The translations under genes were made by a program, and so were the position numbers. A stretch of 64,000 bases of DNA. Source: Paraburkholderia aromaticivorans (GTDB lineage: Bacteria; Pseudomonadota; Gammaproteobacteria; Burkholderiales; Burkholderiaceae). The DNA lies in NCBI RefSeq assembly GCF_002278075.1, contig NZ_CP022989.1, positions 310,001 through 374,000 on the forward strand, read 5' to 3'. The notes below the pieces were generated by a model. The model made no database searches and was not told the origin of the DNA. It saw only the letters and a list, made by a program, of their open reading frames with translations. Positions 1 through 64,000 of the stretch are shown here, piece by piece (the stretch's first letter is position 1; the number at the start of each line of letters is the position of its first letter).

Positions 1-20
1 CAGCTTCGCGACAGCCAAAG

Positions 21-49
21 AAAAAGCCACGGCACGCCGTGGCTTTTTT
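21..49. terminator. Bidirectional rho-independent terminator after lgt
   Basis: A perfect 7-bp stem, GCCACGG/CCGTGGC with a CACG loop, is flanked by five A on the left and six T on the right, so it can terminate transcription on either strand. On the minus strand it lies about 40 nt past the lgt stop codon. Confidence 0.85.
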
Positions 50-88
50 CATTTGACCGTTCGCTACGATAAACCGTAGCTGAACAGA

Positions 89-994
89 TCAGCTCGCGCT
101 CACCGCCTGCGCCGGCTGACGGCCTGCGCGACGATAAGACCAGACGAGCAGGCCGATACCGACGAGGATCATCGGCAGCGACAACCATTGGCCCATGGAA
201 AGACCCATGGCCAGCAGGCCGAGGAAATCGTCCGGTTCCCGCGCGAATTCGACCGTGAAGCGCGCAAGGCCATAGCCGATCAGAAACACGGCGGAAATCG
301 CGCCCATCGGCTTCGGTTTACGGGAGAAGAAGAACAGCACGAAGAACAGCGCGACGCCTTCCAGCGCGATCTCATACAGCTCCGACGGATGACGCGGCAG
401 CATGTGATATTGCGCGAACACTTCGTTCAAATGCCATTGCGCGGCTAGTTGCGGATGCGCGGTGAGCCACGCGGCGTCGTCGGGCGCGGCGCCCGGAAAC
501 AGCATCGCCCACGGCGCGCTCGGATCGGTTACGCGTCCCCACAACTCGCCGTTGATGAAGTTGCCGAGACGCCCCGCGGCGAGGCCGGTGGGCACCATCG
601 GCGCGACGAAGTCGGTGACCTGCAGCCACGAGCGTTTGCGCTGATACGCGAACAGCACCATGGCGAGCGTCACGCCGAGAAAGCCGCCGTGAAACGACAT
701 GCCTCCTTCCCACACCTTGAAGATGTCGAGCGGATGCGCGAAATAAAAGCTCGCCTTGTAGAACAGCACGTAGCCGAGCCGGCCGCCGAGGATCGTGCCG
801 AGCACGCCGTAAAACAGCATGTCGTCGATATCTTTGGCGGTCCAGCCTTGCGCGGCGACATACGGCAAACGCAGCCGCAGCCGGCCGACGACGATCGCCG
901 CGATAAACGCGACGAGGTACATCAGTCCATACCAGCGCACGGCGAGCGGCCCCAGATGAATGGCAATGGGGTCGAAATTCGGGTGAATGAGCAT
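89..994 (-). CDS. lgt: Phosphatidylglycerol--prolipoprotein diacylglyceryl transferase
   Basis: Inner-membrane enzyme that moves diacylglycerol from phosphatidylglycerol onto the lipobox cysteine of prolipoproteins, the first step of lipoprotein maturation. The 301-aa product has the family length and about seven hydrophobic segments. Visible signatures are GGMSFHGG with the essential His at 102, [14 protein letters not shown] from 141, RHPSELYE at 201-208 and the G-Y-x-x-x-R-F segment near 240-246. It starts at an ATG, stands alone on the minus strand and is closed by a strong terminator. The lipoproteins encoded at 30-34 kb would be its substrates. Identity is secure. Confidence 0.97.
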
Positions 995-1110
995 CGTGTT
1001 GTTATGGGCAGTTCAGGTTCAGAAGCGGGTTTTCTGGGTTTGTAATAGTGGGCGGCGCTGCCCGCACCTTGCGGTGCATGCGTTGGACGGTCCAGGCGCC
1101 GATGCGTTCG

Positions 1111-1130
1111 CGAAAACGCGTCTAAACGCG
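1111..1130 (-). terminator. Possible terminator overlapping the LysR stop codon
   Basis: On the minus strand CGCGT-TTAG-ACGCG is followed by TTTT. The 5-bp stem overlaps the stop codon of the LysR gene. It is short, so this is only a candidate. Confidence 0.35.
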
Positions 1131-2108
1131 CGGCGCGGCGGATAGCGGCGCCTCGACGGTCGCGGCATGCGAGCGCACGATCTCGATGAAGCCCGCCAGC
1201 ACCGGGCTCACCTCCGCCGTGCGCCAGACCAGCCCCGTCTCGATGGCGGGCACCGACTCGGACAGCGGCCGGTACACGACGCCGGTGCGGCGCAGATTAC
1301 GCAACGATTGCGGCACCAGTGCGACACCCATGCCGGCCGACACGAGGCTCACGATCGTCTGCATCTGGATCGCTTCCTGGCCGATCCGGGGCGCGAGGCC
1401 CGCCACGCCGTAGCAATCCATAATGATGTCATAAAAGCCTGGCGCCAGACGTCTTGGGAAGATCACGAGCGGTGCGTCGGCGACATCGCGCAGGCTGATC
1501 GGCGGGTCCAGCCATTCCGCGCTCGGGTCGTCACGGCTGCCGCTAGCGCTCGCCACGCGCGCCGCCATTTCCGTCGACATGGCGATCACCAGCGGTTCGC
1601 GCGCGATGGGCAGCCACGAGAGCTGAGCGGCATGGCGCGGCGGCAGCGGCGCGATCACGAGGCCGGCGTCGATGCGCCCGGCCACCAGTTCGTCCACCTG
1701 CACGTCGCTGGTGGCTTCGGTCAACTCCAGCCGCACGCGCGGATGACGCGCGCCGAAATCGCGCAGCAACAACGGCAGCAGGCCATAGTCCGCCGTGGAA
1801 ACGAACGCCAGCGACAGCACGCCCGCCTCGCCGCGCGCGAGGCTCTGCGCGAGCGGCCGCAGCCCCTCGGCGCTCGCCAGCAGGCGCTGCACCTCGGGCA
1901 GCAGGTCGGCGCCCACCGGCGTCAGTTCGACGGAGCGCTTGGTGCGCGCGAACAGCGCGACGCCGAGCGTCTCTTCCAGGGCCCGGATGGCTTGCGACAA
2001 CGGCGGCTGCGTCATCGAAAGGCGCGCCGCCGCGCGGCCGAAGTGCTTTTCTTCGGCGACGGTGACGAAATAGCGCAACTGGCGCAAATCGGGGATAGCT
2101 GGCAGCAT
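1122..2108 (-). CDS. LysR-family transcriptional regulator divergent from ilvD
   Basis: A 328-aa LysR-type regulator. The N-terminal winged helix-turn-helix spans about residues 6-65 (DLRQLRYFVTVAEEKHFGRA onward, with the typical MTQPPLSQAI recognition helix). An effector-binding periplasmic-binding-protein-like domain follows. The frame is open upstream to 2183, but I chose the ATG at 2108 because the LysR family begins immediately before the D-L-R-Q-L-R-Y-F motif and the extra residues look non-coding. It is transcribed away from ilvD, separated by a 172-bp AT-richer gap, which is the classic arrangement in which a LysR protein controls the divergent gene. Regulation of ilvD and the identity of the effector are inferences. 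Confidence 0.9.
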   Translation of the reverse strand: MLPAIPDLRQLRYFVTVAEEKHFGRAAARLSMTQPPLSQAIRALEETLGVALFARTKRSVELTPVGADLLPEVQRLLASAEGLRPLAQSLARGEAGVLSLAFVSTADYGLLPLLLRDFGARHPRVRLELTEATSDVQVDELVAGRIDAGLVIAPLPPRHAAQLSWLPIAREPLVIAMSTEMAARVASASGSRDDPSAEWLDPPISLRDVADAPLVIFPRRLAPGFYDIIMDCYGVAGLAPRIGQEAIQMQTIVSLVSAGMGVALVPQSLRNLRRTGVVYRPLSESVPAIETGLVWRTAEVSPVLAGFIEIVRSHAATVEAPLSAAPRV

Positions 2109-2280
2109 GCGTGATACGTTTTGCGACCTAATGAAGCACGAATAATATATTAGACACGCGCATTGGAAAACTGCACTCCGCACGACGCGTCGGAACTACA
2201 CTGGACGATGCAGCCGGCCACCCACGCCGGCAAGCCAGAACCCGCAGCGCGGATCAAAACAAAACAGACTGGAGCTCCCC
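2109..2280. promoter_or_regulatory. Divergent lysR/ilvD control region
   Basis: The gap between the two divergent genes contains the only AT-rich stretch of the neighbourhood (AATAATATATTAG near 2142-2154), suitable for promoters and a LysR site. I could not assign a single T-N11-A motif with confidence. The GGAG before the ilvD ATG is its ribosome binding site. Confidence 0.45.
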
Positions 2281-3954
2281 ATGGCATACAACCGTCGTTC
2301 GAAGAACATCACGCAAGGCGTGGCGCGTTCGCCGAATCGCTCGATGTACTACGCGCTCGGCTACGAAAAAGCCGACTTCGACAAGCCGATGATCGGCATC
2401 GCCAACGGCCACTCGACCATCACGCCGTGCAACGCCGGCCTGCAGCGTCTGGCCGACGCGGCGGTTGCCGCGATCAAGGGCGCCGACGCGAATCCGCAGA
2501 TCTTCGGCACGCCGACGATCTCGGACGGCATGTCGATGGGCACCGAAGGCATGAAGTACTCGCTCGTGTCGCGCGAAGTGATCTCCGACTGTATCGAGAC
2601 CTGCGTGCAAGGCCAGTGGATGGACGGCGTGGTCGTGATCGGCGGCTGCGACAAGAACATGCCGGGCGGCATGATCGGCATGTTGCGCACCAACGTGCCG
2701 AGCATCTACGTGTATGGCGGCACGATCCGTCCGGGCAACTGGAAGGGCACCGACCTGACCATCGTGTCGTCGTTCGAGGCCGTGGGCGAGTTCACCGCCG
2801 GCCGCATGTCACAGGAAGATTTCGACGGCGTGGAGAGAAACGCATGTCCGTCCACGGGTTCATGCGGCGGCATGTACACCGCCAACACGATGAGCTCGTC
2901 GTTCGAAGCACTCGGCATGTCGCTGATGTACTCGTCCACAATGGCCAATCCGGATCAGGAAAAAGTCGACTCGGCGGCCGAATCGGCGCGCGTGCTGGTG
3001 GAAGCGGTCAAGAAGGATCTGAAGCCGCGCGACATCGTCACCCGCAAGTCGATCGAAAACGCCGTGGCCGTGATCATGGCCACCGGCGGCTCGACCAACG
3101 CCGTGCTGCATTTTCTCGCCATCGCGCATGCGGCCGAAGTGGAATGGACCATTGAAGACTTCGAGCGCATGCGCAAGAAGGTGCCGGTGATCTGCAACCT
3201 GAAGCCGTCGGGCCAGTTCGTGGCGACCGACCTCCACAAGGCCGGCGGCATTCCGCAAGTCATGAAGATCCTGCTCGACGCCGGCCTGTTGCACGGCGAT
3301 TGCATCACGATCACCGGCAGGACCATCGCGGAAGAGTTGAAGGACGTGCCGGCCAAACCGCGTGCGGATCAGCAGGTGATTTTCCCGATCGAGCAGGCGC
3401 TGTACAAGGAAGGCCACCTCGCGATCCTGAAGGGCAACCTGGCTATCGACGGCGCGGTCGCCAAGATCACCGGGCTGAAGAACCCTGTCATCACGGGCCC
3501 GGCGCGCGTGTTCGACGACGAGCAGAGCGCGCTCGAAGCGATTCTGGCCGACGGGATCGTCGCCGGCGACGTGGTGGTGCTGCGCTATCTCGGCCCGAAG
3601 GGCGGCCCCGGCATGCCGGAAATGCTCGCGCCGACCTCGGCGATCATCGGCAAGGGTCTCGGCGAGAGCATCGGCCTGATCACCGACGGCCGCTTCTCGG
3701 GCGGCACGTGGGGGATGGTGGTCGGGCACGTCGCGCCGGAAGCCTTCGTGGGCGGCACGATCGCGTTCGTGCAGGAAGGCGACTCGATCACCATCGACGC
3801 GCACAAGCTGCTGCTGCAACTGAACGTCGACGACGCCGAACTGGCGCGACGCCGTGCCGCATGGCAGCAGCCAAAGCCGCGCTACACGCGCGGCGTGCTG
3901 GCGAAGTACTCGGCACTGGCGCTGCCGGCCAACAAGGGCGCTGTGACGGGCTGA
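2281..3954 (+). CDS. ilvD: Dihydroxy-acid dehydratase
   Basis: Cytosolic Fe-S enzyme that dehydrates 2,3-dihydroxy-isovalerate and 2,3-dihydroxy-3-methylvalerate to the 2-keto acids of the valine and isoleucine pathway. The 557-aa protein is of the expected length. The cluster cysteines are visible at C50 (ITPC), C123 in CDKNMPGG and C195 in [17 protein letters not shown] in the middle and GRFSGGTWG near the C-terminus are further family signatures. The ATG is preceded by GGAG. It forms a single-gene unit between the LysR gene and a strong terminator. Confidence 0.97.
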
Positions 3955-4034
3955 GCCGCGGCCTGACGGCCGGCCAGGTACGTGACCCAAGGCCGCGGCG
4001 GCGGCCTGCGGGCGCATGTGAAGCTACGTAAAAG

Positions 4035-4075
4035 CGAAAGGGGGTGCACGGGAAACCGTGCGCCCCTTTCCTTTT
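4035..4075 (+). terminator. Rho-independent terminator after ilvD, abutting a TATAAT box
   Basis: A long stem GAAAGGGG..GCACGG / CCGTGC..CCCCTTTC with one bulged G, closed by a GAAA tetraloop, is followed by CCTTTT. The T-rich tail runs directly into TATAAT at 4075-4080, a consensus -10 box 43 nt before the cytochrome c start, so terminator and next promoter appear packed together. No convincing -35 was found. Confidence 0.75.
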
Positions 4076-4122
4076 ATAATGCTGACACCACGAGTCGGGC
4101 ACCCGCACCGACGGAGACCAGA

Positions 4123-4461
4123 ATGAAATCAAAGTCGCACACAGCGCTTGCAGCCGCCGTCGTGCTGGGCGCTGCGTTGAGTGCCGGCAGTCCGGCGGCG
4201 CAGGCCGAGGCCGCGGGCCTCGCGCTGGCCCAGCAGCAGAATTGCATGAGTTGTCACTCGGTTACGCGTTCCTTCATGGGACCGGCGCTGCGTGAGGTCG
4301 CGGCGAAATATGCTGGCCGTGAAGACGCGGTCACTTATCTGAAGCACAAGATTCTGGACGGCAGCACGGGCGTATGGGGCCCGGTGCCGATGCCAGCGAA
4401 CACCCAACTCACGCCGGATCAGGCGGCGACGCTGGCTAGCTGGGTGCTGACGCTCAAATAA
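4123..4461 (+). CDS. Small periplasmic class I c-type cytochrome
   Basis: A 112-aa exported monohaem cytochrome. Residues 1-28 form a Sec signal peptide ending AQA. CMSCH at 41-45 is the haem attachment motif with His45 as proximal ligand, and Met90 in GPVPMPAN is the likely distal ligand, as in cytochrome c-551/c-552 electron carriers. The frame is open upstream to 3982, but the ATG at 4123 is chosen for its GGAGA site and because the signal peptide begins there. It has its own apparent TATAAT and is convergent with the DUF2486 gene. The redox partner is not indicated by the context. Confidence 0.9.
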   Translation: MKSKSHTALAAAVVLGAALSAGSPAAQAEAAGLALAQQQNCMSCHSVTRSFMGPALREVAAKYAGREDAVTYLKHKILDGSTGVWGPVPMPANTQLTPDQAATLASWVLTLK

Positions 4462-4543
4462 GCCGCCCAACCAAGCTGAGCAGAAACAAGCGCCTCGCGA
4501 AAGGCGCCGCGAGCGTGCCCGCCACGCTTATAGCGTCACGCCA

Positions 4544-5254
4544 TCAGGCCGTGCCTGCGGCGTGCCGTCCGATTTCTTCCAGCACCGCTTCACGCACCCA
4601 GCTGGTCATTTCTTCCTCCAGCGTGAGCGCCACTTCGCGCGTGATCTGGTCGATGAGCCAGCCCGTGTGCGCGTGCAAGGTCTCGCGGCAGCGATCTTCG
4701 ATGATGCTCCGCCCGTCGCCGGCCAGGAACCCCGTGACCCGTTTGCGCAGACGTTCGGCGATCACATCGGCGTCCAGGTCCAGAGCCGGCTCGCCGACGC
4801 CTTCACGGGCGATATCCGGCGGCACGGTCGAGCCCGCCTCGAGCGGCGTGGCCGGCTCGACCCGATCGAACACGCCCGCCGACGGCACGAACCCGTCCTC
4901 GTGCGCGTGCCGCGCGTGGACCGCGTGGTGCGCCCGCGCGCGCTTCTTCGGATGATGATCGGCCGGATGCGCCGGCTGCGGCGCATGCGCGGCTTCCTCC
5001 GGCGCATGCGGTTGAGGGGCGAACGCAGGTTCTTGCAGATGCGCCGGCTCTGGCGCGAGCACAGGCTCGGCCGACCTGACCTGCTCCGGCGTCAGCACGG
5101 GCTGCGGCACGAGCACGGGTTCCGCCTTGAAACTGGGCTCACGCGGAGCATCGAACTCGGCAGCACCGCTCGACGCCTGGCGCGCCTGCACAGGATGACC
5201 CTGCACGAGAACCTCGTGCAGAACCGGGATCGAATCGTCGTTGGGATCGGACAC
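4544..5254 (-). CDS. DUF2486 family protein, Pro/Ala/Glu-rich
   Basis: A 236-aa protein of unknown function resembling Burkholderiaceae DUF2486 proteins, recognised by the N-terminal SDPNDDSIPVLHEVLVQG. A low-complexity middle (about residues 40-130) of repeated APEPAHLQEP/APQP-like and His-rich blocks separates it from an alpha-helical C-terminal region (about 150-236) with acidic helices. I place the start at the GTG at 5254, preceded at good distance by GGAGAG. The frame is open to an ATG at 5323, but the extra residues look non-coding. It lies just downstream of holC on the same strand, so it may be cotranscribed with the pepA-holC unit. No function can be proposed. Confidence 0.75.
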   Translation of the reverse strand: MSDPNDDSIPVLHEVLVQGHPVQARQASSGAAEFDAPREPSFKAEPVLVPQPVLTPEQVRSAEPVLAPEPAHLQEPAFAPQPHAPEEAAHAPQPAHPADHHPKKRARAHHAVHARHAHEDGFVPSAGVFDRVEPATPLEAGSTVPPDIAREGVGEPALDLDADVIAERLRKRVTGFLAGDGRSIIEDRCRETLHAHTGWLIDQITREVALTLEEEMTSWVREAVLEEIGRHAAGTA

Positions 5255-5348
5255 GTGCGCTCTCCGTGTTTGAGTCGAAGCTGAAGCAGGCCGCGTGCGC
5301 GCCGGATGCCTGAGATCAGACACGCGCGCGACGCGGGCCGAATGGGGC

Positions 5349-5765
5349 CTAGCTGCCTTGCTTGTAGTTGTTCAAAGCATAGCCGCGATCGCGATAGAAG
5401 CGATAGCGTTCGCGGCCCGCAGCGAGTTCCTCGTGTGCGTTACCGACCACTTCCAGCAATCTTTCGAAGCGTGCGAATTGCGCCGGCACCGTGGCGCCGA
5501 GATTGAGCAGCACCTGATGATGCGGCACGTCCTCGAGGGTGGAAGCCAGCACGATCGGCGTTTGCGCGGCGAGCGGCGTGCCCGCCATGCAGTGCGGCAC
5601 GAAGTCGAGCGGCGAGAAGGTCCACAACTGTTCGTCGAAGGCCTTCAGCCGCGCGGGCTCGGCCAGCACGATGGTCGGCTGGCCCGCCTGATACGCCTTG
5701 CGGATCAGGCGGCACGCATACAGCAGCGAATCGCCGACGTTCGAGTGGAAGTCGATTCTCGTCAT
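5349..5765 (-). CDS. holC: DNA polymerase III subunit chi
   Basis: The chi subunit links the clamp-loader complex of the replicative polymerase to single-strand DNA-binding protein. The 138-aa product has the usual size and the family start MTRIDFHSNVGDSLLYACRL, which opens a small Rossmann-like fold. LAEPARLKAFDEQLWTFSP and the conserved FVPHC follow. It lies 58 bp downstream of pepA on the same strand, a pairing common in proteobacteria, so pepA-holC (perhaps with the DUF2486 gene) is probably one operon. Confidence 0.93.
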   Translation of the reverse strand: MTRIDFHSNVGDSLLYACRLIRKAYQAGQPTIVLAEPARLKAFDEQLWTFSPLDFVPHCMAGTPLAAQTPIVLASTLEDVPHHQVLLNLGATVPAQFARFERLLEVVGNAHEELAAGRERYRFYRDRGYALNNYKQGS

Positions 5766-5823
5766 CGGCGGCTCCGCCTCGCGTCTGCTGGCGCAGCCGG
5801 GCTTGCAACTTTACTGCATTGCG

Positions 5824-7335
5824 TCATTGCGCGGCGCGATCGATCAGGAACTGCGCCAGCAACGGCACCGGACGGCCCGTTGCGCCCTTCGCCGCACCGC
5901 TCTTCCATGCCGTACCCGCGATGTCCAGGTGCGCCCACGGATAGGCTTCGGTGAAGCGCGACAGGAAGCACGCCGCCGTCACGCTGCCCGCCGGACGGCC
6001 GCCGATATTGGCCAGATCCGCGAAGTTCGACTTGAGCTGGTCCTGGTACTCGTCGTCGAGCGGCATGCGCCAGGCCGGGTCCGACGCTTCACGCGATGCG
6101 TCGAGCAACTCGCCCGCCAGCGCGTCGTCTTTCGAGAAGAGGCCGCTGTTATGGTGGCCCAACGCGATGATGCAGGCGCCCGTGAGCGTGGCGATATCGA
6201 TCACCGCAGCCGGCTTGAAGCGCTCGGCATAAGTGAGCGCGTCGCACAGGATCAGCCGGCCTTCGGCGTCCGTGTTCAGCACTTCGATCGTCAGGCCCTT
6301 CATGCTGGTGACGATGTCGCCCGGCTTGGTGGCCGTAGCGGACGGCATGTTCTCCACCGCCGGAATGATGCCCACCACGTTGATTTTCAAGCCCATTTCC
6401 GCGACGGCGCGCAACGTGCCCAGCACCGAACCGGCGCCGCACATGTCGTACTTCATCTCGTCCATGCCTTCGCCCGGCTTGAGCGAAATGCCGCCCGTGT
6501 CGAACGTCACGCCCTTGCCCACCAGCACCACCGGCGCGGCTTTCGCGGCGCCGCCCTGGTACTGCAGCACGATGAACTGCGCCGGTTCCACCGAGCCGGC
6601 CGTAACCGACAGGAACGAGCCCATCTTGAGCGCTTCACACTGCTTTTCGCCCAGCACTTCGACCTTCAGCTTCCAGTCTTTGGCGAGCTTCTTCGCGGTG
6701 TTGGCGAGGTAGGTCGGCGTGCAGACGTTGCTCGGCAGGTTGCCGAGGTCGCGCGTGAGGTCCATGCCGTTGGCGAGCGCCGCGCCCTGCTTCGCGGCCA
6801 GCTTGGCGGCCTTCTCGTCGCCGGTGTTGACGCTGAAGACGATGCGCTTCAACGCACGCGCCGACGTGTCCGGCTTGCTCTTCATCTGCGTGAACTTGTA
6901 GGTCAACTCGCGCAGCGCGAGGATCGCGGCGCGCACCGCCCAGTCCGCCGAACGCTCGAGGATCGGCAATTGCGCCAGCGTGAAGGTGACCTGGACGATC
7001 TTGGTGGGCAGCAGTGCGCGCCAGGCGGCCCGTGCGGCGTCACCGTAAGCTTTCTGGTTGAAAGCGTCCTGCTTGCCGAGGCCGACCAGCAGCACGCGGG
7101 AAGCGCCGATGCCCGAGACTTCGTGCAGGAACAGCGTGGTGCCGGCCTTGCCGTCCATGTCGCCGGCCTTGATGATGCGGGTCAACAGGCCCTTGGTGGC
7201 CGCGTCGATCTCGAGAGCCGCGCCCGAGAGGGTTTGCGACTCGAACACACCGATTACGATGCAATCGGATTTTCCAGTCAGGAAACCGTTTGACGAGCCT
7301 TTGGTCCAATCACAGGCTTTTATGCTAAAGTCCAT
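5824..7335 (-). CDS. pepA: Leucyl (cytosol) aminopeptidase, M17 family
   Basis: A two-metal aminopeptidase that releases N-terminal residues from peptides and, in some bacteria, also binds DNA. The 503-aa protein has the M17 layout: a variable N-terminal domain, then a catalytic domain with [17 protein letters not shown] (metal and catalytic Lys region) and the signature NTDAEGRL at about 354-361. I start it at the ATG at 7335 ([13 protein letters not shown]). The open frame continues upstream to 7470, but those residues are unlike the family and would leave no room for promoters before the divergent lptF. Confidence 0.96.
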
Positions 7336-7472
7336 CGCGCTTGTCCTCGGATAAAATCTGGGCTTAGGATGAAAGCCGCAATTATCCGCTATTTTTCCCG
7401 CGGCGGCTGCACCGGAGGTGTGACGGGAAGCAACCCGTGCGCCACTGAGAGCGCCCCCTCTCATCATCAATA

Positions 7473-8570
7473 ATGATCTTCGAACGCTCCCTCCAGCGCG
7501 AACTCGCGTATACGGCTGGTGCCGTGTTCATGGTTCTCCTCACGCTCGTGCTGACGACGATGATGATCCGCATCGTCGGCTTCGCGGCCTCAGGCGAGAT
7601 CGACCCGCGCGACGTGCTGGTCCTGATCGGTCTGACCGTGATCGGCTACCTGGCGATCATGCTCGTCGCGACCCTGTTCGTGTCGATCCTGTTCGTCCTG
7701 ACCCGTTGGTACAAAGACTCCGAGATGGTCGTGTGGCTCTCGTCGGGTGTCAGTCTGACGCAATTCATCAAGCCGATCGGTATTTTTGCCACGCCGATCA
7801 TCATCCTCATCATGTTCTTCGTGTTCGTCGGCTGGCCGTGGTCGAACCAGCAGAGCAAGCTGATCCGCGCGCGCTTCCAGCAACGCGACGAAGTCTCACT
7901 GCTCGCGCCGGGTCAGTTCCGCGAATCGGCCACGAGCCACCGCGTGTTCTTCATCGAGAAGATGTCGCCCGACCAGGCGCGCGTCGAGAACGTTTTCGTG
8001 ACCAGCACGGAGAACGGCAAGGTCAACGTGGTCGTGTCGAAGACCGGCCATACGGAAACGCGTAAGAACGGCGATCGCTTCGTCGTGCTGGAAAACGGCC
8101 GCCGCTATGACGGACAACCGGGGCAGCCCGATTTCCGCATCATGGAATTCGAGCGCTATGGCGTGAAAATCCAAAGCCAGCCGGTCGTCAATACGCCGAG
8201 CACCACCGGTACGCCCACCCTGACGCTGCTGCGCAATCCCACCAACGACAATCTCGCCGAATTCGCGTGGCGCGCGGGGCTGCCGCTGATCGCGATCAAC
8301 CTGATGCTGCTCGCCATTCCGCTCGCGCACCAGAACCCGCGGCGCAGCCGCACCATCAATCTGGTGATGGCAGTGCTCATCTATCTGACGTATTCGAATC
8401 TGTTGAACGTGGTGCAGTCGTGGATCGAGCAGGGCAAGATGTCGTTCCCGGTCGGGCTGGTGGGCCTGCATGTGATCGTCGCGGCGATCGTCGCGTTCAT
8501 TTTCTGGCTGCGCGTGCGCAACCGGCCGCTATTCACGCGGGCAATATTCAGCCGTTCGCAGGGAGCCTGA
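7473..8570 (+). CDS. lptF: Lipopolysaccharide export permease LptF
   Basis: Inner-membrane subunit that, with LptG and the LptB ATPase, extracts LPS from the inner membrane and feeds it to the LptC-LptA bridge. The 365-aa protein has the family architecture: three N-terminal membrane helices (within about 1-125), a periplasmic beta-jellyroll (about 130-265) and three C-terminal helices. The N-terminal [19 protein letters not shown] is characteristic. It lies 3 bp ahead of lptG and is divergent from pepA across a 137-bp gap. Confidence 0.95.
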
Positions 8571-8573
8571 CCG

Positions 8574-9722
8574 ATGCGCATCTATGAAAGGTACTTCGCG
8601 CGTCAGATCTATCTCACGTTCATCTTCATTCTGTTTGCGTTTTCGGGTCTGTTCTTTTTCTTCGACCTGATCAACGAATTGAATTCGGTCGGGCACGGTA
8701 ATTACAAGTTTCAGTACGCGGTGTTGCGGGTTGCGTTGCAGACGCCGTCGCGTTTCTACGAAATCATTCCGGTCGCCGCGCTGATCAGTGCGATTTATGT
8801 GTTTGCGCAGATGGCGGCGAATTCGGAGTACACCATTTTTCGTGTGTCCGGGCTTGCGACGAATCAGGCGTTGCGCTCGCTGTTGAAGATCGGCATTCCG
8901 CTGGTTTTGCTGACCTATCTGATCGGCGAAGTGGTTGGTCCGTACACGGATCAGTTGTCGGAGCGTGTGCGGCTCGAAGCGCTGGGGTCTTCGGTGTCGA
9001 GTAATTTCGAGTCGGGTGTGTGGGTGAAAGACACGCTGACGGCGCGCGCGGACGGCGAGCAGGTCACGCGGTTCGTCAACGTCGGCGAATTGAAGCCGGA
9101 TGCGACGATCAGCAATGTGCGCATCTACGAATTCGATTCGAAGTTCCGGCTCTCCAATGTGCGGACCGCGAAAAGTGGCAAGTATCAGCCGCCGGGGCAT
9201 TGGCAGTTGACTGGCGTGACCGATACGCAATTGATCGATGTGCCCCCTCCTCCGGGCACGCCCGCTGACGCGTTGAATCCGGTTTATCGTGCGAAGGAAG
9301 TTGCGGTGCCGGAGTATTCGCTGCGTTCGGAATTGACGCCGCAGATTCTCTCGGTGCTGCTGGTGTCGCCGGATCGGATGTCGATGTTCAATCTGTTCCG
9401 GTATATCCAGCATTTGACCGAGAATCATCAGGATACGCAGCGGTATGAAATTGCGCTGTGGCGCAAGCTGTTGTATCCGTTTGCTGTGTTCGTGATGCTG
9501 GTTTTGTCGCTGCCGTTTGCGTATTTGCATACGCGCGCTGGGGTTGTTGGGATGAAGGTTTTTGGCGGGATCATGTTGGGGATGAGTTTTCAGTTGTTCA
9601 ATACTCTGTTCTCGCATATCGGCACGCTGAATACGTGGCCTGCTCCGTTGACTGCGGCTACGCCTGGGTTGGTTTATCTCGTGCTTGGGTTGGTTGGGTT
9701 GAAGTGGGTTGATCGGCATTAG
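8574..9722 (+). CDS. lptG: Lipopolysaccharide export permease LptG
   Basis: Partner of LptF in the LptB2FG exporter. The 382-aa protein starts MRIYERYFARQIYLTFIF, typical of LptG, and shows the same layout of three helices, periplasmic jellyroll and three helices. It follows lptF almost directly. Codon choice is unusual for this genome and worsens toward the 3' end: from about 9,440 on, third positions are mostly T or G (runs of TTG, GTT, GGG) instead of C or G, although the protein remains a normal LptG. The next gene shows the same bias. Confidence 0.95.
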   Translation: MRIYERYFARQIYLTFIFILFAFSGLFFFFDLINELNSVGHGNYKFQYAVLRVALQTPSRFYEIIPVAALISAIYVFAQMAANSEYTIFRVSGLATNQALRSLLKIGIPLVLLTYLIGEVVGPYTDQLSERVRLEALGSSVSSNFESGVWVKDTLTARADGEQVTRFVNVGELKPDATISNVRIYEFDSKFRLSNVRTAKSGKYQPPGHWQLTGVTDTQLIDVPPPPGTPADALNPVYRAKEVAVPEYSLRSELTPQILSVLLVSPDRMSMFNLFRYIQHLTENHQDTQRYEIALWRKLLYPFAVFVMLVLSLPFAYLHTRAGVVGMKVFGGIMLGMSFQLFNTLFSHIGTLNTWPAPLTAATPGLVYLVLGLVGLKWVDRH

Positions 9723-9733
9723 GAGCGGTTGCT

Positions 9734-10105
9734 ATGGCTATGCACGGTATCGTTCTGTTTGGGCATGGCGCGAGGGATGTGCGGTGGCGGGAGCCGTTTG
9801 AGCGGTTGGCTGTCAAGTTGCGGGAGGCTTCTGCTGGCGCACGGCCTGTGGCGTTGGCGTTTCTCGAGTTGATGGAGCCGGATTTGCCTACGGCTTTGGG
9901 TGAGCTTGTCGCTCAGGGCTGTGATGTGGTTACCGTTGTGCCGGTGTTTTTTGGGCAAGGGGGGCATGTTAGGAAAGATCTGCCTCTTGTCATTGAGCAA
10001 TGCCAGGCGTTGCATCCTTCTGTTCGCATTAAGTGCGCTGTTGCTGTGGGGGAGGATGAGGCGGTTTTGGATGCTGTGGCTCAGTATTGTCTGCGGCAGG
10101 TTTGA
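9734..10105 (+). CDS. cbiX: Short sirohydrochlorin chelatase (CbiX/SirB type)
   Basis: A 123-aa class II chelatase of the short CbiX type, which inserts Co or Fe into sirohydrochlorin. The metal-binding histidines are visible as H11 in LFGHGARD and H78 in FFGQGGH. Given the nearby cobA and the sirohaem-dependent cysI, the likely role is Fe insertion during sirohaem synthesis (SirB-like), but cobalt cannot be excluded. It lies 11 bp after lptG and may be read through from it. The gene is strongly G/T-biased in third positions, unlike most of the window, and ends 34 bp before the first dispersed repeat. Confidence 0.85.
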   Translation: MAMHGIVLFGHGARDVRWREPFERLAVKLREASAGARPVALAFLELMEPDLPTALGELVAQGCDVVTVVPVFFGQGGHVRKDLPLVIEQCQALHPSVRIKCAVAVGEDEAVLDAVAQYCLRQV

Positions 10106-10139
10106 TTGGGTTTGGGCTGTTTGTGCCTCTCGGGGCGTT

Positions 10140-10352
10140 GGCCTTTCCTTGCTTTGTTAGTGGTCTATTAGTGTTGCCCCTGTGCGGGGCGGCACCTACT
10201 TTTCTTTGCCTGCCGCAAAGAAAAGTAGGCAAAAGAAAGCGGCTCACACCGCTAATTCTTAAGTGGGTCTCTCGCGCAGCCACGGGAGTGGCGCATCTGG
10301 AATCCGCGCCCTCGCACACTCCACTTTCGTGACAAGGCGCTCATTCTTCCCG
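10140..10352 (+). repeat. Dispersed hairpin repeat, copy A
   Basis: This is the first of three copies of an interspersed element of about 210-240 bp (others at 11,680-11,916 inverted and 41,064-41,297 direct). It opens with GGCCTTTCCTTG, then has three hairpins. One is GCCCC-TGTGC-GGGGC at 10,176-10,190. The second is a perfect 15-bp stem CCTACTTTTCTTTGC/GCAAAGAAAAGTAGG at 10,195-10,229. The third is AGCGG/CCGCT at 10,238-10,253. A conserved tail (CGCGCAGCC, GCGCATCTGGAATC, TCGCACA, GTGACA, TCATTCTTCC) follows. No transposase is associated. I infer a non-autonomous or REP-like intergenic element that may also act as a terminator for cbiX. Confidence 0.85.
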
Positions 10353-10641
10353 CCTCGCGCTCCGCGCTCGTCGGAAGGGTTTGCTCAAACCCGCTGGATT
10401 TTCTTGGCGTGGTGGGGGCCGTCGGCTTCGCCTCGGCGAGTTGCCGTTGAAAACCTCCGATCGCCAAGATTTGTCCCCGGTACTAAGCGTGGTCGCGTTG
10501 AAAAGCGTTGACGCAGAATCAGCTAACGTTCGCTTGCCAGCGCTGACGCCGTTGAGCAGGTATCTCGAACACTTCAGGCGCATACGCTGCGCGTTACCTC
10601 ACATTTGGGACCCGCGCTTCGATCAGAGTTCAGAGTTCAGA
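10353..10641. other. Non-coding stretch after repeat copy A
   Basis: I see no credible gene here. The short open frames lack ribosome binding sites and overlap repeats. A small perfect hairpin GGGTTT-GCTC-AAACCC sits at 10,377-10,392, and CAGAGTT is repeated near 10,624-10,638 as a lead-in to the heptamer array. Confidence 0.5.
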
Positions 10642-10711
10642 GCCGTCAGCCGTCAGCCGTCAGCCTTGAGCCTTGAGCCTTGAGCCTTGAGCCTTGAGCC
10701 TTGAGCCTTGA
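10642..10711 (+). repeat. Heptanucleotide tandem array (3x GCCGTCA + 7x GCCTTGA)
   Basis: Ten perfect head-to-tail 7-bp units: three GCCGTCA followed by seven GCCTTGA, with a decaying unit (GCCGCTG) after them. A 7-bp unit shifts frame, so it is unlikely to be selected as coding. It ends 8 bp before the stop codon of the convergent unknown gene. Such arrays arise by slipped-strand mispairing and are likely variable between strains. Confidence 0.9.
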
Positions 10712-10718
10712 GCCGCTG

Positions 10719-11171
10719 TCAGTGTGCTGTCGCGGTACGACGCGTGACCGTTTTGAATCGCCCCTGCCCATTCGCCATCACTCTCTTCGCGCCCGTACGT
10801 TCACGGCTATCTGTTGCTGTCCGCGTCGCCTTATCCAGAAGGTCTGCTGCGTGGCGCGCAGTAATGCGGTTTTGAGGAATGCCCTTCGAATCGAGCGCGA
10901 TCACCTGGTATAACTCACGGTCATTCTCGACTTCGCGTTGGTAGTCCTCGACTGTGTCCACCAGCACTTCCAGCAATCTCCGCTGTCGGTGTCTTTCTTC
11001 CCGCGTTATAGCCGGATTCCTAACTATCGAAGCCGCAAGCGTGACCAGTTTGTCCAGCTGGCTTAGCTGCCGTTCAACCAGTCCGAATGCGGATAAGGCC
11101 AGTTTTTCGTATTGAAGTGCGTCAACGGGTGGGCGCGACGTGATGCGTGAATGCTTGGCGGATTTACTCAT
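10719..11171 (-). CDS. Unknown helical 150-aa protein inside the repeat-bounded island
   Basis: I do not recognise this protein. It starts at an ATG with a good AGGGAG site 8-9 nt upstream, which supports a real gene. The sequence is hydrophilic and mostly helical: a basic N-terminus, an amphipathic segment with heptad-like Leu spacing (EKLALSAFGLVERQLSQLDK), an Arg/Glu-rich middle (TREERHRQRRLLEVLVDTVE) and a basic tail (about 115-150). There is no signal peptide or membrane helix, so it is probably cytoplasmic and could bind nucleic acid or oligomerise. It is the only convincing gene between the inverted repeats A and B. Codon use is less GC-rich than in core genes, suggesting acquired or fast-evolving DNA. 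Confidence 0.6.
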   Translation of the reverse strand: MSKSAKHSRITSRPPVDALQYEKLALSAFGLVERQLSQLDKLVTLAASIVRNPAITREERHRQRRLLEVLVDTVEDYQREVENDRELYQVIALDSKGIPQNRITARHAADLLDKATRTATDSRERTGAKRVMANGQGRFKTVTRRTATAH

Positions 11172-11534
11172 GGCGCGATCTCCCTGAAACTTAACTGGAT
11201 CGCCCGGCTCGCGTTTGTAAAGTGGTGAGCGGGCACAGTGACAAGGTTGGCGGCCGTTACCAAACCGGCAGGCCCGAAGGCCTCCCCATCACGGCCCGCC
11301 CATAAGACGTGCTGAGATAGACACACGCCCCGCCAAAGCAGGCGCGTGTTTGGTAGCAGGCCGCCAAGCCTGGCCGTCGCTGTGTTGACGGCGAATTGAG
11401 TTTAAACGTCTCTCGTCGCGAGTGATCGCCCGCACGAGCTAAAAGGCGCGCGCGGCCAACATTTCCGAAGTTTCCGAATCGTCCAGGCGAATACAAGACT
11501 ACAGCGCCGAAGAAACGTCAGAGAAAAACGAGGG
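11172..11534. other. Non-coding stretch upstream of the 150-aa gene
   Basis: The first about 60 bp on the right of the 150-aa gene should hold its promoter. The rest shows no convincing gene. A 79-codon frame (11,257-11,496, minus) begins at TTG without a ribosome binding site, and I leave it uncalled. Confidence 0.4.
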
Positions 11535-11748
11535 GATTATTTGCTAAACGACCGCGTTGGGCACGCGCAATGCCACGAGAAGAATGAAGGCTTTGTCACC
11601 AAGGCGGAATGTGCGACCAGACGTCCCAGGGCACCGAGAAGGCTTGGCGAAAAAACCCAGAGTGATTGTTTGGAAAACGACCGCGACGGCGCGCGCAGCG
11701 CCGCCGGAAGAATGACTGCTGTGTCACGAGCGCGTAATGTGCGAGAAC
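11535..11748 (-). repeat. Degenerate 85-bp tandem duplication adjoining repeat copy B
   Basis: Two related units of about 85 bp (11,535-11,621 and 11,664-11,748) share the order GATT-TTTG-AAACGACCGCG, GAAGAATGA, GTCAC and AATGTGCGA, separated by about 42 bp. The second unit is the tail of repeat copy B; the first is an extra diverged tail. This suggests the element grew by tail duplication or that two elements are nested. Confidence 0.65.
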
Positions 11749-11916
11749 CCAGATTCCAGATGCGCCACTACCGCGACTGCGCGGGGGACCCGCTTATGAG
11801 CTAGCGGTGTGAGCCGCTTTCTTTTGCCTACTTTTCTTTGCGGCCGGCAAAGAAAAGTAGGTGCCGCCCCGCACAGGGGCAACGCTAATCAACCATTAAG
11901 AAATCAAGGAAAGGCC
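11680..11916 (-). repeat. Dispersed hairpin repeat, copy B (inverted relative to A)
   Basis: On the minus strand this copy has the same order as A: GGCCTTTCCTTG outer end, GCCCC/GGGGC hairpin, the CCTACTTTTCTTTGC stem, AGCGG/CCGCT and the conserved tail. It also shares with copy C the extension CGGCGGCGCTGCGCGCGCCGT. Because A and B are inverted and their GGCCTTTCC ends both face outward, they bracket about 1.8 kb in the manner of a composite element. It ends 52 bp from the cobA stop. Confidence 0.85.
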
Positions 11917-11967
11917 AAAGCCGCAAAAGCACCCAACAAGCGAAGCGCACAGCAGCAAGGAGAAACC

Positions 11968-12723
11968 TCAAGCCGCGACCAACAACCCACCCGCGGAGCG
12001 AACCACCCCACCTTGCCGCGCAGCAAAAGCCTCGCCAATCATCAGCAGACTAGGCTGAGAAGCATCAACCCACTTCTGCGCATCGCCAGCGGCCAGTTCT
12101 TCAAGAGTAAGCGAAAGCATCCGCTCACGAGCAGTAGAACAAGCCTCAACAATAGCCACAGGCGTGGCAACAGACCGCCCAGCCTCAATCAACTGCTGCG
12201 CAATCTCAACCCCACTATCCCGGCCCATATAAAACACCAGAGAATCCGCATTAACCTGCTCGCGAATCTCCTCAGACCCAGGCGCCCGACTAAAAGTAGC
12301 CAACGCAACGCTGCGCGACACCCCCCGCAACGTCAGCGACCGTTTCAAAGAGGCAGCGCTCGCGAGAGCCGCCGTAATCCCAGGCACAACCTCATACTCG
12401 ATGCCCGCAGCCTCGAGCGCCCGCATTTCCTCATCAGCGCGCCCGAACAACATCGGATCGCCGCCTTTAAGGCGCACGACCACGTCATGCTCCAAAGCAG
12501 CATCCACAATCTGCTTGTTGATGAACTGCTGCGCGGTCGACAACTGCCCACAACGCTTCCCAACAGCAATCCGCCGCGCATGCGAAGGCGCATAGTCCAA
12601 CATAGCCGGCTCAACGAGCGCATCATGCAGCACGACATCGGCCAAACCGAGCAGCCGCGCGCCACGCACCGTAATCAGGTCCGCAGCACCCGGCCCTGCG
12701 CCGATCAGATAAACCTTACCCAT
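11968..12723 (-). CDS. cobA: Uroporphyrinogen-III C-methyltransferase (SUMT)
   Basis: SAM-dependent enzyme that methylates uroporphyrinogen III at C-2 and C-7 to precorrin-2, the entry to sirohaem (needed by the CysI encoded upstream) and to cobalamin. The 251-aa single-domain protein carries GAGPGAADLITVRGA near the N-terminus, VVRLKGGDPMLFGR, and VVPGITAA around residue 110-120. It lacks the CysG dehydrogenase/ferrochelatase domain. It is last in the minus-strand cys cluster, 54 bp after cysN. Codon usage drifts to G/T-rich third positions toward its 3' end, which faces repeat copy B. Confidence 0.95.
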   Translation of the reverse strand: MGKVYLIGAGPGAADLITVRGARLLGLADVVLHDALVEPAMLDYAPSHARRIAVGKRCGQLSTAQQFINKQIVDAALEHDVVVRLKGGDPMLFGRADEEMRALEAAGIEYEVVPGITAALASAASLKRSLTLRGVSRSVALATFSRAPGSEEIREQVNADSLVFYMGRDSGVEIAQQLIEAGRSVATPVAIVEACSTARERMLSLTLEELAAGDAQKWVDASQPSLLMIGEAFAARQGGVVRSAGGLLVAA

Positions 12724-12777
12724 TTGCCTAAACCTGCCTGTTAGGTCGCCAGCACGACGCAGTGACGTGCCAAGCGC

Positions 12778-14094
12778 TTAAGCCGAAAACGCCCGAATCA
12801 TCCCCGCCGCAACGGTGTGATGCGTCGCCTCATCGATCAGCACGAACGCACCCGTGCCCTGATGCGAGTCGTACACATCGCACACCAGCGGCTTCTGCAA
12901 CGTCAGCGCCACACGGCCAATATCGTTCATCGTCAGTTCCTTGCGATCGGTCGCCTGCGACAGCGTATGCACGTCGAGCACTTCCTTGATCGCACCGATC
13001 CGCGCGAACACCGTGTTGGTGGTCTGCTTCAACAGATACTTGCGTTGTGTCGACAGCGGCGTGTCGTCGAACCAGCAGAGGTCGGCTTCGAGCTTCTTCG
13101 CCGGTTCCGGCGCCGCTTCGCGCAGCACGAAGGTGTCGCCGCGCGACACGTCGACGTCTTCCGCCAGACGGATCGTCACCGTTTGACCGGCGAACGCGCG
13201 GTCTACCGCTGCCGTGCCGCCCGGCACCGGCGCGATGATTTCAGCAACCGTCGCTTCACGATTGGCCGGCAACACGACGATCGTGTCGCCGAGCTTCACC
13301 TCGCCGGCTTCCACACGGCCCATGTAGCCGCGGAAATCGTCGGCCTGGCTGCCATCCTGACGCGCCACCCATTGCACCGGGAAACGCAGCGCCTGACCCG
13401 TCGGCACTTCGACCGGCAATGCTTCGAGCAGGTCCAGCAGCGGCTCGCCCGCGTACCACGGCATGCTTTCGCTCGCCGTCACGATGTTGTCGCCCTTGAG
13501 CGCCGACACCGGCACGAAGCGCACATCGTTCAAGCCGAGTTGACGCGCGAGTTCGACATACGCGTCGCGAATCTCGTTGAAGCGCTGCTCGCTGTAATCG
13601 ACCAGGTCCATCTTGTTGATCGCGACAATCGCGTGCTGCAAACCCAGCAGCTTGACGATCGCGCTATGACGCTTGGTTTGCGGCAGCAGTTGCGCGACGC
13701 CGTCCACAAACGTCACGCGCGTCGCGTCGACGAGAATGATCGCCGCGTGCGCGGTCGATGCGCCCGTCACCATATTGCGCGTGTACTGCTCGTGGCCCGG
13801 CGTATCCGCAATGATGAACTTGCGCTTCGCCGTCGCGAAGTAACGGTACGCGACATCGATCGTGATGCCCTGCTCGCGTTCGGCTTCGAGGCCGTCCGTC
13901 AGCAGCGACAGGTCGATTTCGTCGCCAACGGTGCGCTTATTCTTTGCGCGCGACAGTGCCGAGAGTTGATCGCTTAATACGGCCTTGCTGTCGTACAGCA
14001 GGCGGCCGATCAACGTGCTCTTGCCGTCGTCGACGCTGCCCGCAGTGATGAAACGCAGCACGCCGAGGTCTTCTGGTTGGTGAATACCGCTCAT
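12778..14094 (-). CDS. cysN: Sulfate adenylyltransferase subunit 1 (GTPase)
   Basis: Large subunit of ATP sulfurylase, which couples GTP hydrolysis to APS formation by CysD. The 438-aa protein is elongation-factor-like: G1 loop GSVDDGKST at 19-27, G3 DTPGH at 97-101 and G4 NKMD at 160-163, then beta-barrel domains. It has normal CysN length with no fused APS kinase (CysC) domain, and no separate cysC is present. That fits the APS-type reductase encoded upstream. It lies 24 bp after cysD. Confidence 0.97.
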   Translation of the reverse strand: MSGIHQPEDLGVLRFITAGSVDDGKSTLIGRLLYDSKAVLSDQLSALSRAKNKRTVGDEIDLSLLTDGLEAEREQGITIDVAYRYFATAKRKFIIADTPGHEQYTRNMVTGASTAHAAIILVDATRVTFVDGVAQLLPQTKRHSAIVKLLGLQHAIVAINKMDLVDYSEQRFNEIRDAYVELARQLGLNDVRFVPVSALKGDNIVTASESMPWYAGEPLLDLLEALPVEVPTGQALRFPVQWVARQDGSQADDFRGYMGRVEAGEVKLGDTIVVLPANREATVAEIIAPVPGGTAAVDRAFAGQTVTIRLAEDVDVSRGDTFVLREAAPEPAKKLEADLCWFDDTPLSTQRKYLLKQTTNTVFARIGAIKEVLDVHTLSQATDRKELTMNDIGRVALTLQKPLVCDVYDSHQGTGAFVLIDEATHHTVAAGMIRAFSA

Positions 14095-14118
14095 GATTAC
14101 TTTACCCTCGTCGTGTGC

Positions 14119-15081
14119 TTAGAAATAACCTTGCTTCTTACGCTGTTCCATCGCGGCTTCGGAGACCTGATCGTCCATCCGCGTCGCGCCGCGTTCCGTG
14201 ATTTCGGTCACGGCCGTTTCAGCGATGATCTTCTCGAGATCATCCGCATCGCTTTCCACCGGGCACGTGCAGCTGATATCGCCGACGGTACGGAAACGCA
14301 CCAGCGCCGATTCGCTGACTTCACCTTCACGCATCGGTGTAAGCGGGGTGACGGGCACGAGCAGACCATTGCGGCGCACGATCTCGCGCTGATGCGCATA
14401 GTAGATCGACGGCAGTTCGAGCTTTTCACGGGCGATGTACTGCCACACGTCGAGTTCGGTCCAGTTCGAAATCGGGAACACGCGCAGGTGTTCGCCGTTA
14501 TGCAGGCGTGCGTTGTACAGGCTCCACAGTTCCGGGCGCTGCGCCTTCGGATCCCACTGGCCGAATTCGTCGCGGAACGAGAAGATCCGTTCTTTCGCAC
14601 GGGCCTTTTCTTCGTCGCGGCGCGCGCCGCCGATCAGCGCGGTGTAGCCATATTGTTCGATGGTTTCGAGCAGCGTCACGGCTTGCGCGGCGTTGCGCGA
14701 ATCCGTTTCACGACGCAGACGCACCGTGCCGCGCTTGATCGACTCTTCGACGTGACCCACCACGAGTTCGGCGCCGATCTCTTTCGCGCGACGATCGCGG
14801 AAGTCGATCACTTCCTCGTAGTTGTGGCCGGTGTCGATATGCACGAGCGGAAACGGCAGCACGGTCTTGCGATTCGCGCCGATACCGAAGGCCTTCAGCG
14901 CGAGGTGCAGCACCACGACCGAATCCTTGCCGCCCGAAAACAGCAGCGCGGGCTTGCTGCACTCGGCAACCAGTTCGCGCAGGATGTGAATCGACTCGGC
15001 TTCGAGCCAATCGAGGTGATCCATACGGTTTGCCGTGTTGGCGAGCGGTGCGTTCACAGTGGAATCGAGCGTGGTGCTCAT
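14119..15081 (-). CDS. cysD: Sulfate adenylyltransferase subunit 2
   Basis: Catalytic subunit of ATP sulfurylase, making adenosine 5'-phosphosulfate from sulfate and ATP. The 320-aa protein carries the PP-loop SGGKDS at 49-54 and the family motif LVHIDTGHNYEEVIDFRD. The frame is open to 15,186, but I start it at the ATG at 15,081, which has AAGGAC at proper spacing; an ATG at 15,027 (MDHLDWLEAE) is the other possibility. It sits between cysH and cysN in the sulfate assimilation operon. Confidence 0.95.
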   Translation of the reverse strand: MSTTLDSTVNAPLANTANRMDHLDWLEAESIHILRELVAECSKPALLFSGGKDSVVVLHLALKAFGIGANRKTVLPFPLVHIDTGHNYEEVIDFRDRRAKEIGAELVVGHVEESIKRGTVRLRRETDSRNAAQAVTLLETIEQYGYTALIGGARRDEEKARAKERIFSFRDEFGQWDPKAQRPELWSLYNARLHNGEHLRVFPISNWTELDVWQYIAREKLELPSIYYAHQREIVRRNGLLVPVTPLTPMREGEVSESALVRFRTVGDISCTCPVESDADDLEKIIAETAVTEITERGATRMDDQVSEAAMEQRKKQGYF

Positions 15082-15189
15082 ATCTGGGTCCTTCGTTGGT
15101 TCGCGTCGCAAGCGGTTGCTCGCGTCGCGGAGGTATTCATCGGTATGTGCGGTGTTCGGGCCGAAAACCAAGGCCCCTTCGCTCAAACT

Positions 15190-15921
15190 TCAGGCCGAGG
15201 CGTTTGCGATCGGCGTAATCGTCGTGATGTGCAGTCCGCATTCCTTCGTATCGCGCGACTCCCACCACCAGCGCCCTGCCCGGCTATCTTCGCCGGGACG
15301 CACGGCGCGCGTACACGGCTCGCAGCCGATGCTCGGGTAGCCGCGCGCATGCAGCGGATTGACCGGCACATCGAACGCTTTCAGGTAGGCCCACACTTCG
15401 GCCTCGGTCCAGTCGGTCAGCGGATTGAACTTGGCGATATTGCGCGCGGCGTCGTGCTCTTCCTCATGCAGCTCGGCACGCGTGACCGACTGTTCGCGGC
15501 GCTGGCCCGTGACCCATGCGCTGACATCCGACAGCGCGCGGTTCAACGGCTCGACCTTGCGGATTTCGCAGCAGCGCTTGCGCAGATCGACGCTTTCATA
15601 AAACGCGTTCAGACCGTGCGAGCCGATGTATTCCTCGACCGCGGCGGCTTGCGGATGAAACTGTTCGATGTCGTAACCGTAGCGCTCTTTCACACGATCG
15701 AGCATGCCCAGCGTTTCCGCATGCAAGCGGCCCGTGTTCAGCGAGAAGATGCCGATCTTCACGCCACGCGACAGGATCGCGTGCGTGAGCAGCATGTCTT
15801 CCGCTGCGAGGCTGCTGGCGAGCTTGACGTTCGCGTGACGCGCGGCGATCGAATCGAGCAGCGCATCGAGGCGCTCGACCTTCGCGGCGAGTTCCGGCGT
15901 GAGGGCTTGGACTTCGCTCAT
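15190..15921 (-). CDS. cysH: Assimilatory adenylyl-sulfate (APS) reductase
   Basis: Thioredoxin-dependent reductase producing sulfite. The 243-aa sequence has the two cysteine pairs that bind a [4Fe-4S] cluster in APS-type enzymes, C117-C118 and C200-x-x-C203, plus the catalytic cysteine in ECGLH (C228). Enterobacterial PAPS reductases lack the cluster pairs. I therefore infer direct use of APS, consistent with the absence of cysC from the cluster. The start overlaps the end of the DUF934 gene by 4 bp (ATGA), indicating translational coupling. Confidence 0.94.
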   Translation of the reverse strand: MSEVQALTPELAAKVERLDALLDSIAARHANVKLASSLAAEDMLLTHAILSRGVKIGIFSLNTGRLHAETLGMLDRVKERYGYDIEQFHPQAAAVEEYIGSHGLNAFYESVDLRKRCCEIRKVEPLNRALSDVSAWVTGQRREQSVTRAELHEEEHDAARNIAKFNPLTDWTEAEVWAYLKAFDVPVNPLHARGYPSIGCEPCTRAVRPGEDSRAGRWWWESRDTKECGLHITTITPIANASA

Positions 15922-16457
15922 GCCGACGCCTTCGCCAATTCGCCCGCTTCGCGGCGGCGGAACAGCGGCGACGAATTCACCGCGCCCTGGTAGTTGAAGC
16001 TGAATTCGTCGAACGCCTTGAGCGCGTCGTCGAAGTCTTTATCGGCGCGCAGCGCGTAAGCGTCGAAGCCGCAACGGAACATGAACGCGAGCTGATCGCG
16101 CAGCACGTCGCCGATCGCGCGCAGTTCGCCCTTGTAGCCGTAACGCTCGCGCAGCAGGCGGCCAATGCTATAGCCGCGGCCGTCGCGAAACACCGGGAAG
16201 TCGACGCCGATCAGCGCGAGCTTGTCGAAGTCGGCGACGATATCCGCCGGCTCGCTGTCCGGCGCGAGCCACACGCCGATTTCAGCGGCACTGCGCGAAG
16301 CGCTCAGCGCATCGCGCTCAGCCTGCCACAACGCGAGCGGCACCAGCACCTTGCCTGCGGGCAATTCGTTCACCGCGGGCAGCGTGCCGTCTTCCGCCGG
16401 GCGCACGACCGTCCAGTCATCGTTGACGATCGCGCGATTCTTGATGATAGAAGCCAT
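15918..16457 (-). CDS. DUF934 protein of the sulfite reductase operon
   Basis: A 179-aa member of DUF934, a family that sits almost invariably beside cysI in beta- and gamma-proteobacteria and is presumed to assist sulfite reduction, possibly as a redox or assembly partner; its biochemistry is not known to me. The N-terminal MASIIKNRAIVNDDWTVVRP and the FPVFRDGRGYSIGRLLRERYGY segment are typical. I start it at the ATG at 16,457 although the frame opens at 16,514. Stop and start overlap cysH by 4 bp. Confidence 0.9.
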   Translation of the reverse strand: MASIIKNRAIVNDDWTVVRPAEDGTLPAVNELPAGKVLVPLALWQAERDALSASRSAAEIGVWLAPDSEPADIVADFDKLALIGVDFPVFRDGRGYSIGRLLRERYGYKGELRAIGDVLRDQLAFMFRCGFDAYALRADKDFDDALKAFDEFSFNYQGAVNSSPLFRRREAGELAKASA

Positions 16458-16479
16458 CTGTTCAGTATCCTTTTCGCGG

Positions 16480-18159
16480 TTACGCGTGAGCCGGTTGACG
16501 CGAGGCGTACACACGTTCCTTGAACGGGGTGATGCCGATGCGGTTATACGTTTCGATGAAGCGCTCGCCTTCGTGACGGTTTTCCACGAACGTATCGATC
16601 ACCTTGCTCATCACGTCCGGCATTTCTTCCGCCGAGAACGACGGGCCGATCACGCGGCCGAGGTGCGCACCAGTGGCGCCCGTACCCTGCTCGCCGCCGA
16701 GCGTCACCTGATACCACTCCGAGCCGTCCTTATCGACGCCCAGAATGCCGATGTTGCCGATGTGGTGGTGACCGCACGCATTGATACAGCCCGAAATGTT
16801 CAGCGACACATCGCCCAGGTCGTACACGTAGTCCAGATCGTTGAAACGCTCCTGAATGGCGAGCGCAATCGGAATCGACTTCGCATTCGCGAGCGAGCAG
16901 AAGTCGCCGCCCGGGCACGCGATGATGTCGGTCAGCAAACCGATGTTCGGCGTCGCGAAACCTTGCGCCTTGGCCTTTTCCCACAGCGCGAACAGGTCGC
17001 GCTTCTTGACGTTGGCCAGAATCAGATTCTGTTCGTGCGACACGCGGATTTCGCCGAGCGAGTACTCGTCGGCCCAATCGGCGACCGCTTCCATCTGCGC
17101 GTCCGTTGCATCGCCGGGGGCGATCGTGGTCGGCTTCAGAGACAGGGTGACGGACGAATAGCCCGCCACCTTGTGCGGACGCACGTTACGCTCGACCCAA
17201 CGGGCGAACGCGCGGTTTTCCAGCAGATGCTTTTCGTACGAAGCGTCCGTATCCGCGAGCTTTTCGTAGACCGGCGGCTGGAAGTATTGCGACACGCGAT
17301 CCACTTCGGCTTGCGTGAGCGTCGAAGGGCCGTCCTTCAGGTGCTGCCATTCTTCTTCGACTTGCGCCGAGAACTTCTCCGGGCTCAACGCCTTCACGAG
17401 AATCTTGATGCGCGCCTTGTACATATTGTCGCGACGGCCGTAGCGGTTATACACGCGCAGCACGGCTTCGCAGTACGTCAGCAGATGTTGCCACGGCAAA
17501 TCTTTACGGATGATCGCGCCGATAATTGGCGTGCGGCCCATGCCGCCGCCGGCCAGAATGTCGGCCACCAGCTCGCCCTGCTCGTTCTTCCGCAGATACA
17601 CGCCCATGTCGTGAATCTGCACGGCAGCGCGGTCTTCCTTCGAACCCGACACGGCGATCTTGAACTTGCGCGGCAGCCACGCGAATTCCGGGTGGAACGT
17701 CGACCACTGACGCAGAATTTCAGCCCACGGACGCGGATCGACCACTTCATCCGGCGCGACGCCGGCGAACTGGTCGGCGGTGATGTTGCGGATACAGTTG
17801 CCCGAGGTCTGGATGCCGTGCATCTGCACCGCGGCGAGCTTGCGCAGGATTTCCGGCGTTTCTTCGAGCTTGATCCAGTTGTACTGGATGTTCGAGCGCG
17901 TCGAGAAGTGGCCGTAACCGCGGTCGTGCTCACGGGCGATCTGCGCGAGCACGCGCATCTGGTCGCTGCGCAGGTTGCCGTAAGGAATCGCGATGCGGTG
18001 CATGTACGCGTGACGCTGCATATACAGGCCGTTCTGCAGGCGCAGCGGACGAAACTCCTCTTCGCTCAATTCGCCCGACAAGCGGCGGCGAACCTGATCG
18101 GCGTACTGCGCGACCCGTTCATCGACGATGGTCTGGTCGTACTGATCGTATTGGTACAT
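16480..18159 (-). CDS. cysI: Sulfite reductase, sirohaem/[4Fe-4S] subunit
   Basis: Catalyses six-electron reduction of sulfite to sulfide. The 559-aa protein has the duplicated nitrite/sulfite reductase fold. The four cysteines for the coupled sirohaem-[4Fe-4S] centre are visible at C415 and C421 (CPGGDFC) and C458 and C462 (CINAC). No cysJ flavoprotein is adjacent, so electrons probably come from ferredoxin or another donor. It leads the operon cysI-DUF934-cysHDN-cobA and is divergent from cysB. Confidence 0.95.
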   Translation of the reverse strand: MYQYDQYDQTIVDERVAQYADQVRRRLSGELSEEEFRPLRLQNGLYMQRHAYMHRIAIPYGNLRSDQMRVLAQIAREHDRGYGHFSTRSNIQYNWIKLEETPEILRKLAAVQMHGIQTSGNCIRNITADQFAGVAPDEVVDPRPWAEILRQWSTFHPEFAWLPRKFKIAVSGSKEDRAAVQIHDMGVYLRKNEQGELVADILAGGGMGRTPIIGAIIRKDLPWQHLLTYCEAVLRVYNRYGRRDNMYKARIKILVKALSPEKFSAQVEEEWQHLKDGPSTLTQAEVDRVSQYFQPPVYEKLADTDASYEKHLLENRAFARWVERNVRPHKVAGYSSVTLSLKPTTIAPGDATDAQMEAVADWADEYSLGEIRVSHEQNLILANVKKRDLFALWEKAKAQGFATPNIGLLTDIIACPGGDFCSLANAKSIPIALAIQERFNDLDYVYDLGDVSLNISGCINACGHHHIGNIGILGVDKDGSEWYQVTLGGEQGTGATGAHLGRVIGPSFSAEEMPDVMSKVIDTFVENRHEGERFIETYNRIGITPFKERVYASRQPAHA

Positions 18160-18378
18160 TCGGGGACCCCAATTTTTGCAGTGATACGCAGCGGTCCGGT
18201 TCCGCCACGCCTTGAATACCTCTCTTTGTCAGCAGCCGCAGATGAACGTTTAGACCCATCGCTCATTTGCTTATGACAAATACAGATATCCATATTGAAA
18301 AAGATGGACAGATCGTAATAAACTCGCCTTATATTTCAAACGACTAAAAAATTCTTTTGATATGCGGAGGGGTTATAT
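18160..18378. promoter_or_regulatory. Divergent cysI/cysB control region
   Basis: This 219-bp gap is AT-rich in its cysB-proximal half (ATATCCATATTGAAAAAG, TTATATTTC, TTTTGATATG). CysB recognises AT-rich, poorly conserved sites, so a site controlling cysI and possibly cysB itself is expected here, but none can be delimited by eye. GGAGGGG at 18,365-18,371 is the strong cysB ribosome binding site. Confidence 0.5.
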
Positions 18379-19320
18379 ATGAACCTACACCAGTTCCGCT
18401 TCGTCCGTGAGGCAGTGCGGCAGAATTTCAACCTGACAGAAGCCGCGAAAGCCCTGTTTACAAGCCAGCCAGGCGTTTCGAAGGCGATCATCGAGCTGGA
18501 GGACGAGCTCGGCGTGGAAATTTTCACACGACACGGCAAGCGGGTGCGCTCGCTGACCGAGCCGGGGCGCATCATTCTTCAGTCGGTTGAGAAGATTCTG
18601 CAGGAGGTCGAGAGCCTCAAACGGGTCGGTAAAGATTACGCGGCACAGGATCAGGGCAATCTGGTGATCGCCGCCACCCACACTCAGGCGCGCTACTCGC
18701 TGCCCGCCGCGATCGCCGAATTCAAGAAGCGCTTTCCCAAGGTCCACCTTTCGATTCTGCAAGGCAGCCCGACCCAGGTCGCCGAAATGGTGATCCACGA
18801 CCAGGCCGACCTCTGCATCGCCACCGAGGCGATCTCCAACTATAAGGAGCTGGTCTCGCTGCCGTGCTTCCAGTGGCACCACGTGGCGGTCATGCAGCCG
18901 GATCATCCGCTGCTCGACCGCAAACTTTTGTCGCTGGATGATCTGACCCAGTATCCGCTGATCACCTACGACAACGCGTTCGCCGGCCGCACCAAGATCA
19001 ACGAGGCGTTCCGCCTGCGTGGTCTGCATCCGGACATCGTGCTGGAGGCGATCGACGCCGACGTGATCAAGACCTATGTGGAACTGGGTCTGGGCGTCGG
19101 CATCATGGCGGATATCGCGTTCAACGCCGAGCGCGACCGTCATTTGCGCGCCATGCCGGTCGGCCACCTGTTCGGCAGCAACGTGACGCGGGTCGCGCTG
19201 AAACAGGGCGCTTATTTGCGCAGCTATGTGTATACGCTCGTCGAACTGCTGTCGCCGAGCATGAACCGCAAGCTGATCGAGCAGGCGCTCAAGGGCGAAC
19301 ACGAAACCTACGAACTTTGA
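18379..19320 (+). CDS. cysB: CysB-type LysR regulator of sulfur assimilation
   Basis: A 313-aa LysR activator of the CysB/Cbl group. Its DNA-binding domain begins MNLHQFRFVREAVRQNFNLT with recognition helix TSQPGVSKAIIELEDELG, the CysB hallmark. In enteric bacteria CysB responds to N-acetylserine and activates cys genes under sulfur limitation. Its divergent position to cysI supports the same role. A strong GGAGG site precedes the ATG. Confidence 0.94.
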   Translation: MNLHQFRFVREAVRQNFNLTEAAKALFTSQPGVSKAIIELEDELGVEIFTRHGKRVRSLTEPGRIILQSVEKILQEVESLKRVGKDYAAQDQGNLVIAATHTQARYSLPAAIAEFKKRFPKVHLSILQGSPTQVAEMVIHDQADLCIATEAISNYKELVSLPCFQWHHVAVMQPDHPLLDRKLLSLDDLTQYPLITYDNAFAGRTKINEAFRLRGLHPDIVLEAIDADVIKTYVELGLGVGIMADIAFNAERDRHLRAMPVGHLFGSNVTRVALKQGAYLRSYVYTLVELLSPSMNRKLIEQALKGEHETYEL

Positions 19321-19354
19321 TATCACCACCGCTTCTTGCCACGGAGACCTTTTG

Positions 19355-20524
19355 ATGACGTCGTATAAGAAAAAATTCAGCGGCCTCACCGCCGCTTTAG
19401 GTTTTGGCGCGCTCCTGCTCGCCACCGCTGCACACGCCGACATCAAGGTCGGCATTGACCTGTCGAGCACCGGCCCCGCGGCTGTGATCGGCATCACCAG
19501 CAAGAACGCGATGCTGATGTGGCCCGCCACCATCGCCGGCCAGAAAGCCGACTACATTTTCCTCGACGACGCCTCCGACCCGGGCGCCGCCGTGCGCAAC
19601 ATCCGCAAGCTGATCAACGAAGACCACGTGGACGTGATCGTCGGCCCGAACATCACGCCGGCCGCGATGGCCGCGCTCGACCCGGTCGCCGAGAGCCAGA
19701 CGCCGATGATCACGCTGATCGGTTCGGCGAGCGTGGTCGAGCCGCAGGAAGGCAAGAAGGTGTGGGCCTACAAGATGGCGCAGACCGACAGCGCGATGGC
19801 CGACGTGATGACGCGCTACATGTCGAACCACAACGTGAAGACAGTGGGTTTCATCGGTTTCGCGGACGGCTACGGCGAAAGCTGGCTCAACGAGTTCAGC
19901 AAGTTCGCGGCGCTGCGCCATATCCAGCTGGTCGCCACCGAGCGCTATAACCGTACCGACGCGAGCGTGACCGGCCAGATTCTGAAGCTGATGGCCGCCA
20001 AGCCGGACGCGATCCTGATCGCGGGCGCCGGCACGCCGACGGTGCTGCCGCAACGCACACTGATCGAGCGCGGCTTCAAAGGCCCGATCTATCAGACGCA
20101 TGGCATCGCCACGCCCGAGTTCATCAAGCTGGGCGGCAAGGACGTGGAAGGCACGCTGTTCCCGACCCAGCCGGTCGTGGTGGCGCGTACGCTGCCGGCC
20201 GATCATCCGGCGAAGAAAGCGGCGCTCGCCTTCACGAACGAATACGAAGCGAAGTACGGCCCGGGCAGCGTGACGCAGTTCGCTGGCGACGCGGCCGGCG
20301 TGTATCCGCGCTTGCAGGATGCAGTGGCCCGCGCGCTGAAGACGGCGCAGCCGGGCACGCCGGCGTTCCGCACGGCGCTGCGTGACGAGTTGGAACATGC
20401 GCATGAACTGGTCGTGCCGAACGGCGTGGTCAACACGAGCGCGAAGGATCACGTGGGGTTGGATCAGCGCGCGAGCGTGATGGGCGTGATCAGGAACGGC
20501 AAGTTTGTTTATTTGAGCCAGTAA
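19355..20524 (+). CDS. Orphan branched-chain amino acid-type ABC substrate-binding protein
   Basis: A 389-aa periplasmic type I binding protein (LivK/Peripla_BP_6 family). A Sec signal peptide ends near AAHADIKVG, followed by the fold start IKVGIDLSSTGPAAVIG and a conserved IVGPNITPAAMAA. The ATG at 19,355 has GGAGA upstream. No permease or ATPase genes adjoin, so it must share a transporter encoded elsewhere. It follows cysB by 34 bp, which makes cotranscription and a sulfur-containing or amino-acid ligand possible, but the ligand is unknown. Hairpins follow the stop codon. Confidence 0.88.
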   Translation: MTSYKKKFSGLTAALGFGALLLATAAHADIKVGIDLSSTGPAAVIGITSKNAMLMWPATIAGQKADYIFLDDASDPGAAVRNIRKLINEDHVDVIVGPNITPAAMAALDPVAESQTPMITLIGSASVVEPQEGKKVWAYKMAQTDSAMADVMTRYMSNHNVKTVGFIGFADGYGESWLNEFSKFAALRHIQLVATERYNRTDASVTGQILKLMAAKPDAILIAGAGTPTVLPQRTLIERGFKGPIYQTHGIATPEFIKLGGKDVEGTLFPTQPVVVARTLPADHPAKKAALAFTNEYEAKYGPGSVTQFAGDAAGVYPRLQDAVARALKTAQPGTPAFRTALRDELEHAHELVVPNGVVNTSAKDHVGLDQRASVMGVIRNGKFVYLSQ

Positions 20525-20541
20525 GCCATGTAGGGGAACCA

Positions 20542-20592
20542 CCGCCCTGAAAGCCGGGCGGCAGGTGCCGGCGGCGTGATCGCGTCGCCGGC
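20542..20592 (+). terminator. Two consecutive hairpins after the orphan binding protein
   Basis: CCGCCC/GGGCGG (20,542-20,561) and GCCGGCG/CGCCGGC (20,567-20,592) follow the stop codon by about 20 nt. There is no T-run, so termination would be rho-aided, or the structures protect the transcript end. Confidence 0.45.
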
Positions 20593-20759
20593 TCCGCTAC
20601 ACGGGGCGGCGCCATATGCCGTGCGGAAAGTCAGCGGGACCGGCTGCGGAGCAACTTGCGGCTGCGGCCGCAATCAAGCCGCAAGACTGAGACGCCGGCG
20701 CGTTCAGCCTGCGAAATTGCTAAAGTAGCAGTCTTTCCCCCGATCAGCAGTCCCACACC

Positions 20760-21020
20760 ATGCGCACCACCCGAGCCATCCACGCCGTCGAGCGGCTGAA
20801 AACGCGCAGCGGCAATCCGCAGTTCGCCGCGATCAGCCTGTCCGGCGGCCTGTTCTATCTGGTCGACAAATCGAGCGGCACGGACAAGAAAGTCTCCGAT
20901 CCGCTGACGCTCGACGACTTCGTCAAATTCGTCGACGCTTTCGGCCCGCCGAAGCCGCGTAAGGCCAGCAAGCTGGATATCGCGTTCGAAGAGCAGATCA
21001 AGAAGAGCAAAGGCGGTTGA
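20760..21020 (+). CDS. Small conserved-type protein of unknown function
   Basis: An 86-aa cytoplasmic protein that I cannot assign. It starts at an ATG after an AT-richer patch, and codon usage matches real genes here. The fold looks alpha/beta: a basic N-terminus (RTTRAIHAVERLKTRSG), a beta-rich centre (FAAISLSGGLFYLVDKSSG) and a charged helical tail rich in Lys. No signal peptide or membrane segment is present. It is convergent with the dehydrogenase gene and separated from it by 39 bp. Confidence 0.65.
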   Translation: MRTTRAIHAVERLKTRSGNPQFAAISLSGGLFYLVDKSSGTDKKVSDPLTLDDFVKFVDAFGPPKPRKASKLDIAFEEQIKKSKGG

Positions 21021-21059
21021 GCGGGGCGACTGCTCCGCGCCCATAGCCGTATCAACGCC

Positions 21060-22211
21060 TCACGCGTTGCCAAGCTCGCGCCACTGCCCATCCGCCGCGC
21101 TACTCGCGAGCATCGCCTCGATAAAGCGCAAACCCGACACTCCGTCTTCCACCGTCGTGAGCAAGAGACTTTCGGCGGGCAACGCGCGGCCCGCGTCCAG
21201 CGCTTCGATCTGCAACGCCGCGTCTTTGTACAACTGCGCGAACGCTTCCAGATAACCTTCGGGATGCCCTGGCGGCACACGCGTCGCATGCGCCGCGATC
21301 GCGCTCTTCACGCGCCCTCGCGTCAAACGCTCAGCCGCGCCGCCCAACGGCGTGAACCACAATTCGTTGGGATTCTCCTGATCGAAACTCAAACCGGCTT
21401 TCGTCCCATACACGCGCAAACGCAATGCATTCTCCGCGCCGCTCGCCACCTGGCTCGCCCATAGCATGCCGCGCGCGCCGTTCGGATAACGCAGCATGGC
21501 CTGCACGTGATCGTCGATGCGGCGTCCCGGCACGAACGTATGCACTTCCGCGGACAGCGCGCGCGGCGTCATACCCGTGACGAACGCGACAAGGTGATAG
21601 GCATGCGTGCCGATATCGCCGAGGCATCCCGCCGGTCCCGCTAACGCCGGGTCCGTGCGCCAACCGGCCTGCTTGTTCGTGCCGCTCGTTTCGATCGGTT
21701 CGGCCAGCCAGTCCTGCGCGTATTCGACCTGCACCACGCGTATCTCGCCGAGCTCGCCGCGTTCGATCAGCTCGCGGGCATGACGCACCAACGGATAGCC
21801 CGAATACGTATGCGTCAGCGCAAACAAGCGGTTCTTCTCGCGAGCGAGTTTCGCCAGCGCTTCGCCTTCGGCCAGCGAAATCGCCAACGGCTTGTCGCAC
21901 ACGATATGGATGCCGGCTTCGAGAAACGCTGTCGCCACCGGCGCGTGAAGATGATTCGGCGTGACGATCGCCACCGCGTCGATGCCATCATCGCGCGCGG
22001 CCTCCGCGCGCGCCATCTCGCGCCAGTCCGCATAGCTGCGCGCGATGCCGGCCTCGGCGGCGCTCGCCTGGGCGCGCTGCGGATCGGACGACAGCGCGCC
22101 CGCCACCAGTTCGAACCGATCGTCGAGCCGCGCCGCGATCCGATGCACCGCGCCGATAAACGCGCCCTGCCCGCCGCCGACCATCCCCAGCCTGAGCCTT
22201 CGTTGTGCCAT
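21060..22211 (-). CDS. Gfo/Idh/MocA family NAD(P)-dependent oxidoreductase
   Basis: A 383-aa sugar or polyol dehydrogenase of the GFO/IDH/MocA family. The N-terminal Rossmann motif is [12 protein letters not shown] (9-20). The conserved substrate-lysine region reads CDKPLA with Lys107 (Asp instead of the usual Glu of EKP). A C-terminal alpha/beta domain follows. It is last in the LacI-headed sugar operon, 33 bp after the isomerase gene, so it most likely oxidises the imported sugar or its derivative. The substrate is unknown; inositol-like compounds are one option. Confidence 0.9.
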
Positions 22212-22244
22212 CGTCCTCGCTCCTTTTGCGTTGGCTCGCCGCCG

Positions 22245-23294
22245 TCAGATGCCAAGCACGCGTTTTAACTGCGCGGCGTCCACACCGCTTCCCGCGAAAT
22301 CGTCGAACGCATGCTCGGCCACGCGGATGATGTGGCGGCGAATGAACTCCGCGCCTTCGCGCGCGCCGTCGTGCGGATGCTTCAGCGCGCACTCCCATTC
22401 GAGCACGGCCCAGCCGGGGAAATCGTATTGCGCCATCTTCGAGAAGATCGCGCCGAAATCGATCTGCCCGTCGCCGAGCGAGCGGAACCGGCCCGCACGT
22501 TCGACCCAACCGCTATAGCCGCCGTACACGCCTTGCCTGCCATTTGGACGAAACTCCGCATCCTTCACATGGAACGCCTTGATGCGCTCGTGATAGATGT
22601 CGATGAACGCGAGGTAGTCGAGTTGCTGCAACACGAAATGACTCGGGTCGTAGAGGATGTTGGCGCGCGCGTGCTGCTTGAGCGCATCGAGAAAACGCTC
22701 GAAGGTCACGCCGTCGTGCAGGTCTTCACCCGGATGCAACTCGTAACACACGTCGACACCCGCTGCGTCGAACGCGTCGAGAATCGGCGTCCAGCGGCGC
22801 GCGAGTTCGTCGAATGCGGCTTCCACCAGACCTGCCGGACGCTGCGGCCACGGGTACAGATACGGCCACGCCAGCGCCCCGGAAAACGACACGTGCGTAT
22901 TCAATCCCAGCCGCTGCGACGCCTTCGCCGCGAGCTTCATCTGGTCGATCGCCCACTGCGTGCGCGCGGTCGGATCGCCTCGCACCTGCGGCGCGGCAAA
23001 GCCGTCGAACAATGCGTCATAGGCCGGGTGCACGGCGACGAGCTGTCCTTGCAGATGCGTGGACAGTTCGGTGATCGTCACGCCCAGGTTCTCCACCGTC
23101 TCGCGCAATTGGTCGCAATACGCCTGGCTCGCCGCGGCCTGTTCGAGATCGATCAGGCGGCTGTCGCACGGCACCTGAATCCCCTTGAAGCCGAGGCTCG
23201 CGGCCCACTCGGCAAGATGCGCGAGGTTGTCGAACGGCACCTCGTCGCCCATGAACTGGGCGAGAAAGATGGCAGGCCCTTTGATGGTTTTCAT
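22245..23294 (-). CDS. Sugar phosphate isomerase/epimerase (xylose isomerase-like TIM barrel)
   Basis: A 349-aa TIM-barrel protein of the AP-endonuclease-2/sugar isomerase family. Metal-ligand regions typical of the fold are visible as YELHPGEDLHD, LYDPSHF, FHVKDAEF and the glutamate in AVLEWECAL. The family interconverts ketoses or epimers, and the neighbouring dehydrogenase suggests the two act in sequence on the same sugar. It follows the binding-protein gene by 89 bp in the operon. Substrate not determinable. Confidence 0.88.
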   Translation of the reverse strand: MKTIKGPAIFLAQFMGDEVPFDNLAHLAEWAASLGFKGIQVPCDSRLIDLEQAAASQAYCDQLRETVENLGVTITELSTHLQGQLVAVHPAYDALFDGFAAPQVRGDPTARTQWAIDQMKLAAKASQRLGLNTHVSFSGALAWPYLYPWPQRPAGLVEAAFDELARRWTPILDAFDAAGVDVCYELHPGEDLHDGVTFERFLDALKQHARANILYDPSHFVLQQLDYLAFIDIYHERIKAFHVKDAEFRPNGRQGVYGGYSGWVERAGRFRSLGDGQIDFGAIFSKMAQYDFPGWAVLEWECALKHPHDGAREGAEFIRRHIIRVAEHAFDDFAGSGVDAAQLKRVLGI

Positions 23295-23383
23295 CGTACG
23301 GCTCCTCGAACGGGGGCGCGCTCGCCGTGCCGCTGCGGCACGAGGCCCGGCTCGGGCCCGCCGGCGCGCCCCGAATGCTCAGC

Positions 23384-24346
23384 TCAGAACGGCGAGTCCG
23401 GGAAATAGAACTGCTGCGCGTTTTCCTTCGTGATCAGCACCGACGGAATGATCGTGGTGGGCGGCAGCTTCTCGCCCTTCAGGCGCGCCTCGGCCGTGAG
23501 CTTGATGGCGTCGTAGATGAACTTCGGCGAGTACGACACGTCCGCCTTGATCATCGGCGCGCCGTCCATCACGTTCTTCACCATGCCTTTCGATCCCGCG
23601 CCGCCGAACACGATCTTGATGTCGGTGCGCTTGGCCTGCTCGATCGCCTTGATCACGCCCACCGCCATGTCGTCGTCGGCGGCCCAGACGGCGTCGATGT
23701 GCTTGAAGCGAGTCAGATAATCCTGCATGACCTTGAACGCGTCGTCGCGATTCCAGTTCGCGTACTTCGCGTCGAGAATCTTCATATCCGGATAGTTCTT
23801 GATCACGGTTGTGAACGCAGTCCAGCGTTCGTTATCGAGCGTGGTCGGAATGCCGCGCAGCGCGACGATGTTGCCTTTGCCGCCCAGCTCCTTCGCCAGA
23901 AACTCGGCGGGGATCTTGCCGAACGCGGTGTTGTCGCCCGCCACGTACGCATCTTGCGCGCTGGTGTCGGTCAGGCCGCGATCCACCACCGTCACGTATA
24001 CGCCCTTCTTCTTCACCTGCGCGACCGGCTGCGTGAGCGAAGCCGATTCGAACGGAAAGATCACGAGCGCGTTGATCTTGTTGACCGTCACCAGATCCTG
24101 CAGCTGGTTCGCCTGTTCGGGCGCGCCGGCCGCGGTCTTCACGATCACTTTCAGATCGGGATGGGCTTTCTCCAGATCGGCCTTGGCTTTGTTCGCCCAC
24201 CAGACGATGCCGCCCGTAAAGCCGTGGTCGGCTGTTGGAATCGCGACACCCAGCGTGACCTTTTCGTCGGCGCGCGCGATGTTCGCCGTGCCCAGTATCC
24301 CCAACGCCAGCATGCCGGCGCCGACCGCTCGAATGACCTGCTTCAT
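23384..24346 (-). CDS. Sugar ABC transporter substrate-binding protein (RbsB type)
   Basis: A 320-aa periplasmic type I binding protein of the ribose/galactose group. The signal peptide is about residues 1-26 ending ARA, and the fold start is [17 protein letters not shown]. The internal [14 protein letters not shown] region is typical of pentose/hexose binders. I start it at the ATG at 24,346, which has a strong AAGGAG; the frame is open far upstream inside the permease gene. It is the third transporter gene of the operon. Confidence 0.93.
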
Positions 24347-24432
24347 GGTTGTGTCTCCTTGTGTGAGGCGTTCGTGCGCCCCGATTTTCCACTCGCCGTG
24401 ATTGCAAATTTGCGGCGCGAATTGCAGCGCCC

Positions 24433-25446
24433 CTACCGCCGTCCACGTTGTACGAACGCGACGAAGATAATCACCACGCCCTGCACCGCCGCGTTCAGAT
24501 ACACGCTGATGATGCTGGTCAGATTCAGAATGTTCGCGATCACCGACAGCAGGATCGCGCCGATCACCGTGCCGATCACGCGTCCTTCGCCGCCCTTGAG
24601 CGCCGTGCCGCCGACCACCACCGATGCGATCGCCTCGAGCTCCCACAGCAAACCCGTAGTGGGCGTGGCGGAACCGAGGCGCGGCACATACAGCACGGTG
24701 GCGACGCCCACGCACATGCCGAGCAGCACGTAGGTGACGATCTTCACGGTATCAACGCGAATCGCCGCATAGCGCGCGACCTGTTCGTTCGAACCGATTG
24801 CCTGCACATGACGGCCGAACGCCGTGCGGTTGAGAATCAGCGCGCCGCCCGCCGCGACCACCAGAAACACCCAGATCGGCACCGGCACGCCGAACAGGCT
24901 CGCGTAATACACCGGGCCGTACAGGTCGGATAGCGAGTTGTCGAGCGTCAGCGCGCCGCCGTCGGCGAGCCAGGTCAGCACCGCGCGAAAGATGCCCAAC
25001 GTGCCGAGCGTGACGATGAACGGCTCGATCCGTCCTTTGGTGATCAGCAGGCCGTGCGCGCAGCCGAACAGACCGCCGAGCACGAGCGCGAACACGATGC
25101 CGAGCGTGACGATCAGCAAAGGCGCGAACGTATGGCCGCCTATGCCCGCCGCGAGCCCGTTCATCAGCCAGATCATGCTGCCCGCGATCAGCGCCGCCAT
25201 CGAGCCGACCGAGAGATCGATGCCGCCCGAGATGATCACGAAGGTCATGCCGACCGCGATGATGCCGATGAACGACGTGCGCGTGAGCACGTTCATCATG
25301 TTGTCGAGCGTGGCGAAATCGCGGTTGAGAAGTGTGCCGACAATGCACAGCGCGATCAGTCCGACCAGCGGCCCGAGCGCGTACAGACGATGCGCGAAGC
25401 GCAACGCGCGGCCTGATTGGACGGCTTCAGTGGGTGCCGGTAGCAT
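24433..25446 (-). CDS. Sugar ABC transporter permease (RbsC type)
   Basis: A 337-aa inner-membrane permease with about 8-10 hydrophobic helices. Family signatures are [17 protein letters not shown], the [19 protein letters not shown] loop that contacts the ATPase and [15 protein letters not shown] near the C-terminus. It overlaps the end of the ATPase gene by 20 bp, indicating coupled translation. Confidence 0.94.
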
Positions 25447-26914
25447 GGGCGATCAACTCCTCTTCGGTCAGATGCTCGAGCGTCAGCGTCGCTTGCAGGC
25501 GTCCCGCGCGCATCACGGCGACGCGGTGGCACAAGCCGATCAGCTCGATCAGTTCGGATGAAATGACGATCACCGCGCGGCCCTGCGCGGCGAGACGATG
25601 GATCAGGAAATAGATGTCGCGTTTCGCGCCGACATCCACGCCGCGCGTCGGCTCGTCGAGTACGATCACGTTCGGCTCGGGCTGCAGAAACTTGGCGAGC
25701 GCGAGCTTCTGCTGATTGCCGCCGGAGAGCATGCGCGCGCGGCTCGACAGATCGCCGGTGCGAATGCCGAATTCGCTCACGGCTTTGGTCAACGCGGCGC
25801 GTCCCGCTTTCATGTCCAGCAGCGGATGCGCGTAGCGTTCGAGCGTCATCAGCGTGACGTTGTCCTGCAGGCTCAGGTTCACATGGAGGCCTTTGCCCTT
25901 GCGATCTTCGCTGAGATAGGTGAGGCCGTGCTGCATCGCGTCGCGCGGGCTTTTCAGATCGGCGGGGCGGCCGGCGATTTCAATGTGGCCCGCCGTGCGT
26001 TTGCGCAAGCCGATGATCGCCTCGAACGCCTCGGTGCGGCCCGCGCCCACCAGTCCCGCGAAACCGAGCACTTCGCCGGCGCGCACGTCGAAGCTCAGGT
26101 CCTCCACCCAGTCCGGCACGACGAGGCCTTGCACCTTCAGCGCAACCGGCGCGTCGGCGGGCACGGTGATTTTCTCGGGGAACATATCGGACAGGTCGCG
26201 CCCGACCATCAGGTTCGCCATCTGCTGCCGCGCGAGCCCCGCGGTTGCGCCGCGGGCGACGAAGCGGCCGTCGCGCATCACGATCACTTCGTCGGTGATG
26301 CGCTCCACTTCGTCGAGCTTGTGTGAAATGTAGATGATGGTCACGCCGTCGGCCTTCAGCTTCGCCATCAGCGTGAAGAGACGCTCGGTTTCGGACGGCG
26401 TGAGGGTCGCCGTCGGTTCGTCCATGATGAGCAGCCGCGCGCGGCGCGACAGCGCCTTGGCGATCTCCACCATCTGCTTTTCCGCGACGATCAATTCGCG
26501 CACCTTCGTGTCCGGCGCTTTCTCCAGACCGACCTGCGCGAGATAACGGGCGGCCTCGCTGTTCATCGCGGCATCGTCGACGAACCAGCCGCGCTTCTTT
26601 TCATGGCCGAGGTACATGTTCTGCGCGATGGTCAGATGCTCGGCGAGATTGAACTCCTGGTGGATCAGGACGATGCCTTGCGCTTCGGCGTCGCGCGAAC
26701 CGGCGAACTGCTGCGGGTGGCCATCGATCATCAAGCCGCCCGACGTGGCGGTTTCATAGCCGGCGAGGATTTTCATCAGCGTCGATTTGCCCGCGCCGTT
26801 CTCGCCGAGCAGACCGTAGATGCGGCCCGGCGTCAGTTCGAAGCTCACGCCGTGCAGCACGCGCACGGGCCCGAAGTCTTTGCGGATATCGTCGAAACGG
26901 ATCGCGAGGCTCAT
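25427..26914 (-). CDS. Sugar ABC transporter ATPase with two ABC domains (RbsA/MglA type)
   Basis: A 495-aa tandem ATPase. The first domain has Walker [10 protein letters not shown] at about 37-45. The second has the degenerate P-loop [14 protein letters not shown] usual in this family and the signature [15 protein letters not shown], followed by [19 protein letters not shown]. It energises import through the neighbouring permease. It begins 3 bp after the regulator gene ends. Confidence 0.95.
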
Positions 26915-26917
26915 GAC

Positions 26918-27997
26918 TCAGGCGCTCCCGCGAATCACGAGCCGATGCGGCAACAGCACGCCCGGCACGTTCGCCAACGGATTGGCGAGCCGCTGCAGCA
27001 GCAGGCGCGCGGCGGTTTCGCCCAGTTCGCGCATGGGCTGCGCGATGGTGGTGAGCGGCGGATCGACCTGCGCGGCAAGCGAGATATCGTCGAAGCCGAC
27101 CACCGCGATGTCGTCCGGCACGCGCTTGCCGACGCTGCGCAAGCCGTGAATCACGCCGATCGCCAACGTATCGGAGACCGCGAAGATCGCGCTCGGCGCC
27201 TGCGGCTGACTCATCAGCGTAGCCGCGGCCGAGGCGCCCGCCGCGTAATCGAGGCTGTTCAGGTTCATGCGCCAGCGTTCGTCCGGCGTAATGCCCGCTT
27301 CGGTCAGCGCGTCCAGATAGCCTTGCTGGCGCTGACGCGCGTACAGGTAGTCGACATCGGAATTGATCAGGCCGATGCGGCGGTGGCCGCGCGCGAGCAG
27401 ATGCCTGACTGCGTCGCCGGCGGCCCGGTAGTTGTCGATGCCCACGTACGGCACACCCATTGCGGGGTCGAACTCGCAGCACGCGACCCACGGCAGCGCG
27501 CTGGAGGCCTCGCCGAGCGCCTGCTGGATGGTGGCCGGATCGAGACAGATCGCGCCGTCCGCGCGGCGGCGGCGCAGCAGATCGAAGTAGCTGCGCTCGC
27601 GGCCCGGATCGGCCCCCGTGTCACACAGCAGCATGAAGTAGCCGTGCTGACGCGCCACGCTGTCGATGCCGCGCACGATCTCCGCGTAAAAAGGGTTGCC
27701 CACGTCCGGGACCATGGTCAGCAGCAGGCGGCTCTCCGCCGTGCGCAGGTTGCGCGCGAGTTCGTTGACGCGATAGCCGCTGGCGTCGATGGCGGCCAGC
27801 ACCTTGTCGCGCGTGGCGGGCCGCACGTTCTCATGGCCGTTCAGCACGCGCGACACGGTGGCCACCGAGACGCCCGCCTGCTCGGCCACACCGGCAATCG
27901 AGATGCCTTCGGCGGGGCCGCGCGACGGCTGGGCGCCGGGCCGCGGATGCGCCTCGGACGCCGCAGCCGGAGCCTTCGTGGACGACGATCTGGACAA
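26918..27997 (-). CDS. LacI-family repressor heading the sugar operon
   Basis: A 359-aa LacI/GalR regulator. The helix-turn-helix ISIAGVAEQAGVSVATVSRV and hinge start at about residue 32, followed by a periplasmic-binding-like effector domain. The frame begins at TTG at 27,997 with GAGG upstream; no better start lies before the DNA-binding domain. The Ser/Ala/Pro-rich N-terminal extension of about 30 residues is longer than in classic LacI. An 18-bp palindrome 16 bp upstream is the probable operator, so the repressor likely controls itself and all downstream genes, released by the imported sugar. Confidence 0.92.
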   Translation of the reverse strand: MSRSSSTKAPAAASEAHPRPGAQPSRGPAEGISIAGVAEQAGVSVATVSRVLNGHENVRPATRDKVLAAIDASGYRVNELARNLRTAESRLLLTMVPDVGNPFYAEIVRGIDSVARQHGYFMLLCDTGADPGRERSYFDLLRRRRADGAICLDPATIQQALGEASSALPWVACCEFDPAMGVPYVGIDNYRAAGDAVRHLLARGHRRIGLINSDVDYLYARQRQQGYLDALTEAGITPDERWRMNLNSLDYAAGASAAATLMSQPQAPSAIFAVSDTLAIGVIHGLRSVGKRVPDDIAVVGFDDISLAAQVDPPLTTIAQPMRELGETAARLLLQRLANPLANVPGVLLPHRLVIRGSA

Positions 27998-28013
27998 GTG
28001 AACCCGCCTCGAG

Positions 28014-28031
28014 AATGTAATCGATTACATT
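28014..28031. promoter_or_regulatory. LacI-family operator, perfect 18-bp palindrome
   Basis: AATGTAATCGATTACATT reads the same on both strands, centred on a CG step as expected for LacI/GalR operators. It lies just upstream of the regulator start, where a bound repressor would block transcription of the whole six-gene operon. Confidence 0.88.
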
Positions 28032-28276
28032 TTTGAACGATCGACGCGCGAAGTGCAAGGACGGATCACTAGGGATTAATACGGGGGCGCCGGGGCACCG
28101 CCACGCCGCCCCCCGGTTCGGCGGCGGCCCGCGCCCTGCCCGCCAGAGCGCGGATCGGTGCCGTCATTTGGTACAATCCCGCAGTTACCCTGACGTGCCT
28201 TGCGTGCCGAGTTGTCTTGCGAGGCCCCGGTCAGTGGCCTATCGCAAACTCGCCAAACCACCTAGCCGAATCCACC

Positions 28277-28930
28277 ATGAACATCGAGCAAGCGCGTTTC
28301 AACATGATCGAACAGCAGATCCGCCCCTGGGAAGTGCTCGACCAGGACGTGCTGAATCTGCTGTCGATCGTCAAGCGTGAAAACTTCGTCCCCGCCGTTT
28401 ATCGCGACCTCGCCTTCGTCGACTTCGAAGTGCCGCTGCCGGCCGGCCAGCACATGCTGGCGCCGCGCGTCGAAGCGCGCGTGCTGCAGGAACTGGCGGT
28501 GAAGAAACACGAAAGCGTGCTCGAAATCGGCGCGGGCTCGGGTTACATGGCCGCGTTGCTCGCGCACCGCGCGCAGCACGTGCTGACGGTCGACATCGAA
28601 CCGGAACTGGCCGAACTGGCAAAGACGAACCTGATCGCCAACGGCGTGCTGAATGCCGAAGTCGCCACCGGCGACGCTTCCCGCGGCTGGCCCGTCGCCG
28701 CGCCGTACGACGTGATCTGCGTGTCGGGCGGCCTGCCGGTGCTGCCGCAGGAAGTGCTCGACCATCTGAAGATCGGCGGCCGTCTGGCGGCGTTCGTCGG
28801 CACCGCACCGGTCATGAAGGCACAGATCATCACGCGTATCGACGAAAAGCAATACCGCATTGCCGACGTGTTCGAAACGTATGTCGAGCCGCTCATCAAC
28901 GCCGTGCAGCCCTCGCGCTTCAAGTTCTGA
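28277..28930 (+). CDS. pcm: Protein-L-isoaspartate O-methyltransferase-like protein
   Basis: A 217-aa SAM-dependent methyltransferase of the PCMT family, which repairs isoaspartyl residues. The SAM motif EIGAGSGY is at 83-90. The N-terminal part (QQIRPWEVLDQDVLNLLSIV, then ENFVPAVYRDLAFVD) follows PCMT, but the usual G-x-x-I-S-Q-P segment is replaced by GQHMLAPRV, so this is a divergent branch whose substrate may differ. I start it at ATG 28,277; the frame is open 60 bp further. A TACAAT -10-like box lies at 28,172-28,177. The rhodanese gene follows by 60 bp. Confidence 0.85.
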   Translation: MNIEQARFNMIEQQIRPWEVLDQDVLNLLSIVKRENFVPAVYRDLAFVDFEVPLPAGQHMLAPRVEARVLQELAVKKHESVLEIGAGSGYMAALLAHRAQHVLTVDIEPELAELAKTNLIANGVLNAEVATGDASRGWPVAAPYDVICVSGGLPVLPQEVLDHLKIGGRLAAFVGTAPVMKAQIITRIDEKQYRIADVFETYVEPLINAVQPSRFKF

Positions 28931-28990
28931 TCGGCGCGTCGACCCGGACGGCGGGCCTGCCCGCCGTCTTCTGAACTGGATGTCCTTCTG

Positions 28991-29314
28991 ATGCAAAACC
29001 TCACCGCTCCGGCGCTCGCCGAATGGCTCGCCGACACTTCGCGTCCCGCGCCCGTCCTGCTCGACGTGCGCGAGCCGTGGGAAATCCAGACGGCGTCCAT
29101 CGCCGGCGCCGTGTCGATCCCGATGCGTGAAATTCCCGCGCGCAGCGAAGAACTCGACGACGACGCACAGATTGTATGCGTGTGCCATCACGGCGCGCGC
29201 AGCGCCCAGGTCGCGATGTTCCTGGAATCGCGCGGCCACACCAACGTGTTCAATCTGCAAGGCGGAATCGACGCATGGTCGCGTCAGGTCGATCCGTCGG
29301 TTCCGACTTATTGA
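28991..29314 (+). CDS. Rhodanese-domain sulfurtransferase
   Basis: A 107-aa single rhodanese domain. The active-site loop is CHHGARS with catalytic Cys65, and the CH2-like motif LLDVREPWEI is at 23-32. Such proteins carry sulfane sulfur as a persulfide; the acceptor is unknown. It lies downstream of the methyltransferase gene, probably in one transcript that ends at the 10-bp hairpin just after it. Confidence 0.92.
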   Translation: MQNLTAPALAEWLADTSRPAPVLLDVREPWEIQTASIAGAVSIPMREIPARSEELDDDAQIVCVCHHGARSAQVAMFLESRGHTNVFNLQGGIDAWSRQVDPSVPTY

Positions 29315-29338
29315 TTATTCAGCCGCAATGAAGGGCTA

Positions 29339-29363
29339 GAACGGCCGTTGTTCACGGCCGTTC
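29339..29363. terminator. Perfect 10-bp hairpin after the rhodanese gene
   Basis: GAACGGCCGT-TGTTC-ACGGCCGTTC forms a perfect stem 24 nt past the stop codon. There is no T-run, so it is terminator-like rather than a classic intrinsic terminator. Confidence 0.55.
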
Positions 29364-29410
29364 CGGCGCTCGCGTGCGCGCTTTACGTGTTGCACGCGCA
29401 GGCCGCTGGC

Positions 29411-29545
29411 CTTTCCTCGCTTTCCTCGCTTTCCTCGCTTTCCTCGCTTTCTCCGCTTTCTCCGCTTTCTCCGCTTTCTCCGCTTTCTCCGCTTTCTCCG
29501 CTTTCTCCGCTTTCTCCGCTTTCTCCGCTTTCTCCGCTTTCTCCG
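29411..29545 (+). repeat. 9-bp tandem array, 15 units (4x CTTTCCTCG + 11x CTTTCTCCG)
   Basis: Fifteen uninterrupted 9-bp units form two homogeneous blocks that differ by a CT/TC swap. The plus strand is pure pyrimidine apart from one G per unit. Every frame stays open because the unit is a multiple of three, creating a spurious 96-codon frame from a TTG (29,348-29,638) that I do not call a gene. It is 5' of the DUF2844/DUF3443 locus and 141 bp before its first ATG. Confidence 0.95.
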
Positions 29546-29648
29546 CGTCCAGTTTGCCGTCTATCGCATAGCGCTAACGCAAAGGATTCATTGCGCGGCT
29601 TCAGCTATTCATTTGAGAAATTTCATACGGTTTCCTGAGCATCGCACA

Positions 29649-29665
29649 GGCACCATGCTTCGACC
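29649..29665 (+). promoter_or_regulatory. 17-bp leader element shared by both DUF2844 genes (copy 1)
   Basis: GGCACCATGCTTCGACC ends 21 bp before the DUF2844 ATG and recurs with one mismatch at 31,629-31,645, 20 bp before the second DUF2844 ATG. It contains an ATG that opens a 10-codon frame (MLRPLFGKAM) whose TGA overlaps the DUF2844 ATG as TGATG. Either the DNA/RNA element or a coupling leader peptide could be conserved. Confidence 0.45.
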
Positions 29666-29686
29666 ATTATTCGGGAAAGCCATGTG

Positions 29687-30151
29687 ATGAGATTTCTGAA
29701 GATCGCGATGCTAGCCGCAACCGTGTTGCCGCTAGCATCGCATGCAACGTTGGGCGGCGCGCCCGGCGCCGCATCCGCTCCGACCGTGCTGCGCGCCGCA
29801 GCGCAATCCGCCGTCTCGACCTCGCCTCAACCGTCGAATGCGGCCCCCTACTCCCTGCACCAGTCGATCGACGCCAACGGCGTGACCCTTCGTGAATACG
29901 TGCTGCCCGACAACGTCGTGTTCGCGGTCTCGTGGGACGGACCCATCCGTCCCGACATGACAGCGCTGCTCGGCAGCTATTTCCCCAACTTCGTCAACGC
30001 CGGGCAAAGCCGCGCGCGCGGCACGGGGCCTCTGATCGACGGCAACGACGATTTTCGCGTCGAGTCCAGCGGCCGACTGGGGCGCTTCAGCGGCATGGCA
30101 TGGCTGCCTCGCCTGATGCCCGCCGGCGTGCGTCCCGGCGATCTGCAATAA
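29687..30151 (+). CDS. DUF2844 secreted protein, copy 1
   Basis: A 154-aa exported protein of the DUF2844 family, function unknown. A Sec signal peptide ends near SHA (about residue 20). An Ala/Ser-rich spacer is followed by the conserved core DANGVTLREYVLPDNVVFAVSWDGPIRPDMTALLGSYFPNF and a C-terminal segment FSGMAWLPRLMPAGVRPGDL. The second copy at 31,666 shares most of these positions. It is followed after 28 bp by a DUF3443 lipoprotein gene, and the two families occur as a repeated pair here, so the products probably work together at the cell envelope. Confidence 0.85.
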   Translation: MRFLKIAMLAATVLPLASHATLGGAPGAASAPTVLRAAAQSAVSTSPQPSNAAPYSLHQSIDANGVTLREYVLPDNVVFAVSWDGPIRPDMTALLGSYFPNFVNAGQSRARGTGPLIDGNDDFRVESSGRLGRFSGMAWLPRLMPAGVRPGDLQ

Positions 30152-30179
30152 GGCGCTTCGAGCTACGGGAAAACAGAAC

Positions 30180-31520
30180 ATGAACGCATTGAAGAGGACA
30201 CTCTGTCTCGCAACAGCCATTGCGGGTATCGCGCTTTCCGCGTGCGGCGGCGGTGGTGGGAACGGCAGCGGCAACCAAGGCGGCAATTCCATAGGCTGGA
30301 ACGCCACGCCTGACTGGATTCCGCCACCGGGCGGCACCGGCAGTTCCGGCAACTCCGGTAATTCGGGCAACCCGACGCCGCCAGCAACCGGAGACAACAC
30401 GGTGGCGGTCCGTGTCGACACTTCAACAGGCACCGTGAACCGGCTCTTCGCAGCGGTAACGGTCTGCGCACCGGGCGCGCAAGCGGCACAGGGCGCGGGC
30501 CAGTGCGTGACGGTCGACAGGATGCTGGTGGATACCGGTTCGACGGGCGTGCGCATCGCATCCCGCGCAATCCCTACGCTGGCGCCTCTGTTGCTCACGC
30601 AAGCCGGCGCAGTCGACGATCCGGTCGGTTCGGCGCCGATTGCCGAATGCATGCCGTTTGCCTCGGGTTTCACATGGGGTTCGGTCAAGCGCGCCGACCT
30701 GACCATCGGCAGCAAGTCCGCGAGCAATATTCCGATCCAGTTGATCTCCGACGGCGCGTTCTCCACGCCGGACGATTGCATTGCACACGGCGGCGGTGAC
30801 TTGGGCGCCGCGCTCGACGCGATGGGCGTCAACGGTATTCTCGGCATCGACAACTTCACGAGCGATTCCGCGGACGCCCTGACCACCGCGATTCCCGGCA
30901 ACTATTACTACTGCCCGTCGCAGAACCGTTGCATCAGCACGCGCATGCAGGCAAGCCAGGAAGTCATGAACCCGGTTGCCGGATTCGCCAGGGACAATAA
31001 CGGTACGATCATCCGTCTGCCCGCCGTGCCAGCGGCCGGCCAGGCGACCGTTACGGGGCTATTGGTGTTCGGCATCGGCACCCAGCCGAATAATGCGTTG
31101 CCGGCCAATGCGACCGTCGTGACCGTGGACAAATACGGCATGTTCACGACGCAGTACCAAGGGCGTGTGTTCAATCGAAGCGCGATCGACAGCGGCACCA
31201 TGAGCTACGCTTTTCCGGATAGTACGATTCCCGTCTCCGCCACGGGCTTGTACACGCCGACCGCCACGCTGAACCTCACGGCAACGATCGACCCGACCAA
31301 CGGAAAAAGCGCGCCGCTCCAGATGCCATTCTCGGTCGGCAACGCCGCCAGGCTGATGGCAAACGGCTACGCGGCGTTCGACAACATCGGTCAGTACTTC
31401 ACGAGCAGCCACAACAATATGTTCCTGTGGGGCCTGCCGTTCTTCTATGGCCGCGATGTCTATACGGTAATTGGAAACGCGAAGGTCGGCAACCAGACCG
31501 GACCGTTCGTCGCGTTCTAA
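30180..31520 (+). CDS. DUF3443 lipoprotein with pepsin-like twin Asp motifs, copy 1
   Basis: A 446-aa predicted lipoprotein: signal peptide with lipobox LSAC (Cys about 22), then a Gly/Ser/Asn-rich linker (about 23-70). The body contains MLVDTGSTG with Asp118 and SAIDSGTMS with Asp337, resembling the two catalytic D-T/S-G-S/T loops of bilobal aspartic peptidases. The segment LWGLPFFYGRDVYTVIG near the C-terminus resembles the pepsin ILGDxFxRxYYTVFD stretch. DUF3443 is formally of unknown function; the protease-like reading is mine. Conserved cysteines (VTVC, GQCV, AEC, YYYC) suggest disulfides. It pairs with the DUF2844 gene before it. Confidence 0.82.
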   Translation: MNALKRTLCLATAIAGIALSACGGGGGNGSGNQGGNSIGWNATPDWIPPPGGTGSSGNSGNSGNPTPPATGDNTVAVRVDTSTGTVNRLFAAVTVCAPGAQAAQGAGQCVTVDRMLVDTGSTGVRIASRAIPTLAPLLLTQAGAVDDPVGSAPIAECMPFASGFTWGSVKRADLTIGSKSASNIPIQLISDGAFSTPDDCIAHGGGDLGAALDAMGVNGILGIDNFTSDSADALTTAIPGNYYYCPSQNRCISTRMQASQEVMNPVAGFARDNNGTIIRLPAVPAAGQATVTGLLVFGIGTQPNNALPANATVVTVDKYGMFTTQYQGRVFNRSAIDSGTMSYAFPDSTIPVSATGLYTPTATLNLTATIDPTNGKSAPLQMPFSVGNAARLMANGYAAFDNIGQYFTSSHNNMFLWGLPFFYGRDVYTVIGNAKVGNQTGPFVAF

Positions 31521-31628
31521 CGACTAAGTGGTCGACTGGCTCAGGAGACGCTGCGCTACTACAGCGTCTCCTTACGCCCTTTCCGATTTTGGTTCAGACC
31601 TTTCCGACAATCCCAATAACGCCCCGCT

Positions 31629-31645
31629 GGCACCATGCTCCGACC
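31629..31645 (+). promoter_or_regulatory. 17-bp leader element shared by both DUF2844 genes (copy 2)
   Basis: GGCACCATGCTCCGACC, 16/17 identical to the element before the first DUF2844 gene and at nearly the same distance from the ATG. Here the contained ATG opens MLRPVF and does not stop at the DUF2844 start, so the nucleotide sequence rather than a coupled peptide may be what is kept. Confidence 0.45.
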
Positions 31646-31665
31646 TGTTTTTGAGGAGCAATGTG

Positions 31666-32157
31666 ATGAATCTCGTGAAGGTTGCGCTGGCTGCGGCGGC
31701 TCTGGCTCCGCTCGCGTCGTATGCGGCGCTGGGTGCCGCGCCGGGTGCGGGAGTGGCGCCGCAACCATTGCTCCGTGCGGCAACCTCTAACGCCGCTTCC
31801 GCATCAATTTCAACTTCCACTTCCACTTCCACTTCCACTTCCACTTCCGTGGCCTACACCGTGCGCGCGTCGCGTGACGCCAACGGCGTGATCGTGCGCG
31901 AATACGTGTTGCCGTCGAACGTTGTCTTTGCTGTCACGTGGGACGGCCCGGTGCGGCCGGATATGAGCGCGCTGCTCGGCAGCTATTTGCCCAACGCCGT
32001 AGCCGCCAGCGCGATGCGGGCTCGTGGCACGGGGCCGTTGATCGAGCGCAACGGCGACTTTCAGATCGAGTCAGCAGGCGCGCCCGGACACGCCACAGGC
32101 AAGGCGTTCCTGCCGCGCCTCGTCCCCACCAATGTTCGCGTGGAAGATCTGCAATGA
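31666..32157 (+). CDS. DUF2844 secreted protein, copy 2
   Basis: A 163-aa paralogue of the DUF2844 protein upstream, with signal peptide ending about SYA and the same core ([40 protein letters not shown]). It differs in the spacer, where six perfect ACTTCC repeats encode an Ser-Thr run. Its stop overlaps a potential ATG of the next frame (ATGA), and the following DUF3443 gene starts within 33 bp, so the pair is coupled. The frame is open further upstream, but the signal peptide fixes the ATG at 31,666. Confidence 0.85.
31813..31848 (+). repeat. Hexanucleotide array (6x ACTTCC) inside DUF2844 copy 2
   Basis: Six perfect 6-bp units code for alternating Ser and Thr in the spacer between signal peptide and core. 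Length changes would stay in frame and only alter the linker. Confidence 0.9.
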
Positions 32158-32189
32158 AGCCGCGGCGCGACTCACCAATCACAGGAAAC

Positions 32190-33740
32190 ATGAAGACATT
32201 CAATCCATCCGTTTGCTTCGCCATCCTGACTGTTAGCGCAGTGCTGTCCGCCTGCGGGGGCGGCGGGAGCGAGAGCGGTGACGCGAACGCGACACAAGAC
32301 AAGGGCAAGCCGGCACCGGTCACGCCGACGCCGGGTTCTGCGCCGTCGCCAAGCCCCTCTTCGAGCCCAATGCCGACGCCAGTTCCAGCACCGGCGCCCG
32401 CGCCGACACCGAGCCCTGCTCCAATGCCGAGTCCGAGCCCGGCCCCGAGGCCCGTTCCGACACCGAGTCCCGCGCCGATGTCGAGCCCCAACCCGGCGCC
32501 AAGGCCCGTTCCGAGTCCGACTCCGAGTCCCGCCCCGACTCCGACACCGACTCCGACTCCGACTCCTACACCGACTCCTACGCCAACCCCAACCCCATCG
32601 CCGACGCCATCCCCCACGGCCGACATCAACACCGTCCCGATCACCGTCGCGCGGTGGACGGGCGACTACGCCAACCAGCCGTACGTCACCGTCACGATCT
32701 GCATCCCTGGCGTACAAGGCGCGAACCAATGCGCGACGATCGACCACATGCTGGTCGACACCGGCTCGGCAGGCGTGCGCGTGCTGGCGAGCGCACTGGG
32801 TCCGGCGCTCACAGGTCGCTTGCCCGCCCAGACCGGCGCCACCGACGATCCCACCAGCGCAGCGCCGATCGCCCAATGCGCGCAGTTTGCCTCGGGTTAC
32901 GCGTGGGGGCCCATCAGGCGCGCCGACGTGACGATCGGCGGCAAGGCGGCCGGCAACCTGCCGATCCAGGTCATCGGCGACGGCGCGTATGTCACGCCTG
33001 CCGACTGCGCATCGGTGGGTCTCGGGAACATCGGCACGGTGACCGATCTAGGCGCCAACGGCGTGGTCGGCGTCGGTTCAGCGGTGCGCGACTTTCCGCT
33101 CGCGGCTCAAACGGCGTTATCGGCAACTTACTACTACTGCCCGTCCACGGGTTCGTGCAAAGGCACCCGCGTGCCGCTCGACACGCAGGTCATGAATCCA
33201 GTCGCCGCTTTCACATCGGACAACAACGGTACGATCATCCGTCTGCCCGCATTGCCGGCCGGCGGTCAGGCGAGCGCGACCGGCGAACTGGTGTTCGGCA
33301 TCGGCACGCAGCAGAACAATCGGCTGCCGTCGGCGGCCCATATCATCCCGCTCGACAGCAACGGCTTCTTCACGACCACCTATAAAGGTGCGGTGTTCGC
33401 GAGAGGCGTGCTGGACAGCGGGTCGAACACGAACACTTTCCAGGATCGCGCGATCCCGTTCGACCCGTGGAGACGCTACACGCCACCGACTCCTCTCAGC
33501 TTGTCCGCTCTGCTCAAACCCGGCAGCGGCGCGACGGTGCCCGTGACGGTGCCGTTCCAGGTCGCCAACACGGCCGGCCTGATGAACGGCCCCTACGCCG
33601 CGCACGACGATCTTCCCGTCTACACATCGCTTTCCAGTTACTTCATCTGGGGCCTGCCCTTCTTCTTCGGCCGCGACGTATTCACCGGCTTGAACGGCGC
33701 GCAGATCGGCGCGCAGACCGGACCCTTCGTCGCGTTCTAG
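32190..33740 (+). CDS. DUF3443 lipoprotein with pepsin-like twin Asp motifs and Pro-Thr-Ser stalk, copy 2
   Basis: A 516-aa predicted lipoprotein, paralogue of the protein at 30,180. The lipobox is LSAC (Cys22). Residues about 40-143 form a Pro/Thr/Ser/Ala stalk that the first copy lacks. The body has MLVDTGSAG with Asp190 and VLDSGSNTN with Asp409. The two Asp are 219 residues apart, exactly as in copy 1. The C-terminal [19 protein letters not shown] and final TGPFVAF are also shared. I start at ATG 32,190, where the signal peptide begins; an ATG at 32,154 overlaps the previous stop. An outer-membrane- or inner-membrane-anchored, stalked enzyme or binding protein is inferred. Confidence 0.82.
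32322..32618 (+). repeat. Imperfect Pro-Thr/Pro-Ser/Pro-Ala coding repeat (stalk of DUF3443 copy 2)
   Basis: About 300 bp of 6-, 12- and 36-bp imperfect units (CCGACT/CCGACA, CCGAGT, GCGCCG) encode a PxPx stalk of roughly 100 residues. The region is prone to slippage and gives high-scoring but false open frames on the other strand. Confidence 0.85.
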
Positions 33741-33899
33741 GCGCGACCACCTTGCACGTTTGATCGCCTCGCGTCAGTGAAGCCAGAGCACGGCGCATGC
33801 ACAAAGGCGCGGCGGACATGCACCGCCGACGCCCGTTGGCGGATACGCGCGCTTCGTTGCGGCGCGGCACGCACCCGAACGAGGCGCGGGGTTCGATCC

Positions 33900-33916
33900 T
33901 GCACCAATTTTGCGCC
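33900..33916. promoter_or_regulatory. NtrC-like upstream element of the urt promoter
   Basis: TGCACCAATTTTGCGCC is 14/17 identical to an element at 41,359-41,375 that also stands upstream of a sigma-54 promoter. The left half is a perfect NtrC half-site (consensus TGCACC-N5-GGTGCA), the right half is degenerate. It lies about 93 bp before the -24 box, a normal distance for an enhancer. Confidence 0.6.
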
Positions 33917-33992
33917 GTAACACGCATCGGGCGGCGGCCCCCCAGCCGCGCCGCAGCATGCCATCCCCGTCCTTCAAGTCGAATTTACTGCA

Positions 33993-34008
33993 TGGCATGT
34001 GGCTTGCA
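33993..34008 (+). promoter_or_regulatory. Sigma-54 promoter of urtABCDE-ureD
   Basis: TGGCATGTGGCTTGCA matches the -24/-12 consensus TGGCAYR-N4-TTGCW, with the invariant GG and GC separated by exactly 10 bp. Transcription would start near 34,019, about 78 nt before the urtA ATG. The 250 bp between the DUF3443 stop and this site hold the NtrC-like element and no gene. Confidence 0.85.
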
Positions 34009-34096
34009 GTACACAAGCGGCAAGTCATGCGGGATAAGCCCTGCTGGCTGAAATCGACGCCCATAAACAGTCACCATCAATGGCAAGGGGATATAC

Positions 34097-35395
34097 ATGA
34101 AACGTCGCAGTCTGTTGAAGTTCGGCTCCATGTCGGGCGCGCTGGCGCTTGCTGGTCAGGTTCCGTTTGCCCACGCGCAGTCGGGCAGCGGCCCGATCAA
34201 GGTCGGTATCCTGCATTCGCTGTCGGGCACGATGGCGATCTCCGAAACCTCTCTCAAAGACACTGCGTTGATGACCATTGCGGACATCAACAAGAACGGC
34301 GGCGTGATGGGCCGTCAACTGGAGCCGGTGGTGGTCGACCCGGCGTCGAACTGGCCGCTCTTCGCTGAAAAAGCGCGTCAGCTGATCACGCAGGACAAGT
34401 GCGCCGTGGTGTTCGGCTGCTGGACTTCGGTGTCGCGCAAATCGGTGCTGCCGGTGTTCGAGGAACTGAACGGCCTGCTGTTCTACCCGGTGCAGTACGA
34501 AGGCGAGGAAATGTCGCGCAACGTGTTCTACACGGGCGCAGCGCCGAATCAGCAGGCGATTCCGGCGACCGAATACCTGATGAGCGCGGAAGGCGGCGGC
34601 GCCAAGCGCTTCTTCCTGCTGGGCACCGATTATGTGTACCCGCGCACGACCAACAAGATCCTGCGCGCGTTCCTCAAGTCGAAGGGCGTCCAGGAAGCCG
34701 ACATTCAGGAGGTCTATACGCCGTTCGGCCACAGCGACTACCAGACCATCGTCGCGAACATCAAGACTTTCTCGCAAGGCGGCAAGACCGCGGTGATCTC
34801 GACGGTGAACGGCGACTCGAACGTGCCGTTCTACAAGGAGCTGGGCAACCAGGGGCTGAAGGCGTCGGACGTGCCCGTGGTCGCCTTCTCGGTCGGCGAG
34901 GAAGAACTGCGCGGCATCGATACGAAGCCGCTGGTCGGCAACCTCGCGGCGTGGAACTACTTCATGTCGCTGCGCAATCCGGCCAACGAAAAGTTCAAGA
35001 AACAATGGGCCGCATGGGTCGCGCAGAACAACCTGCCGGGCGGCACCAAGCGCGTGACCAACGACCCGATGGAAGCCACCTTCGTCGGCATCCATATGTG
35101 GAAGCAGGCGGTCGAGAAGGCCAAGAGCACCGAAGTCGACAAGGTGCGCGTGGCGATGGTCGGCCAGACCTTCGCGGCGCCCTCGGGTTTCACACTCGAA
35201 ATGGACGGCAATCACCACCTGCACAAGCCGGTGATGATCGGTGAAGTGCGCGCCGACGGCCAGTTCAACGTGGTATGGCGGACCAAGACCGCGATTCGCG
35301 CGCAGCCGTGGAGCCCGTTCATTGCCGGCAATTCGAGCAAGCCGGACGTGGTCAGCTCGATCCCGGCGTTCCTGAAGCGCTCGCGCGTCGCCTGA
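34097..35395 (+). CDS. urtA: Urea ABC transporter substrate-binding protein
   Basis: A 432-aa periplasmic urea receptor. The N-terminus MKRRSLLKFGSMSGALALAG has a twin-arginine-like pattern, suggesting export by Tat. The mature fold starts IKVGILHSLSGTMAISETSL, with FGCWTSVSRKSVLPVFEELN and LFYPVQYEGEE characteristic of UrtA rather than LivK. A strong AAGGGG site precedes the ATG. It is first gene of the urt operon behind the sigma-54 promoter and is followed by a hairpin. Confidence 0.95.
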   Translation: MKRRSLLKFGSMSGALALAGQVPFAHAQSGSGPIKVGILHSLSGTMAISETSLKDTALMTIADINKNGGVMGRQLEPVVVDPASNWPLFAEKARQLITQDKCAVVFGCWTSVSRKSVLPVFEELNGLLFYPVQYEGEEMSRNVFYTGAAPNQQAIPATEYLMSAEGGGAKRFFLLGTDYVYPRTTNKILRAFLKSKGVQEADIQEVYTPFGHSDYQTIVANIKTFSQGGKTAVISTVNGDSNVPFYKELGNQGLKASDVPVVAFSVGEEELRGIDTKPLVGNLAAWNYFMSLRNPANEKFKKQWAAWVAQNNLPGGTKRVTNDPMEATFVGIHMWKQAVEKAKSTEVDKVRVAMVGQTFAAPSGFTLEMDGNHHLHKPVMIGEVRADGQFNVVWRTKTAIRAQPWSPFIAGNSSKPDVVSSIPAFLKRSRVA

Positions 35396-35400
35396 GCGAA

Positions 35401-35441
35401 CGGCGTGCCGTGACGGCGACGTCTGCCGGCATGGCACGCCG
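35401..35441 (+). terminator. Intercistronic hairpin between urtA and urtB
   Basis: Arms of 17 nt (35,401-35,417 and 35,425-35,441) pair with one G-U and one mismatch around a 7-nt loop, directly after the urtA stop, with no T-run. Such structures commonly protect the abundant binding-protein message and reduce transcription into the permease genes. Confidence 0.6.
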
Positions 35442-35595
35442 ATGCAAGCCCGCGACAGGCGCGGCCACCGCGTCTGCGTTCGTGCCGTGATCCGGCGTCG
35501 CGACGCACGACTTTCGCGCGCAGCAACTCGACGGCGCGGCCGCGGCGCTTGCCCACATGCCGCGCCGCCCTGCCGGTTTTTCTTCAAAGGCCACC

Positions 35596-37257
35596 ATGGC
35601 GTTCTCATTCCTCACATCCGCTCGAACACGGGCACGCACCCTGGCACGACGGCTCGCGCGGCGCGGCATAGCCGGCGCCGCGCTCGTGCTGCTCGCCGGA
35701 GCACCGCTCACCGCCTTCGCGCTGACGCAAGCCGATGTGGCGCCGCTTGCCGGCGACGACTTCGATGCGAAATCCGCGGCCATCGACAAACTGATCGCCA
35801 ATCACGACAAGGAGTCGATGGCGGTGCTCAAGGCCCTGTCCGAAGACGGCGCGCTCGCCACCGATTCGGGCGCCGTGCTGCTGCAGGACGGCGACACCGC
35901 GAAGGACGCGGTCACCGGCAAGACCGTCGCCGCGGGCGATGCCCAGCCGGTCACGCTGAACAATCTGCTGCGCTCGAAAGTGGCCGGCGCGCTGTCGGGC
36001 CTGCAGCTCGATTCGCCGGACAAGGCGGCACGTGAAGCCGCGATCACCGCGCTGCTGCAGAACCCGGATCCGTCGATCAAACCGCTCGTCGACGCGGCTC
36101 GCGCAAAGGAAACCGATCCCGCGCTGAAGAAGCGCCTCGACACTTTGTGGGCGATGACCGCGCTGCACGACGCCGACCCCGCAAGGCGCCTCGAAGCCGT
36201 GCAACTGGTCGCCGCGCGACACGACCTCGACATGAACGAGCTGCTGCGGCCGATCGTCGCGAAGAAGCCGGACGGCACCTTCGTGGAAGCCGACGACCGC
36301 GTGCGCGCCGCCGCGCAAAGCGGCATCGACGAACTCGACGCGATCCAGCGCCGCAGCCAGATCGCCGGCACGCTGTTCGCGGGCCTCTCGCTTGGCAGCG
36401 TGCTGCTGCTCGCCGCGCTGGGCCTTGCCATCACCTATGGGTTGATCGGCGTGATCAACATGGCGCACGGCGAATTCCTGATGATCGGCGCGTACGCGAC
36501 CTATGTCGTGCAGAACCTCTTTCAGCGTTTCGCGCCCGGCGCGTTCGACTGGTATCCGCTGCTCGCCATTCCGGCCTCGTTCGTCGCCGCGGGGCTGGTG
36601 GGCATCGTGCTCGAACGGCTGGTGCTGAAGCATCTGTACGGCCGCCCGCTCGAAACGCTGCTGACCACCTTCGGCGTCAGCCTGATCCTGATTCAGGCGA
36701 CGCGCATGCTGTTCGGCGCGCAGAACGTGCAGGTGGTCAACCCGGCGTGGATGAGCGGCGGCGTCACCGTGCTGCCCAATCTGATCCTGCCGTACAACCG
36801 GCTCGCGATTCTCGCGTTCTCGCTGATCGTGGTCGGCATCGCGTGGGCTGTGCTCACCAAGACGCGGCTCGGCCTGTTCGTGCGCGCCGTGACGCAGAAC
36901 CGGCGCATGGCGGCCTGTGTCGGCGTGAAGACCGCACGGGTCGATTCGTATGCGTTCGCGTTCGGCGCGGGCATCGCCGGTCTGGGTGGCTGTGCGCTCT
37001 CGCAGATCGGCAACGTCGGACCGGACCTCGGCCAGAGCTACATCATCGATTCGTTCATGGCCGTGGTGCTGGGCGGCGTCGGCCAGTTGGCCGGCACGGT
37101 AATCGGCGGCTTCGGCCTCGGACTCATCAGCAAGGCGATCGAACCGTTCTGGGGCGCGGTGCTCGCGAAGATCGCCGTGCTCGTGCTGATCGTGTTGTTC
37201 ATCCAGAAGCGTCCGCAGGGCATGTTCGCCCTCAAGGGCCGTAGCGCGGAGGCATGA
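35596..37257 (+). CDS. urtB: Urea ABC transporter permease UrtB
   Basis: A 553-aa LivH-type permease subunit. After a signal-like hydrophobic segment it has the UrtB-specific periplasmic N-terminal domain (about residues 40-255, helical repeats with PDKAAREAAITALLQNPDP). A membrane domain with about 8 helices follows, including GLAITYGLIGVINMAHGEF and a GRPLETLLTTFGVSLIL cytoplasmic loop. I start it at ATG 35,596 preceded by AAAGG. It overlaps no gene, and urtC follows after 1 bp. Confidence 0.94.
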   Translation: MAFSFLTSARTRARTLARRLARRGIAGAALVLLAGAPLTAFALTQADVAPLAGDDFDAKSAAIDKLIANHDKESMAVLKALSEDGALATDSGAVLLQDGDTAKDAVTGKTVAAGDAQPVTLNNLLRSKVAGALSGLQLDSPDKAAREAAITALLQNPDPSIKPLVDAARAKETDPALKKRLDTLWAMTALHDADPARRLEAVQLVAARHDLDMNELLRPIVAKKPDGTFVEADDRVRAAAQSGIDELDAIQRRSQIAGTLFAGLSLGSVLLLAALGLAITYGLIGVINMAHGEFLMIGAYATYVVQNLFQRFAPGAFDWYPLLAIPASFVAAGLVGIVLERLVLKHLYGRPLETLLTTFGVSLILIQATRMLFGAQNVQVVNPAWMSGGVTVLPNLILPYNRLAILAFSLIVVGIAWAVLTKTRLGLFVRAVTQNRRMAACVGVKTARVDSYAFAFGAGIAGLGGCALSQIGNVGPDLGQSYIIDSFMAVVLGGVGQLAGTVIGGFGLGLISKAIEPFWGAVLAKIAVLVLIVLFIQKRPQGMFALKGRSAEA

Positions 37258-37258
37258 G

Positions 37259-38443
37259 ATGACATCTGCAACTTCATCGGCTCACGTCGGCGCAAGCGGC
37301 GGCGGCGCGCTCGCCGGACGCGAAGCGCAAGCGGGTTTCGCGCTCGGCCTGCCGCCGCGCCCCGCGCTGCTGTCACGGCGGGCGTGGCTCGCGCTGATCG
37401 CGTTGATCATCGTCTTCGGCCTCGGCGTGCCGTTCGCAACGCTAGTCGTGCCGGAGACGAGCGCGCTGCATCTGTCGGCGTACGCGATGACGATCACCGG
37501 CAAGTTCATGTGCTACGCGATCGCGGCGTTGGCGCTCGATCTCGTATGGGGCTACTGCGGCATTCTGAGCCTGGGGCACGCGCTGTTCTTCGCGCTCGGC
37601 GGCTACGCGATCGGTATGTATCTGATGCGCTCGATCGGCCACGAAGGCAAATACGGCAGCGACCTGCCCGACTTCATGGTGTTTCTCGACTGGCATCACT
37701 TGCCCTGGTACTGGCAAGGCACGCAGCATCTCGGCTACGCACTGTTGCTGGTGGTGCTGGTGCCGGCGGTGGTCGCGTGGGTGTTCGGCTTCTTCACGTT
37801 CCGCTCGCGGGTGAAGGGCGTGTATCTGTCGATCATCACGCAGGCCATGACCTTCGCCGCGATGCTGCTGTTCTATCGCAACGAGACGGGCTTCGGCGGC
37901 AATAACGGCTTTACCGACTTCAAGCGCATTGGCGGCTTTCCCATCACGCATCCAGGCACGCGCACCGCGCTGCTGCTGATCACGTTCGCCGTGCTTATCC
38001 TCGCGTTCCTCGGCGCGCGCGCCATCGTCACCTCGAAGCTCGGCCGCGTGGTAACCGCGGTGCGCGACGGCGAAACGCGCCTGATGTTCCTCGGCTACAG
38101 CCCGCTCGCCTACAAGCTGTTCGTATGGACGGTGTCCGCCGTGTTGTGCGGCATTGCCGGCGCGCTGTACGTGCCGCAGGTCGGCATCATCAACCCGGGC
38201 GAGATGTCGCCGGGCAACTCGATCGAAATGGCGATCTGGGTTGCCGTGGGCGGACGCGGCACGCTGATCGGCCCGATCATCGGCGCGTTTGCCGTGAATG
38301 GCGCGAAGAGCTTCTTTACGGCGAACTTCCCTGAATACTGGCTGTTCTTTCTCGGTCTGATTTTCGTGCTGGTCCCGCTGTTCCTGCCGAACGGCATCAT
38401 GGGGCTGATCGAACTCGTGACGCGCAAAAGGAACCGCTCATGA
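37259..38443 (+). CDS. urtC: Urea ABC transporter permease UrtC
   Basis: A 394-aa LivM-type permease. A Gly/Ala-rich cytoplasmic N-terminus of about 40 residues is followed by about 9-10 membrane helices. YCGILSLGHALFFALGGYAIG is typical of UrtC. Its end overlaps the urtD start by 4 bp (ATGA). Confidence 0.95.
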   Translation: MTSATSSAHVGASGGGALAGREAQAGFALGLPPRPALLSRRAWLALIALIIVFGLGVPFATLVVPETSALHLSAYAMTITGKFMCYAIAALALDLVWGYCGILSLGHALFFALGGYAIGMYLMRSIGHEGKYGSDLPDFMVFLDWHHLPWYWQGTQHLGYALLLVVLVPAVVAWVFGFFTFRSRVKGVYLSIITQAMTFAAMLLFYRNETGFGGNNGFTDFKRIGGFPITHPGTRTALLLITFAVLILAFLGARAIVTSKLGRVVTAVRDGETRLMFLGYSPLAYKLFVWTVSAVLCGIAGALYVPQVGIINPGEMSPGNSIEMAIWVAVGGRGTLIGPIIGAFAVNGAKSFFTANFPEYWLFFLGLIFVLVPLFLPNGIMGLIELVTRKRNRS

Positions 38444-39303
38444 ACGAAAACCCGATGGTTCCTGATCTGGCGTTACCGGAAGATCCCGCTGAAACCTCGT
38501 TGAGCGGTGTGGCGAGCATGGGCCGCGCGGTCGTGCCCGGCGAGATCGACGTGTCGCACGGCACGATCCTGTATCTCGAAGACGTGACCGTGAGCTTCGA
38601 CGGTTTTCGTGCATTGAACGCGTTGACGCTGACGATCGACGCCGGCGAATTGCGCTGCATCATCGGTCCGAACGGCGCCGGCAAGACGACCATGATGGAC
38701 GTCATTACCGGCAAGACCGAGCCGGATTCCGGCAAGGTGTTTCTCGGCCAGTCGATCGATCTGACGCGTATGAACGAGCCGTCCATCGCGCGTGCAGGCA
38801 TTGGCCGCAAATTTCAGAAGCCCACGGTGTTCGAACAGCATCCCGTGTGGGAAAACCTCGAACTGGCGATGAAGGCCGACAAGGGTTGGTGGGCCTCGCT
38901 ACGCGCGCGGCTCGACCGCGAGGCACAGGCGCGCATCGAAGAGACGCTGGCGTTGATCGGCCTCGAGAGCGAAGCGCGGCGTCTTGCCGGCGAACTGTCG
39001 CACGGCCAGAAGCAACGGCTCGAAATCGGCATGCTGCTGATGCAGCAACCGGCGCTGCTCCTGCTCGACGAGCCGGCCGCCGGCATGACCGACGACGAAA
39101 CCATGCAGTTAGCCGAATTGCTCAATCATCTGCGCGGCACCTGTTCGATGATGGTCGTCGAGCACGATATGGAGTTCGTGGCGGCGCTATCAGGCTCGAC
39201 CGGCAAGGTGACGGTGATGGCCGAAGGACGTGTGCTCGCGCACGGCACGCTCGACGAAGTGAAGCGCGATGAGACGGTCATCGAGTCTTATCTGGGCCGG
39301 TGA
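38440..39303 (+). CDS. urtD: Urea ABC transporter ATPase UrtD
   Basis: A 287-aa LivG-type ATPase with Walker A GPNGAGKTT at 76-84, the signature-like LSHGQKQRLEIGMLL and Walker B LLLLDEPAAGM. The N-terminal extension of about 40 residues before the ABC domain is common in UrtD. It energises UrtBC together with UrtE. Confidence 0.94.
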   Translation: MNENPMVPDLALPEDPAETSLSGVASMGRAVVPGEIDVSHGTILYLEDVTVSFDGFRALNALTLTIDAGELRCIIGPNGAGKTTMMDVITGKTEPDSGKVFLGQSIDLTRMNEPSIARAGIGRKFQKPTVFEQHPVWENLELAMKADKGWWASLRARLDREAQARIEETLALIGLESEARRLAGELSHGQKQRLEIGMLLMQQPALLLLDEPAAGMTDDETMQLAELLNHLRGTCSMMVVEHDMEFVAALSGSTGKVTVMAEGRVLAHGTLDEVKRDETVIESYLGR

Positions 39304-39348
39304 AGCGGGTCTCTCAAACGGGACGGTGAAACAAAGGGTCGAACGGAC

Positions 39349-40041
39349 ATGCTAGAAGTAGAAAACCTGAACCAGTACTACGGCGGCAGCCACATCCTGC
39401 GCGATGTGAAGCTCACCGTGCCCGACGGCAAACTCACTGTCCTGCTCGGCCGCAACGGCGTGGGAAAGACCACGTTGCTGCGCTGCCTGATGGGCGTGGT
39501 GCAAACGAAGAGCGGCTCGATCGCCTGGCGCGGCGCGGCGATCACCAAACTGCCGACCTACTCGCGCGTGGAAAAAGGCCTTGCTTATGTGCCGCAAGGC
39601 CGCGATATCTTTCCGCGGCTGACCGTCGAGGAAAATCTGCTGGTGGGCGCCGCCAGCAAGAAGGCGCCCAAGAAGATCCCGGATCGTATCTACGAACTGT
39701 TCCCAGTGTTAAAGGATATGCGCAGCCGGCGCGGCGGCGATCTCTCCGGCGGGCAGCAGCAACAGCTCGCCATTGGCCGCGCGTTGATGAGCGATCCCCA
39801 ACTGTTGATTCTCGACGAGCCCACCGAGGGCATTCAGCCTTCGATCATTCAGGATATCGGCCGCACGCTGCGTCAACTGGTCGAGGAAATGGGCATGACG
39901 GTGCTGCTCGTCGAGCAGTATTACGACTTCGCCAAAGAGATCGCGGATCGGTATTGGGTGATGAGCCGCGGCGAGATCATCGCGGGCGGAGAAGGCGCCA
40001 ATATGGATGCCGATGGCGTGCGCACGCTGATCGCCGTGTGA
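39349..40041 (+). CDS. urtE: Urea ABC transporter ATPase UrtE
   Basis: A 230-aa LivF-type ATPase with Walker A GRNGVGKTT at 34-42, signature DLSGGQQQQLAIGRAL and Walker B LLILDEPTEGIQPSI. MLEVENLNQYYGGSHILRDV is the typical UrtE start. It closes the transporter set; ureD follows after 116 bp on the same strand. Confidence 0.95.
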   Translation: MLEVENLNQYYGGSHILRDVKLTVPDGKLTVLLGRNGVGKTTLLRCLMGVVQTKSGSIAWRGAAITKLPTYSRVEKGLAYVPQGRDIFPRLTVEENLLVGAASKKAPKKIPDRIYELFPVLKDMRSRRGGDLSGGQQQQLAIGRALMSDPQLLILDEPTEGIQPSIIQDIGRTLRQLVEEMGMTVLLVEQYYDFAKEIADRYWVMSRGEIIAGGEGANMDADGVRTLIAV

Positions 40042-40157
40042 GCGGCGTCACGCACCGCGCGTGCTATTCTCGACGCATCCTGTGGCAGCGCGGTTGAGCG
40101 CTGTCTGACGTGCGCAGGCACGCTTTGCTGTTCTCCGTCTGGTCGCATTTCATTCGC

Positions 40158-41039
40158 ATGTCGCTTCACGAAAATCACGCTACCCTCGCTATCGCGCAAG
40201 CCGGCGCACATTCGCAATGGCGCGCGCGCCTTGAACTCGGTTTTGTCAGGGATGGCGAGCGGACTACGCTCAAGCATCGGCTGCATGATGGGCCTTTGCG
40301 GGTTCAAAGGCCGCTCTATCCGGAAGGATATGGCGTTTGTCATGCGGTGATCGTGCATCCGCCTGGTGGGATCGCGGGCGGTGATGAGCTCGCTATCGAT
40401 GTTGCGGTTGGCGACGCAGCGCATGCTGTCATTACCACGCCTGGGGCGACCAAGTGGTACAAGTCCAATGGGCGTGAAGCGCAACAGCGTATCGATGTGC
40501 GTGTCGGCGCGCGGGCGAAGCTCGATTGGCTGCCGCAAAACAATATCGTGTTCGATCAGGCTAATGCGAAGCTGGATTTTTCGTTGACCCTCGGCGAGGG
40601 TGCCACGGCTTTGGGATGGGATGCAACTCAACTCGGACGGCAGGCTGCCGGTGAGCGGTGGTCGGAGGGGAGCTTGCGTTCGCTGTCGCGGATCGTTGGC
40701 GCTGACGGCGAATTGCTTTGGCTCGAGCGGGCCAGCCTCTCGGCGAATGACTCGCTGCGCGATGCGGCTCAGGGGCTCGCCGGGTTTCCTGCTTATGGAA
40801 CGCTTTGGGCGGTCGGCGCGGCTTGCGATGATGCGCTCGCTGAAGCGCTTACCGCTCAGTTGTCGTTTGATGGGTCGCTTAGAGGTGCGGCTTCTTGTGT
40901 GACCTCTGGGGTGGTGATCGTGCGCGCTGTCTCGCGGTCTATGGAGACGCTGCAGCGGGCTTTGACTCAGTGCTGGCTTCAGTTGCGGCCGGTTGTGCAT
41001 GGGGTTGGGGCTCTGCCTTTGCGGATTTGGGCGACTTGA
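40158..41039 (+). CDS. ureD: Urease accessory protein UreD
   Basis: A 293-aa scaffold for urease activation: UreD binds apo-urease and, with UreF and UreG, allows nickel delivery. Recognised by [24 protein letters not shown] and [14 protein letters not shown] start it at ATG 40,158; the frame opens at a GTG at 40,110. It is separated from ureABCEFG by a dispersed repeat and a binding-protein gene. From about 40,250 onward the codons become markedly G/T-rich, most strongly near the 3' end, which runs straight into repeat copy C. Confidence 0.93.
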
Positions 41040-41063
41040 ATTTGGTGGGTTTTTTTGGTTTTT

Positions 41064-41297
41064 GGCCTTTCCTTGATTTCTTAGTGGTCCATTAGCGTTG
41101 CCCCTGTGCGGGGCGGCACTCACTTTCTTTGCCGCCGCAAAGAAAGTAAGCAAAGAAAGCGGCTTTGAACCGCCAGCTTATAAGCGGGCCCCTCGCGCAG
41201 CCTCGGTAGTGGTGCATCTGGAATCTGGGTTCTCGCACATTCCCCGTCTGTGACACAGCAGTCATTCTTCCGGCGGCGCTGCGCGCGCCGTCGCGGT
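41064..41297 (+). repeat. Dispersed hairpin repeat, copy C
   Basis: Third copy of the element seen at 10,140 and (inverted) 11,916, in the same orientation as A. The GGCCTTTCCTTG end, GCCCC/GGGGC hairpin, a slightly shortened long stem (CTTTCTTTGC/GCAAAGAAAG), the conserved tail and the CGGCGGCGCTGCGCGCGCCGT extension shared with B are all present. It interrupts the urease locus between ureD and the next sigma-54 promoter, and its hairpins probably end the urt-ureD transcript. Confidence 0.85.
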
Positions 41298-41358
41298 ATT
41301 CGTGGATGCTTTCCTGCGGAAAGTGACCGCTCTCCTTTCACCGTCGTAAGACGCGTCG

Positions 41359-41375
41359 CGCACCAATTTGGCGCG
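41359..41375. promoter_or_regulatory. NtrC-like upstream element of the second urea-locus promoter
   Basis: CGCACCAATTTGGCGCG is a near-palindrome that fits TGCACC-N5-GGTGCA with GC-rich substitutions and shares the core GCACCAATTT with the element at 33,900. It lies 80 bp before the -24 box. Confidence 0.6.
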
Positions 41376-41438
41376 TCGCGTTGCGTCAATTACGTGCGCC
41401 CGTTATTTCGTCGGCCGGCAGCCCATGCTGCACCGCCA

Positions 41439-41454
41439 TGGCACATACCTTGCA
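41439..41454 (+). promoter_or_regulatory. Sigma-54 promoter upstream of the binding protein and ureABCEFG
   Basis: TGGCACATACCTTGCA is a perfect -24/-12 match (TGGCAC-N5-TTGCA; GG and GC 10 bp apart). The expected start near 41,465 is about 74 nt before the ATG at 41,539. It rules out the longer open frame that begins at 41,368. Confidence 0.88.
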
Positions 41455-41538
41455 TCAAAATCCCCCACGATGCTGCCGCACCCTGACGGCAGCCGACCGG
41501 CTCGCTGCCACCACCTCCGCCACCTCCGCTCACAGAAC

Positions 41539-42342
41539 ATGACACGATCGACTCTCCGCCCCGCGCGTCGCGCCTGGCTCGCCGCATTGTTGCTCTCGCC
41601 CGTCCTCGCCATCCATGCGCCCGCCGCTCACGCGGACACCCTCGATAACATTGCCAAGGCCGGCGTGCTGAAAGTCGCCGTGCCGGAGGACTATCCGCCG
41701 TTCGGTTCGGTCGGCGCGGATATGAAACCGCAAGGCTACGATATCGACACCGCCGCCCTGCTCGCGAAGTCGATGAACGTGAAGCTCGAACTCGTCCCGG
41801 TCAACAGCGCCAACCGCATTCCGTATCTGCAAACGGGTAAGGTCGATCTGGTGATCTCGTCGCTCGGCAAGACGCCGGATCGCGAGAAGGTGATCGACTT
41901 CTCGAGCGCCTATGCGCCGTACTACCAGGGCGTGTTCGGTCCCGCCGATATCAAGGTCAGCGGCCCCGCCGATCTGACCGGCAAAACGGTCGGCGCAACC
42001 CGCGGCGCGCTGGAAGAAATCGGCCTCACGCAAATGGCGCCGAACGCGACCATCAAGCGCTTCGAGGACAACAACGCGACCATCGCCGCGTTCCTCTCGG
42101 GCCAGGTGCAGTTGATCGCCGCGGGCAATATCGTCGCGGCCGCGATCCTCGCGAAGAATCCGCCGCGTCGGCCGGAACCGAAGTTCGTGATCAAGAATTC
42201 GCCGTGCTTCGTCGGCATGAACAAGAACGAGCCGCGCCTGCAGCAGAAAGTGAACGCGGCCATCGCGCAGGCGAAGCAGGACGGCACGCTCAACACGATG
42301 TCGAAGAAGTGGTTCAGCGCACCGCTGCCGGCCGATCTGTAA
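41539..42342 (+). CDS. Family 3 (amino acid-type) extracellular solute-binding protein in the urease locus
   Basis: A 267-aa periplasmic binding protein of the polar amino acid group. The signal peptide (about 1-34, RRAWLAALLLSPVLAIHAPA) ends AHA. The mature part starts TLDNIAKAGVLKVAVPEDYPPFG, with DLVISSLGKTPDREKVIDFS typical of the family. It has no permease or ATPase partner in the window. Its own sigma-54 promoter and position ahead of ureA suggest a nitrogen-scavenging role and possibly shared transcription with ureABCEFG. The ligand is unknown. Confidence 0.88.
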   Translation: MTRSTLRPARRAWLAALLLSPVLAIHAPAAHADTLDNIAKAGVLKVAVPEDYPPFGSVGADMKPQGYDIDTAALLAKSMNVKLELVPVNSANRIPYLQTGKVDLVISSLGKTPDREKVIDFSSAYAPYYQGVFGPADIKVSGPADLTGKTVGATRGALEEIGLTQMAPNATIKRFEDNNATIAAFLSGQVQLIAAGNIVAAAILAKNPPRRPEPKFVIKNSPCFVGMNKNEPRLQQKVNAAIAQAKQDGTLNTMSKKWFSAPLPADL

Positions 42343-42517
42343 GCGTGCCGTTAGGCGAAATTGATACCGTGACCGGCTTATCCGGCATTGCATTCGTCAT
42401 GGACGCATCCCGTGCCTCGCACCTGATCGCGGCCATGACGCGCAGCGCCTATCATTGTCGCAGCCGGTCCCGACCAGGACCGCCGCCACAACCGTTGCAA
42501 CCCTACGCACACATTCG

Positions 42518-42820
42518 ATGAAGCTGACACCTCGCGAGAAGGACAAGCTGCTGATCTTCACCGCCGCGCTGCTTGCCGAACGGCGCCGCGCACGCGGCCT
42601 CAAACTGAACTACCCGGAAGCGATCGCCTTCATCACCGCCGAGCTGATGGAAGCGGCGCGCGACGGCAAGACCGTCGCCGAAGTGATGCACTACGGCACC
42701 ACGCTGCTCACCCGTGACGACGTCATGGAAGGCGTGCCCGAGATGATCCCCGACATCCAGGTCGAAGCCACGTTCCCCGACGGCACCAAGCTCGTCACCG
42801 TTCACCACCCGATTCCTTAA
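42518..42820 (+). CDS. ureA: Urease subunit gamma
   Basis: A 100-aa gamma subunit of the (UreABC)3 nickel enzyme that hydrolyses urea to ammonia and carbamate. It starts [20 protein letters not shown], the family signature; the frame is open to 42,455. [22 protein letters not shown] is also conserved. It lies 175 bp after the binding-protein gene and 18 bp before ureB. Confidence 0.97.
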
Positions 42821-42838
42821 ACACGCAAGGCAGCCCAG

Positions 42839-43144
42839 ATGATTCCCGGCGAATTCCTCATCGACGACGGCGAACACGAGCTCAACGCGGGCCGCGCCAC
42901 CGTCACGGTGGTCGTGTCGAATACCGGCGACCGTCCGGTGCAGATCGGCTCGCACTACCACTTCTATGAAGTGAACGAAGCGCTCGCGTTCGATCGTGAA
43001 GCCGCGCGCGGCTTCCGGCTGAACATCGCGGCGGGCACCGCCGTGCGCTTCGAGCCCGGTCAGGAACGCACCGTCGAGCTGGTCGAACTGGCGGGCGAGC
43101 GCGTCGTCTACGGCTTCAACGGCAAGGTGATGGGCAAGCTGTGA
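42839..43144 (+). CDS. ureB: Urease subunit beta
   Basis: A 101-aa beta subunit, recognised by [37 protein letters not shown] and the C-terminal [12 protein letters not shown]. It is structural and packs around the alpha subunit. Next gene ureC follows by 58 bp. Confidence 0.97.
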
Positions 43145-43202
43145 TGCCCCACCCTCTCGCGGCACGCGCCCAGACCGCCTTGCTCATTTCCGGACCCACA
43201 CC

Positions 43203-44909
43203 ATGACCTTACGCATTGGCCGCCGCGCATACGCGGAAATGTTCGGCCCCACCACCGGCGACCGCGTGCGCCTCGCCGACACCGAGTTGCTGATCGAAGT
43301 CGAGCGCGACTTCACCACCTACGGCGAAGAAGTGAAATTCGGCGGCGGCAAAGTGATTCGCGACGGCATGGGCCAGTCGCAACGCGTGCATGCCGAGGTG
43401 GTCGATACCGTCGTGACGAATGCGGTGATTCTCGATCACTGGGGCATCGTCAAGGCCGACATCGGCATCAAGAACGGCCGCATCGCCGCGATCGGCAAAG
43501 CGGGCAATCCCGACATCCAGCCGAACGTGACGATCGCGATCGGCGCGTCCACCGAGGTGATCGCGGGCGAAGGCCTGATCGTCACGGCGGGCGGCATCGA
43601 TACGCACATTCACTTCATCAGCCCGCAGCAGATCGAAGAAGCGCTCGCGAGCGGCGTGACCACGATGCTCGGCGGCGGCACAGGTCCCGCCACCGGCACG
43701 AACGCAACCACCTGCACGCCGGGCCCGTGGCACCTCGAACGCATGCTGCAAGCGGCCGACGGTTATCCGATGAATCTCGGCTTTCTCGGCAAGGGCAACG
43801 TGAGCCAGCCGCAACCGGCGCTGGAGCAGATCGCCGCCGGCGCGATCGGGCTGAAGCTGCACGAGGACTGGGGCACGACGCCCGCCGCGATCGACAACTG
43901 CCTCTCGGTTGCCGACGATACCGACACGCAGGTCGCGATTCACACAGATACGCTGAACGAAGCAGGTTTCGTCGAAGCGACCGTGGCCGCGTTCAAGGGC
44001 CGCACGATTCACACGTATCACACGGAAGGCGCGGGCGGCGGCCACGCACCGGACATCATCAAGGTATGCGGCGAAGCGAACGTGCTGCCCTCCTCGACCA
44101 ATCCGACGCGCCCGTACACCGTCAATACGCTCGAAGAGCATCTCGACATGCTGATGGTGTGCCACCACCTGGATCCGTCGATTGCGGAAGACATCGCTTT
44201 CGCGGAGTCGCGCATTCGCCGCGAGACCATCGCCGCCGAAGACATCCTGCATGACCTCGGCGCGCTGTCCATGCTGTCGTCGGACTCGCAGGCCATGGGC
44301 CGGGTGGGCGAAGTGATCATCCGCACGTGGCAGACGGCGCACAAGATGAAAGTGCAACGCGGCGCGCTGCCCGAAGACAACGCGCGGCACGACAACTTCC
44401 GCGCAAAGCGCTACGTCGCCAAATACACGATCAACCCGGCGATCACGCACGGCATCGCGCATGAAGTCGGCTCGATCGAGCCGGGCAAGTGGGCCGATCT
44501 GGTGTTCTGGGAGCCGGCGTTTTTCGGCATCAAGCCGTCGCTGATTCTCAAGGGCGGCATGATCGCGATGGCGCAGATGGGCGACCCGAACGCGTCGATC
44601 CCCACACCGCAGCCGGTGCACTATCGCGAGATGTTCGCGACGCGCGGCGGCGCATTGGGGCGCACGTCGCTCACCTTCGTCTCGCAGATGGCCGCGGACG
44701 CCGGCGTCGCCGAACGCTACGGCCTGAACAAGCGTATCGTTGCGGTCAGGAACTGCCGCAACATTTCGAAGGCGGACATGATCCACAACGCGTGGCGTCC
44801 GGCGATCAGCGTCGATCCGGAAACCTATCAGGTGATTGCCGACGGTCAGTTGCTGACCTGCGAACCGGCCACCGTGCTGCCGATGGCGCAACGCTACTTC
44901 CTGTTCTGA
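43203..44909 (+). CDS. ureC: Urease subunit alpha (catalytic)
   Basis: The 568-aa catalytic subunit with the di-nickel centre. Expected ligands are present: H135 and H137 (DTHIH), carbamylated K218 (GLKLHEDWG), H247 (IHTDT), H273 (TYHTEG) and D361. The mobile flap has C320-H321 (VCHHLD). All match the numbering of the Klebsiella enzyme plus one, so the enzyme should be active. Confidence 0.98.
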
Positions 44910-44911
44910 CC

Positions 44912-45583
44912 ATGCGTACCCTCGACAAACTGATTGCGCCGCATCTGAAGCTCGCGCCCGTGCTGGTGAAGCGCGCGCCGACCTTGACGCTGGCGTTCGA
45001 CGACCGGCGCAAGAGCCGGCTCGCGGCGACGCTCGATAGCGGCGAAGAAGTCGCGCTGCTGTTGCCGCGCGGCACTGTTTTGCGTGACGGCGATGTGCTG
45101 GTTGCCGACGACGGCGGCCTCGTGCGCGTCGTCGCCGCGCCGGAAGCGGTGCTCTACGTGCGCGCGAAAGATGCGTTGACGTTGACTCGCGCCGCCTATC
45201 ACCTCGGCAATCGCCATACGCCGGTGGAAGTCGGCGCGGACTATCTGAAGCTCGAATACGATCCGGTGCTGGCCGATATGCTCAAGCGCATCGGCGCAAC
45301 GGTCGATCAGGTCTCGATGCCGTTCCAGCCGGAATCCGGCGCGTACGGCGGCGGTCATAAACATGGTCACGACGAAACCTTCGCCGAAGACTATGCGCTC
45401 GCGCAGCAGGTGTTCGGCGAGCATCATGGGCATGAGCATTCGCATGACCACGACCACGACCATGGGCATGGTCACGCGGCGCGTGAGCATGAGCGTGCGC
45501 ATGCGCATGACCACGACCACGGCGATCACGTCCACGACGAATCGTGCGGCCACGGGCATCGCCACCATCATGCGCATCGCTGA
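44912..45583 (+). CDS. ureE: Urease accessory nickel chaperone UreE with His-rich tail
   Basis: A 223-aa dimeric metallochaperone that carries nickel to UreG. Core features are [23 protein letters not shown] and the metal-site region [12 protein letters not shown]. The tail from about residue 150 is extremely His/Asp-rich with more than 25 His, longer than in many UreE proteins, and should buffer several nickel ions. The ATG at 44,912 is 2 bp after ureC. Its end overlaps ureF by 14 bp. Confidence 0.95.
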
Positions 45584-46250
45584 ACTAACGGCGTTGCTGC
45601 ATCTTGCGTCGCCGGCGCTGCCGATCGGCGCGTTCAGCTACTCGCAGGGTCTCGAAGCCGCCATCGAAGCGCAACTGATCACCGATGCCGACTCCGCCCG
45701 CGCGTGGATCGCCAGCGGATTGACCGACGTGCTCGCGCACGGCGAACTGCCGTTCCTCGCGCATCAGATGGAACGCTGGCGCACGCATGACGCGCAAGGC
45801 TTGCGCGTTGCCAACAGCGAATTCCTCGCGAGCCGTGAGTCCGCGGAATTGCGCCGCGAAACGGAACAGATGGGCTGGTCGTTGCGGCAACTGTGCGCAT
45901 CGCTGGAATGGGGCGATGCGGACCGGCGCGCGACGCTCGCTTCGATGACGCCGCTCGCGCAGCCCACCGCCTTCGCCTTCGCCGCCTATGCCCACGACGC
46001 AGCCGTCGACGCCGCCCTCGCCGCCTACGCCTTCAGCTGGGTCGAAAACCAGGCGGCCGCCGCATTGAAAGCCGTGCCGCTGGGACAGCTCGCCGGTCAA
46101 CGCATCATCGTCGCGTTGCGCGAGCCAATCGACGCCGCCGTGACGCGCGCTCTCGCCACATCGCCCGAGAACATCAACACCTTCGCGCCGCAACTCGGCA
46201 TTCTGTCGGCGCGTCACGAGTCGCAGTATTCGCGGCTCTTTCGCTCATAA
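45570..46250 (+). CDS. ureF: Urease accessory protein UreF
   Basis: A 226-aa all-helical activator that, with UreD, docks UreG on apo-urease and gates GTP hydrolysis. [29 protein letters not shown] is the conserved start, which fixes the ATG at 45,570 although the frame is open through the ureE tail. The C-terminal [28 protein letters not shown] is also typical. Confidence 0.96.
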
Positions 46251-46261
46251 CACGATCCATC

Positions 46262-46915
46262 ATGAACGCACCTCATCATCCCGCCCACTCGACCGTCCGC
46301 ACCAAAAAACTGCCGCCGCTGCGCGTGGGCGTCGGCGGCCCGGTCGGCTCGGGCAAGACCACGTTGCTTGAAATGCTGTGCAAGGCGATGCGCGAACAGT
46401 ACGACCTCGTCGCCATCACCAACGACATCTACACGAAGGAAGACCAGCGTCTCTTGACCGTGGCGGGCGCATTGCCGGCTGAACGGATCATGGGCGTCGA
46501 GACGGGCGGCTGCCCGCATACGGCGATCCGCGAAGACGCCTCGATCAATCTCGAAGCCGTCGACCGCATGCTCACGCGTTTTCCGGATGCGGATATCGTG
46601 TTTATCGAATCGGGCGGCGACAACCTCGCGGCGACCTTCAGTCCGGAACTGTCGGACTTGACGATCTACGTGATCGACGTGGCGGGCGGCGAGAAGATTC
46701 CGCGCAAAGGCGGCCCCGGCATTACGAAGTCCGATCTGCTCGTGATCAACAAGACGGACCTCGCGCCGATGGTCGGCGCGAATCTCGACGTGATGGCCTC
46801 GGACGCGAAGAAGATGCGCGGCGAGCGGCCCTTCGTGATGTCCAATCTGAAGGCGCTCGACGGGTTGGATGAAGTGGTGAAGTTTATCGAGAAGAAGGGG
46901 TTGTTGAAAGTTTGA
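46262..46915 (+). CDS. ureG: Urease accessory GTPase UreG
   Basis: A 217-aa SIMIBI GTPase that loads nickel in a GTP-dependent way. P-loop [10 protein letters not shown] at 25-34, the nickel-binding Cys-Pro-His motif at 84-86 (GGCPHT), [11 protein letters not shown] and NKTDLAP are all present. It is last gene of the urease unit, convergent with waaA 36 bp away. Confidence 0.97.
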
Positions 46916-46951
46916 GGGATGGGCGCAAGCCAGGCTTTCGCGCCCCCTGCC

Positions 46952-48268
46952 TCACTCCCCTTCCGGCAACAACGCCATCAACACATCCACGGTCCGCGCC
47001 GTCGCGCCGCGATGGCGCGCGGCGAACGCCGACGCGGCTCCGCCCATGGCCAGCCTTCGGGCCTTATCGCCGAACAACTCGCGCAATGCCCGCGCCAGAT
47101 CGGCCGGATCCTGCACCTGCACGGCGGCGCCCGCCGCCACCGCATCCGCGGTGGCCTGCGTGAAGTTGAACACGTGCGGCCCGATCAGCACCGGCACACC
47201 GACCGCGCACGCTTCGATCAGATTCTGCCCGCCCAACGGCAGCAAGCTGCCGCCGATAAACGCCAGATCCGACGCTGCATAGTAAGCGCCCAATTCGCCC
47301 ATCGAATCGCCCAGCAGCACGTTCACGCCCGCAGGCAACGCGGGCACACCGCCGCTCGCGTTCGCCGCCGACGCCACCCTCGCATCCGGCGCCCACGCCG
47401 AACGCCGTTCGAGCCGCAGCCCGGCCTTCTCGACCAGCCCAGCCACTTCGTTGAAACGTTGCGGATGGCGCGGCACCAGAATCAGCAGCGCTTCGTCGAT
47501 GCCGAGCGCCGCGAACGCCTGCAGCACCAATTCCTCTTCGCCCTCGCGCGTGCTCGCCGCGACCCAGACCGGACGCGCGCCGATCGCCGCGCGCCACGCA
47601 TGTCCGCGCGCCGCCAGCTCGGGCGGCGTGGACATGTCGAATTTCAGATTGCCGAGCACCGCCACGTTGCGCGCGCCGAGCGCGGTCAGCCGCTCGGCAT
47701 CCGCCGGACTCTGCGCCAGCACACGCGCAAAGCCGCCGAACACGTCTTTGGTCGCATGGCCGAATTTCGCCGCGCGCCTGTACGAGCGCGCCGACATCCG
47801 CGCATTGGTCAGCACCAGCGGCACATCCGCGCGCCGGCATTCGTCGATCAGCGTCGGCCACACTTCGGTTTCCATCACGAGACCGAGCGACGGCCGCCAC
47901 GTCCGCAAGAAGCGCCGCACCGCATGCGGCATGTCGTACGGCAGATAGCTGCGCAAAACACGGTCGCCGAAAATCTGCTCGCCGGTGGCGCGCCCGCTCG
48001 GCGTCATGTGGGTCAACAGAATGCGGGCGTCGGGACGCGCCTTCATCAGCGCGTCGATCAGCGGCTGCGCGGCGCGCGTTTCGCCCACCGACACCGCGTG
48101 CACCCAGATGAGCGGCGCACTGTCTTCAGGCAGCCGGCCGCGCGAATAACCGAACCGCTCGCCGATATGTTCGCGATAACCGCGTTCCTTGCGCGAGCGG
48201 ATCAACAGACGCAATACGGCCAGCGGCGCGATGATCCACCACAGCGCTTGATAGATCGCCCTCAGCAT
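46952..48268 (-). CDS. waaA: 3-deoxy-D-manno-octulosonic acid (Kdo) transferase
   Basis: A 438-aa membrane-anchored GT30 enzyme that adds Kdo to lipid A precursor at the inner membrane. A hydrophobic anchor at the N-terminus (LRAIYQALWWIIAPLAVLRL) precedes the catalytic domain, with the conserved WVHAVSVGE, LETEVWP-like METEVWP and GGQNLIEACAVGVPVLIGPH. Burkholderia WaaA usually adds one Kdo, which is then hydroxylated by the enzyme encoded next to it. Confidence 0.96.
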   Translation of the reverse strand: MLRAIYQALWWIIAPLAVLRLLIRSRKERGYREHIGERFGYSRGRLPEDSAPLIWVHAVSVGETRAAQPLIDALMKARPDARILLTHMTPSGRATGEQIFGDRVLRSYLPYDMPHAVRRFLRTWRPSLGLVMETEVWPTLIDECRRADVPLVLTNARMSARSYRRAAKFGHATKDVFGGFARVLAQSPADAERLTALGARNVAVLGNLKFDMSTPPELAARGHAWRAAIGARPVWVAASTREGEEELVLQAFAALGIDEALLILVPRHPQRFNEVAGLVEKAGLRLERRSAWAPDARVASAANASGGVPALPAGVNVLLGDSMGELGAYYAASDLAFIGGSLLPLGGQNLIEACAVGVPVLIGPHVFNFTQATADAVAAGAAVQVQDPADLARALRELFGDKARRLAMGGAASAFAARHRGATARTVDVLMALLPEGE

Positions 48269-48350
48269 CGGCGCTCCGCGTGGCTGAACGCGCGAACCGG
48301 CGCGCTGAGCGAAAGCGGCAAATGGGCTGCCCGCAATTGGACCGCGGCGC

Positions 48351-49235
48351 TCAAACCAGCGCCCTGCCCTTGAGGCGTTCGAGAATCCCGAGCGGCGCGC
48401 ATTCGGGCTGCGCCATCGCCTTGACCGGCAGGAAAAAGGTCTGCTCCAGCATGAACTGGCCGGACATCACCGCGTGCGAAGTCTGATCCGAGAAACATAC
48501 CCACACGCTGCCCGGCGGAAACGGCATGGTCTCCTGCGGGCTCGACTTCTGATAGTCGAGGTCGGCCTTCATGCCGTCGTGCAGATGCAGCATCAGATGG
48601 TCGTACTCGCTGCGCGGCGATTTAGTCACGTGCAGCAGATTCAGCAGCCAGGCCGAGCCCGGCATTTGCGGCTTGATGCGCGGCAGAAAGCGTTTGGCCA
48701 TGTCCTCGAACGGTTCGCCGACGCGCCACACGCGCGGCGCGCCATGCGGATTGACGTTGGTGAACACGCGCAGAATGCGCTCGCCGTAATTCGGCCGCGA
48801 AGGAAAGGCGTCCACGTGCAGACGGCTATCGTCTTTGCGCCATGAGGTCTCGCGCGTTTCGACCTGATGCAGGCGCAGGCTGGTGGGCGCCACACGCAGT
48901 CTGCCGTTGTATTCGGGAAAGAGCCCGTCGACCAGCGTGCGCGCGTTGGCCTGATAACGCGCGATCAAGGCGCGCACCGCGGATTGCGTAACGGCGTCGC
49001 CGGCCACGCCGTGCAACGCGCCGCCGTTCGGTTCGAGGCTGATGTTCTTGCGGTTCGGATCGGCAAGCGCGGGGTCGAGCAGCGCCTGTTCGCCACCTTC
49101 GATCGCGAAGCGCAGATTCGGGAAATACAGCACTTTGCCGCGTTCGACGCCGGCGAGCAGCATCTCGCGCGGCACGGACAGGTTGCGCCCGTGCCAGTCG
49201 GCGTTCGCTACTTCGATGATCTGGGTTTCGTTCAT
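48351..49235 (-). CDS. kdoO: Kdo hydroxylase (Fe(II)/2-oxoglutarate dioxygenase)
   Basis: A 294-aa member of the KdoO family, which converts Kdo in the LPS inner core to its 3-hydroxy form (Ko) in Burkholderia and Yersinia. The dioxygenase facial triad is visible as H140-x-D142 (SRLHVDAFPS) and H254 (TSHAVMSG). Its position between waaA and waaC, all on the minus strand, fits inner-core modification. The ATG at 49,235 is 49 bp after the waaC stop. Confidence 0.92.
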   Translation of the reverse strand: MNETQIIEVANADWHGRNLSVPREMLLAGVERGKVLYFPNLRFAIEGGEQALLDPALADPNRKNISLEPNGGALHGVAGDAVTQSAVRALIARYQANARTLVDGLFPEYNGRLRVAPTSLRLHQVETRETSWRKDDSRLHVDAFPSRPNYGERILRVFTNVNPHGAPRVWRVGEPFEDMAKRFLPRIKPQMPGSAWLLNLLHVTKSPRSEYDHLMLHLHDGMKADLDYQKSSPQETMPFPPGSVWVCFSDQTSHAVMSGQFMLEQTFFLPVKAMAQPECAPLGILERLKGRALV

Positions 49236-49284
49236 GGTCGCCCTTGAAAACGGTTGGAGCGCAAGGCGAAGCGCCCCGGACGTA

Positions 49285-50286
49285 TTACAGCAGGCCGAAG
49301 CCCGCGAGTGCCGACTTCACCTGTTGCAGCGTGGGCGGCTGTCCGGCCGTGCCGAGATTGACGACGTTCGGCGACCAGTAGCCGCCGGTGCGCCACGCGG
49401 TGGCGAAATTGTACAACTCGATGGTCGGGCGCTTCAGCGCCGCGGCGATGTGAACGAGACCTGTGTCAACTCCAACTGTCGCAGCCGCGCCTTCGATCAG
49501 GCCGACCACCGCCGGCAGCGAGAGTTTAGGCGGCACGATGGCCGCGGCGCCGAATTCTTTGGCGAGGCGCTCGCTGGTGGCGCGCTCTTCCTCACTGCCC
49601 CACGGCAGCACGATCGACGCCCCGCGCCGCACCAGCGACTGCCCCAGTTCGATCCACGCGGTATCCGGCCATTGCTTGTCGGCGCGCGAGGTGGCGTGCA
49701 CGAACACCACGTACGGCACCGGCAGATTCAGATTCGCCTCGGACAACGCCAGCGCGGCCCGCCCGGTGTCGAGCCCGAAGTCGATGTCGTCGGTGGGTTG
49801 CGGCGGCGGGTCGTTCAGCGCCGCGGCCACCAGCTGGCGCGTGCGCTCTACCACATGCGTGCGCGGCTCGATCGGCACGCGCTTGCCGTAGAAGAAGCGC
49901 ACCGGCCACTCGAAGCCCGCGCCCTCGGTGCGGTTGGCAAGGCCGACCAGCGGCCCGCGCGCCATGCTCGCGACCCACGCGGTCTTGATGAGCCCCTGGC
50001 AGTCGATCACGAGGTCGTAGTTTTCGGCGGCGAGCGCGCGGCGGAAGGCGCCGATCTCGCGCCAGTTGTCGAGCGACAGAATGCGCTTGCGCCAGCGCCG
50101 CAGCGACACGGGAATCGCCCGCCGCACACCGTTCACCAGTTGCACGAGCCCCACGAAGCTTTCTTCGACGAGCCAGTCGATCTGCGCCTCGGGATGGCGG
50201 CGCCGGATGTCGGCGATCACCGGCATGTTGTGAACGACGTCGCCCAATGACGACACCCTCACGATCAGTATCTTTTGCACGCTCAA
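49285..50286 (-). CDS. waaC: Lipopolysaccharide heptosyltransferase I
   Basis: A 333-aa GT9 enzyme that attaches the first L,D-heptose to Kdo. ILIVRVSSLGDVVHNMPVI is the family N-terminus, and VGVDTGLVHIAAALKRPTIELY is the conserved nucleotide-sugar region. The start is uncertain: TTG at 50,286 or GTG at 50,280; no ATG or clear ribosome binding site lies ahead of the motif. Confidence 0.94.
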   Translation of the reverse strand: MSVQKILIVRVSSLGDVVHNMPVIADIRRRHPEAQIDWLVEESFVGLVQLVNGVRRAIPVSLRRWRKRILSLDNWREIGAFRRALAAENYDLVIDCQGLIKTAWVASMARGPLVGLANRTEGAGFEWPVRFFYGKRVPIEPRTHVVERTRQLVAAALNDPPPQPTDDIDFGLDTGRAALALSEANLNLPVPYVVFVHATSRADKQWPDTAWIELGQSLVRRGASIVLPWGSEEERATSERLAKEFGAAAIVPPKLSLPAVVGLIEGAAATVGVDTGLVHIAAALKRPTIELYNFATAWRTGGYWSPNVVNLGTAGQPPTLQQVKSALAGFGLL

Positions 50287-50436
50287 GAGTGGGAAAACCG
50301 GCTATCCGGCCCGAAGATGCGTTGAGAGAGCCCCGAACCCGTCGCTGTGCGCCGGGCCCTCGGAAGGAGATGAGAAACTCGGCGTTTTCTCACGAGGACG
50401 GCAATTCTAGCGCGTTGCATGTGAATCGCATGAAAA

Positions 50437-50470
50437 AACGCGGCGCGGTAAGTGAAACCCGCGCCGCGTT
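50437..50470 (-). terminator. Rho-independent terminator of manB
   Basis: A perfect 12-bp GC-rich stem AACGCGGCGCGG/CCGCGCCGCGTT with a 10-nt loop. On the minus strand it is followed by TTTT, 47 nt past the manB stop, separating manB from the waaC-kdoO-waaA unit. Confidence 0.85.
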
Positions 50471-50516
50471 CGACGACGGCGCCGGTTCATTTCGAACCGC
50501 GCCGCCGCTTCAGCGT

Positions 50517-51911
50517 TTAGAACGGCAGCTTCGCGTCAGCCTTCTCCGCGAGGATCACGCGGCGGAAGTCTTCCTGGATGCGTTTGAGCGCCGCGTCGTT
50601 ATCGGCTTCGAACCGCATCACCACGACCGGCGTGGTGTTCGACGAACGCGCGAGACCGAAGCCGTCCGGATACTCGACGCGCAGGCCGTCGATCTTCACG
50701 ACGTCGTCCGCGCCGGTGAACTTTGCGTTCTGCTGCAGGCGCGCGATCAGCTCGAAGTTCTCGCCTTCTTCGAGCTTCAGTTGCAGCTCAGGCGTGGAGT
50801 TCGAGTTCGGCAGCGCGTTCAGCAGCTTGCTCGGATCTTCCACACGCGTGAGGATTTCGAGCAGGCGCGCGCCCGTGTACAGGCCGTCGTCGAAACCGTA
50901 CCAGCGGTCCTTGAAGAACACGTGGCCGCTCATTTCGCCGGCGAGCGGTGCGCCGGTTTCGCGCAGCTTCGCCTTGACGAGCGAGTGGCCGGTCTTCCAC
51001 ATGAGCGGCTCGCCGCCCTTGTCCTTCACCCACTTGGCGAGATTGCGCGTGCACTTGACGTCGTAAATGATCTGCGCGCCCTTGTTGCGCGACAGCACTT
51101 CTTCGGCGAACAGCATGAGCTGGCGGTCCGGATAGATGATCTGGCCGTCTTTGGTGACGACGCCGAGGCGGTCGCCGTCGCCGTCGAACGCGAAGCCGAT
51201 TTCGGCGTCCGTTTCCTTCAGCGCGCGGATCACGTCCTGCAGGTTTTCCGGGTGAGCCGGGTCCGGGTGATGGTTCGGGAAGTTGCCGTCGATCTCGGTG
51301 AACAGCTCGACCAGTTCGCAGCCGAGCTTCTTGAACAGCTTCGGCGCGAGGCCGCCGGCCACGCCGTTGCCGGTGTCGACCACGATCTTGATGGGACGCG
51401 CGAGCTTGATGTCGCTCGCGATGCGATCGAGATAGGCGTCGGCGATGTCGTACTCGGTGTACGTGCCGCTGCCTGCCGAAAAGTTCTCGTCGACGATACG
51501 CTGATGCAGCGCGAGGATCTGCTCGCCGTAAATGGCCGCGCCGCGCAGGACCATCTTGAAGCCGTTGTAGTCCGGCGGATTATGACTACCCGTCACGACG
51601 ATGCACGAATCGACGCGACGCTCGCCGCCGTCGAGCTGCAACGGCACGCTGGCCGCGAAGTAGCCGACCGGGGTGGGCACCATGCCCACGTTGACCACGT
51701 CGACGCCGGCCGCACGCAGACCGTCCGACAACGCCTGGACCAACTCGGGACCCGAGAGGCGGCCGTCACGCGCGACCACCACGGCGTCGCCGCCTTGCGC
51801 CCGCACTTCGCTGCCGAACGCGCGGCCGATCGAACGCGCCGCATCGGCGTCGAGCGTCTTGCCGATTACACCGCGAATGTCATATGCCTTGAAGATAGAT
51901 TTGGAGATCAT
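50517..51911 (-). CDS. manB: Phosphomannomutase/phosphoglucomutase
   Basis: A 464-aa alpha-D-phosphohexomutase (AlgC/PgcA type) interconverting hexose 1- and 6-phosphates for nucleotide-sugar synthesis. The four active-site loops are visible: phosphoserine TGSHNP with Ser109, metal loop DGDGD at 243-247, sugar loop GEMSGH at 325-330, and the phosphate loop near the C-terminus (RSSNTTPVVVMRFE). It stands between the core-LPS genes and the divergent glycan operon and probably supplies both. Confidence 0.95.
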   Translation of the reverse strand: MISKSIFKAYDIRGVIGKTLDADAARSIGRAFGSEVRAQGGDAVVVARDGRLSGPELVQALSDGLRAAGVDVVNVGMVPTPVGYFAASVPLQLDGGERRVDSCIVVTGSHNPPDYNGFKMVLRGAAIYGEQILALHQRIVDENFSAGSGTYTEYDIADAYLDRIASDIKLARPIKIVVDTGNGVAGGLAPKLFKKLGCELVELFTEIDGNFPNHHPDPAHPENLQDVIRALKETDAEIGFAFDGDGDRLGVVTKDGQIIYPDRQLMLFAEEVLSRNKGAQIIYDVKCTRNLAKWVKDKGGEPLMWKTGHSLVKAKLRETGAPLAGEMSGHVFFKDRWYGFDDGLYTGARLLEILTRVEDPSKLLNALPNSNSTPELQLKLEEGENFELIARLQQNAKFTGADDVVKIDGLRVEYPDGFGLARSSNTTPVVVMRFEADNDAALKRIQEDFRRVILAEKADAKLPF

Positions 51912-52013
51912 GTTGGCTCACTTGCGTGCAATGGAGAATTTTGACCGGCGCACCGCTGACAAATCGGTAAAACACAGCGATGCGCCCTTGCCGGAAGCGA
52001 TCCGGTTCCAACT

Positions 52014-52019
52014 TATAAT
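52014..52019 (+). promoter_or_regulatory. Candidate -10 box for the flippase-glycosyltransferase-galE operon
   Basis: TATAAT in ACTTATAATT is a perfect -10 about 185 nt before the flippase ATG. A weak TTGCCG lies 20 bp upstream, longer than the ideal spacer, so only the -10 is convincing. The leader after it is AT-rich for about 60 bp. Confidence 0.45.
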
Positions 52020-52203
52020 TGCGCTTTTCGGACCAGCCTTATAGCACCATTCTAATGCTTAGACGCCCTCCAATTGTAAAGTTGCCGATACACTCGGCTG
52101 GGTGGGCAAACGCGCACGCCGCGCCGCGCGGATCAGGGGCGCCGCGCGCGCTCACCGTGCCGTCGGCACGCCCGGCGCAAGCGGACCGGCGAGCGCCCAC
52201 CGG

Positions 52204-53466
52204 ATGCTGACGCTCAAACGCTTCGCCAATCCGGACGTCACGCGCGCCTTCAAGAATATTGTCTGGCTCGGGCTTGAGCGGCTCACGCAGATCGGCGTGG
52301 CAATCGTGATCAGCGGCATGCTGGCGCGCTACTTCGGGCCGGATATCTTCGGTAAATGGCAATACGCCAACACGCTGCTGCTGGTGCTCTCGCCCATTAC
52401 GTGGGTGTGCGGCTCGGAGATTCTCGTGCCCACCATCGTCAACCGGCCGCCCGCGCAGCTCGGCACCGTGCTCGGCAGCGCCTTCGCGCTGCGCATCTCG
52501 GTGTCGGTCGCGGCCTTGCTGCTCACGTGGCTCGGCATCGCGCTGCATTTCTTCGAGCCGCTGGTCGGCGCCATGCTTGGCGGCCTCGCCGTGACCATGC
52601 TGTTTCGCGAGCCGTTCGTCGGCGTGATCAATGCGTGGCTGCAGAGCATGACCTACAGCAAGCCGCAGTTGCTCACCAGTATGAGCACCGCGGTATTGAA
52701 AGCCGCTCTGGTGTACCTGCTCGTGCGCGCGGCGGCCACGCCCGCGCGCTTCGGCTGGCTGTGGGCGCTCGAATCGGCGGCCATCGGCACCGTCCTCGTG
52801 ATCTATTACGTGCGCCGGCACGGCGGCAAGCTCGGCTGGCATCTGGACCATGCGCTCTTCAGGCATTTCGCGAGCGCGGGCACCGTGTTCTGGCTCGGCC
52901 TGATCTGTATGTACCTGTTCCTGAAACTGGACCGGCTCATGCTCGAACGGGCCATCTCGTTCGCCGACCTCGGGCGCTATTCCGCCGCCCAGCAGTTGAA
53001 CGAGAACTGGATCACGCTCGCGCTGATGCTCGCGCAGACCATTGCGCCCGCCTTCGTCTATCGCGTCCAGGACGCCGCCCAGTTGCGCCGCAATATGTGG
53101 CGGCTCACCGCCATGACCGCCGCGCTGATGGCGAGCGGCGCACTCGTGCTGGACCTGCTCGCCGGCCTGATCATTCGCCGCGTGTTCGGCCCGCAGTTCG
53201 AAGGCGCGATCGAGATTTTCCGCTGGGCCGTGTGGCTGTCCGTGCCGGCCGGCATCGAAGCGATCGGCAATCTCGTCGTGCTGAAATATCAGGCCAGGTT
53301 CGTGTTGCTCTCGAAGTGGCTGCTGGCGCTGGCCGTCGCGTTCGTGGTCAATCTGCTGGCGATTCCGCGGCTTGGCGCCTATGGCGCGCTGGTGGGCCTC
53401 GCGGCCGGTTATCTGGCGGCCGCGTCGGTTAATCTTTATTACATCCGTTTCAAATTGCGCCCATGA
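52204..53466 (+). CDS. Polysaccharide flippase (Wzx-like, MATE/MOP family)
   Basis: A 420-aa integral membrane protein with about 11-12 hydrophobic helices, starting NIVWLGLERLTQIGVAIVISGMLARYFGP, the classic opening of O-antigen/repeat-unit flippases. It should move an undecaprenyl-linked oligosaccharide across the inner membrane. I start it at ATG 52,204; the frame opens 102 bp earlier in Arg-rich, non-family sequence. It overlaps the next gene by 4 bp. The wzx name is not certain because the glycan is unknown. Confidence 0.88.
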   Translation: MLTLKRFANPDVTRAFKNIVWLGLERLTQIGVAIVISGMLARYFGPDIFGKWQYANTLLLVLSPITWVCGSEILVPTIVNRPPAQLGTVLGSAFALRISVSVAALLLTWLGIALHFFEPLVGAMLGGLAVTMLFREPFVGVINAWLQSMTYSKPQLLTSMSTAVLKAALVYLLVRAAATPARFGWLWALESAAIGTVLVIYYVRRHGGKLGWHLDHALFRHFASAGTVFWLGLICMYLFLKLDRLMLERAISFADLGRYSAAQQLNENWITLALMLAQTIAPAFVYRVQDAAQLRRNMWRLTAMTAALMASGALVLDLLAGLIIRRVFGPQFEGAIEIFRWAVWLSVPAGIEAIGNLVVLKYQARFVLLSKWLLALAVAFVVNLLAIPRLGAYGALVGLAAGYLAAASVNLYYIRFKLRP

Positions 53467-54293
53467 CGAACTCACCCGCCACCGCGCAGATGACCCTCGA
53501 CGACGTCGCGGTACTGATCCCCGCCTATAACGGCCAGGCCGACGTCGATCTCACGCTCGCGTCGTTCAGTGAAAGCGCGCCGGTGCATGTGCTGATCGTC
53601 GACGACGGCAGCACGCCGCCGATCGTCGCGCCGGCCATCCCCGGCATGAAGATCGAAGTGCTGCGCATGGCGCAGAACGGCGGCATTGAGCGCGCCTTGC
53701 AAACCGGCATCGACGCCCTTGCCCAGCGCGGCTTTCGCTATGCGGCGCGCATCGACGCGGGCGACCGCAGCGCGCCGCAGCGGCTCGCCAAACAACGCCT
53801 GTTCATGGAATTGCATCCCCGCGTGGCGGGCCTCGGCATGTGGACGCAAGTCGTCACCCGCGAAGGCAAACCGCTTTTCATGCTGACGCCGCCCGCCGAA
53901 CCGAACGCGATCCGGCGCTTGCGCTTCTTTCGCTCATGCCTTGCGCATCCTTCGATGATGCTGCGCATCGACGCCGTGCGCGCGGTGGGCAACTACCGCG
54001 CCGAGTACCGCTCCGCCGAGGACCTCGACCTGTTCGTGCGTCTGATGGAACGCTACGACTGCGCGAACCTGCCGGAGCTCGGGCTCTATTACGAACTGAA
54101 CGAAGGCGGTATCAGCGCCACCAAACGGCGCCGCCAGGTCAGCTCGACGCTGCGGCTGCAACTGCGCCACTTCAACGCCGCCAATATTTATGACTGGCTG
54201 GGCCTCGCCAAAAATCTGCTGCATCTGGTCACGCCTTACCGCGCGTTGCAACGGATCAAGCGCAGCCTGCTCGCGCCGCGCGCGAGCCGCTAA
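53463..54293 (+). CDS. Family 2 glycosyltransferase
   Basis: A 276-aa GT-A fold enzyme. VAVLIPAYNG at the start, VLIVDDGST at 43-51 for nucleotide-sugar binding, and the acidic ARIDAGDRS and SAEDLDLFVRL (catalytic base region) place it in GT2. It is cytoplasmic with no obvious membrane segment. ATGA overlap with the flippase gene implies coupling. Donor and acceptor are unknown. Confidence 0.9.
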   Translation: MTNSPATAQMTLDDVAVLIPAYNGQADVDLTLASFSESAPVHVLIVDDGSTPPIVAPAIPGMKIEVLRMAQNGGIERALQTGIDALAQRGFRYAARIDAGDRSAPQRLAKQRLFMELHPRVAGLGMWTQVVTREGKPLFMLTPPAEPNAIRRLRFFRSCLAHPSMMLRIDAVRAVGNYRAEYRSAEDLDLFVRLMERYDCANLPELGLYYELNEGGISATKRRRQVSSTLRLQLRHFNAANIYDWLGLAKNLLHLVTPYRALQRIKRSLLAPRASR

Positions 54294-54332
54294 ATCATTC
54301 ACCACCCCATTCACCGCCGAGTTCGATCCCGC

Positions 54333-55481
54333 ATGAAGCCTGCCTTGAAGTCGACGCCCGCGTTGCGCATTACACTCGTCTGTAACACCGCCTGGGCAAT
54401 CTATACGTACCGGCAAGGTCTGATCCGCATGCTGGTCGGACGCGGCGTCGACGTGACGGTGCTTGCGCCGCGCGACCGCACGTTCGAACTGCTCGCCGCG
54501 ATGGGCTGCCGCTGCATCGAATTGCCGGTGGCGTCCAAAGGCACCAATCCGCGCGACGACCTGCGCACGTTGTGCGCGCTCTACCGGCAGTACCGGACGA
54601 TCCGCCCGCACGTGGTGTTCCATTACACGATCAAGCCGAATATCTACGGATCGATCGCCGCGAAGCTGGCGGGCGTGCAATCGGTTGCGGTCACAACCGG
54701 ATTGGGCTACGTGTTCATCCAGCACAGCCGCGCGGCTCAGGTGGCCAAGAAACTGTATCGTTTCGCGTTCCGTTTCCCGCGCGAAATATGGTTTTTGAAT
54801 CGCGACGATCAGTCTGCATTTGTCGAACAGAATTTGTTGGTGCATCCTGAGCGCGCGAGGTTGATGCACGGTGAAGGCGTGGACCTCGCGCAGTTCGCCT
54901 TCACGCCGTTGCCCGAGCGGGCGGATTACCGCTTCGTGCTGATCGGGCGGCTGTTGTGGGACAAAGGCGTGGGCGAATACGTCGAGGCCGCGCGGCGTGT
55001 GCGTGAACGTTATCCGCACGCCCGGTTCCAACTGCTCGGTCCGGTGGGCGTCGACAACCCCAGCGCGATCACGCGCGCGGAGGTGGCGGCGTGGGAGCGA
55101 GAAGGCACAATCGAGTATCTTGGGGAGGCGCACGACGTGCGGCCTTTCATCGCCGAAGCGGATTGTGTCGTCCTGCCGTCGTATCGCGAAGGCGTGCCGC
55201 GCACGCTGATGGAAGCCTCGGCAATGGGACGGCCCATTGTCACGACCGACGTGCCGGGTTGCCGCGAAGTGGTGGCGGACGGCGTCAACGGATTGCTGTG
55301 CGAGGCGCGCAATGCAGAAAGCCTCGCGGCCACGCTGGCGCGCATGCTCGACATGAGCGGCGCCGAGCGCCGGGCCATGGCAGAACGCGGCCGGCAGAAA
55401 GTCGCGGAAGAATTCGACGAGCGCGTGGTCGTCGAAACGTATAAGGACCTGGTGCAAAAAATGACGGGCGTTTTACTTTAA
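54333..55481 (+). CDS. Family 4 (GT-B) glycosyltransferase
   Basis: A 382-aa GT-B enzyme resembling WbpL-adjacent/N-acetylgalactosaminyl- or fucosyl-type transferases. The N-terminal domain shows TIKPNIYGSIAAKLAG. The C-terminal donor-binding region is LPSYREGVPRTLMEASAMGR with the E-x7-E pair, followed by PIVTTDVPGCREVV. It is third in the glycan operon, 12 bp ahead of galE. Sugar specificity is unknown. Confidence 0.9.
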   Translation: MKPALKSTPALRITLVCNTAWAIYTYRQGLIRMLVGRGVDVTVLAPRDRTFELLAAMGCRCIELPVASKGTNPRDDLRTLCALYRQYRTIRPHVVFHYTIKPNIYGSIAAKLAGVQSVAVTTGLGYVFIQHSRAAQVAKKLYRFAFRFPREIWFLNRDDQSAFVEQNLLVHPERARLMHGEGVDLAQFAFTPLPERADYRFVLIGRLLWDKGVGEYVEAARRVRERYPHARFQLLGPVGVDNPSAITRAEVAAWEREGTIEYLGEAHDVRPFIAEADCVVLPSYREGVPRTLMEASAMGRPIVTTDVPGCREVVADGVNGLLCEARNAESLAATLARMLDMSGAERRAMAERGRQKVAEEFDERVVVETYKDLVQKMTGVLL

Positions 55482-55493
55482 CGGAGCAACAGC

Positions 55494-56516
55494 ATGACCA
55501 CGAAGGGCACGATTCTGGTAACGGGCGGCGCGGGCTTTATCGGCTCGCACACCTGTGTCGAACTGCTGAACGGCGGTTACGACGTCGTGGTAATCGACAA
55601 TCTCGTGAACAGCAACCGCGAGTCGCTGCGGCGCGTAGAAAAAATCACCGGCAAGGCGGTGAACTTTTATGAGGCCGACGCCCGCGACACAGCGGCGCTC
55701 AACCGTATTTTCGACGCTCATCCGATCACGGGCGCGATCCACTTTGCCGCGCTGAAGGCGGTGGGCGAGTCGGTGGCCAAACCGATCGAGTACTACAGCA
55801 ACAACGTCGGCAGCCTGCTGAGCCTGCTCGGCGTGATGCGCGAGCGGAACGTCAAGCAGTTCGTGTTCAGTTCGTCGGCGACCGTGTACGGCGTGCCGAA
55901 GAGCTCGCCGATCGACGAATCGTTCCCGCTGTCGGCCACCAATCCGTATGGCCAGTCGAAGCTGATCGCCGAGCAGGTGCTGCGCGATCTGGAAGTGGCC
56001 GATCCGTCGTGGCGCATTGCCACGCTGCGCTACTTCAATCCGGTCGGCGCGCACGAGAGCGGCCTGATCGGTGAAGATCCCGCCGGCATTCCCAATAACC
56101 TGATGCCGTATGTCGCGCAGGTCGCGGTCGGCAAGCTCGAGAAGCTGAGCGTGTTCGGCGGCGATTACGACACGCCGGACGGCACCGGCGTGCGCGACTA
56201 TATCCACGTCGTCGATCTGGCGCGTGGTCATCTGGCCGCGCTCGACGCGCTGGTCAGGCGCGACGCGAGCTTCGTGGTGAACCTCGGCACGGGCCAGGGC
56301 TATAGCGTGATCGACGTGGTCAAGGCCTTCGAGAAAGCCGCCGGCCGGCCGGTGCCCTACGAGATCGTGGCGCGCCGCCCGGGGGATGTCGCCTCGTGTT
56401 TTGCCGACCCGGCCGCCGCCGAGAAGATCATCGGCTGGCGCGCGCAGTTCGGTATCGAGCGGATGTGCGCGGATCACTGGCGCTGGCAGTCCACCAATCC
56501 GCAAGGCTTCGCGTGA
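55494..56516 (+). CDS. galE: UDP-glucose 4-epimerase
   Basis: A 340-aa extended short-chain dehydrogenase interconverting UDP-glucose and UDP-galactose (or the GlcNAc/GalNAc pair). NAD motif GGAGFIG at 11-17, catalytic Y152-x3-K156 (NPYGQSK), SSSATVYG at 126-133 and YFNPVGAHESGLIGEDP are all standard. It probably supplies Gal or GalNAc to the glycosyltransferases just upstream. Confidence 0.95.
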   Translation: MTTKGTILVTGGAGFIGSHTCVELLNGGYDVVVIDNLVNSNRESLRRVEKITGKAVNFYEADARDTAALNRIFDAHPITGAIHFAALKAVGESVAKPIEYYSNNVGSLLSLLGVMRERNVKQFVFSSSATVYGVPKSSPIDESFPLSATNPYGQSKLIAEQVLRDLEVADPSWRIATLRYFNPVGAHESGLIGEDPAGIPNNLMPYVAQVAVGKLEKLSVFGGDYDTPDGTGVRDYIHVVDLARGHLAALDALVRRDASFVVNLGTGQGYSVIDVVKAFEKAAGRPVPYEIVARRPGDVASCFADPAAAEKIIGWRAQFGIERMCADHWRWQSTNPQGFA

Positions 56517-56534
56517 GTGAAGTGAAGTGAAAGT

Positions 56535-56583
56535 CGACGGCGGCACGAAGGCGTCGCCAGGCAGGAACGCCGCCGCCGTCGAT
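56535..56583 (+). terminator. Long inverted repeat after galE
   Basis: TCGACGGCGGC and GCCGCCGTCGA form a perfect 11-bp stem with a 27-nt loop, 18 nt past the galE stop. No T-run follows. It plausibly separates the glycan operon from the amino-acid transporter. Confidence 0.45.
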
Positions 56584-56746
56584 TGAGGGATTGCACCAAG
56601 CGGGTAATTCCGAATATTACTAACCCTTTACAGTTTCCTATACTGGCTCACCGTCAGACGGTCAGGCTTCCTAAGAACGTTCGAATCGGCGTGCACGGGC
56701 CCGCATCGAGGCGTCGTGCAAAAAAAGACATGCTACGGAGACAGTC

Positions 56747-57964
56747 ATGCGAATTCGCTTGAAGAGCGTAGTGGGCGCGCTCGCGCTTTGTGCCCTCACC
56801 AATCTCAGCTACGCGGCGGATCCGATCAAGATCGGCGTCGATGGACCGTTCACCGGTGGCTCGTCGTCGATGGGCGTGAGCATGCGCGACGGCGTGCGCC
56901 TCGCCACCGCCGAGATCAACAAAGCCGGCGGCGTGCTGGGCCGCCAGCTCGTGCTGGTGGAACGCGACGACGAAGCGAAAAACGAACGCGGCGTGCAGAT
57001 CGCGCAAGAGCTGATCAACAAGGAAAAAGTCGTGGCGGTGGTCGGTTACATCAACACCGGCGTCGCGCTCGCCTCGCAGCGCTTCTTCCAGGAAGCGAAG
57101 ATTCCCGTCTTCAACAACGTCGCGACGGGTAGCATCGTGACGAAGCAGTTCACCGACCAGCCGGACAATTACGTCTTCCGCAATGCCGCCGCGGACCGCA
57201 TCCAGGCGCCGATGATCGTCGAAGAGGCGGTAACGAAGCGCGGATTCAAGAAGGTCGCGATTCTCGCCGACTCGACCAACTACGGTCAGCTCGGCCGCGA
57301 AGATCTGGAAAAGGCGCTCGCCGCCAAGGGCGTGAAACCCGTCGCCGTCGAGAAATTCAATATCAAGGACGTCGACATGACCGCGCAGCTGCTCAAGGCC
57401 AAAGAGGCCGGGGCCGAAGCGGTGCTGACGTACGGCATCGGACCGGAACTCGCGCAGATTGCCAACGGCATGGCCAAGCTCGGCTGGAAAGTGCCGCTGA
57501 TCGGCAGCTGGACACTCTCGATGGCGAACTACATCGACAACGCGAGCACCAACGGCGAAGGCGCGCGCATGCCGCAGACCTTCATTCAGGAAGCGAACAC
57601 GCCTAAGCGCAAAGCCTTCATCGACGCGTACCTGAAGGAATTCAAGCCGAAGAACAATCGCATCGACTCGCCGGTTTCCGCCGCGCAAGGTTACGACTCG
57701 GTCTATCTGCTGGCCGCCGCGATTACGCAAGCCGGCTCGACCGAGGGTCCGAAAGTGCGCGCCGCGCTCGAAAACCTCAATACCAAGGTGGAAGGCGTCG
57801 TGATGGTCTACGACAAGCCGTTCACCCACGACGACCATGAAGCGATCAGCCCGAACGTGCCGGTGGTCGGCGAGGTCAAGGGCGGCCGCGTGGTGTACGC
57901 GTACGAAGCGGACCGCAAAGGCGGCAGCCAGTTGCGCACCAAGCAGGCAAGCGCCACGAATTGA
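56747..57964 (+). CDS. livK: Branched-chain amino acid-type ABC transporter substrate-binding protein
   Basis: A 405-aa periplasmic type I binding protein. The signal peptide is about 1-23 (VVGALALCALTNLSYA), the mature start is DPIKIGVDGPFTGGSSSMGV, with GGVLGRQLVLVERDDEAKNE and VVGYINTG typical of the Leu/Ile/Val family. GGAGA precedes the ATG. It heads the complete transporter operon and is followed by an intercistronic hairpin. The exact ligand may be another amide or amino acid. Confidence 0.92.
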   Translation: MRIRLKSVVGALALCALTNLSYAADPIKIGVDGPFTGGSSSMGVSMRDGVRLATAEINKAGGVLGRQLVLVERDDEAKNERGVQIAQELINKEKVVAVVGYINTGVALASQRFFQEAKIPVFNNVATGSIVTKQFTDQPDNYVFRNAAADRIQAPMIVEEAVTKRGFKKVAILADSTNYGQLGREDLEKALAAKGVKPVAVEKFNIKDVDMTAQLLKAKEAGAEAVLTYGIGPELAQIANGMAKLGWKVPLIGSWTLSMANYIDNASTNGEGARMPQTFIQEANTPKRKAFIDAYLKEFKPKNNRIDSPVSAAQGYDSVYLLAAAITQAGSTEGPKVRAALENLNTKVEGVVMVYDKPFTHDDHEAISPNVPVVGEVKGGRVVYAYEADRKGGSQLRTKQASATN

Positions 57965-57994
57965 GCGTGACATAAACGCATCAGCTTGCCACGG

Positions 57995-58024
57995 AGCCGC
58001 ACCCGTCTGAAGGCGGGCGCGGCT
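57995..58024 (+). terminator. Intercistronic hairpin between the binding-protein and permease genes
   Basis: AGCCGCACCCG and CGGGCGCGGCT form an 11-bp stem with one mismatch and an 8-nt loop, followed by TTGCTT. It probably attenuates or stabilises so that binding protein exceeds membrane subunits. Confidence 0.6.
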
Positions 58025-58060
58025 TTGCTTCATATCCGGTGAATTCCAGGGCGCTCGACG

Positions 58061-58936
58061 ATGGCCATCCTTCTGCAGCTCATCTATAGCGGCATTGCGC
58101 TCGGCATGATCTATGCCGTGATCGCATTCGGTTATCAACTCACGTTCGCCACCTCCGGCACGCTGAACTTTGGCCAGGGCGACGCACTGATGCTCGGCGC
58201 GCTGGTCGGCCTCACGCTCGTCACGCTCGGTGTCAATTACTGGCTGATGATTCCGCTCGTCTGCGGGTTCGGTCTGCTGCAAGGCGCGTTCGTCGAACGG
58301 ATCGGGGTGCGGCCCGCGATCAAGATCAAATCCGAGTTCGGCTGGATCATGTCGACGATCGCGCTCGGCATTATCTTCAAGAACGTCGCCGAGAACGTCT
58401 GGGGCCGCGACGATCTGCGCTTCCCTTCCCCGCTACCGGAAGCGCCGCTGAAAATATTCGGCGCCAACGTGCTGCCGATGGAATTACTGGTGGTCGGCGG
58501 CGCGCTCGTCATGATGCTGGCGGTCGAGTTCTTCAATCGCAAGACGATCTTCGGCAAAGCGGTGGTGGCTACCGCGAACGATCGGGACGCCGCGGCGCTG
58601 ATGGGCATCAACACCGGCCTCGTGATCACGTTTTCGTACGCGCTGTCTTCGCTGACCGCGGCCTTTGCGGGCGTGCTGATCGCGCCGCTCACGCTCACCG
58701 GCGCGACGATGGGCGCCGTGCTCGGGCTCAAGGCGTTCGCGGTGGCGATCATCGGCGGACTGTCGAGCGGACTGGGTATCGTGGTGGGCGGCGTCATTCT
58801 CGGCATTGCCGAGACGACGACCGGCTTCTATCTCTCCACCGGCTACAAGGACGTACCTGGGCTCGTGCTGCTGCTGATCGTGCTCGCGTTGAAACCTGCC
58901 GGCCTGTTCGGCAAGACCTCGATCAAGAAAGTGTGA
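58061..58936 (+). CDS. livH: Branched-chain amino acid ABC transporter permease LivH
   Basis: A 291-aa permease with about 8 helices. IALGMIYAVIAFGYQLTFAT, GTLNFGQGDALMLGAL, the cytoplasmic loop VVATANDRDAAALMGINTG and GLKAFAVAIIGGLSSGLG are LivH signatures. Its stop overlaps a GTG of the downstream frame. Confidence 0.94.
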   Translation: MAILLQLIYSGIALGMIYAVIAFGYQLTFATSGTLNFGQGDALMLGALVGLTLVTLGVNYWLMIPLVCGFGLLQGAFVERIGVRPAIKIKSEFGWIMSTIALGIIFKNVAENVWGRDDLRFPSPLPEAPLKIFGANVLPMELLVVGGALVMMLAVEFFNRKTIFGKAVVATANDRDAAALMGINTGLVITFSYALSSLTAAFAGVLIAPLTLTGATMGAVLGLKAFAVAIIGGLSSGLGIVVGGVILGIAETTTGFYLSTGYKDVPGLVLLLIVLALKPAGLFGKTSIKKV

Positions 58937-58944
58937 GGGCCGTC

Positions 58945-60885
58945 GTGAATCCGAAGAAGCTCATTGCGTCCGCACTGGCGCTGATCGCGCTCGCGGTGTT
59001 TCCCGTGCTGTCGGGGAATCCGTATTACATCCACCTGCTCGAGACGATCATGATCTACGCGATCCTGCTCTTCGGTCTCGACATCGTGGTCGGTTACACC
59101 GGGCAGGTGTCGCTCGGCCATGCCGGCCTGTTCGGCGTAGGCGCTTACACGGCCGGCGTGCTGTTCTTCAAGCTCGGCATGCCGTTTTTCGTCACCGCGC
59201 CGCTGGCGATTCTGGTCACCGCGGGCTTCGGCGCGATTCTCGCGCTGCCGGCGCTGCGCGTGTCCGGCCCCTACCTCGCGATGGTGACGCTCGCGTTCGG
59301 CACGATCATCCAGATTCTCATCAATGAGATGGATTTTCTGACCAATGGGCCGATGGGCGTGAAGATTCCCAAACCTTCATTCGGCGGCCGGCCGATGAAC
59401 GAGGTCGAGTATTACTGGCTCGTCGCGGCGCTGCTGGCGGCCTCGCTGATCGTCGTGCACCGCGTGCTCAAATCGCATCTGGGCCGCGCGTTCGAGGCGC
59501 TGCGCGACAGCCCGATCGCGTCGGACTGCATGGGCGTGTCGGTGTATCGCTACAAGGTCTATGCATTCGTGATCAGCGCGGGATTTGCCGGGCTGGCAGG
59601 CTGCCTGTATTCGTATTCGGAACAGTACATCTCGCCGAACACCTATAACTTCGAACTGACCATTCTGTTCCTGCTCGCCATCATCATGGGCGGGCGTAAA
59701 ACCCGCACCGGGGCGCTGCTCGGCTCGGCGATCATCGTGCTGCTGCCTAAGCTGCTCGACGACATCGACATGTTCCGCACGGTCGCCTCGGTGCTGGCGG
59801 CCGTCGTCGTGATCGGCGCGGGCGTGGCGCTGGCGCGCAAGGCGTCCACGCCGCGCAAGGTCGCGATTCCCGTTCTGGGCACCGTGGGTCTTGCCGCGTT
59901 TTCCTACCGGATCGATATGCTCGCCGACTGGCGGCTCACCATATTCGGCTTGATGATCCTGCTCGTCGTGTACTACCTGCAGGATGGCGTGGTCGGCTTC
60001 GTGCGCAAGATCGTGATGCACGGCCGGGTTCGCACGATCACCGTGGACACGACCAAACCGGCCACGATCGGCGCCGATGCGATTCAGGCCGTGCACGCCG
60101 GGGGCACGGAGGACATTCTGGAACTGCGCGGCATCCTGATGCAGTTCAGCGGCTTGAAGGCGCTGAACAATGTCGATCTGACCGTGCAGCGCGGCACGAT
60201 TCACGGACTGATCGGGCCGAACGGCTCCGGCAAGAGCACGATGATGAACGTGCTGACCGGCATCTATGTGCCGACCGGGGGCACGCTGGCTTATCGCGGC
60301 GCATCGCTCGCGGGGAAGACCTCTTCGCAGATCGCGCTGTCCGGCATTGCGCGCACGTTCCAGAACGTGCAGTTGTTCGGCGAAATGACCGCACTCGAAA
60401 ATGTGCTGGTCGGCCTGCACCACACGTTCAAGGCGAATCTCGCGGATGTCGGACTCATGTCGCCGCGCTACCGGCGCGAGGAACGCGCGGCCCGCGAGCG
60501 CGCGTTCGGCATGCTCCGTTTTGTCGGCCTGGAAAATGTCGCGGCCGAAGAAGCGCGCAACCTGCCGTACGGCAAACAGCGGCTGCTCGAAATCGCGCGC
60601 GCGCTTGCGCTCGATCCGCAACTGCTGCTCCTCGACGAACCCGCCGCCGGACTCACCGCGCCCGATATCAAGGAACTGGTCGCGATCATTCGCAAGGTGC
60701 GCGATCACGGCATTACCCTCGTGCTGATCGAACATCACATGGACGTGGTGATGAGCGTGTGCGACCGCGTCTCGGTGCTCGACTTCGGGCAGAAGATTGC
60801 AGAAGGCAAGCCCGCCGATATTCAGTCAAACGAAAAAGTCATTGAAGCCTATCTCGGCGGCCAGCCTGCCGGTCAAGCGGCGTAA
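58945..60885 (+). CDS. Fused LivM permease - LivG ATPase
   Basis: A single 646-aa protein joins a LivM-type permease to a LivG-type ATPase. The permease is residues about 1-345 and includes VVGYTGQVSLGHAGLFGVGAY and RALRDSP-like EALRDSPIASDCMGV. A linker of about 40 residues follows. The ATPase is about 385-640, with Walker A GPNGSGKST at about 424-432, the LivG signature-like NLPYGKQRLLEIARAL and Walker B LLLLDEPAAGL. I prefer the GTG at 58,945, which has AGGG upstream; a GTG at 58,933 overlapping the livH stop is the alternative. The fusion fixes ATPase-permease stoichiometry. Confidence 0.92.
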   Translation: MNPKKLIASALALIALAVFPVLSGNPYYIHLLETIMIYAILLFGLDIVVGYTGQVSLGHAGLFGVGAYTAGVLFFKLGMPFFVTAPLAILVTAGFGAILALPALRVSGPYLAMVTLAFGTIIQILINEMDFLTNGPMGVKIPKPSFGGRPMNEVEYYWLVAALLAASLIVVHRVLKSHLGRAFEALRDSPIASDCMGVSVYRYKVYAFVISAGFAGLAGCLYSYSEQYISPNTYNFELTILFLLAIIMGGRKTRTGALLGSAIIVLLPKLLDDIDMFRTVASVLAAVVVIGAGVALARKASTPRKVAIPVLGTVGLAAFSYRIDMLADWRLTIFGLMILLVVYYLQDGVVGFVRKIVMHGRVRTITVDTTKPATIGADAIQAVHAGGTEDILELRGILMQFSGLKALNNVDLTVQRGTIHGLIGPNGSGKSTMMNVLTGIYVPTGGTLAYRGASLAGKTSSQIALSGIARTFQNVQLFGEMTALENVLVGLHHTFKANLADVGLMSPRYRREERAARERAFGMLRFVGLENVAAEEARNLPYGKQRLLEIARALALDPQLLLLDEPAAGLTAPDIKELVAIIRKVRDHGITLVLIEHHMDVVMSVCDRVSVLDFGQKIAEGKPADIQSNEKVIEAYLGGQPAGQAA

Positions 60886-60913
60886 GTCCGCGGACGCCCC
60901 CACAGGAACAGAC

Positions 60914-61648
60914 ATGTTATCGATCAGAAATCTGCATGCGGGCTACGGCAAGGTCAAAGTGCTGCACGGCATTTCGATCGATGTGCCGAAGGCGTCGGTC
61001 GTCACGCTGATCGGCTCGAACGGCGCGGGTAAAACGACGACGATGCGTGCGATCTCCGGCATGATCCGGCCGAGTGCCGGCGAGATCACGATGGGCGTCG
61101 GCGCAAACGCGAGGCGTATCGACGCGCTCGAGTCGCACCGCATCGCGCGGCTCGGAGTCGCGCATTCGCCGGAAGGCCGGCGCGTATTCCCGACAATGAG
61201 CGTGACCGACAACCTGATGCTCGGCGCCTTTCCACGCCTGACTTCAGCGCGGCCGCGCGGCGACGTGAAGGCCGACCTGGAGCGCGCCATCGAAATGTTT
61301 CCGCGGCTCAAGGAGCGGCGCCATCAACTGGCCGGCACGCTCTCCGGCGGCGAGCAGCAGATGCTGGCCATGGCGCGCGCGATCATGATGAACCCGGAAC
61401 TGGTCTTGCTCGACGAACCGTCGATGGGGCTCGCGCCCATTCTAGTCGAAGAGGTGTTCCGGATCATTGGGAATCTGAAAAGCCAGGGCGTCACCATGTT
61501 GCTGGTCGAACAGTTCGCCGCGGCCGCGCTCAATGTGGCCGATTATGGCTATGTGCTGGAGAACGGCAGGATCGCGGCGCATGGGCCCGCGGCGGAGTTG
61601 CGCAACGATCCTTCGGTGAAGGCGGCGTATCTAGGCGCGAGTCACTGA
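60914..61648 (+). CDS. livF: Branched-chain amino acid ABC transporter ATPase LivF
   Basis: A 244-aa ATPase with Walker A GSNGAGKTT at 34-42, signature LSGGEQQMLAMARAIM and Walker B LVLLDEPSMGLAPI. I start it at ATG 60,914 after CAGGAA; the frame is open to 60,797 within the previous gene. It completes the transporter and converges with the partial gene at the window edge. Confidence 0.94.
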   Translation: MLSIRNLHAGYGKVKVLHGISIDVPKASVVTLIGSNGAGKTTTMRAISGMIRPSAGEITMGVGANARRIDALESHRIARLGVAHSPEGRRVFPTMSVTDNLMLGAFPRLTSARPRGDVKADLERAIEMFPRLKERRHQLAGTLSGGEQQMLAMARAIMMNPELVLLDEPSMGLAPILVEEVFRIIGNLKSQGVTMLLVEQFAAAALNVADYGYVLENGRIAAHGPAAELRNDPSVKAAYLGASH

Positions 61649-61689
61649 GGCACGCGCGGATTCGGTGCATAGCGCGTTCATCGAGGTCA

Positions 61690-64000
61690 TCAGGTCGCGA
61701 GACCACGGTCGAGTTCCGCCGCCACGAGCTGCAAGTTAGGTTCGACGATCAGGTCGGCGTGGCCGCCGGAGATTTCCGTCACTGTCAGCCCGGCACGGGC
61801 GACACGCCGCCAAAGCAGCAGCGGATCACCATGTCCATTCTGTGCAACCGCCGCACGGACATAAATAATCCGCCCTGCGTCATAAGGCTTGGGCCGATAG
61901 CCCGCCATCGCGACTCGCATCGTTTCGCGCATATGCCTGAGCACCGGCGGCATTGCCGGCGTGTAGCCTTCGGGCCGCCGTGGCATGCGGCCGAGGCGCA
62001 TCCGCACCTGATCCATCACGCTCACGAAGCGGTCCGTGAGATAACCGGGCAGCCGCGCCGCGGGCAGCGCCCGCACTGCCTGCCAATGTGAGCGCGCAGA
62101 GCCGGCACGCCGCAGCAACCGCGCCGTCCAGGGCAGGCAATGTTGATGCACATACGTGTCGAGCAGGAATAGCATCTTGATCCGCTCGCCGGCGCGTTGC
62201 AGCTGTTGCGCAATCTCAAACGCCACCAGCCCGCCGAATGAATATCCCGCCAACGCGTAAGGCCCTTCCGGTTGCACGACACGCATCTGTTCAATGTAGC
62301 TCGCCGCCATGTCTTCGACGCGTAACTGCGCCGGCTGTTCTCCGTCGAGGCCGCGCGCCAGCAGTCCATAAACCGGACGTGGGCTATTCAGCGCGCCGAT
62401 CAGCGCAAGACATTCCATCACCGAACCGCTCGCGCTGTGCACAAGAAAGAGCGGTGAGCCGGTGCCGGCACGCACCTGCACGAGCGTCGGCGAAGCTGGC
62501 GGTAGCGCGTCGCCATCAATGAGCGCGGCGAGCCTCGCAATGGTCGGCGCAGTCATCAGCATGGCGAACGGAATGGCGCGTCCCGTCGACTCGCGGATGT
62601 CGGCGAGCAAGCGCGTCGCCAGCAGCGAATGGCCGCCTAGATCGAAGAAGTTGTCGTCGCGGCCGATCGGCGCGACGCCGAATAGTTTCTCCCATTGCGC
62701 CTGCAAATGCGCTTCGAGTTGCTCCCGCGTCTCACCCACAGGTGGCAACTCACGCGTGGCCAGATTCAGTGCCGGGTGGCGCCGGATCGCGTCGAGACAC
62801 TCGGGATTGCGCAACGCCGCCGTATTGCCGATCGGCAGTCCATTGATCGCGTTGCGCGCCGCGGCTTCGGAAAGCTTGCCGTTGTGTGTTGCCGGCAAAG
62901 CATCGACCGCAAGGATCCGGTCGGGCACGTGCGCGGGAGAGGCACGGCGCGCGAGGTCGCGGCGAATACGGGCGGCGAGCGAACCGGTGAGCACCGCGCC
63001 GTCAGTGAGCACCAACAGCAACACGACGCGCGATTCGAAATCGTCGGGCAACGCATGATCACCGGCCGCGCCGCGCATGCGCTGCTCGACGACCAACGCC
63101 TCACGGATTTCGGGAATGTCGTTCAATACGCGGTAGACCTCAGCCGGGCCTACATTAATGCCACGCACGTTCAGCACGCCGTCCGAGCGCCCGTGCATGC
63201 GCACGCCACCGTCTGGCGAGAACGAGATCAGATCGCCATGAGTCCACACACCGGGATTGCTGGCGAAATAGGCGTCATGAAAAGCCGCTCCCCCGGCATC
63301 ACCGAAAAACCCGAGAGGACGCGACGGAAACGGGTTCACGCAGACAAGCTGGCCGACGCCATCGATGCGCGCCCCGCGCTCCCATGCCTGCACGTCGAGC
63401 GCGAGGCTTTTGCATTGCGCCTCGCCAGCGTAGACGGGCAGATTCGGATTGCCCAGCACAAAGCAGCCGAGAATGTCCGTGCCGCCCGAGATGGATTGCA
63501 GTTGCAGCGGCTTCACGTGAGCGCGCACCCACTCGAATTGCGAGTCGAATAGCACTGATCCGGTGGACAGCATCGCCCTCAACGCGCCGAGGTCGAACTG
63601 TTCGCCACATTCCAGGCCGGCCTCTTCGCACATTTTCAGGTACGCGGGACTCGTGCCGAATACGGTGACGCGCTCTTGCGCTACGAGACGCCATAGCGTG
63701 TCGACCGTCGAGATCGGGCCGTCGTATGTCACGATCTCCACGCCGGAAGCCAATGCGGAGAGTTGCCAGTTCCACATCATCCAGGCGCAACTCGTATGGA
63801 AATACATTCGGTCGCCTGGCCGCAGATCGCTGTGGAGCTGATGCTCCTTCAGGTGTTCGAGCAGCGTGCCGCCGGCGCCGTGTACGATGCATTTCGGCTT
63901 GCCGGTGGTTCCCGACGAGAACATGATGAAAAGCGGATGGTTGAAGGGAAATCGACGCCATTCGAATCGGCCGGCAGCGCCGGTGTCGAGCAGTGCGGCG
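61690..64000 (-). CDS. Adenylation-carrier-thioesterase protein (5' end outside window)
   Basis: The frame is open to the right edge, so the N-terminus is missing; at least 769 residues are present. Three domains follow in order. The first is an acyl-adenylating domain whose core FSSGTTGKPKCIVHGAGGTL (near 63,860-63,920) and THGDLISFSPDGGVRMHGR resemble acetoacetyl-CoA synthetase. The second is a carrier domain with phosphopantetheine Ser in LGGHSLLATRL (near 62,630). The third is a type I thioesterase with GYSFGG (near 62,240), LDTY and GGHAD as Ser-Asp-His triad. No condensation or ketosynthase domain is visible in this part. It could load and release a small acyl or 3-keto acid. The product is unknown. 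Confidence 0.85.
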   Translation of the reverse strand, partial: AALLDTGAAGRFEWRRFPFNHPLFIMFSSGTTGKPKCIVHGAGGTLLEHLKEHQLHSDLRPGDRMYFHTSCAWMMWNWQLSALASGVEIVTYDGPISTVDTLWRLVAQERVTVFGTSPAYLKMCEEAGLECGEQFDLGALRAMLSTGSVLFDSQFEWVRAHVKPLQLQSISGGTDILGCFVLGNPNLPVYAGEAQCKSLALDVQAWERGARIDGVGQLVCVNPFPSRPLGFFGDAGGAAFHDAYFASNPGVWTHGDLISFSPDGGVRMHGRSDGVLNVRGINVGPAEVYRVLNDIPEIREALVVEQRMRGAAGDHALPDDFESRVVLLLVLTDGAVLTGSLAARIRRDLARRASPAHVPDRILAVDALPATHNGKLSEAAARNAINGLPIGNTAALRNPECLDAIRRHPALNLATRELPPVGETREQLEAHLQAQWEKLFGVAPIGRDDNFFDLGGHSLLATRLLADIRESTGRAIPFAMLMTAPTIARLAALIDGDALPPASPTLVQVRAGTGSPLFLVHSASGSVMECLALIGALNSPRPVYGLLARGLDGEQPAQLRVEDMAASYIEQMRVVQPEGPYALAGYSFGGLVAFEIAQQLQRAGERIKMLFLLDTYVHQHCLPWTARLLRRAGSARSHWQAVRALPAARLPGYLTDRFVSVMDQVRMRLGRMPRRPEGYTPAMPPVLRHMRETMRVAMAGYRPKPYDAGRIIYVRAAVAQNGHGDPLLLWRRVARAGLTVTEISGGHADLIVEPNLQLVAAELDRGLAT

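Follow-up and report, generated by a model that had tools for sequence, protein, structure and literature searches.

DUF3443, a family of predicted exported pepsin-fold lipoproteins encoded next to DUF2844 proteins

Bacterial pepsin-type peptidases of family A1 are described in PMC2761423 as few, cytosolic and devoid of signal peptides. According to the same source, as of 2009 no homologue with Phe at position 75, which is Tyr in pepsin, had been shown to be active, and rhizopuspepsin with Phe at this position kept some, weakened activity. Here we analysed two gene pairs within a 64,000-nucleotide stretch of DNA from the soil bacterium Paraburkholderia aromaticivorans (the window), each composed of a DUF2844 gene followed by a DUF3443 gene (Table 1). 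DUF3443 is a large family labelled as of unknown function, and its members are predicted to adopt a pepsin fold, to be exported and to be lipid-anchored; 2646 protein clusters among 7997 scored candidates passed E 0.001 for DUF3443 (120 of the 2646 listed). The explanation that we consider probable overall is that DUF3443 proteins are exported, two-lobed pepsin-fold aspartic peptidases with DUF2844 as their cognate partner.

Two tandem gene pairs and their export signals

All four proteins gave Pfam matches above the curated cut-off. Both DUF2844 proteins have a signal peptide as judged by eye, and GTG codons at 29684 and 31663 are alternative starts of DUF2844 proteins 1 and 2, respectively. 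In the first pair, 28 bases separate the DUF2844 stop from the DUF3443 start; in the second, the DUF3443 start was taken as the lipoprotein Met at 32190, and the sequence continues with a long Pro/Ser/Thr linker and then the DUF3443 domain. The two DUF3443 proteins of the window are 50% identical over residues 46-446, so that the claim of an earlier note, that they had diverged outside the motifs, was overstated. Given that the other five DUF3443 copies of the genome showed 37-42% identity, the window pair fits a tandem duplication; within the host genome, co-divergence of the pairs is seen from this duplicate alone.

Table 1. Positions in the window of the two gene pairs and of the residues discussed in the text
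Feature	Position	Strand	Evidence
DUF2844 protein 1, 154 aa, putative secreted partner	29687..30151	+	PF11005 E 1.2e-33; translation, starts; model m241afdc48721
DUF3443 protein 1, 446 aa, predicted lipoprotein	30180..31520	+	PF11925 E 2.1e-108; model m6151bfc6323b; fold matches
Lipobox L-S-A-C, residues 19-22, DUF3443 protein 1	30234..30245	+	sequence
D118-T-G-S, first putative catalytic motif, DUF3443 protein 1	30531..30542	+	D in 337/338
Phe160, flap-hairpin tip, DUF3443 protein 1	30657..30659	+	F 338, Y 2 of 340; hairpin E153-160/E163-176
N218-G-I-L-G222, first hydrophobic-hydrophobic-Gly loop, DUF3443 protein 1	30831..30845	+	G222 in 340/340
D337-S-G-T, second putative catalytic motif, DUF3443 protein 1	31188..31199	+	D in 340/340
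W-G-L-P-F-F-Y-G-R (417-425), second Gly loop, DUF3443 protein 1	31428..31454	+	G418 in 339/339 with a residue there
DUF2844 protein 2, 163 aa	31666..32157	+	PF11005 E 6.5e-30; starts
DUF3443 protein 2, 516 aa, predicted lipoprotein	32190..33740	+	PF11925 E 2.7e-115; motifs
Asp190, DUF3443 protein 2	32757-32759	+	motif
Asp409, DUF3443 protein 2	33414-33416	+	motif

A lipobox pattern was found in 60 of the 63 rows with a start residue in a 64-row DUF3443 alignment (one row has none), and the other three rows read LCAC. The lipoprotein signal would tether DUF3443 through the lipidated Cys and a flexible linker. A small residue after the lipoprotein Cys generally directs such proteins to the outer membrane, and because DUF3443 has a small residue there, an outer-membrane site is suggested.

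Predicted fold and active site of DUF3443

In the model of DUF3443 protein 1, a pepsin-fold peptidase domain is predicted at residues 71-446. Its double-psi barrel lobes matched the acid-protease superfamily structurally. The two-lobed pepsin-type fold suspected in the earlier note is very strongly predicted by the model and its structural matches. An arrangement in which the two Asp face each other would agree with the order of the motifs, the flap hairpin and the pattern of strands. The translations contain the expected motifs, LVDTGS at Asp118 and AIDSGT at Asp337 in protein 1, and LVDTGS at Asp190 and VLDSGS at Asp409 in protein 2; the proposed C-terminal segments were also found, as FLWGLPFFYGRDVYT in protein 1 and a 15-letter counterpart in protein 2. 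The Asp-Asp spacing is indeed 219 in both proteins. As a constraint, however, this equality did not hold up and is a coincidence: of the 337 sequences that carry both Asp, 40 have a gap of 219 (range 202 to 231), and in the window pair it results from small indels that cancel in the pairwise alignment.

Conservation was counted in 342 DUF3443 sequences, assembled before the degenerate copies described below were collected. Two with fewer than 281 aligned residues were excluded, leaving 340, two of which are gapped at the first Asp (n = 338 there). Across this set both Asp are nearly invariant (Table 1), D-[ST]-G is present in each lobe, and the conservation of each Asp indicates that the motifs are not due to chance. 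The first hydrophobic-hydrophobic-Gly psi loop is present (positions 220-222), and the second keeps its Gly and one hydrophobic residue; 210 of the 340 sequences have Asp at position 416, where the window proteins have L and I. At the position of pepsin Tyr75, assigned to Phe160 by hairpin register and not by superposed coordinates, the family has Phe and, in two sequences, Tyr. Furthermore, Arg occupies the counterpart of pepsin Trp39 in 338/338 sequences with a residue there. With Phe instead of Tyr in the flap and Arg at the Trp39 position, the active site is non-standard.

Catalysis by DUF3443 is likely. A substrate would be held between the two lobes, where Asp118 and Asp337 of protein 1 would activate water for the cut of a peptide bond.

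Association with DUF2844 and the role of the partner

DUF2844 lies directly upstream of DUF3443 in all seven pairs of the host genome and is a near-constant neighbour elsewhere; adjacency and order are near-strict across loci, making the pairing stronger than had been claimed. Among 150 genomes of the host's taxonomic family, DUF2844 was detected in 66, all of which also have DUF3443, and DUF3443 in 67; the sole genome with DUF3443 but without DUF2844 holds a DUF3443 remnant missing the first lobe. In the genomes surveyed, the DUF2844 count never exceeds that of DUF3443. Ten genomes have one DUF3443 more than DUF2844, and the surplus copy was looked at in eight of them (G322 and G750 were left out).

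Both Asp (D/D) were present in 110 of 111 partnered DUF3443 rows. The remaining row, L037, is truncated at the end of its locus; both motifs are present in L019, a longer copy of it. A direct partner was missing for 14 rows, from which we excluded L001|3199, which is window protein 2 truncated at a locus edge, as well as L054, L065, L084 and L118, all D/D, which have DUF2844 further upstream or are themselves second copies behind another DUF3443. Six more rows were classed as edge-cut, of which L142 was restored by hand (both motifs, locus without DUF2844). Seven full-length orphans resulted: L068, L103, L142, L147 and L151 are D/D, the first Asp is replaced by Gly in L074, and the second by Ala in L152. 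Three further orphans (L137, L144 and L148) are remnants without the first lobe. For the association of intact Asp with a partner, the Fisher p value was 0.003 when the remnants were set aside and 1.3e-6 when they were counted; these values are not true probabilities because the rows are related by descent. Note that the five full-length D/D copies without DUF2844 nearby argue against a strictly needed partner.

DUF2844 is very likely a working partner of DUF3443. The small, folded and secreted protein would serve as a one-to-one cognate partner, acting in trans as a pro-region or as an inhibitor/chaperone. We prefer a trans pro-region or inhibitor over a substrate, at slightly less than even confidence, because no recognisable pro-segment was seen in the DUF3443 chain; against this, an inhibitor fold was not recognisable in DUF2844. 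A more specific and rather doubtful proposal is a split zymogen, old in bacteria, in which a surface-tethered pepsin would receive its pro-region or inhibitor from a separate upstream gene, with up to seven pairs per genome.

The strongest alternative, which we regard as possible but not probable, is that DUF2844 is a dedicated substrate, trimmed by tethered DUF3443 to a mature secreted product, with one peptidase per product. The near-strict gene order, the presence of DUF3443 in every DUF2844 genome and the absence of DUF2844 next to copies with a broken active site would all agree with this. However, an independently duplicating substrate would sometimes outnumber its peptidase, which DUF2844 never does. 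Moreover, the model of DUF2844 protein 1 is confident from residue ~51 onwards, except for residues 111-120, where confidence dips, and no conserved cleavage site was seen by eye in a hand-picked DUF2844 alignment (the two window proteins plus 51 of 75 from named-genome loci).

Less probable still is that DUF3443 is a binding protein rather than an enzyme, serving with DUF2844 as a surface receptor. Pepsin-fold proteins that are not enzymes exist, such as the plant xylanase inhibitor TAXi, and the non-standard active site and the lipoprotein tether would suit such a role. Yet such proteins often lose one catalytic Asp, whereas DUF3443 keeps both Asp with the adjacent Thr/Ser and Gly in records whose titles name Pseudomonadota classes, Acidobacteria or Myxococcales, a large number of these being MAGs.

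Because the partner is near-constant, two genes suffice for direct tests of substrate, activation and pH range, and the pairing may represent a new principle of aspartic-peptidase control. DUF3443 also provides an outgroup from bacteria for tracing how the two-lobed pepsin architecture began; if the split zymogen is true, its age in bacteria, with relatives in records of Pseudomonadota, Acidobacteriota and Myxococcales, would bear on the rise of that architecture.

Placement among known aspartic peptidases

The earlier note saw the layout of bilobal A1 peptidases; by sequence DUF3443 does not belong to family A1, nor is it shewasin-like. PF00026 was listed for 0 of 64 DUF3443 members by HMMER, the filters of which discard most hits weaker than E 0.1, and profile-profile comparison with six bacterial A1 proteins gave no significant similarity (hhalign E 0.014-0.03); the flap Phe and the predicted export and lipid anchor also differ. 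That DUF3443 is a divergent shewasin-type A1 pepsin acquired from eukaryotes is therefore very improbable: fold and motif order are common to both, but PF00026 matches fail as above, occur in just 2 of 274 genomes of the host's class and are absent from the host, and bacterial A1 enzymes have no signal peptides as described in PMC2761423. A weak link exists to PF13650 (Asp_protease_2), matched by 3 of 64 members (best E 0.013); L025, a 4118-aa protein with a two-lobed region, matches both PF13650 and DUF3443. PF13650 covers one lobe (90 positions), whereas DUF3443 has both in a single chain. We class DUF3443 as a separate pepsin-fold family, probably acting as an aspartic peptidase, and bacteria appear to possess exported pepsin-like enzymes of a family that has gone unnoticed.

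DUF3443 shares with family A1 (PF00026; pepsin, polyporopepsin, BACE1) the two-lobed fold over its whole domain, one D-T/S-G-S/T loop per lobe, the first hydrophobic-hydrophobic-Gly loop and the flap hairpin. The distance from the first Asp to the first Gly loop is 104 in DUF3443 versus 90 in pepsin, and from the second Asp to the second loop 81 versus 87 (pepsin figures as given in PMC11313796). Unlike A1, DUF3443 has Phe for Tyr75 and Arg for Trp39, and is a predicted lipoprotein paired with DUF2844, with no cis pro-segment seen.

Shewasin-type pepsins are likewise bacterial, with two lobes and two catalytic Asp, by the accounts in PMC2761423 and PMC4814920. PMC2761423 describes them as mostly without disulfides and without signal peptide, whereas the DUF3443 family has conserved Cys and is exported by prediction. 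Position 218 is Ala in 6 of 7 of them by the text of that source and Asp by its abstract, and the DUF3443 equivalent is Ser/Thr in 339 of 340 sequences. RloA of Pseudomonas, as described in PMC12239564, resembles DUF3443 in that exported bacterial aspartic peptidases are concerned, with partner genes alongside one of them. RloA is however of the retropepsin type, and the operon also encodes a membrane protein of inactive transglutaminase type and an ATP-grasp protein (PMC12239564), in place of the DUF2844 protein that accompanies DUF3443.

Pepsin-type motifs and relation to known acid proteases

The two DUF3443 lipoproteins of the window (proteins 1 and 2, 446 and 516 aa; DUF3443 residue numbers follow protein 1) belong to a pepsin-fold family that is predicted to be exported, has a near-constant partner, DUF2844, and is unnamed in the libraries and literature searched. 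The D-T-G-S and D-S-G-T/S loops described in the earlier note were present in both proteins, and its reading of a pepsin-type fold was judged right. We gathered 342 family sequences (340 near full length) for motif counts. Asp conservation across the family, a check set out in that note, was borne out, the first Asp being kept in 337 of the 338 sequences having a residue there (Gly in locus L074) and the second in 340/340 near-full-length sequences. Thr or Ser follows each catalytic Asp in all cases, and the first motif ends in Ser in 337/338. The Asp-Asp gap varied from 202 to 231 across the family, so that the gap of 219 shared by proteins 1 and 2, which that note had pointed out, is a coincidence. 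Since later searches brought degenerate copies, in which the second Asp was replaced by Ala (L152) or the first lobe was missing (L137 and L144), Asp conservation is complete only among copies seen with the partner. In two full-length copies with no DUF2844 nearby (L142 and L147), the first Gly loop reads SNGTLGIA, a variant common to both, and the second motif reads D-T-G-T; they are perhaps a partner-free subfamily.

In HMMER searches, whose filters drop most matches above E 0.1, the pepsin family A1 (PF00026) was listed for none of 64 DUF3443 members, and the single-lobe Asp_protease_2 was matched by three of the 64 (best E 0.013). By hhalign against six bacterial PF00026 proteins, the best local match paired motif 1 with motif 1 (E 0.014) and the second-best motif 2 with motif 2 (E 0.11); at the sequence level, similarity to true A1 proteins falls below significance. 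The bilobal A1 layout proposed earlier was retained as to the pepsin fold and given up as to A1 membership: by strict tests DUF3443 is not family A1, but it probably works like A1. One stretch of a 4118-aa protein of genome G137 (locus L025) matched DUF3443 under the family cut-off (E 3.9e-4), and the same residues matched Asp_protease_2 above cut-off (E 8.2e-7); judged from these matches, the protein is a bridge between the two families. Its open frame also has Ig/cadherin-like and PD40 repeats, and the examined piece contains Asp_protease_2/gag-asp-like stretches in tandem (residues 494-588 and 680-717), which looks like another bacterial two-lobed acid-protease arrangement.

Pairing with DUF2844, predicted export and the possible role of the partner

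The proposed DUF2844 partner was borne out, in all seven pairs of the own genome (seven DUF2844, seven DUF3443, DUF2844 directly upstream in each) and by co-occurrence with DUF3443 in 66/66 DUF2844 genomes of the taxonomic family. Among 398 genomes of the phylum, both were over cut-off in the same 10; among 150 of the family, DUF3443 occurred in 67 and DUF2844 in 66, all common to both, and the sole exception (G736) holds just a C-terminal DUF3443 remnant. Copy numbers, counted by hand, were equal in 57/67 genomes, with DUF3443 one ahead in 10/67. In named genomes, relatives were encoded in at least 515 of 593 stretches, and the best 80 loci were kept, with titles from several classes of Proteobacteria, Acidobacteria and Myxococcales, many of them MAGs. 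DUF2844 was present in 75 of these best 80, lying 3 kb upstream with two other genes between in L054, and downstream of an edge-cut DUF3443 match in L100; two of the five DUF2844-free loci (L059, L118) are at contig edges. The DUF2844 stop and DUF3443 start were a median of 9 bases apart in 51 cases with assignable starts, within -30 to 150 in 47, and a 4-base overlap in 11 may be a sign of coupled translation.

The two additional genes of L054 (2318-4103) are lipoprotein-like, and in L019 (145-1500) a look-alike repeat domain lies in the open frame that precedes DUF3443; neither the genes nor the domain had a Pfam name over cut-off. A second DUF3443 directly follows the first in L065 and L084, with one DUF2844 upstream, and in L118, with the contig edge upstream. 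By hand count of record titles, about 20 of the best 80 loci are Acidobacteria or come from assemblies of acid habitats (fen, bog, palsa and the like), a raw count with no background rate that is suggestive of acid environments.

A lipobox pattern was found in 60 of 63 DUF3443 alignment rows having a start residue, the remaining three reading LCAC. Of 81 copies in the best 80 loci, 52 could be resolved under a stricter rule, and the residue following their Cys was Gly in 45 and Ala in 7; among 18 copies afterwards viewed by eye, most had GCGGG or similar, and L058 and L090 apparently have plain signal peptides. Judged by eye, DUF2844 itself carries a signal peptide; a conserved Leu-Gly marks the predicted mature N-terminus, and a variable stretch is followed by a predicted core of three strands, a helix and two strands (mean pLDDT 78.9). 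A20, L22, W83, G96, G136 and P145 were invariant in 53 sequences, and comparison of the model with solved structures gave no convincing fold match.

Both Asp were found in 110 of 111 DUF3443 copies directly behind DUF2844, the remaining row being cut by the locus edge; one Asp was lost in two of seven full-length copies without DUF2844, and three further orphans had no first lobe. This pattern fits DUF2844 and the active site being one unit, kept or lost together. However, the same picture is expected from decay of unused genes, and there are five intact orphans, having both Asp. The pattern is compatible with DUF2844 as substrate and as inhibitor alike. Because DUF2844 never outnumbers DUF3443, and no pro-segment was recognised in DUF3443 beyond the variable linker, we favour DUF2844 as a putative stoichiometric, trans-acting partner.

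Gene arrangement in the window

Genes of the two tandem pairs and their flanks (window positions)
Gene	Position	Strand	Place
Rhodanese-like	28991-29314		left flank of the two pairs
DUF2844 protein 1	29687-30151	+	first tandem pair
DUF3443 protein 1	30180-31520	+	first tandem pair
DUF2844 protein 2	31666-32157	+	second tandem pair
DUF3443 protein 2	32190-33740	+	second tandem pair
Periplasmic-binding protein	34097-35395		right flank of the two pairs

Within this 8.9-Mb genome, DUF3443 protein 1 shares 50% identity with protein 2 and 37-42% with the five further copies; its nearest named relatives are from Burkholderia/Paraburkholderia. Double tandem pairs recur elsewhere in the taxonomic family, e.g., in genomes G322 (loci L045, L047), G724 and G776. 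The gap that separates the rhodanese gene from DUF2844 protein 1 contains a 9-bp tandem repeat, CGCTTTCTC (29418-29546, 14.3 copies, 98% matches), whose length may vary, possibly altering the spacing upstream of the first pair. Six-base coding repeats encode a Ser-Thr run within DUF2844 protein 2 (31809-31848) and a Pro-Thr run within the linker of DUF3443 protein 2 (32510-32578).

Departures from the pepsin active site

The flap-tip residue, Phe160, assigned to pepsin position 75 by hairpin register, was kept in 338/340 DUF3443 sequences (Tyr in two), and position 340 (pepsin 218) was Ser or Thr in 339/340. In PMC2761423, Thr218 and the bond Thr218-Asp303 are tied to the acid optimum, bacterial A1 proteins are given Ala218 in six of seven (the abstract gives Asp), and no Phe75 homologue is described as yet shown active. 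At the residue following the second Gly, pepsin has Asp303, whereas DUF3443 has Leu in 330/340. The DUF3443 pH optimum is therefore not readable from sequence. The seventh residue after the first Asp also differs, being Arg in 338/338 DUF3443 sequences and Trp39 in pepsin.
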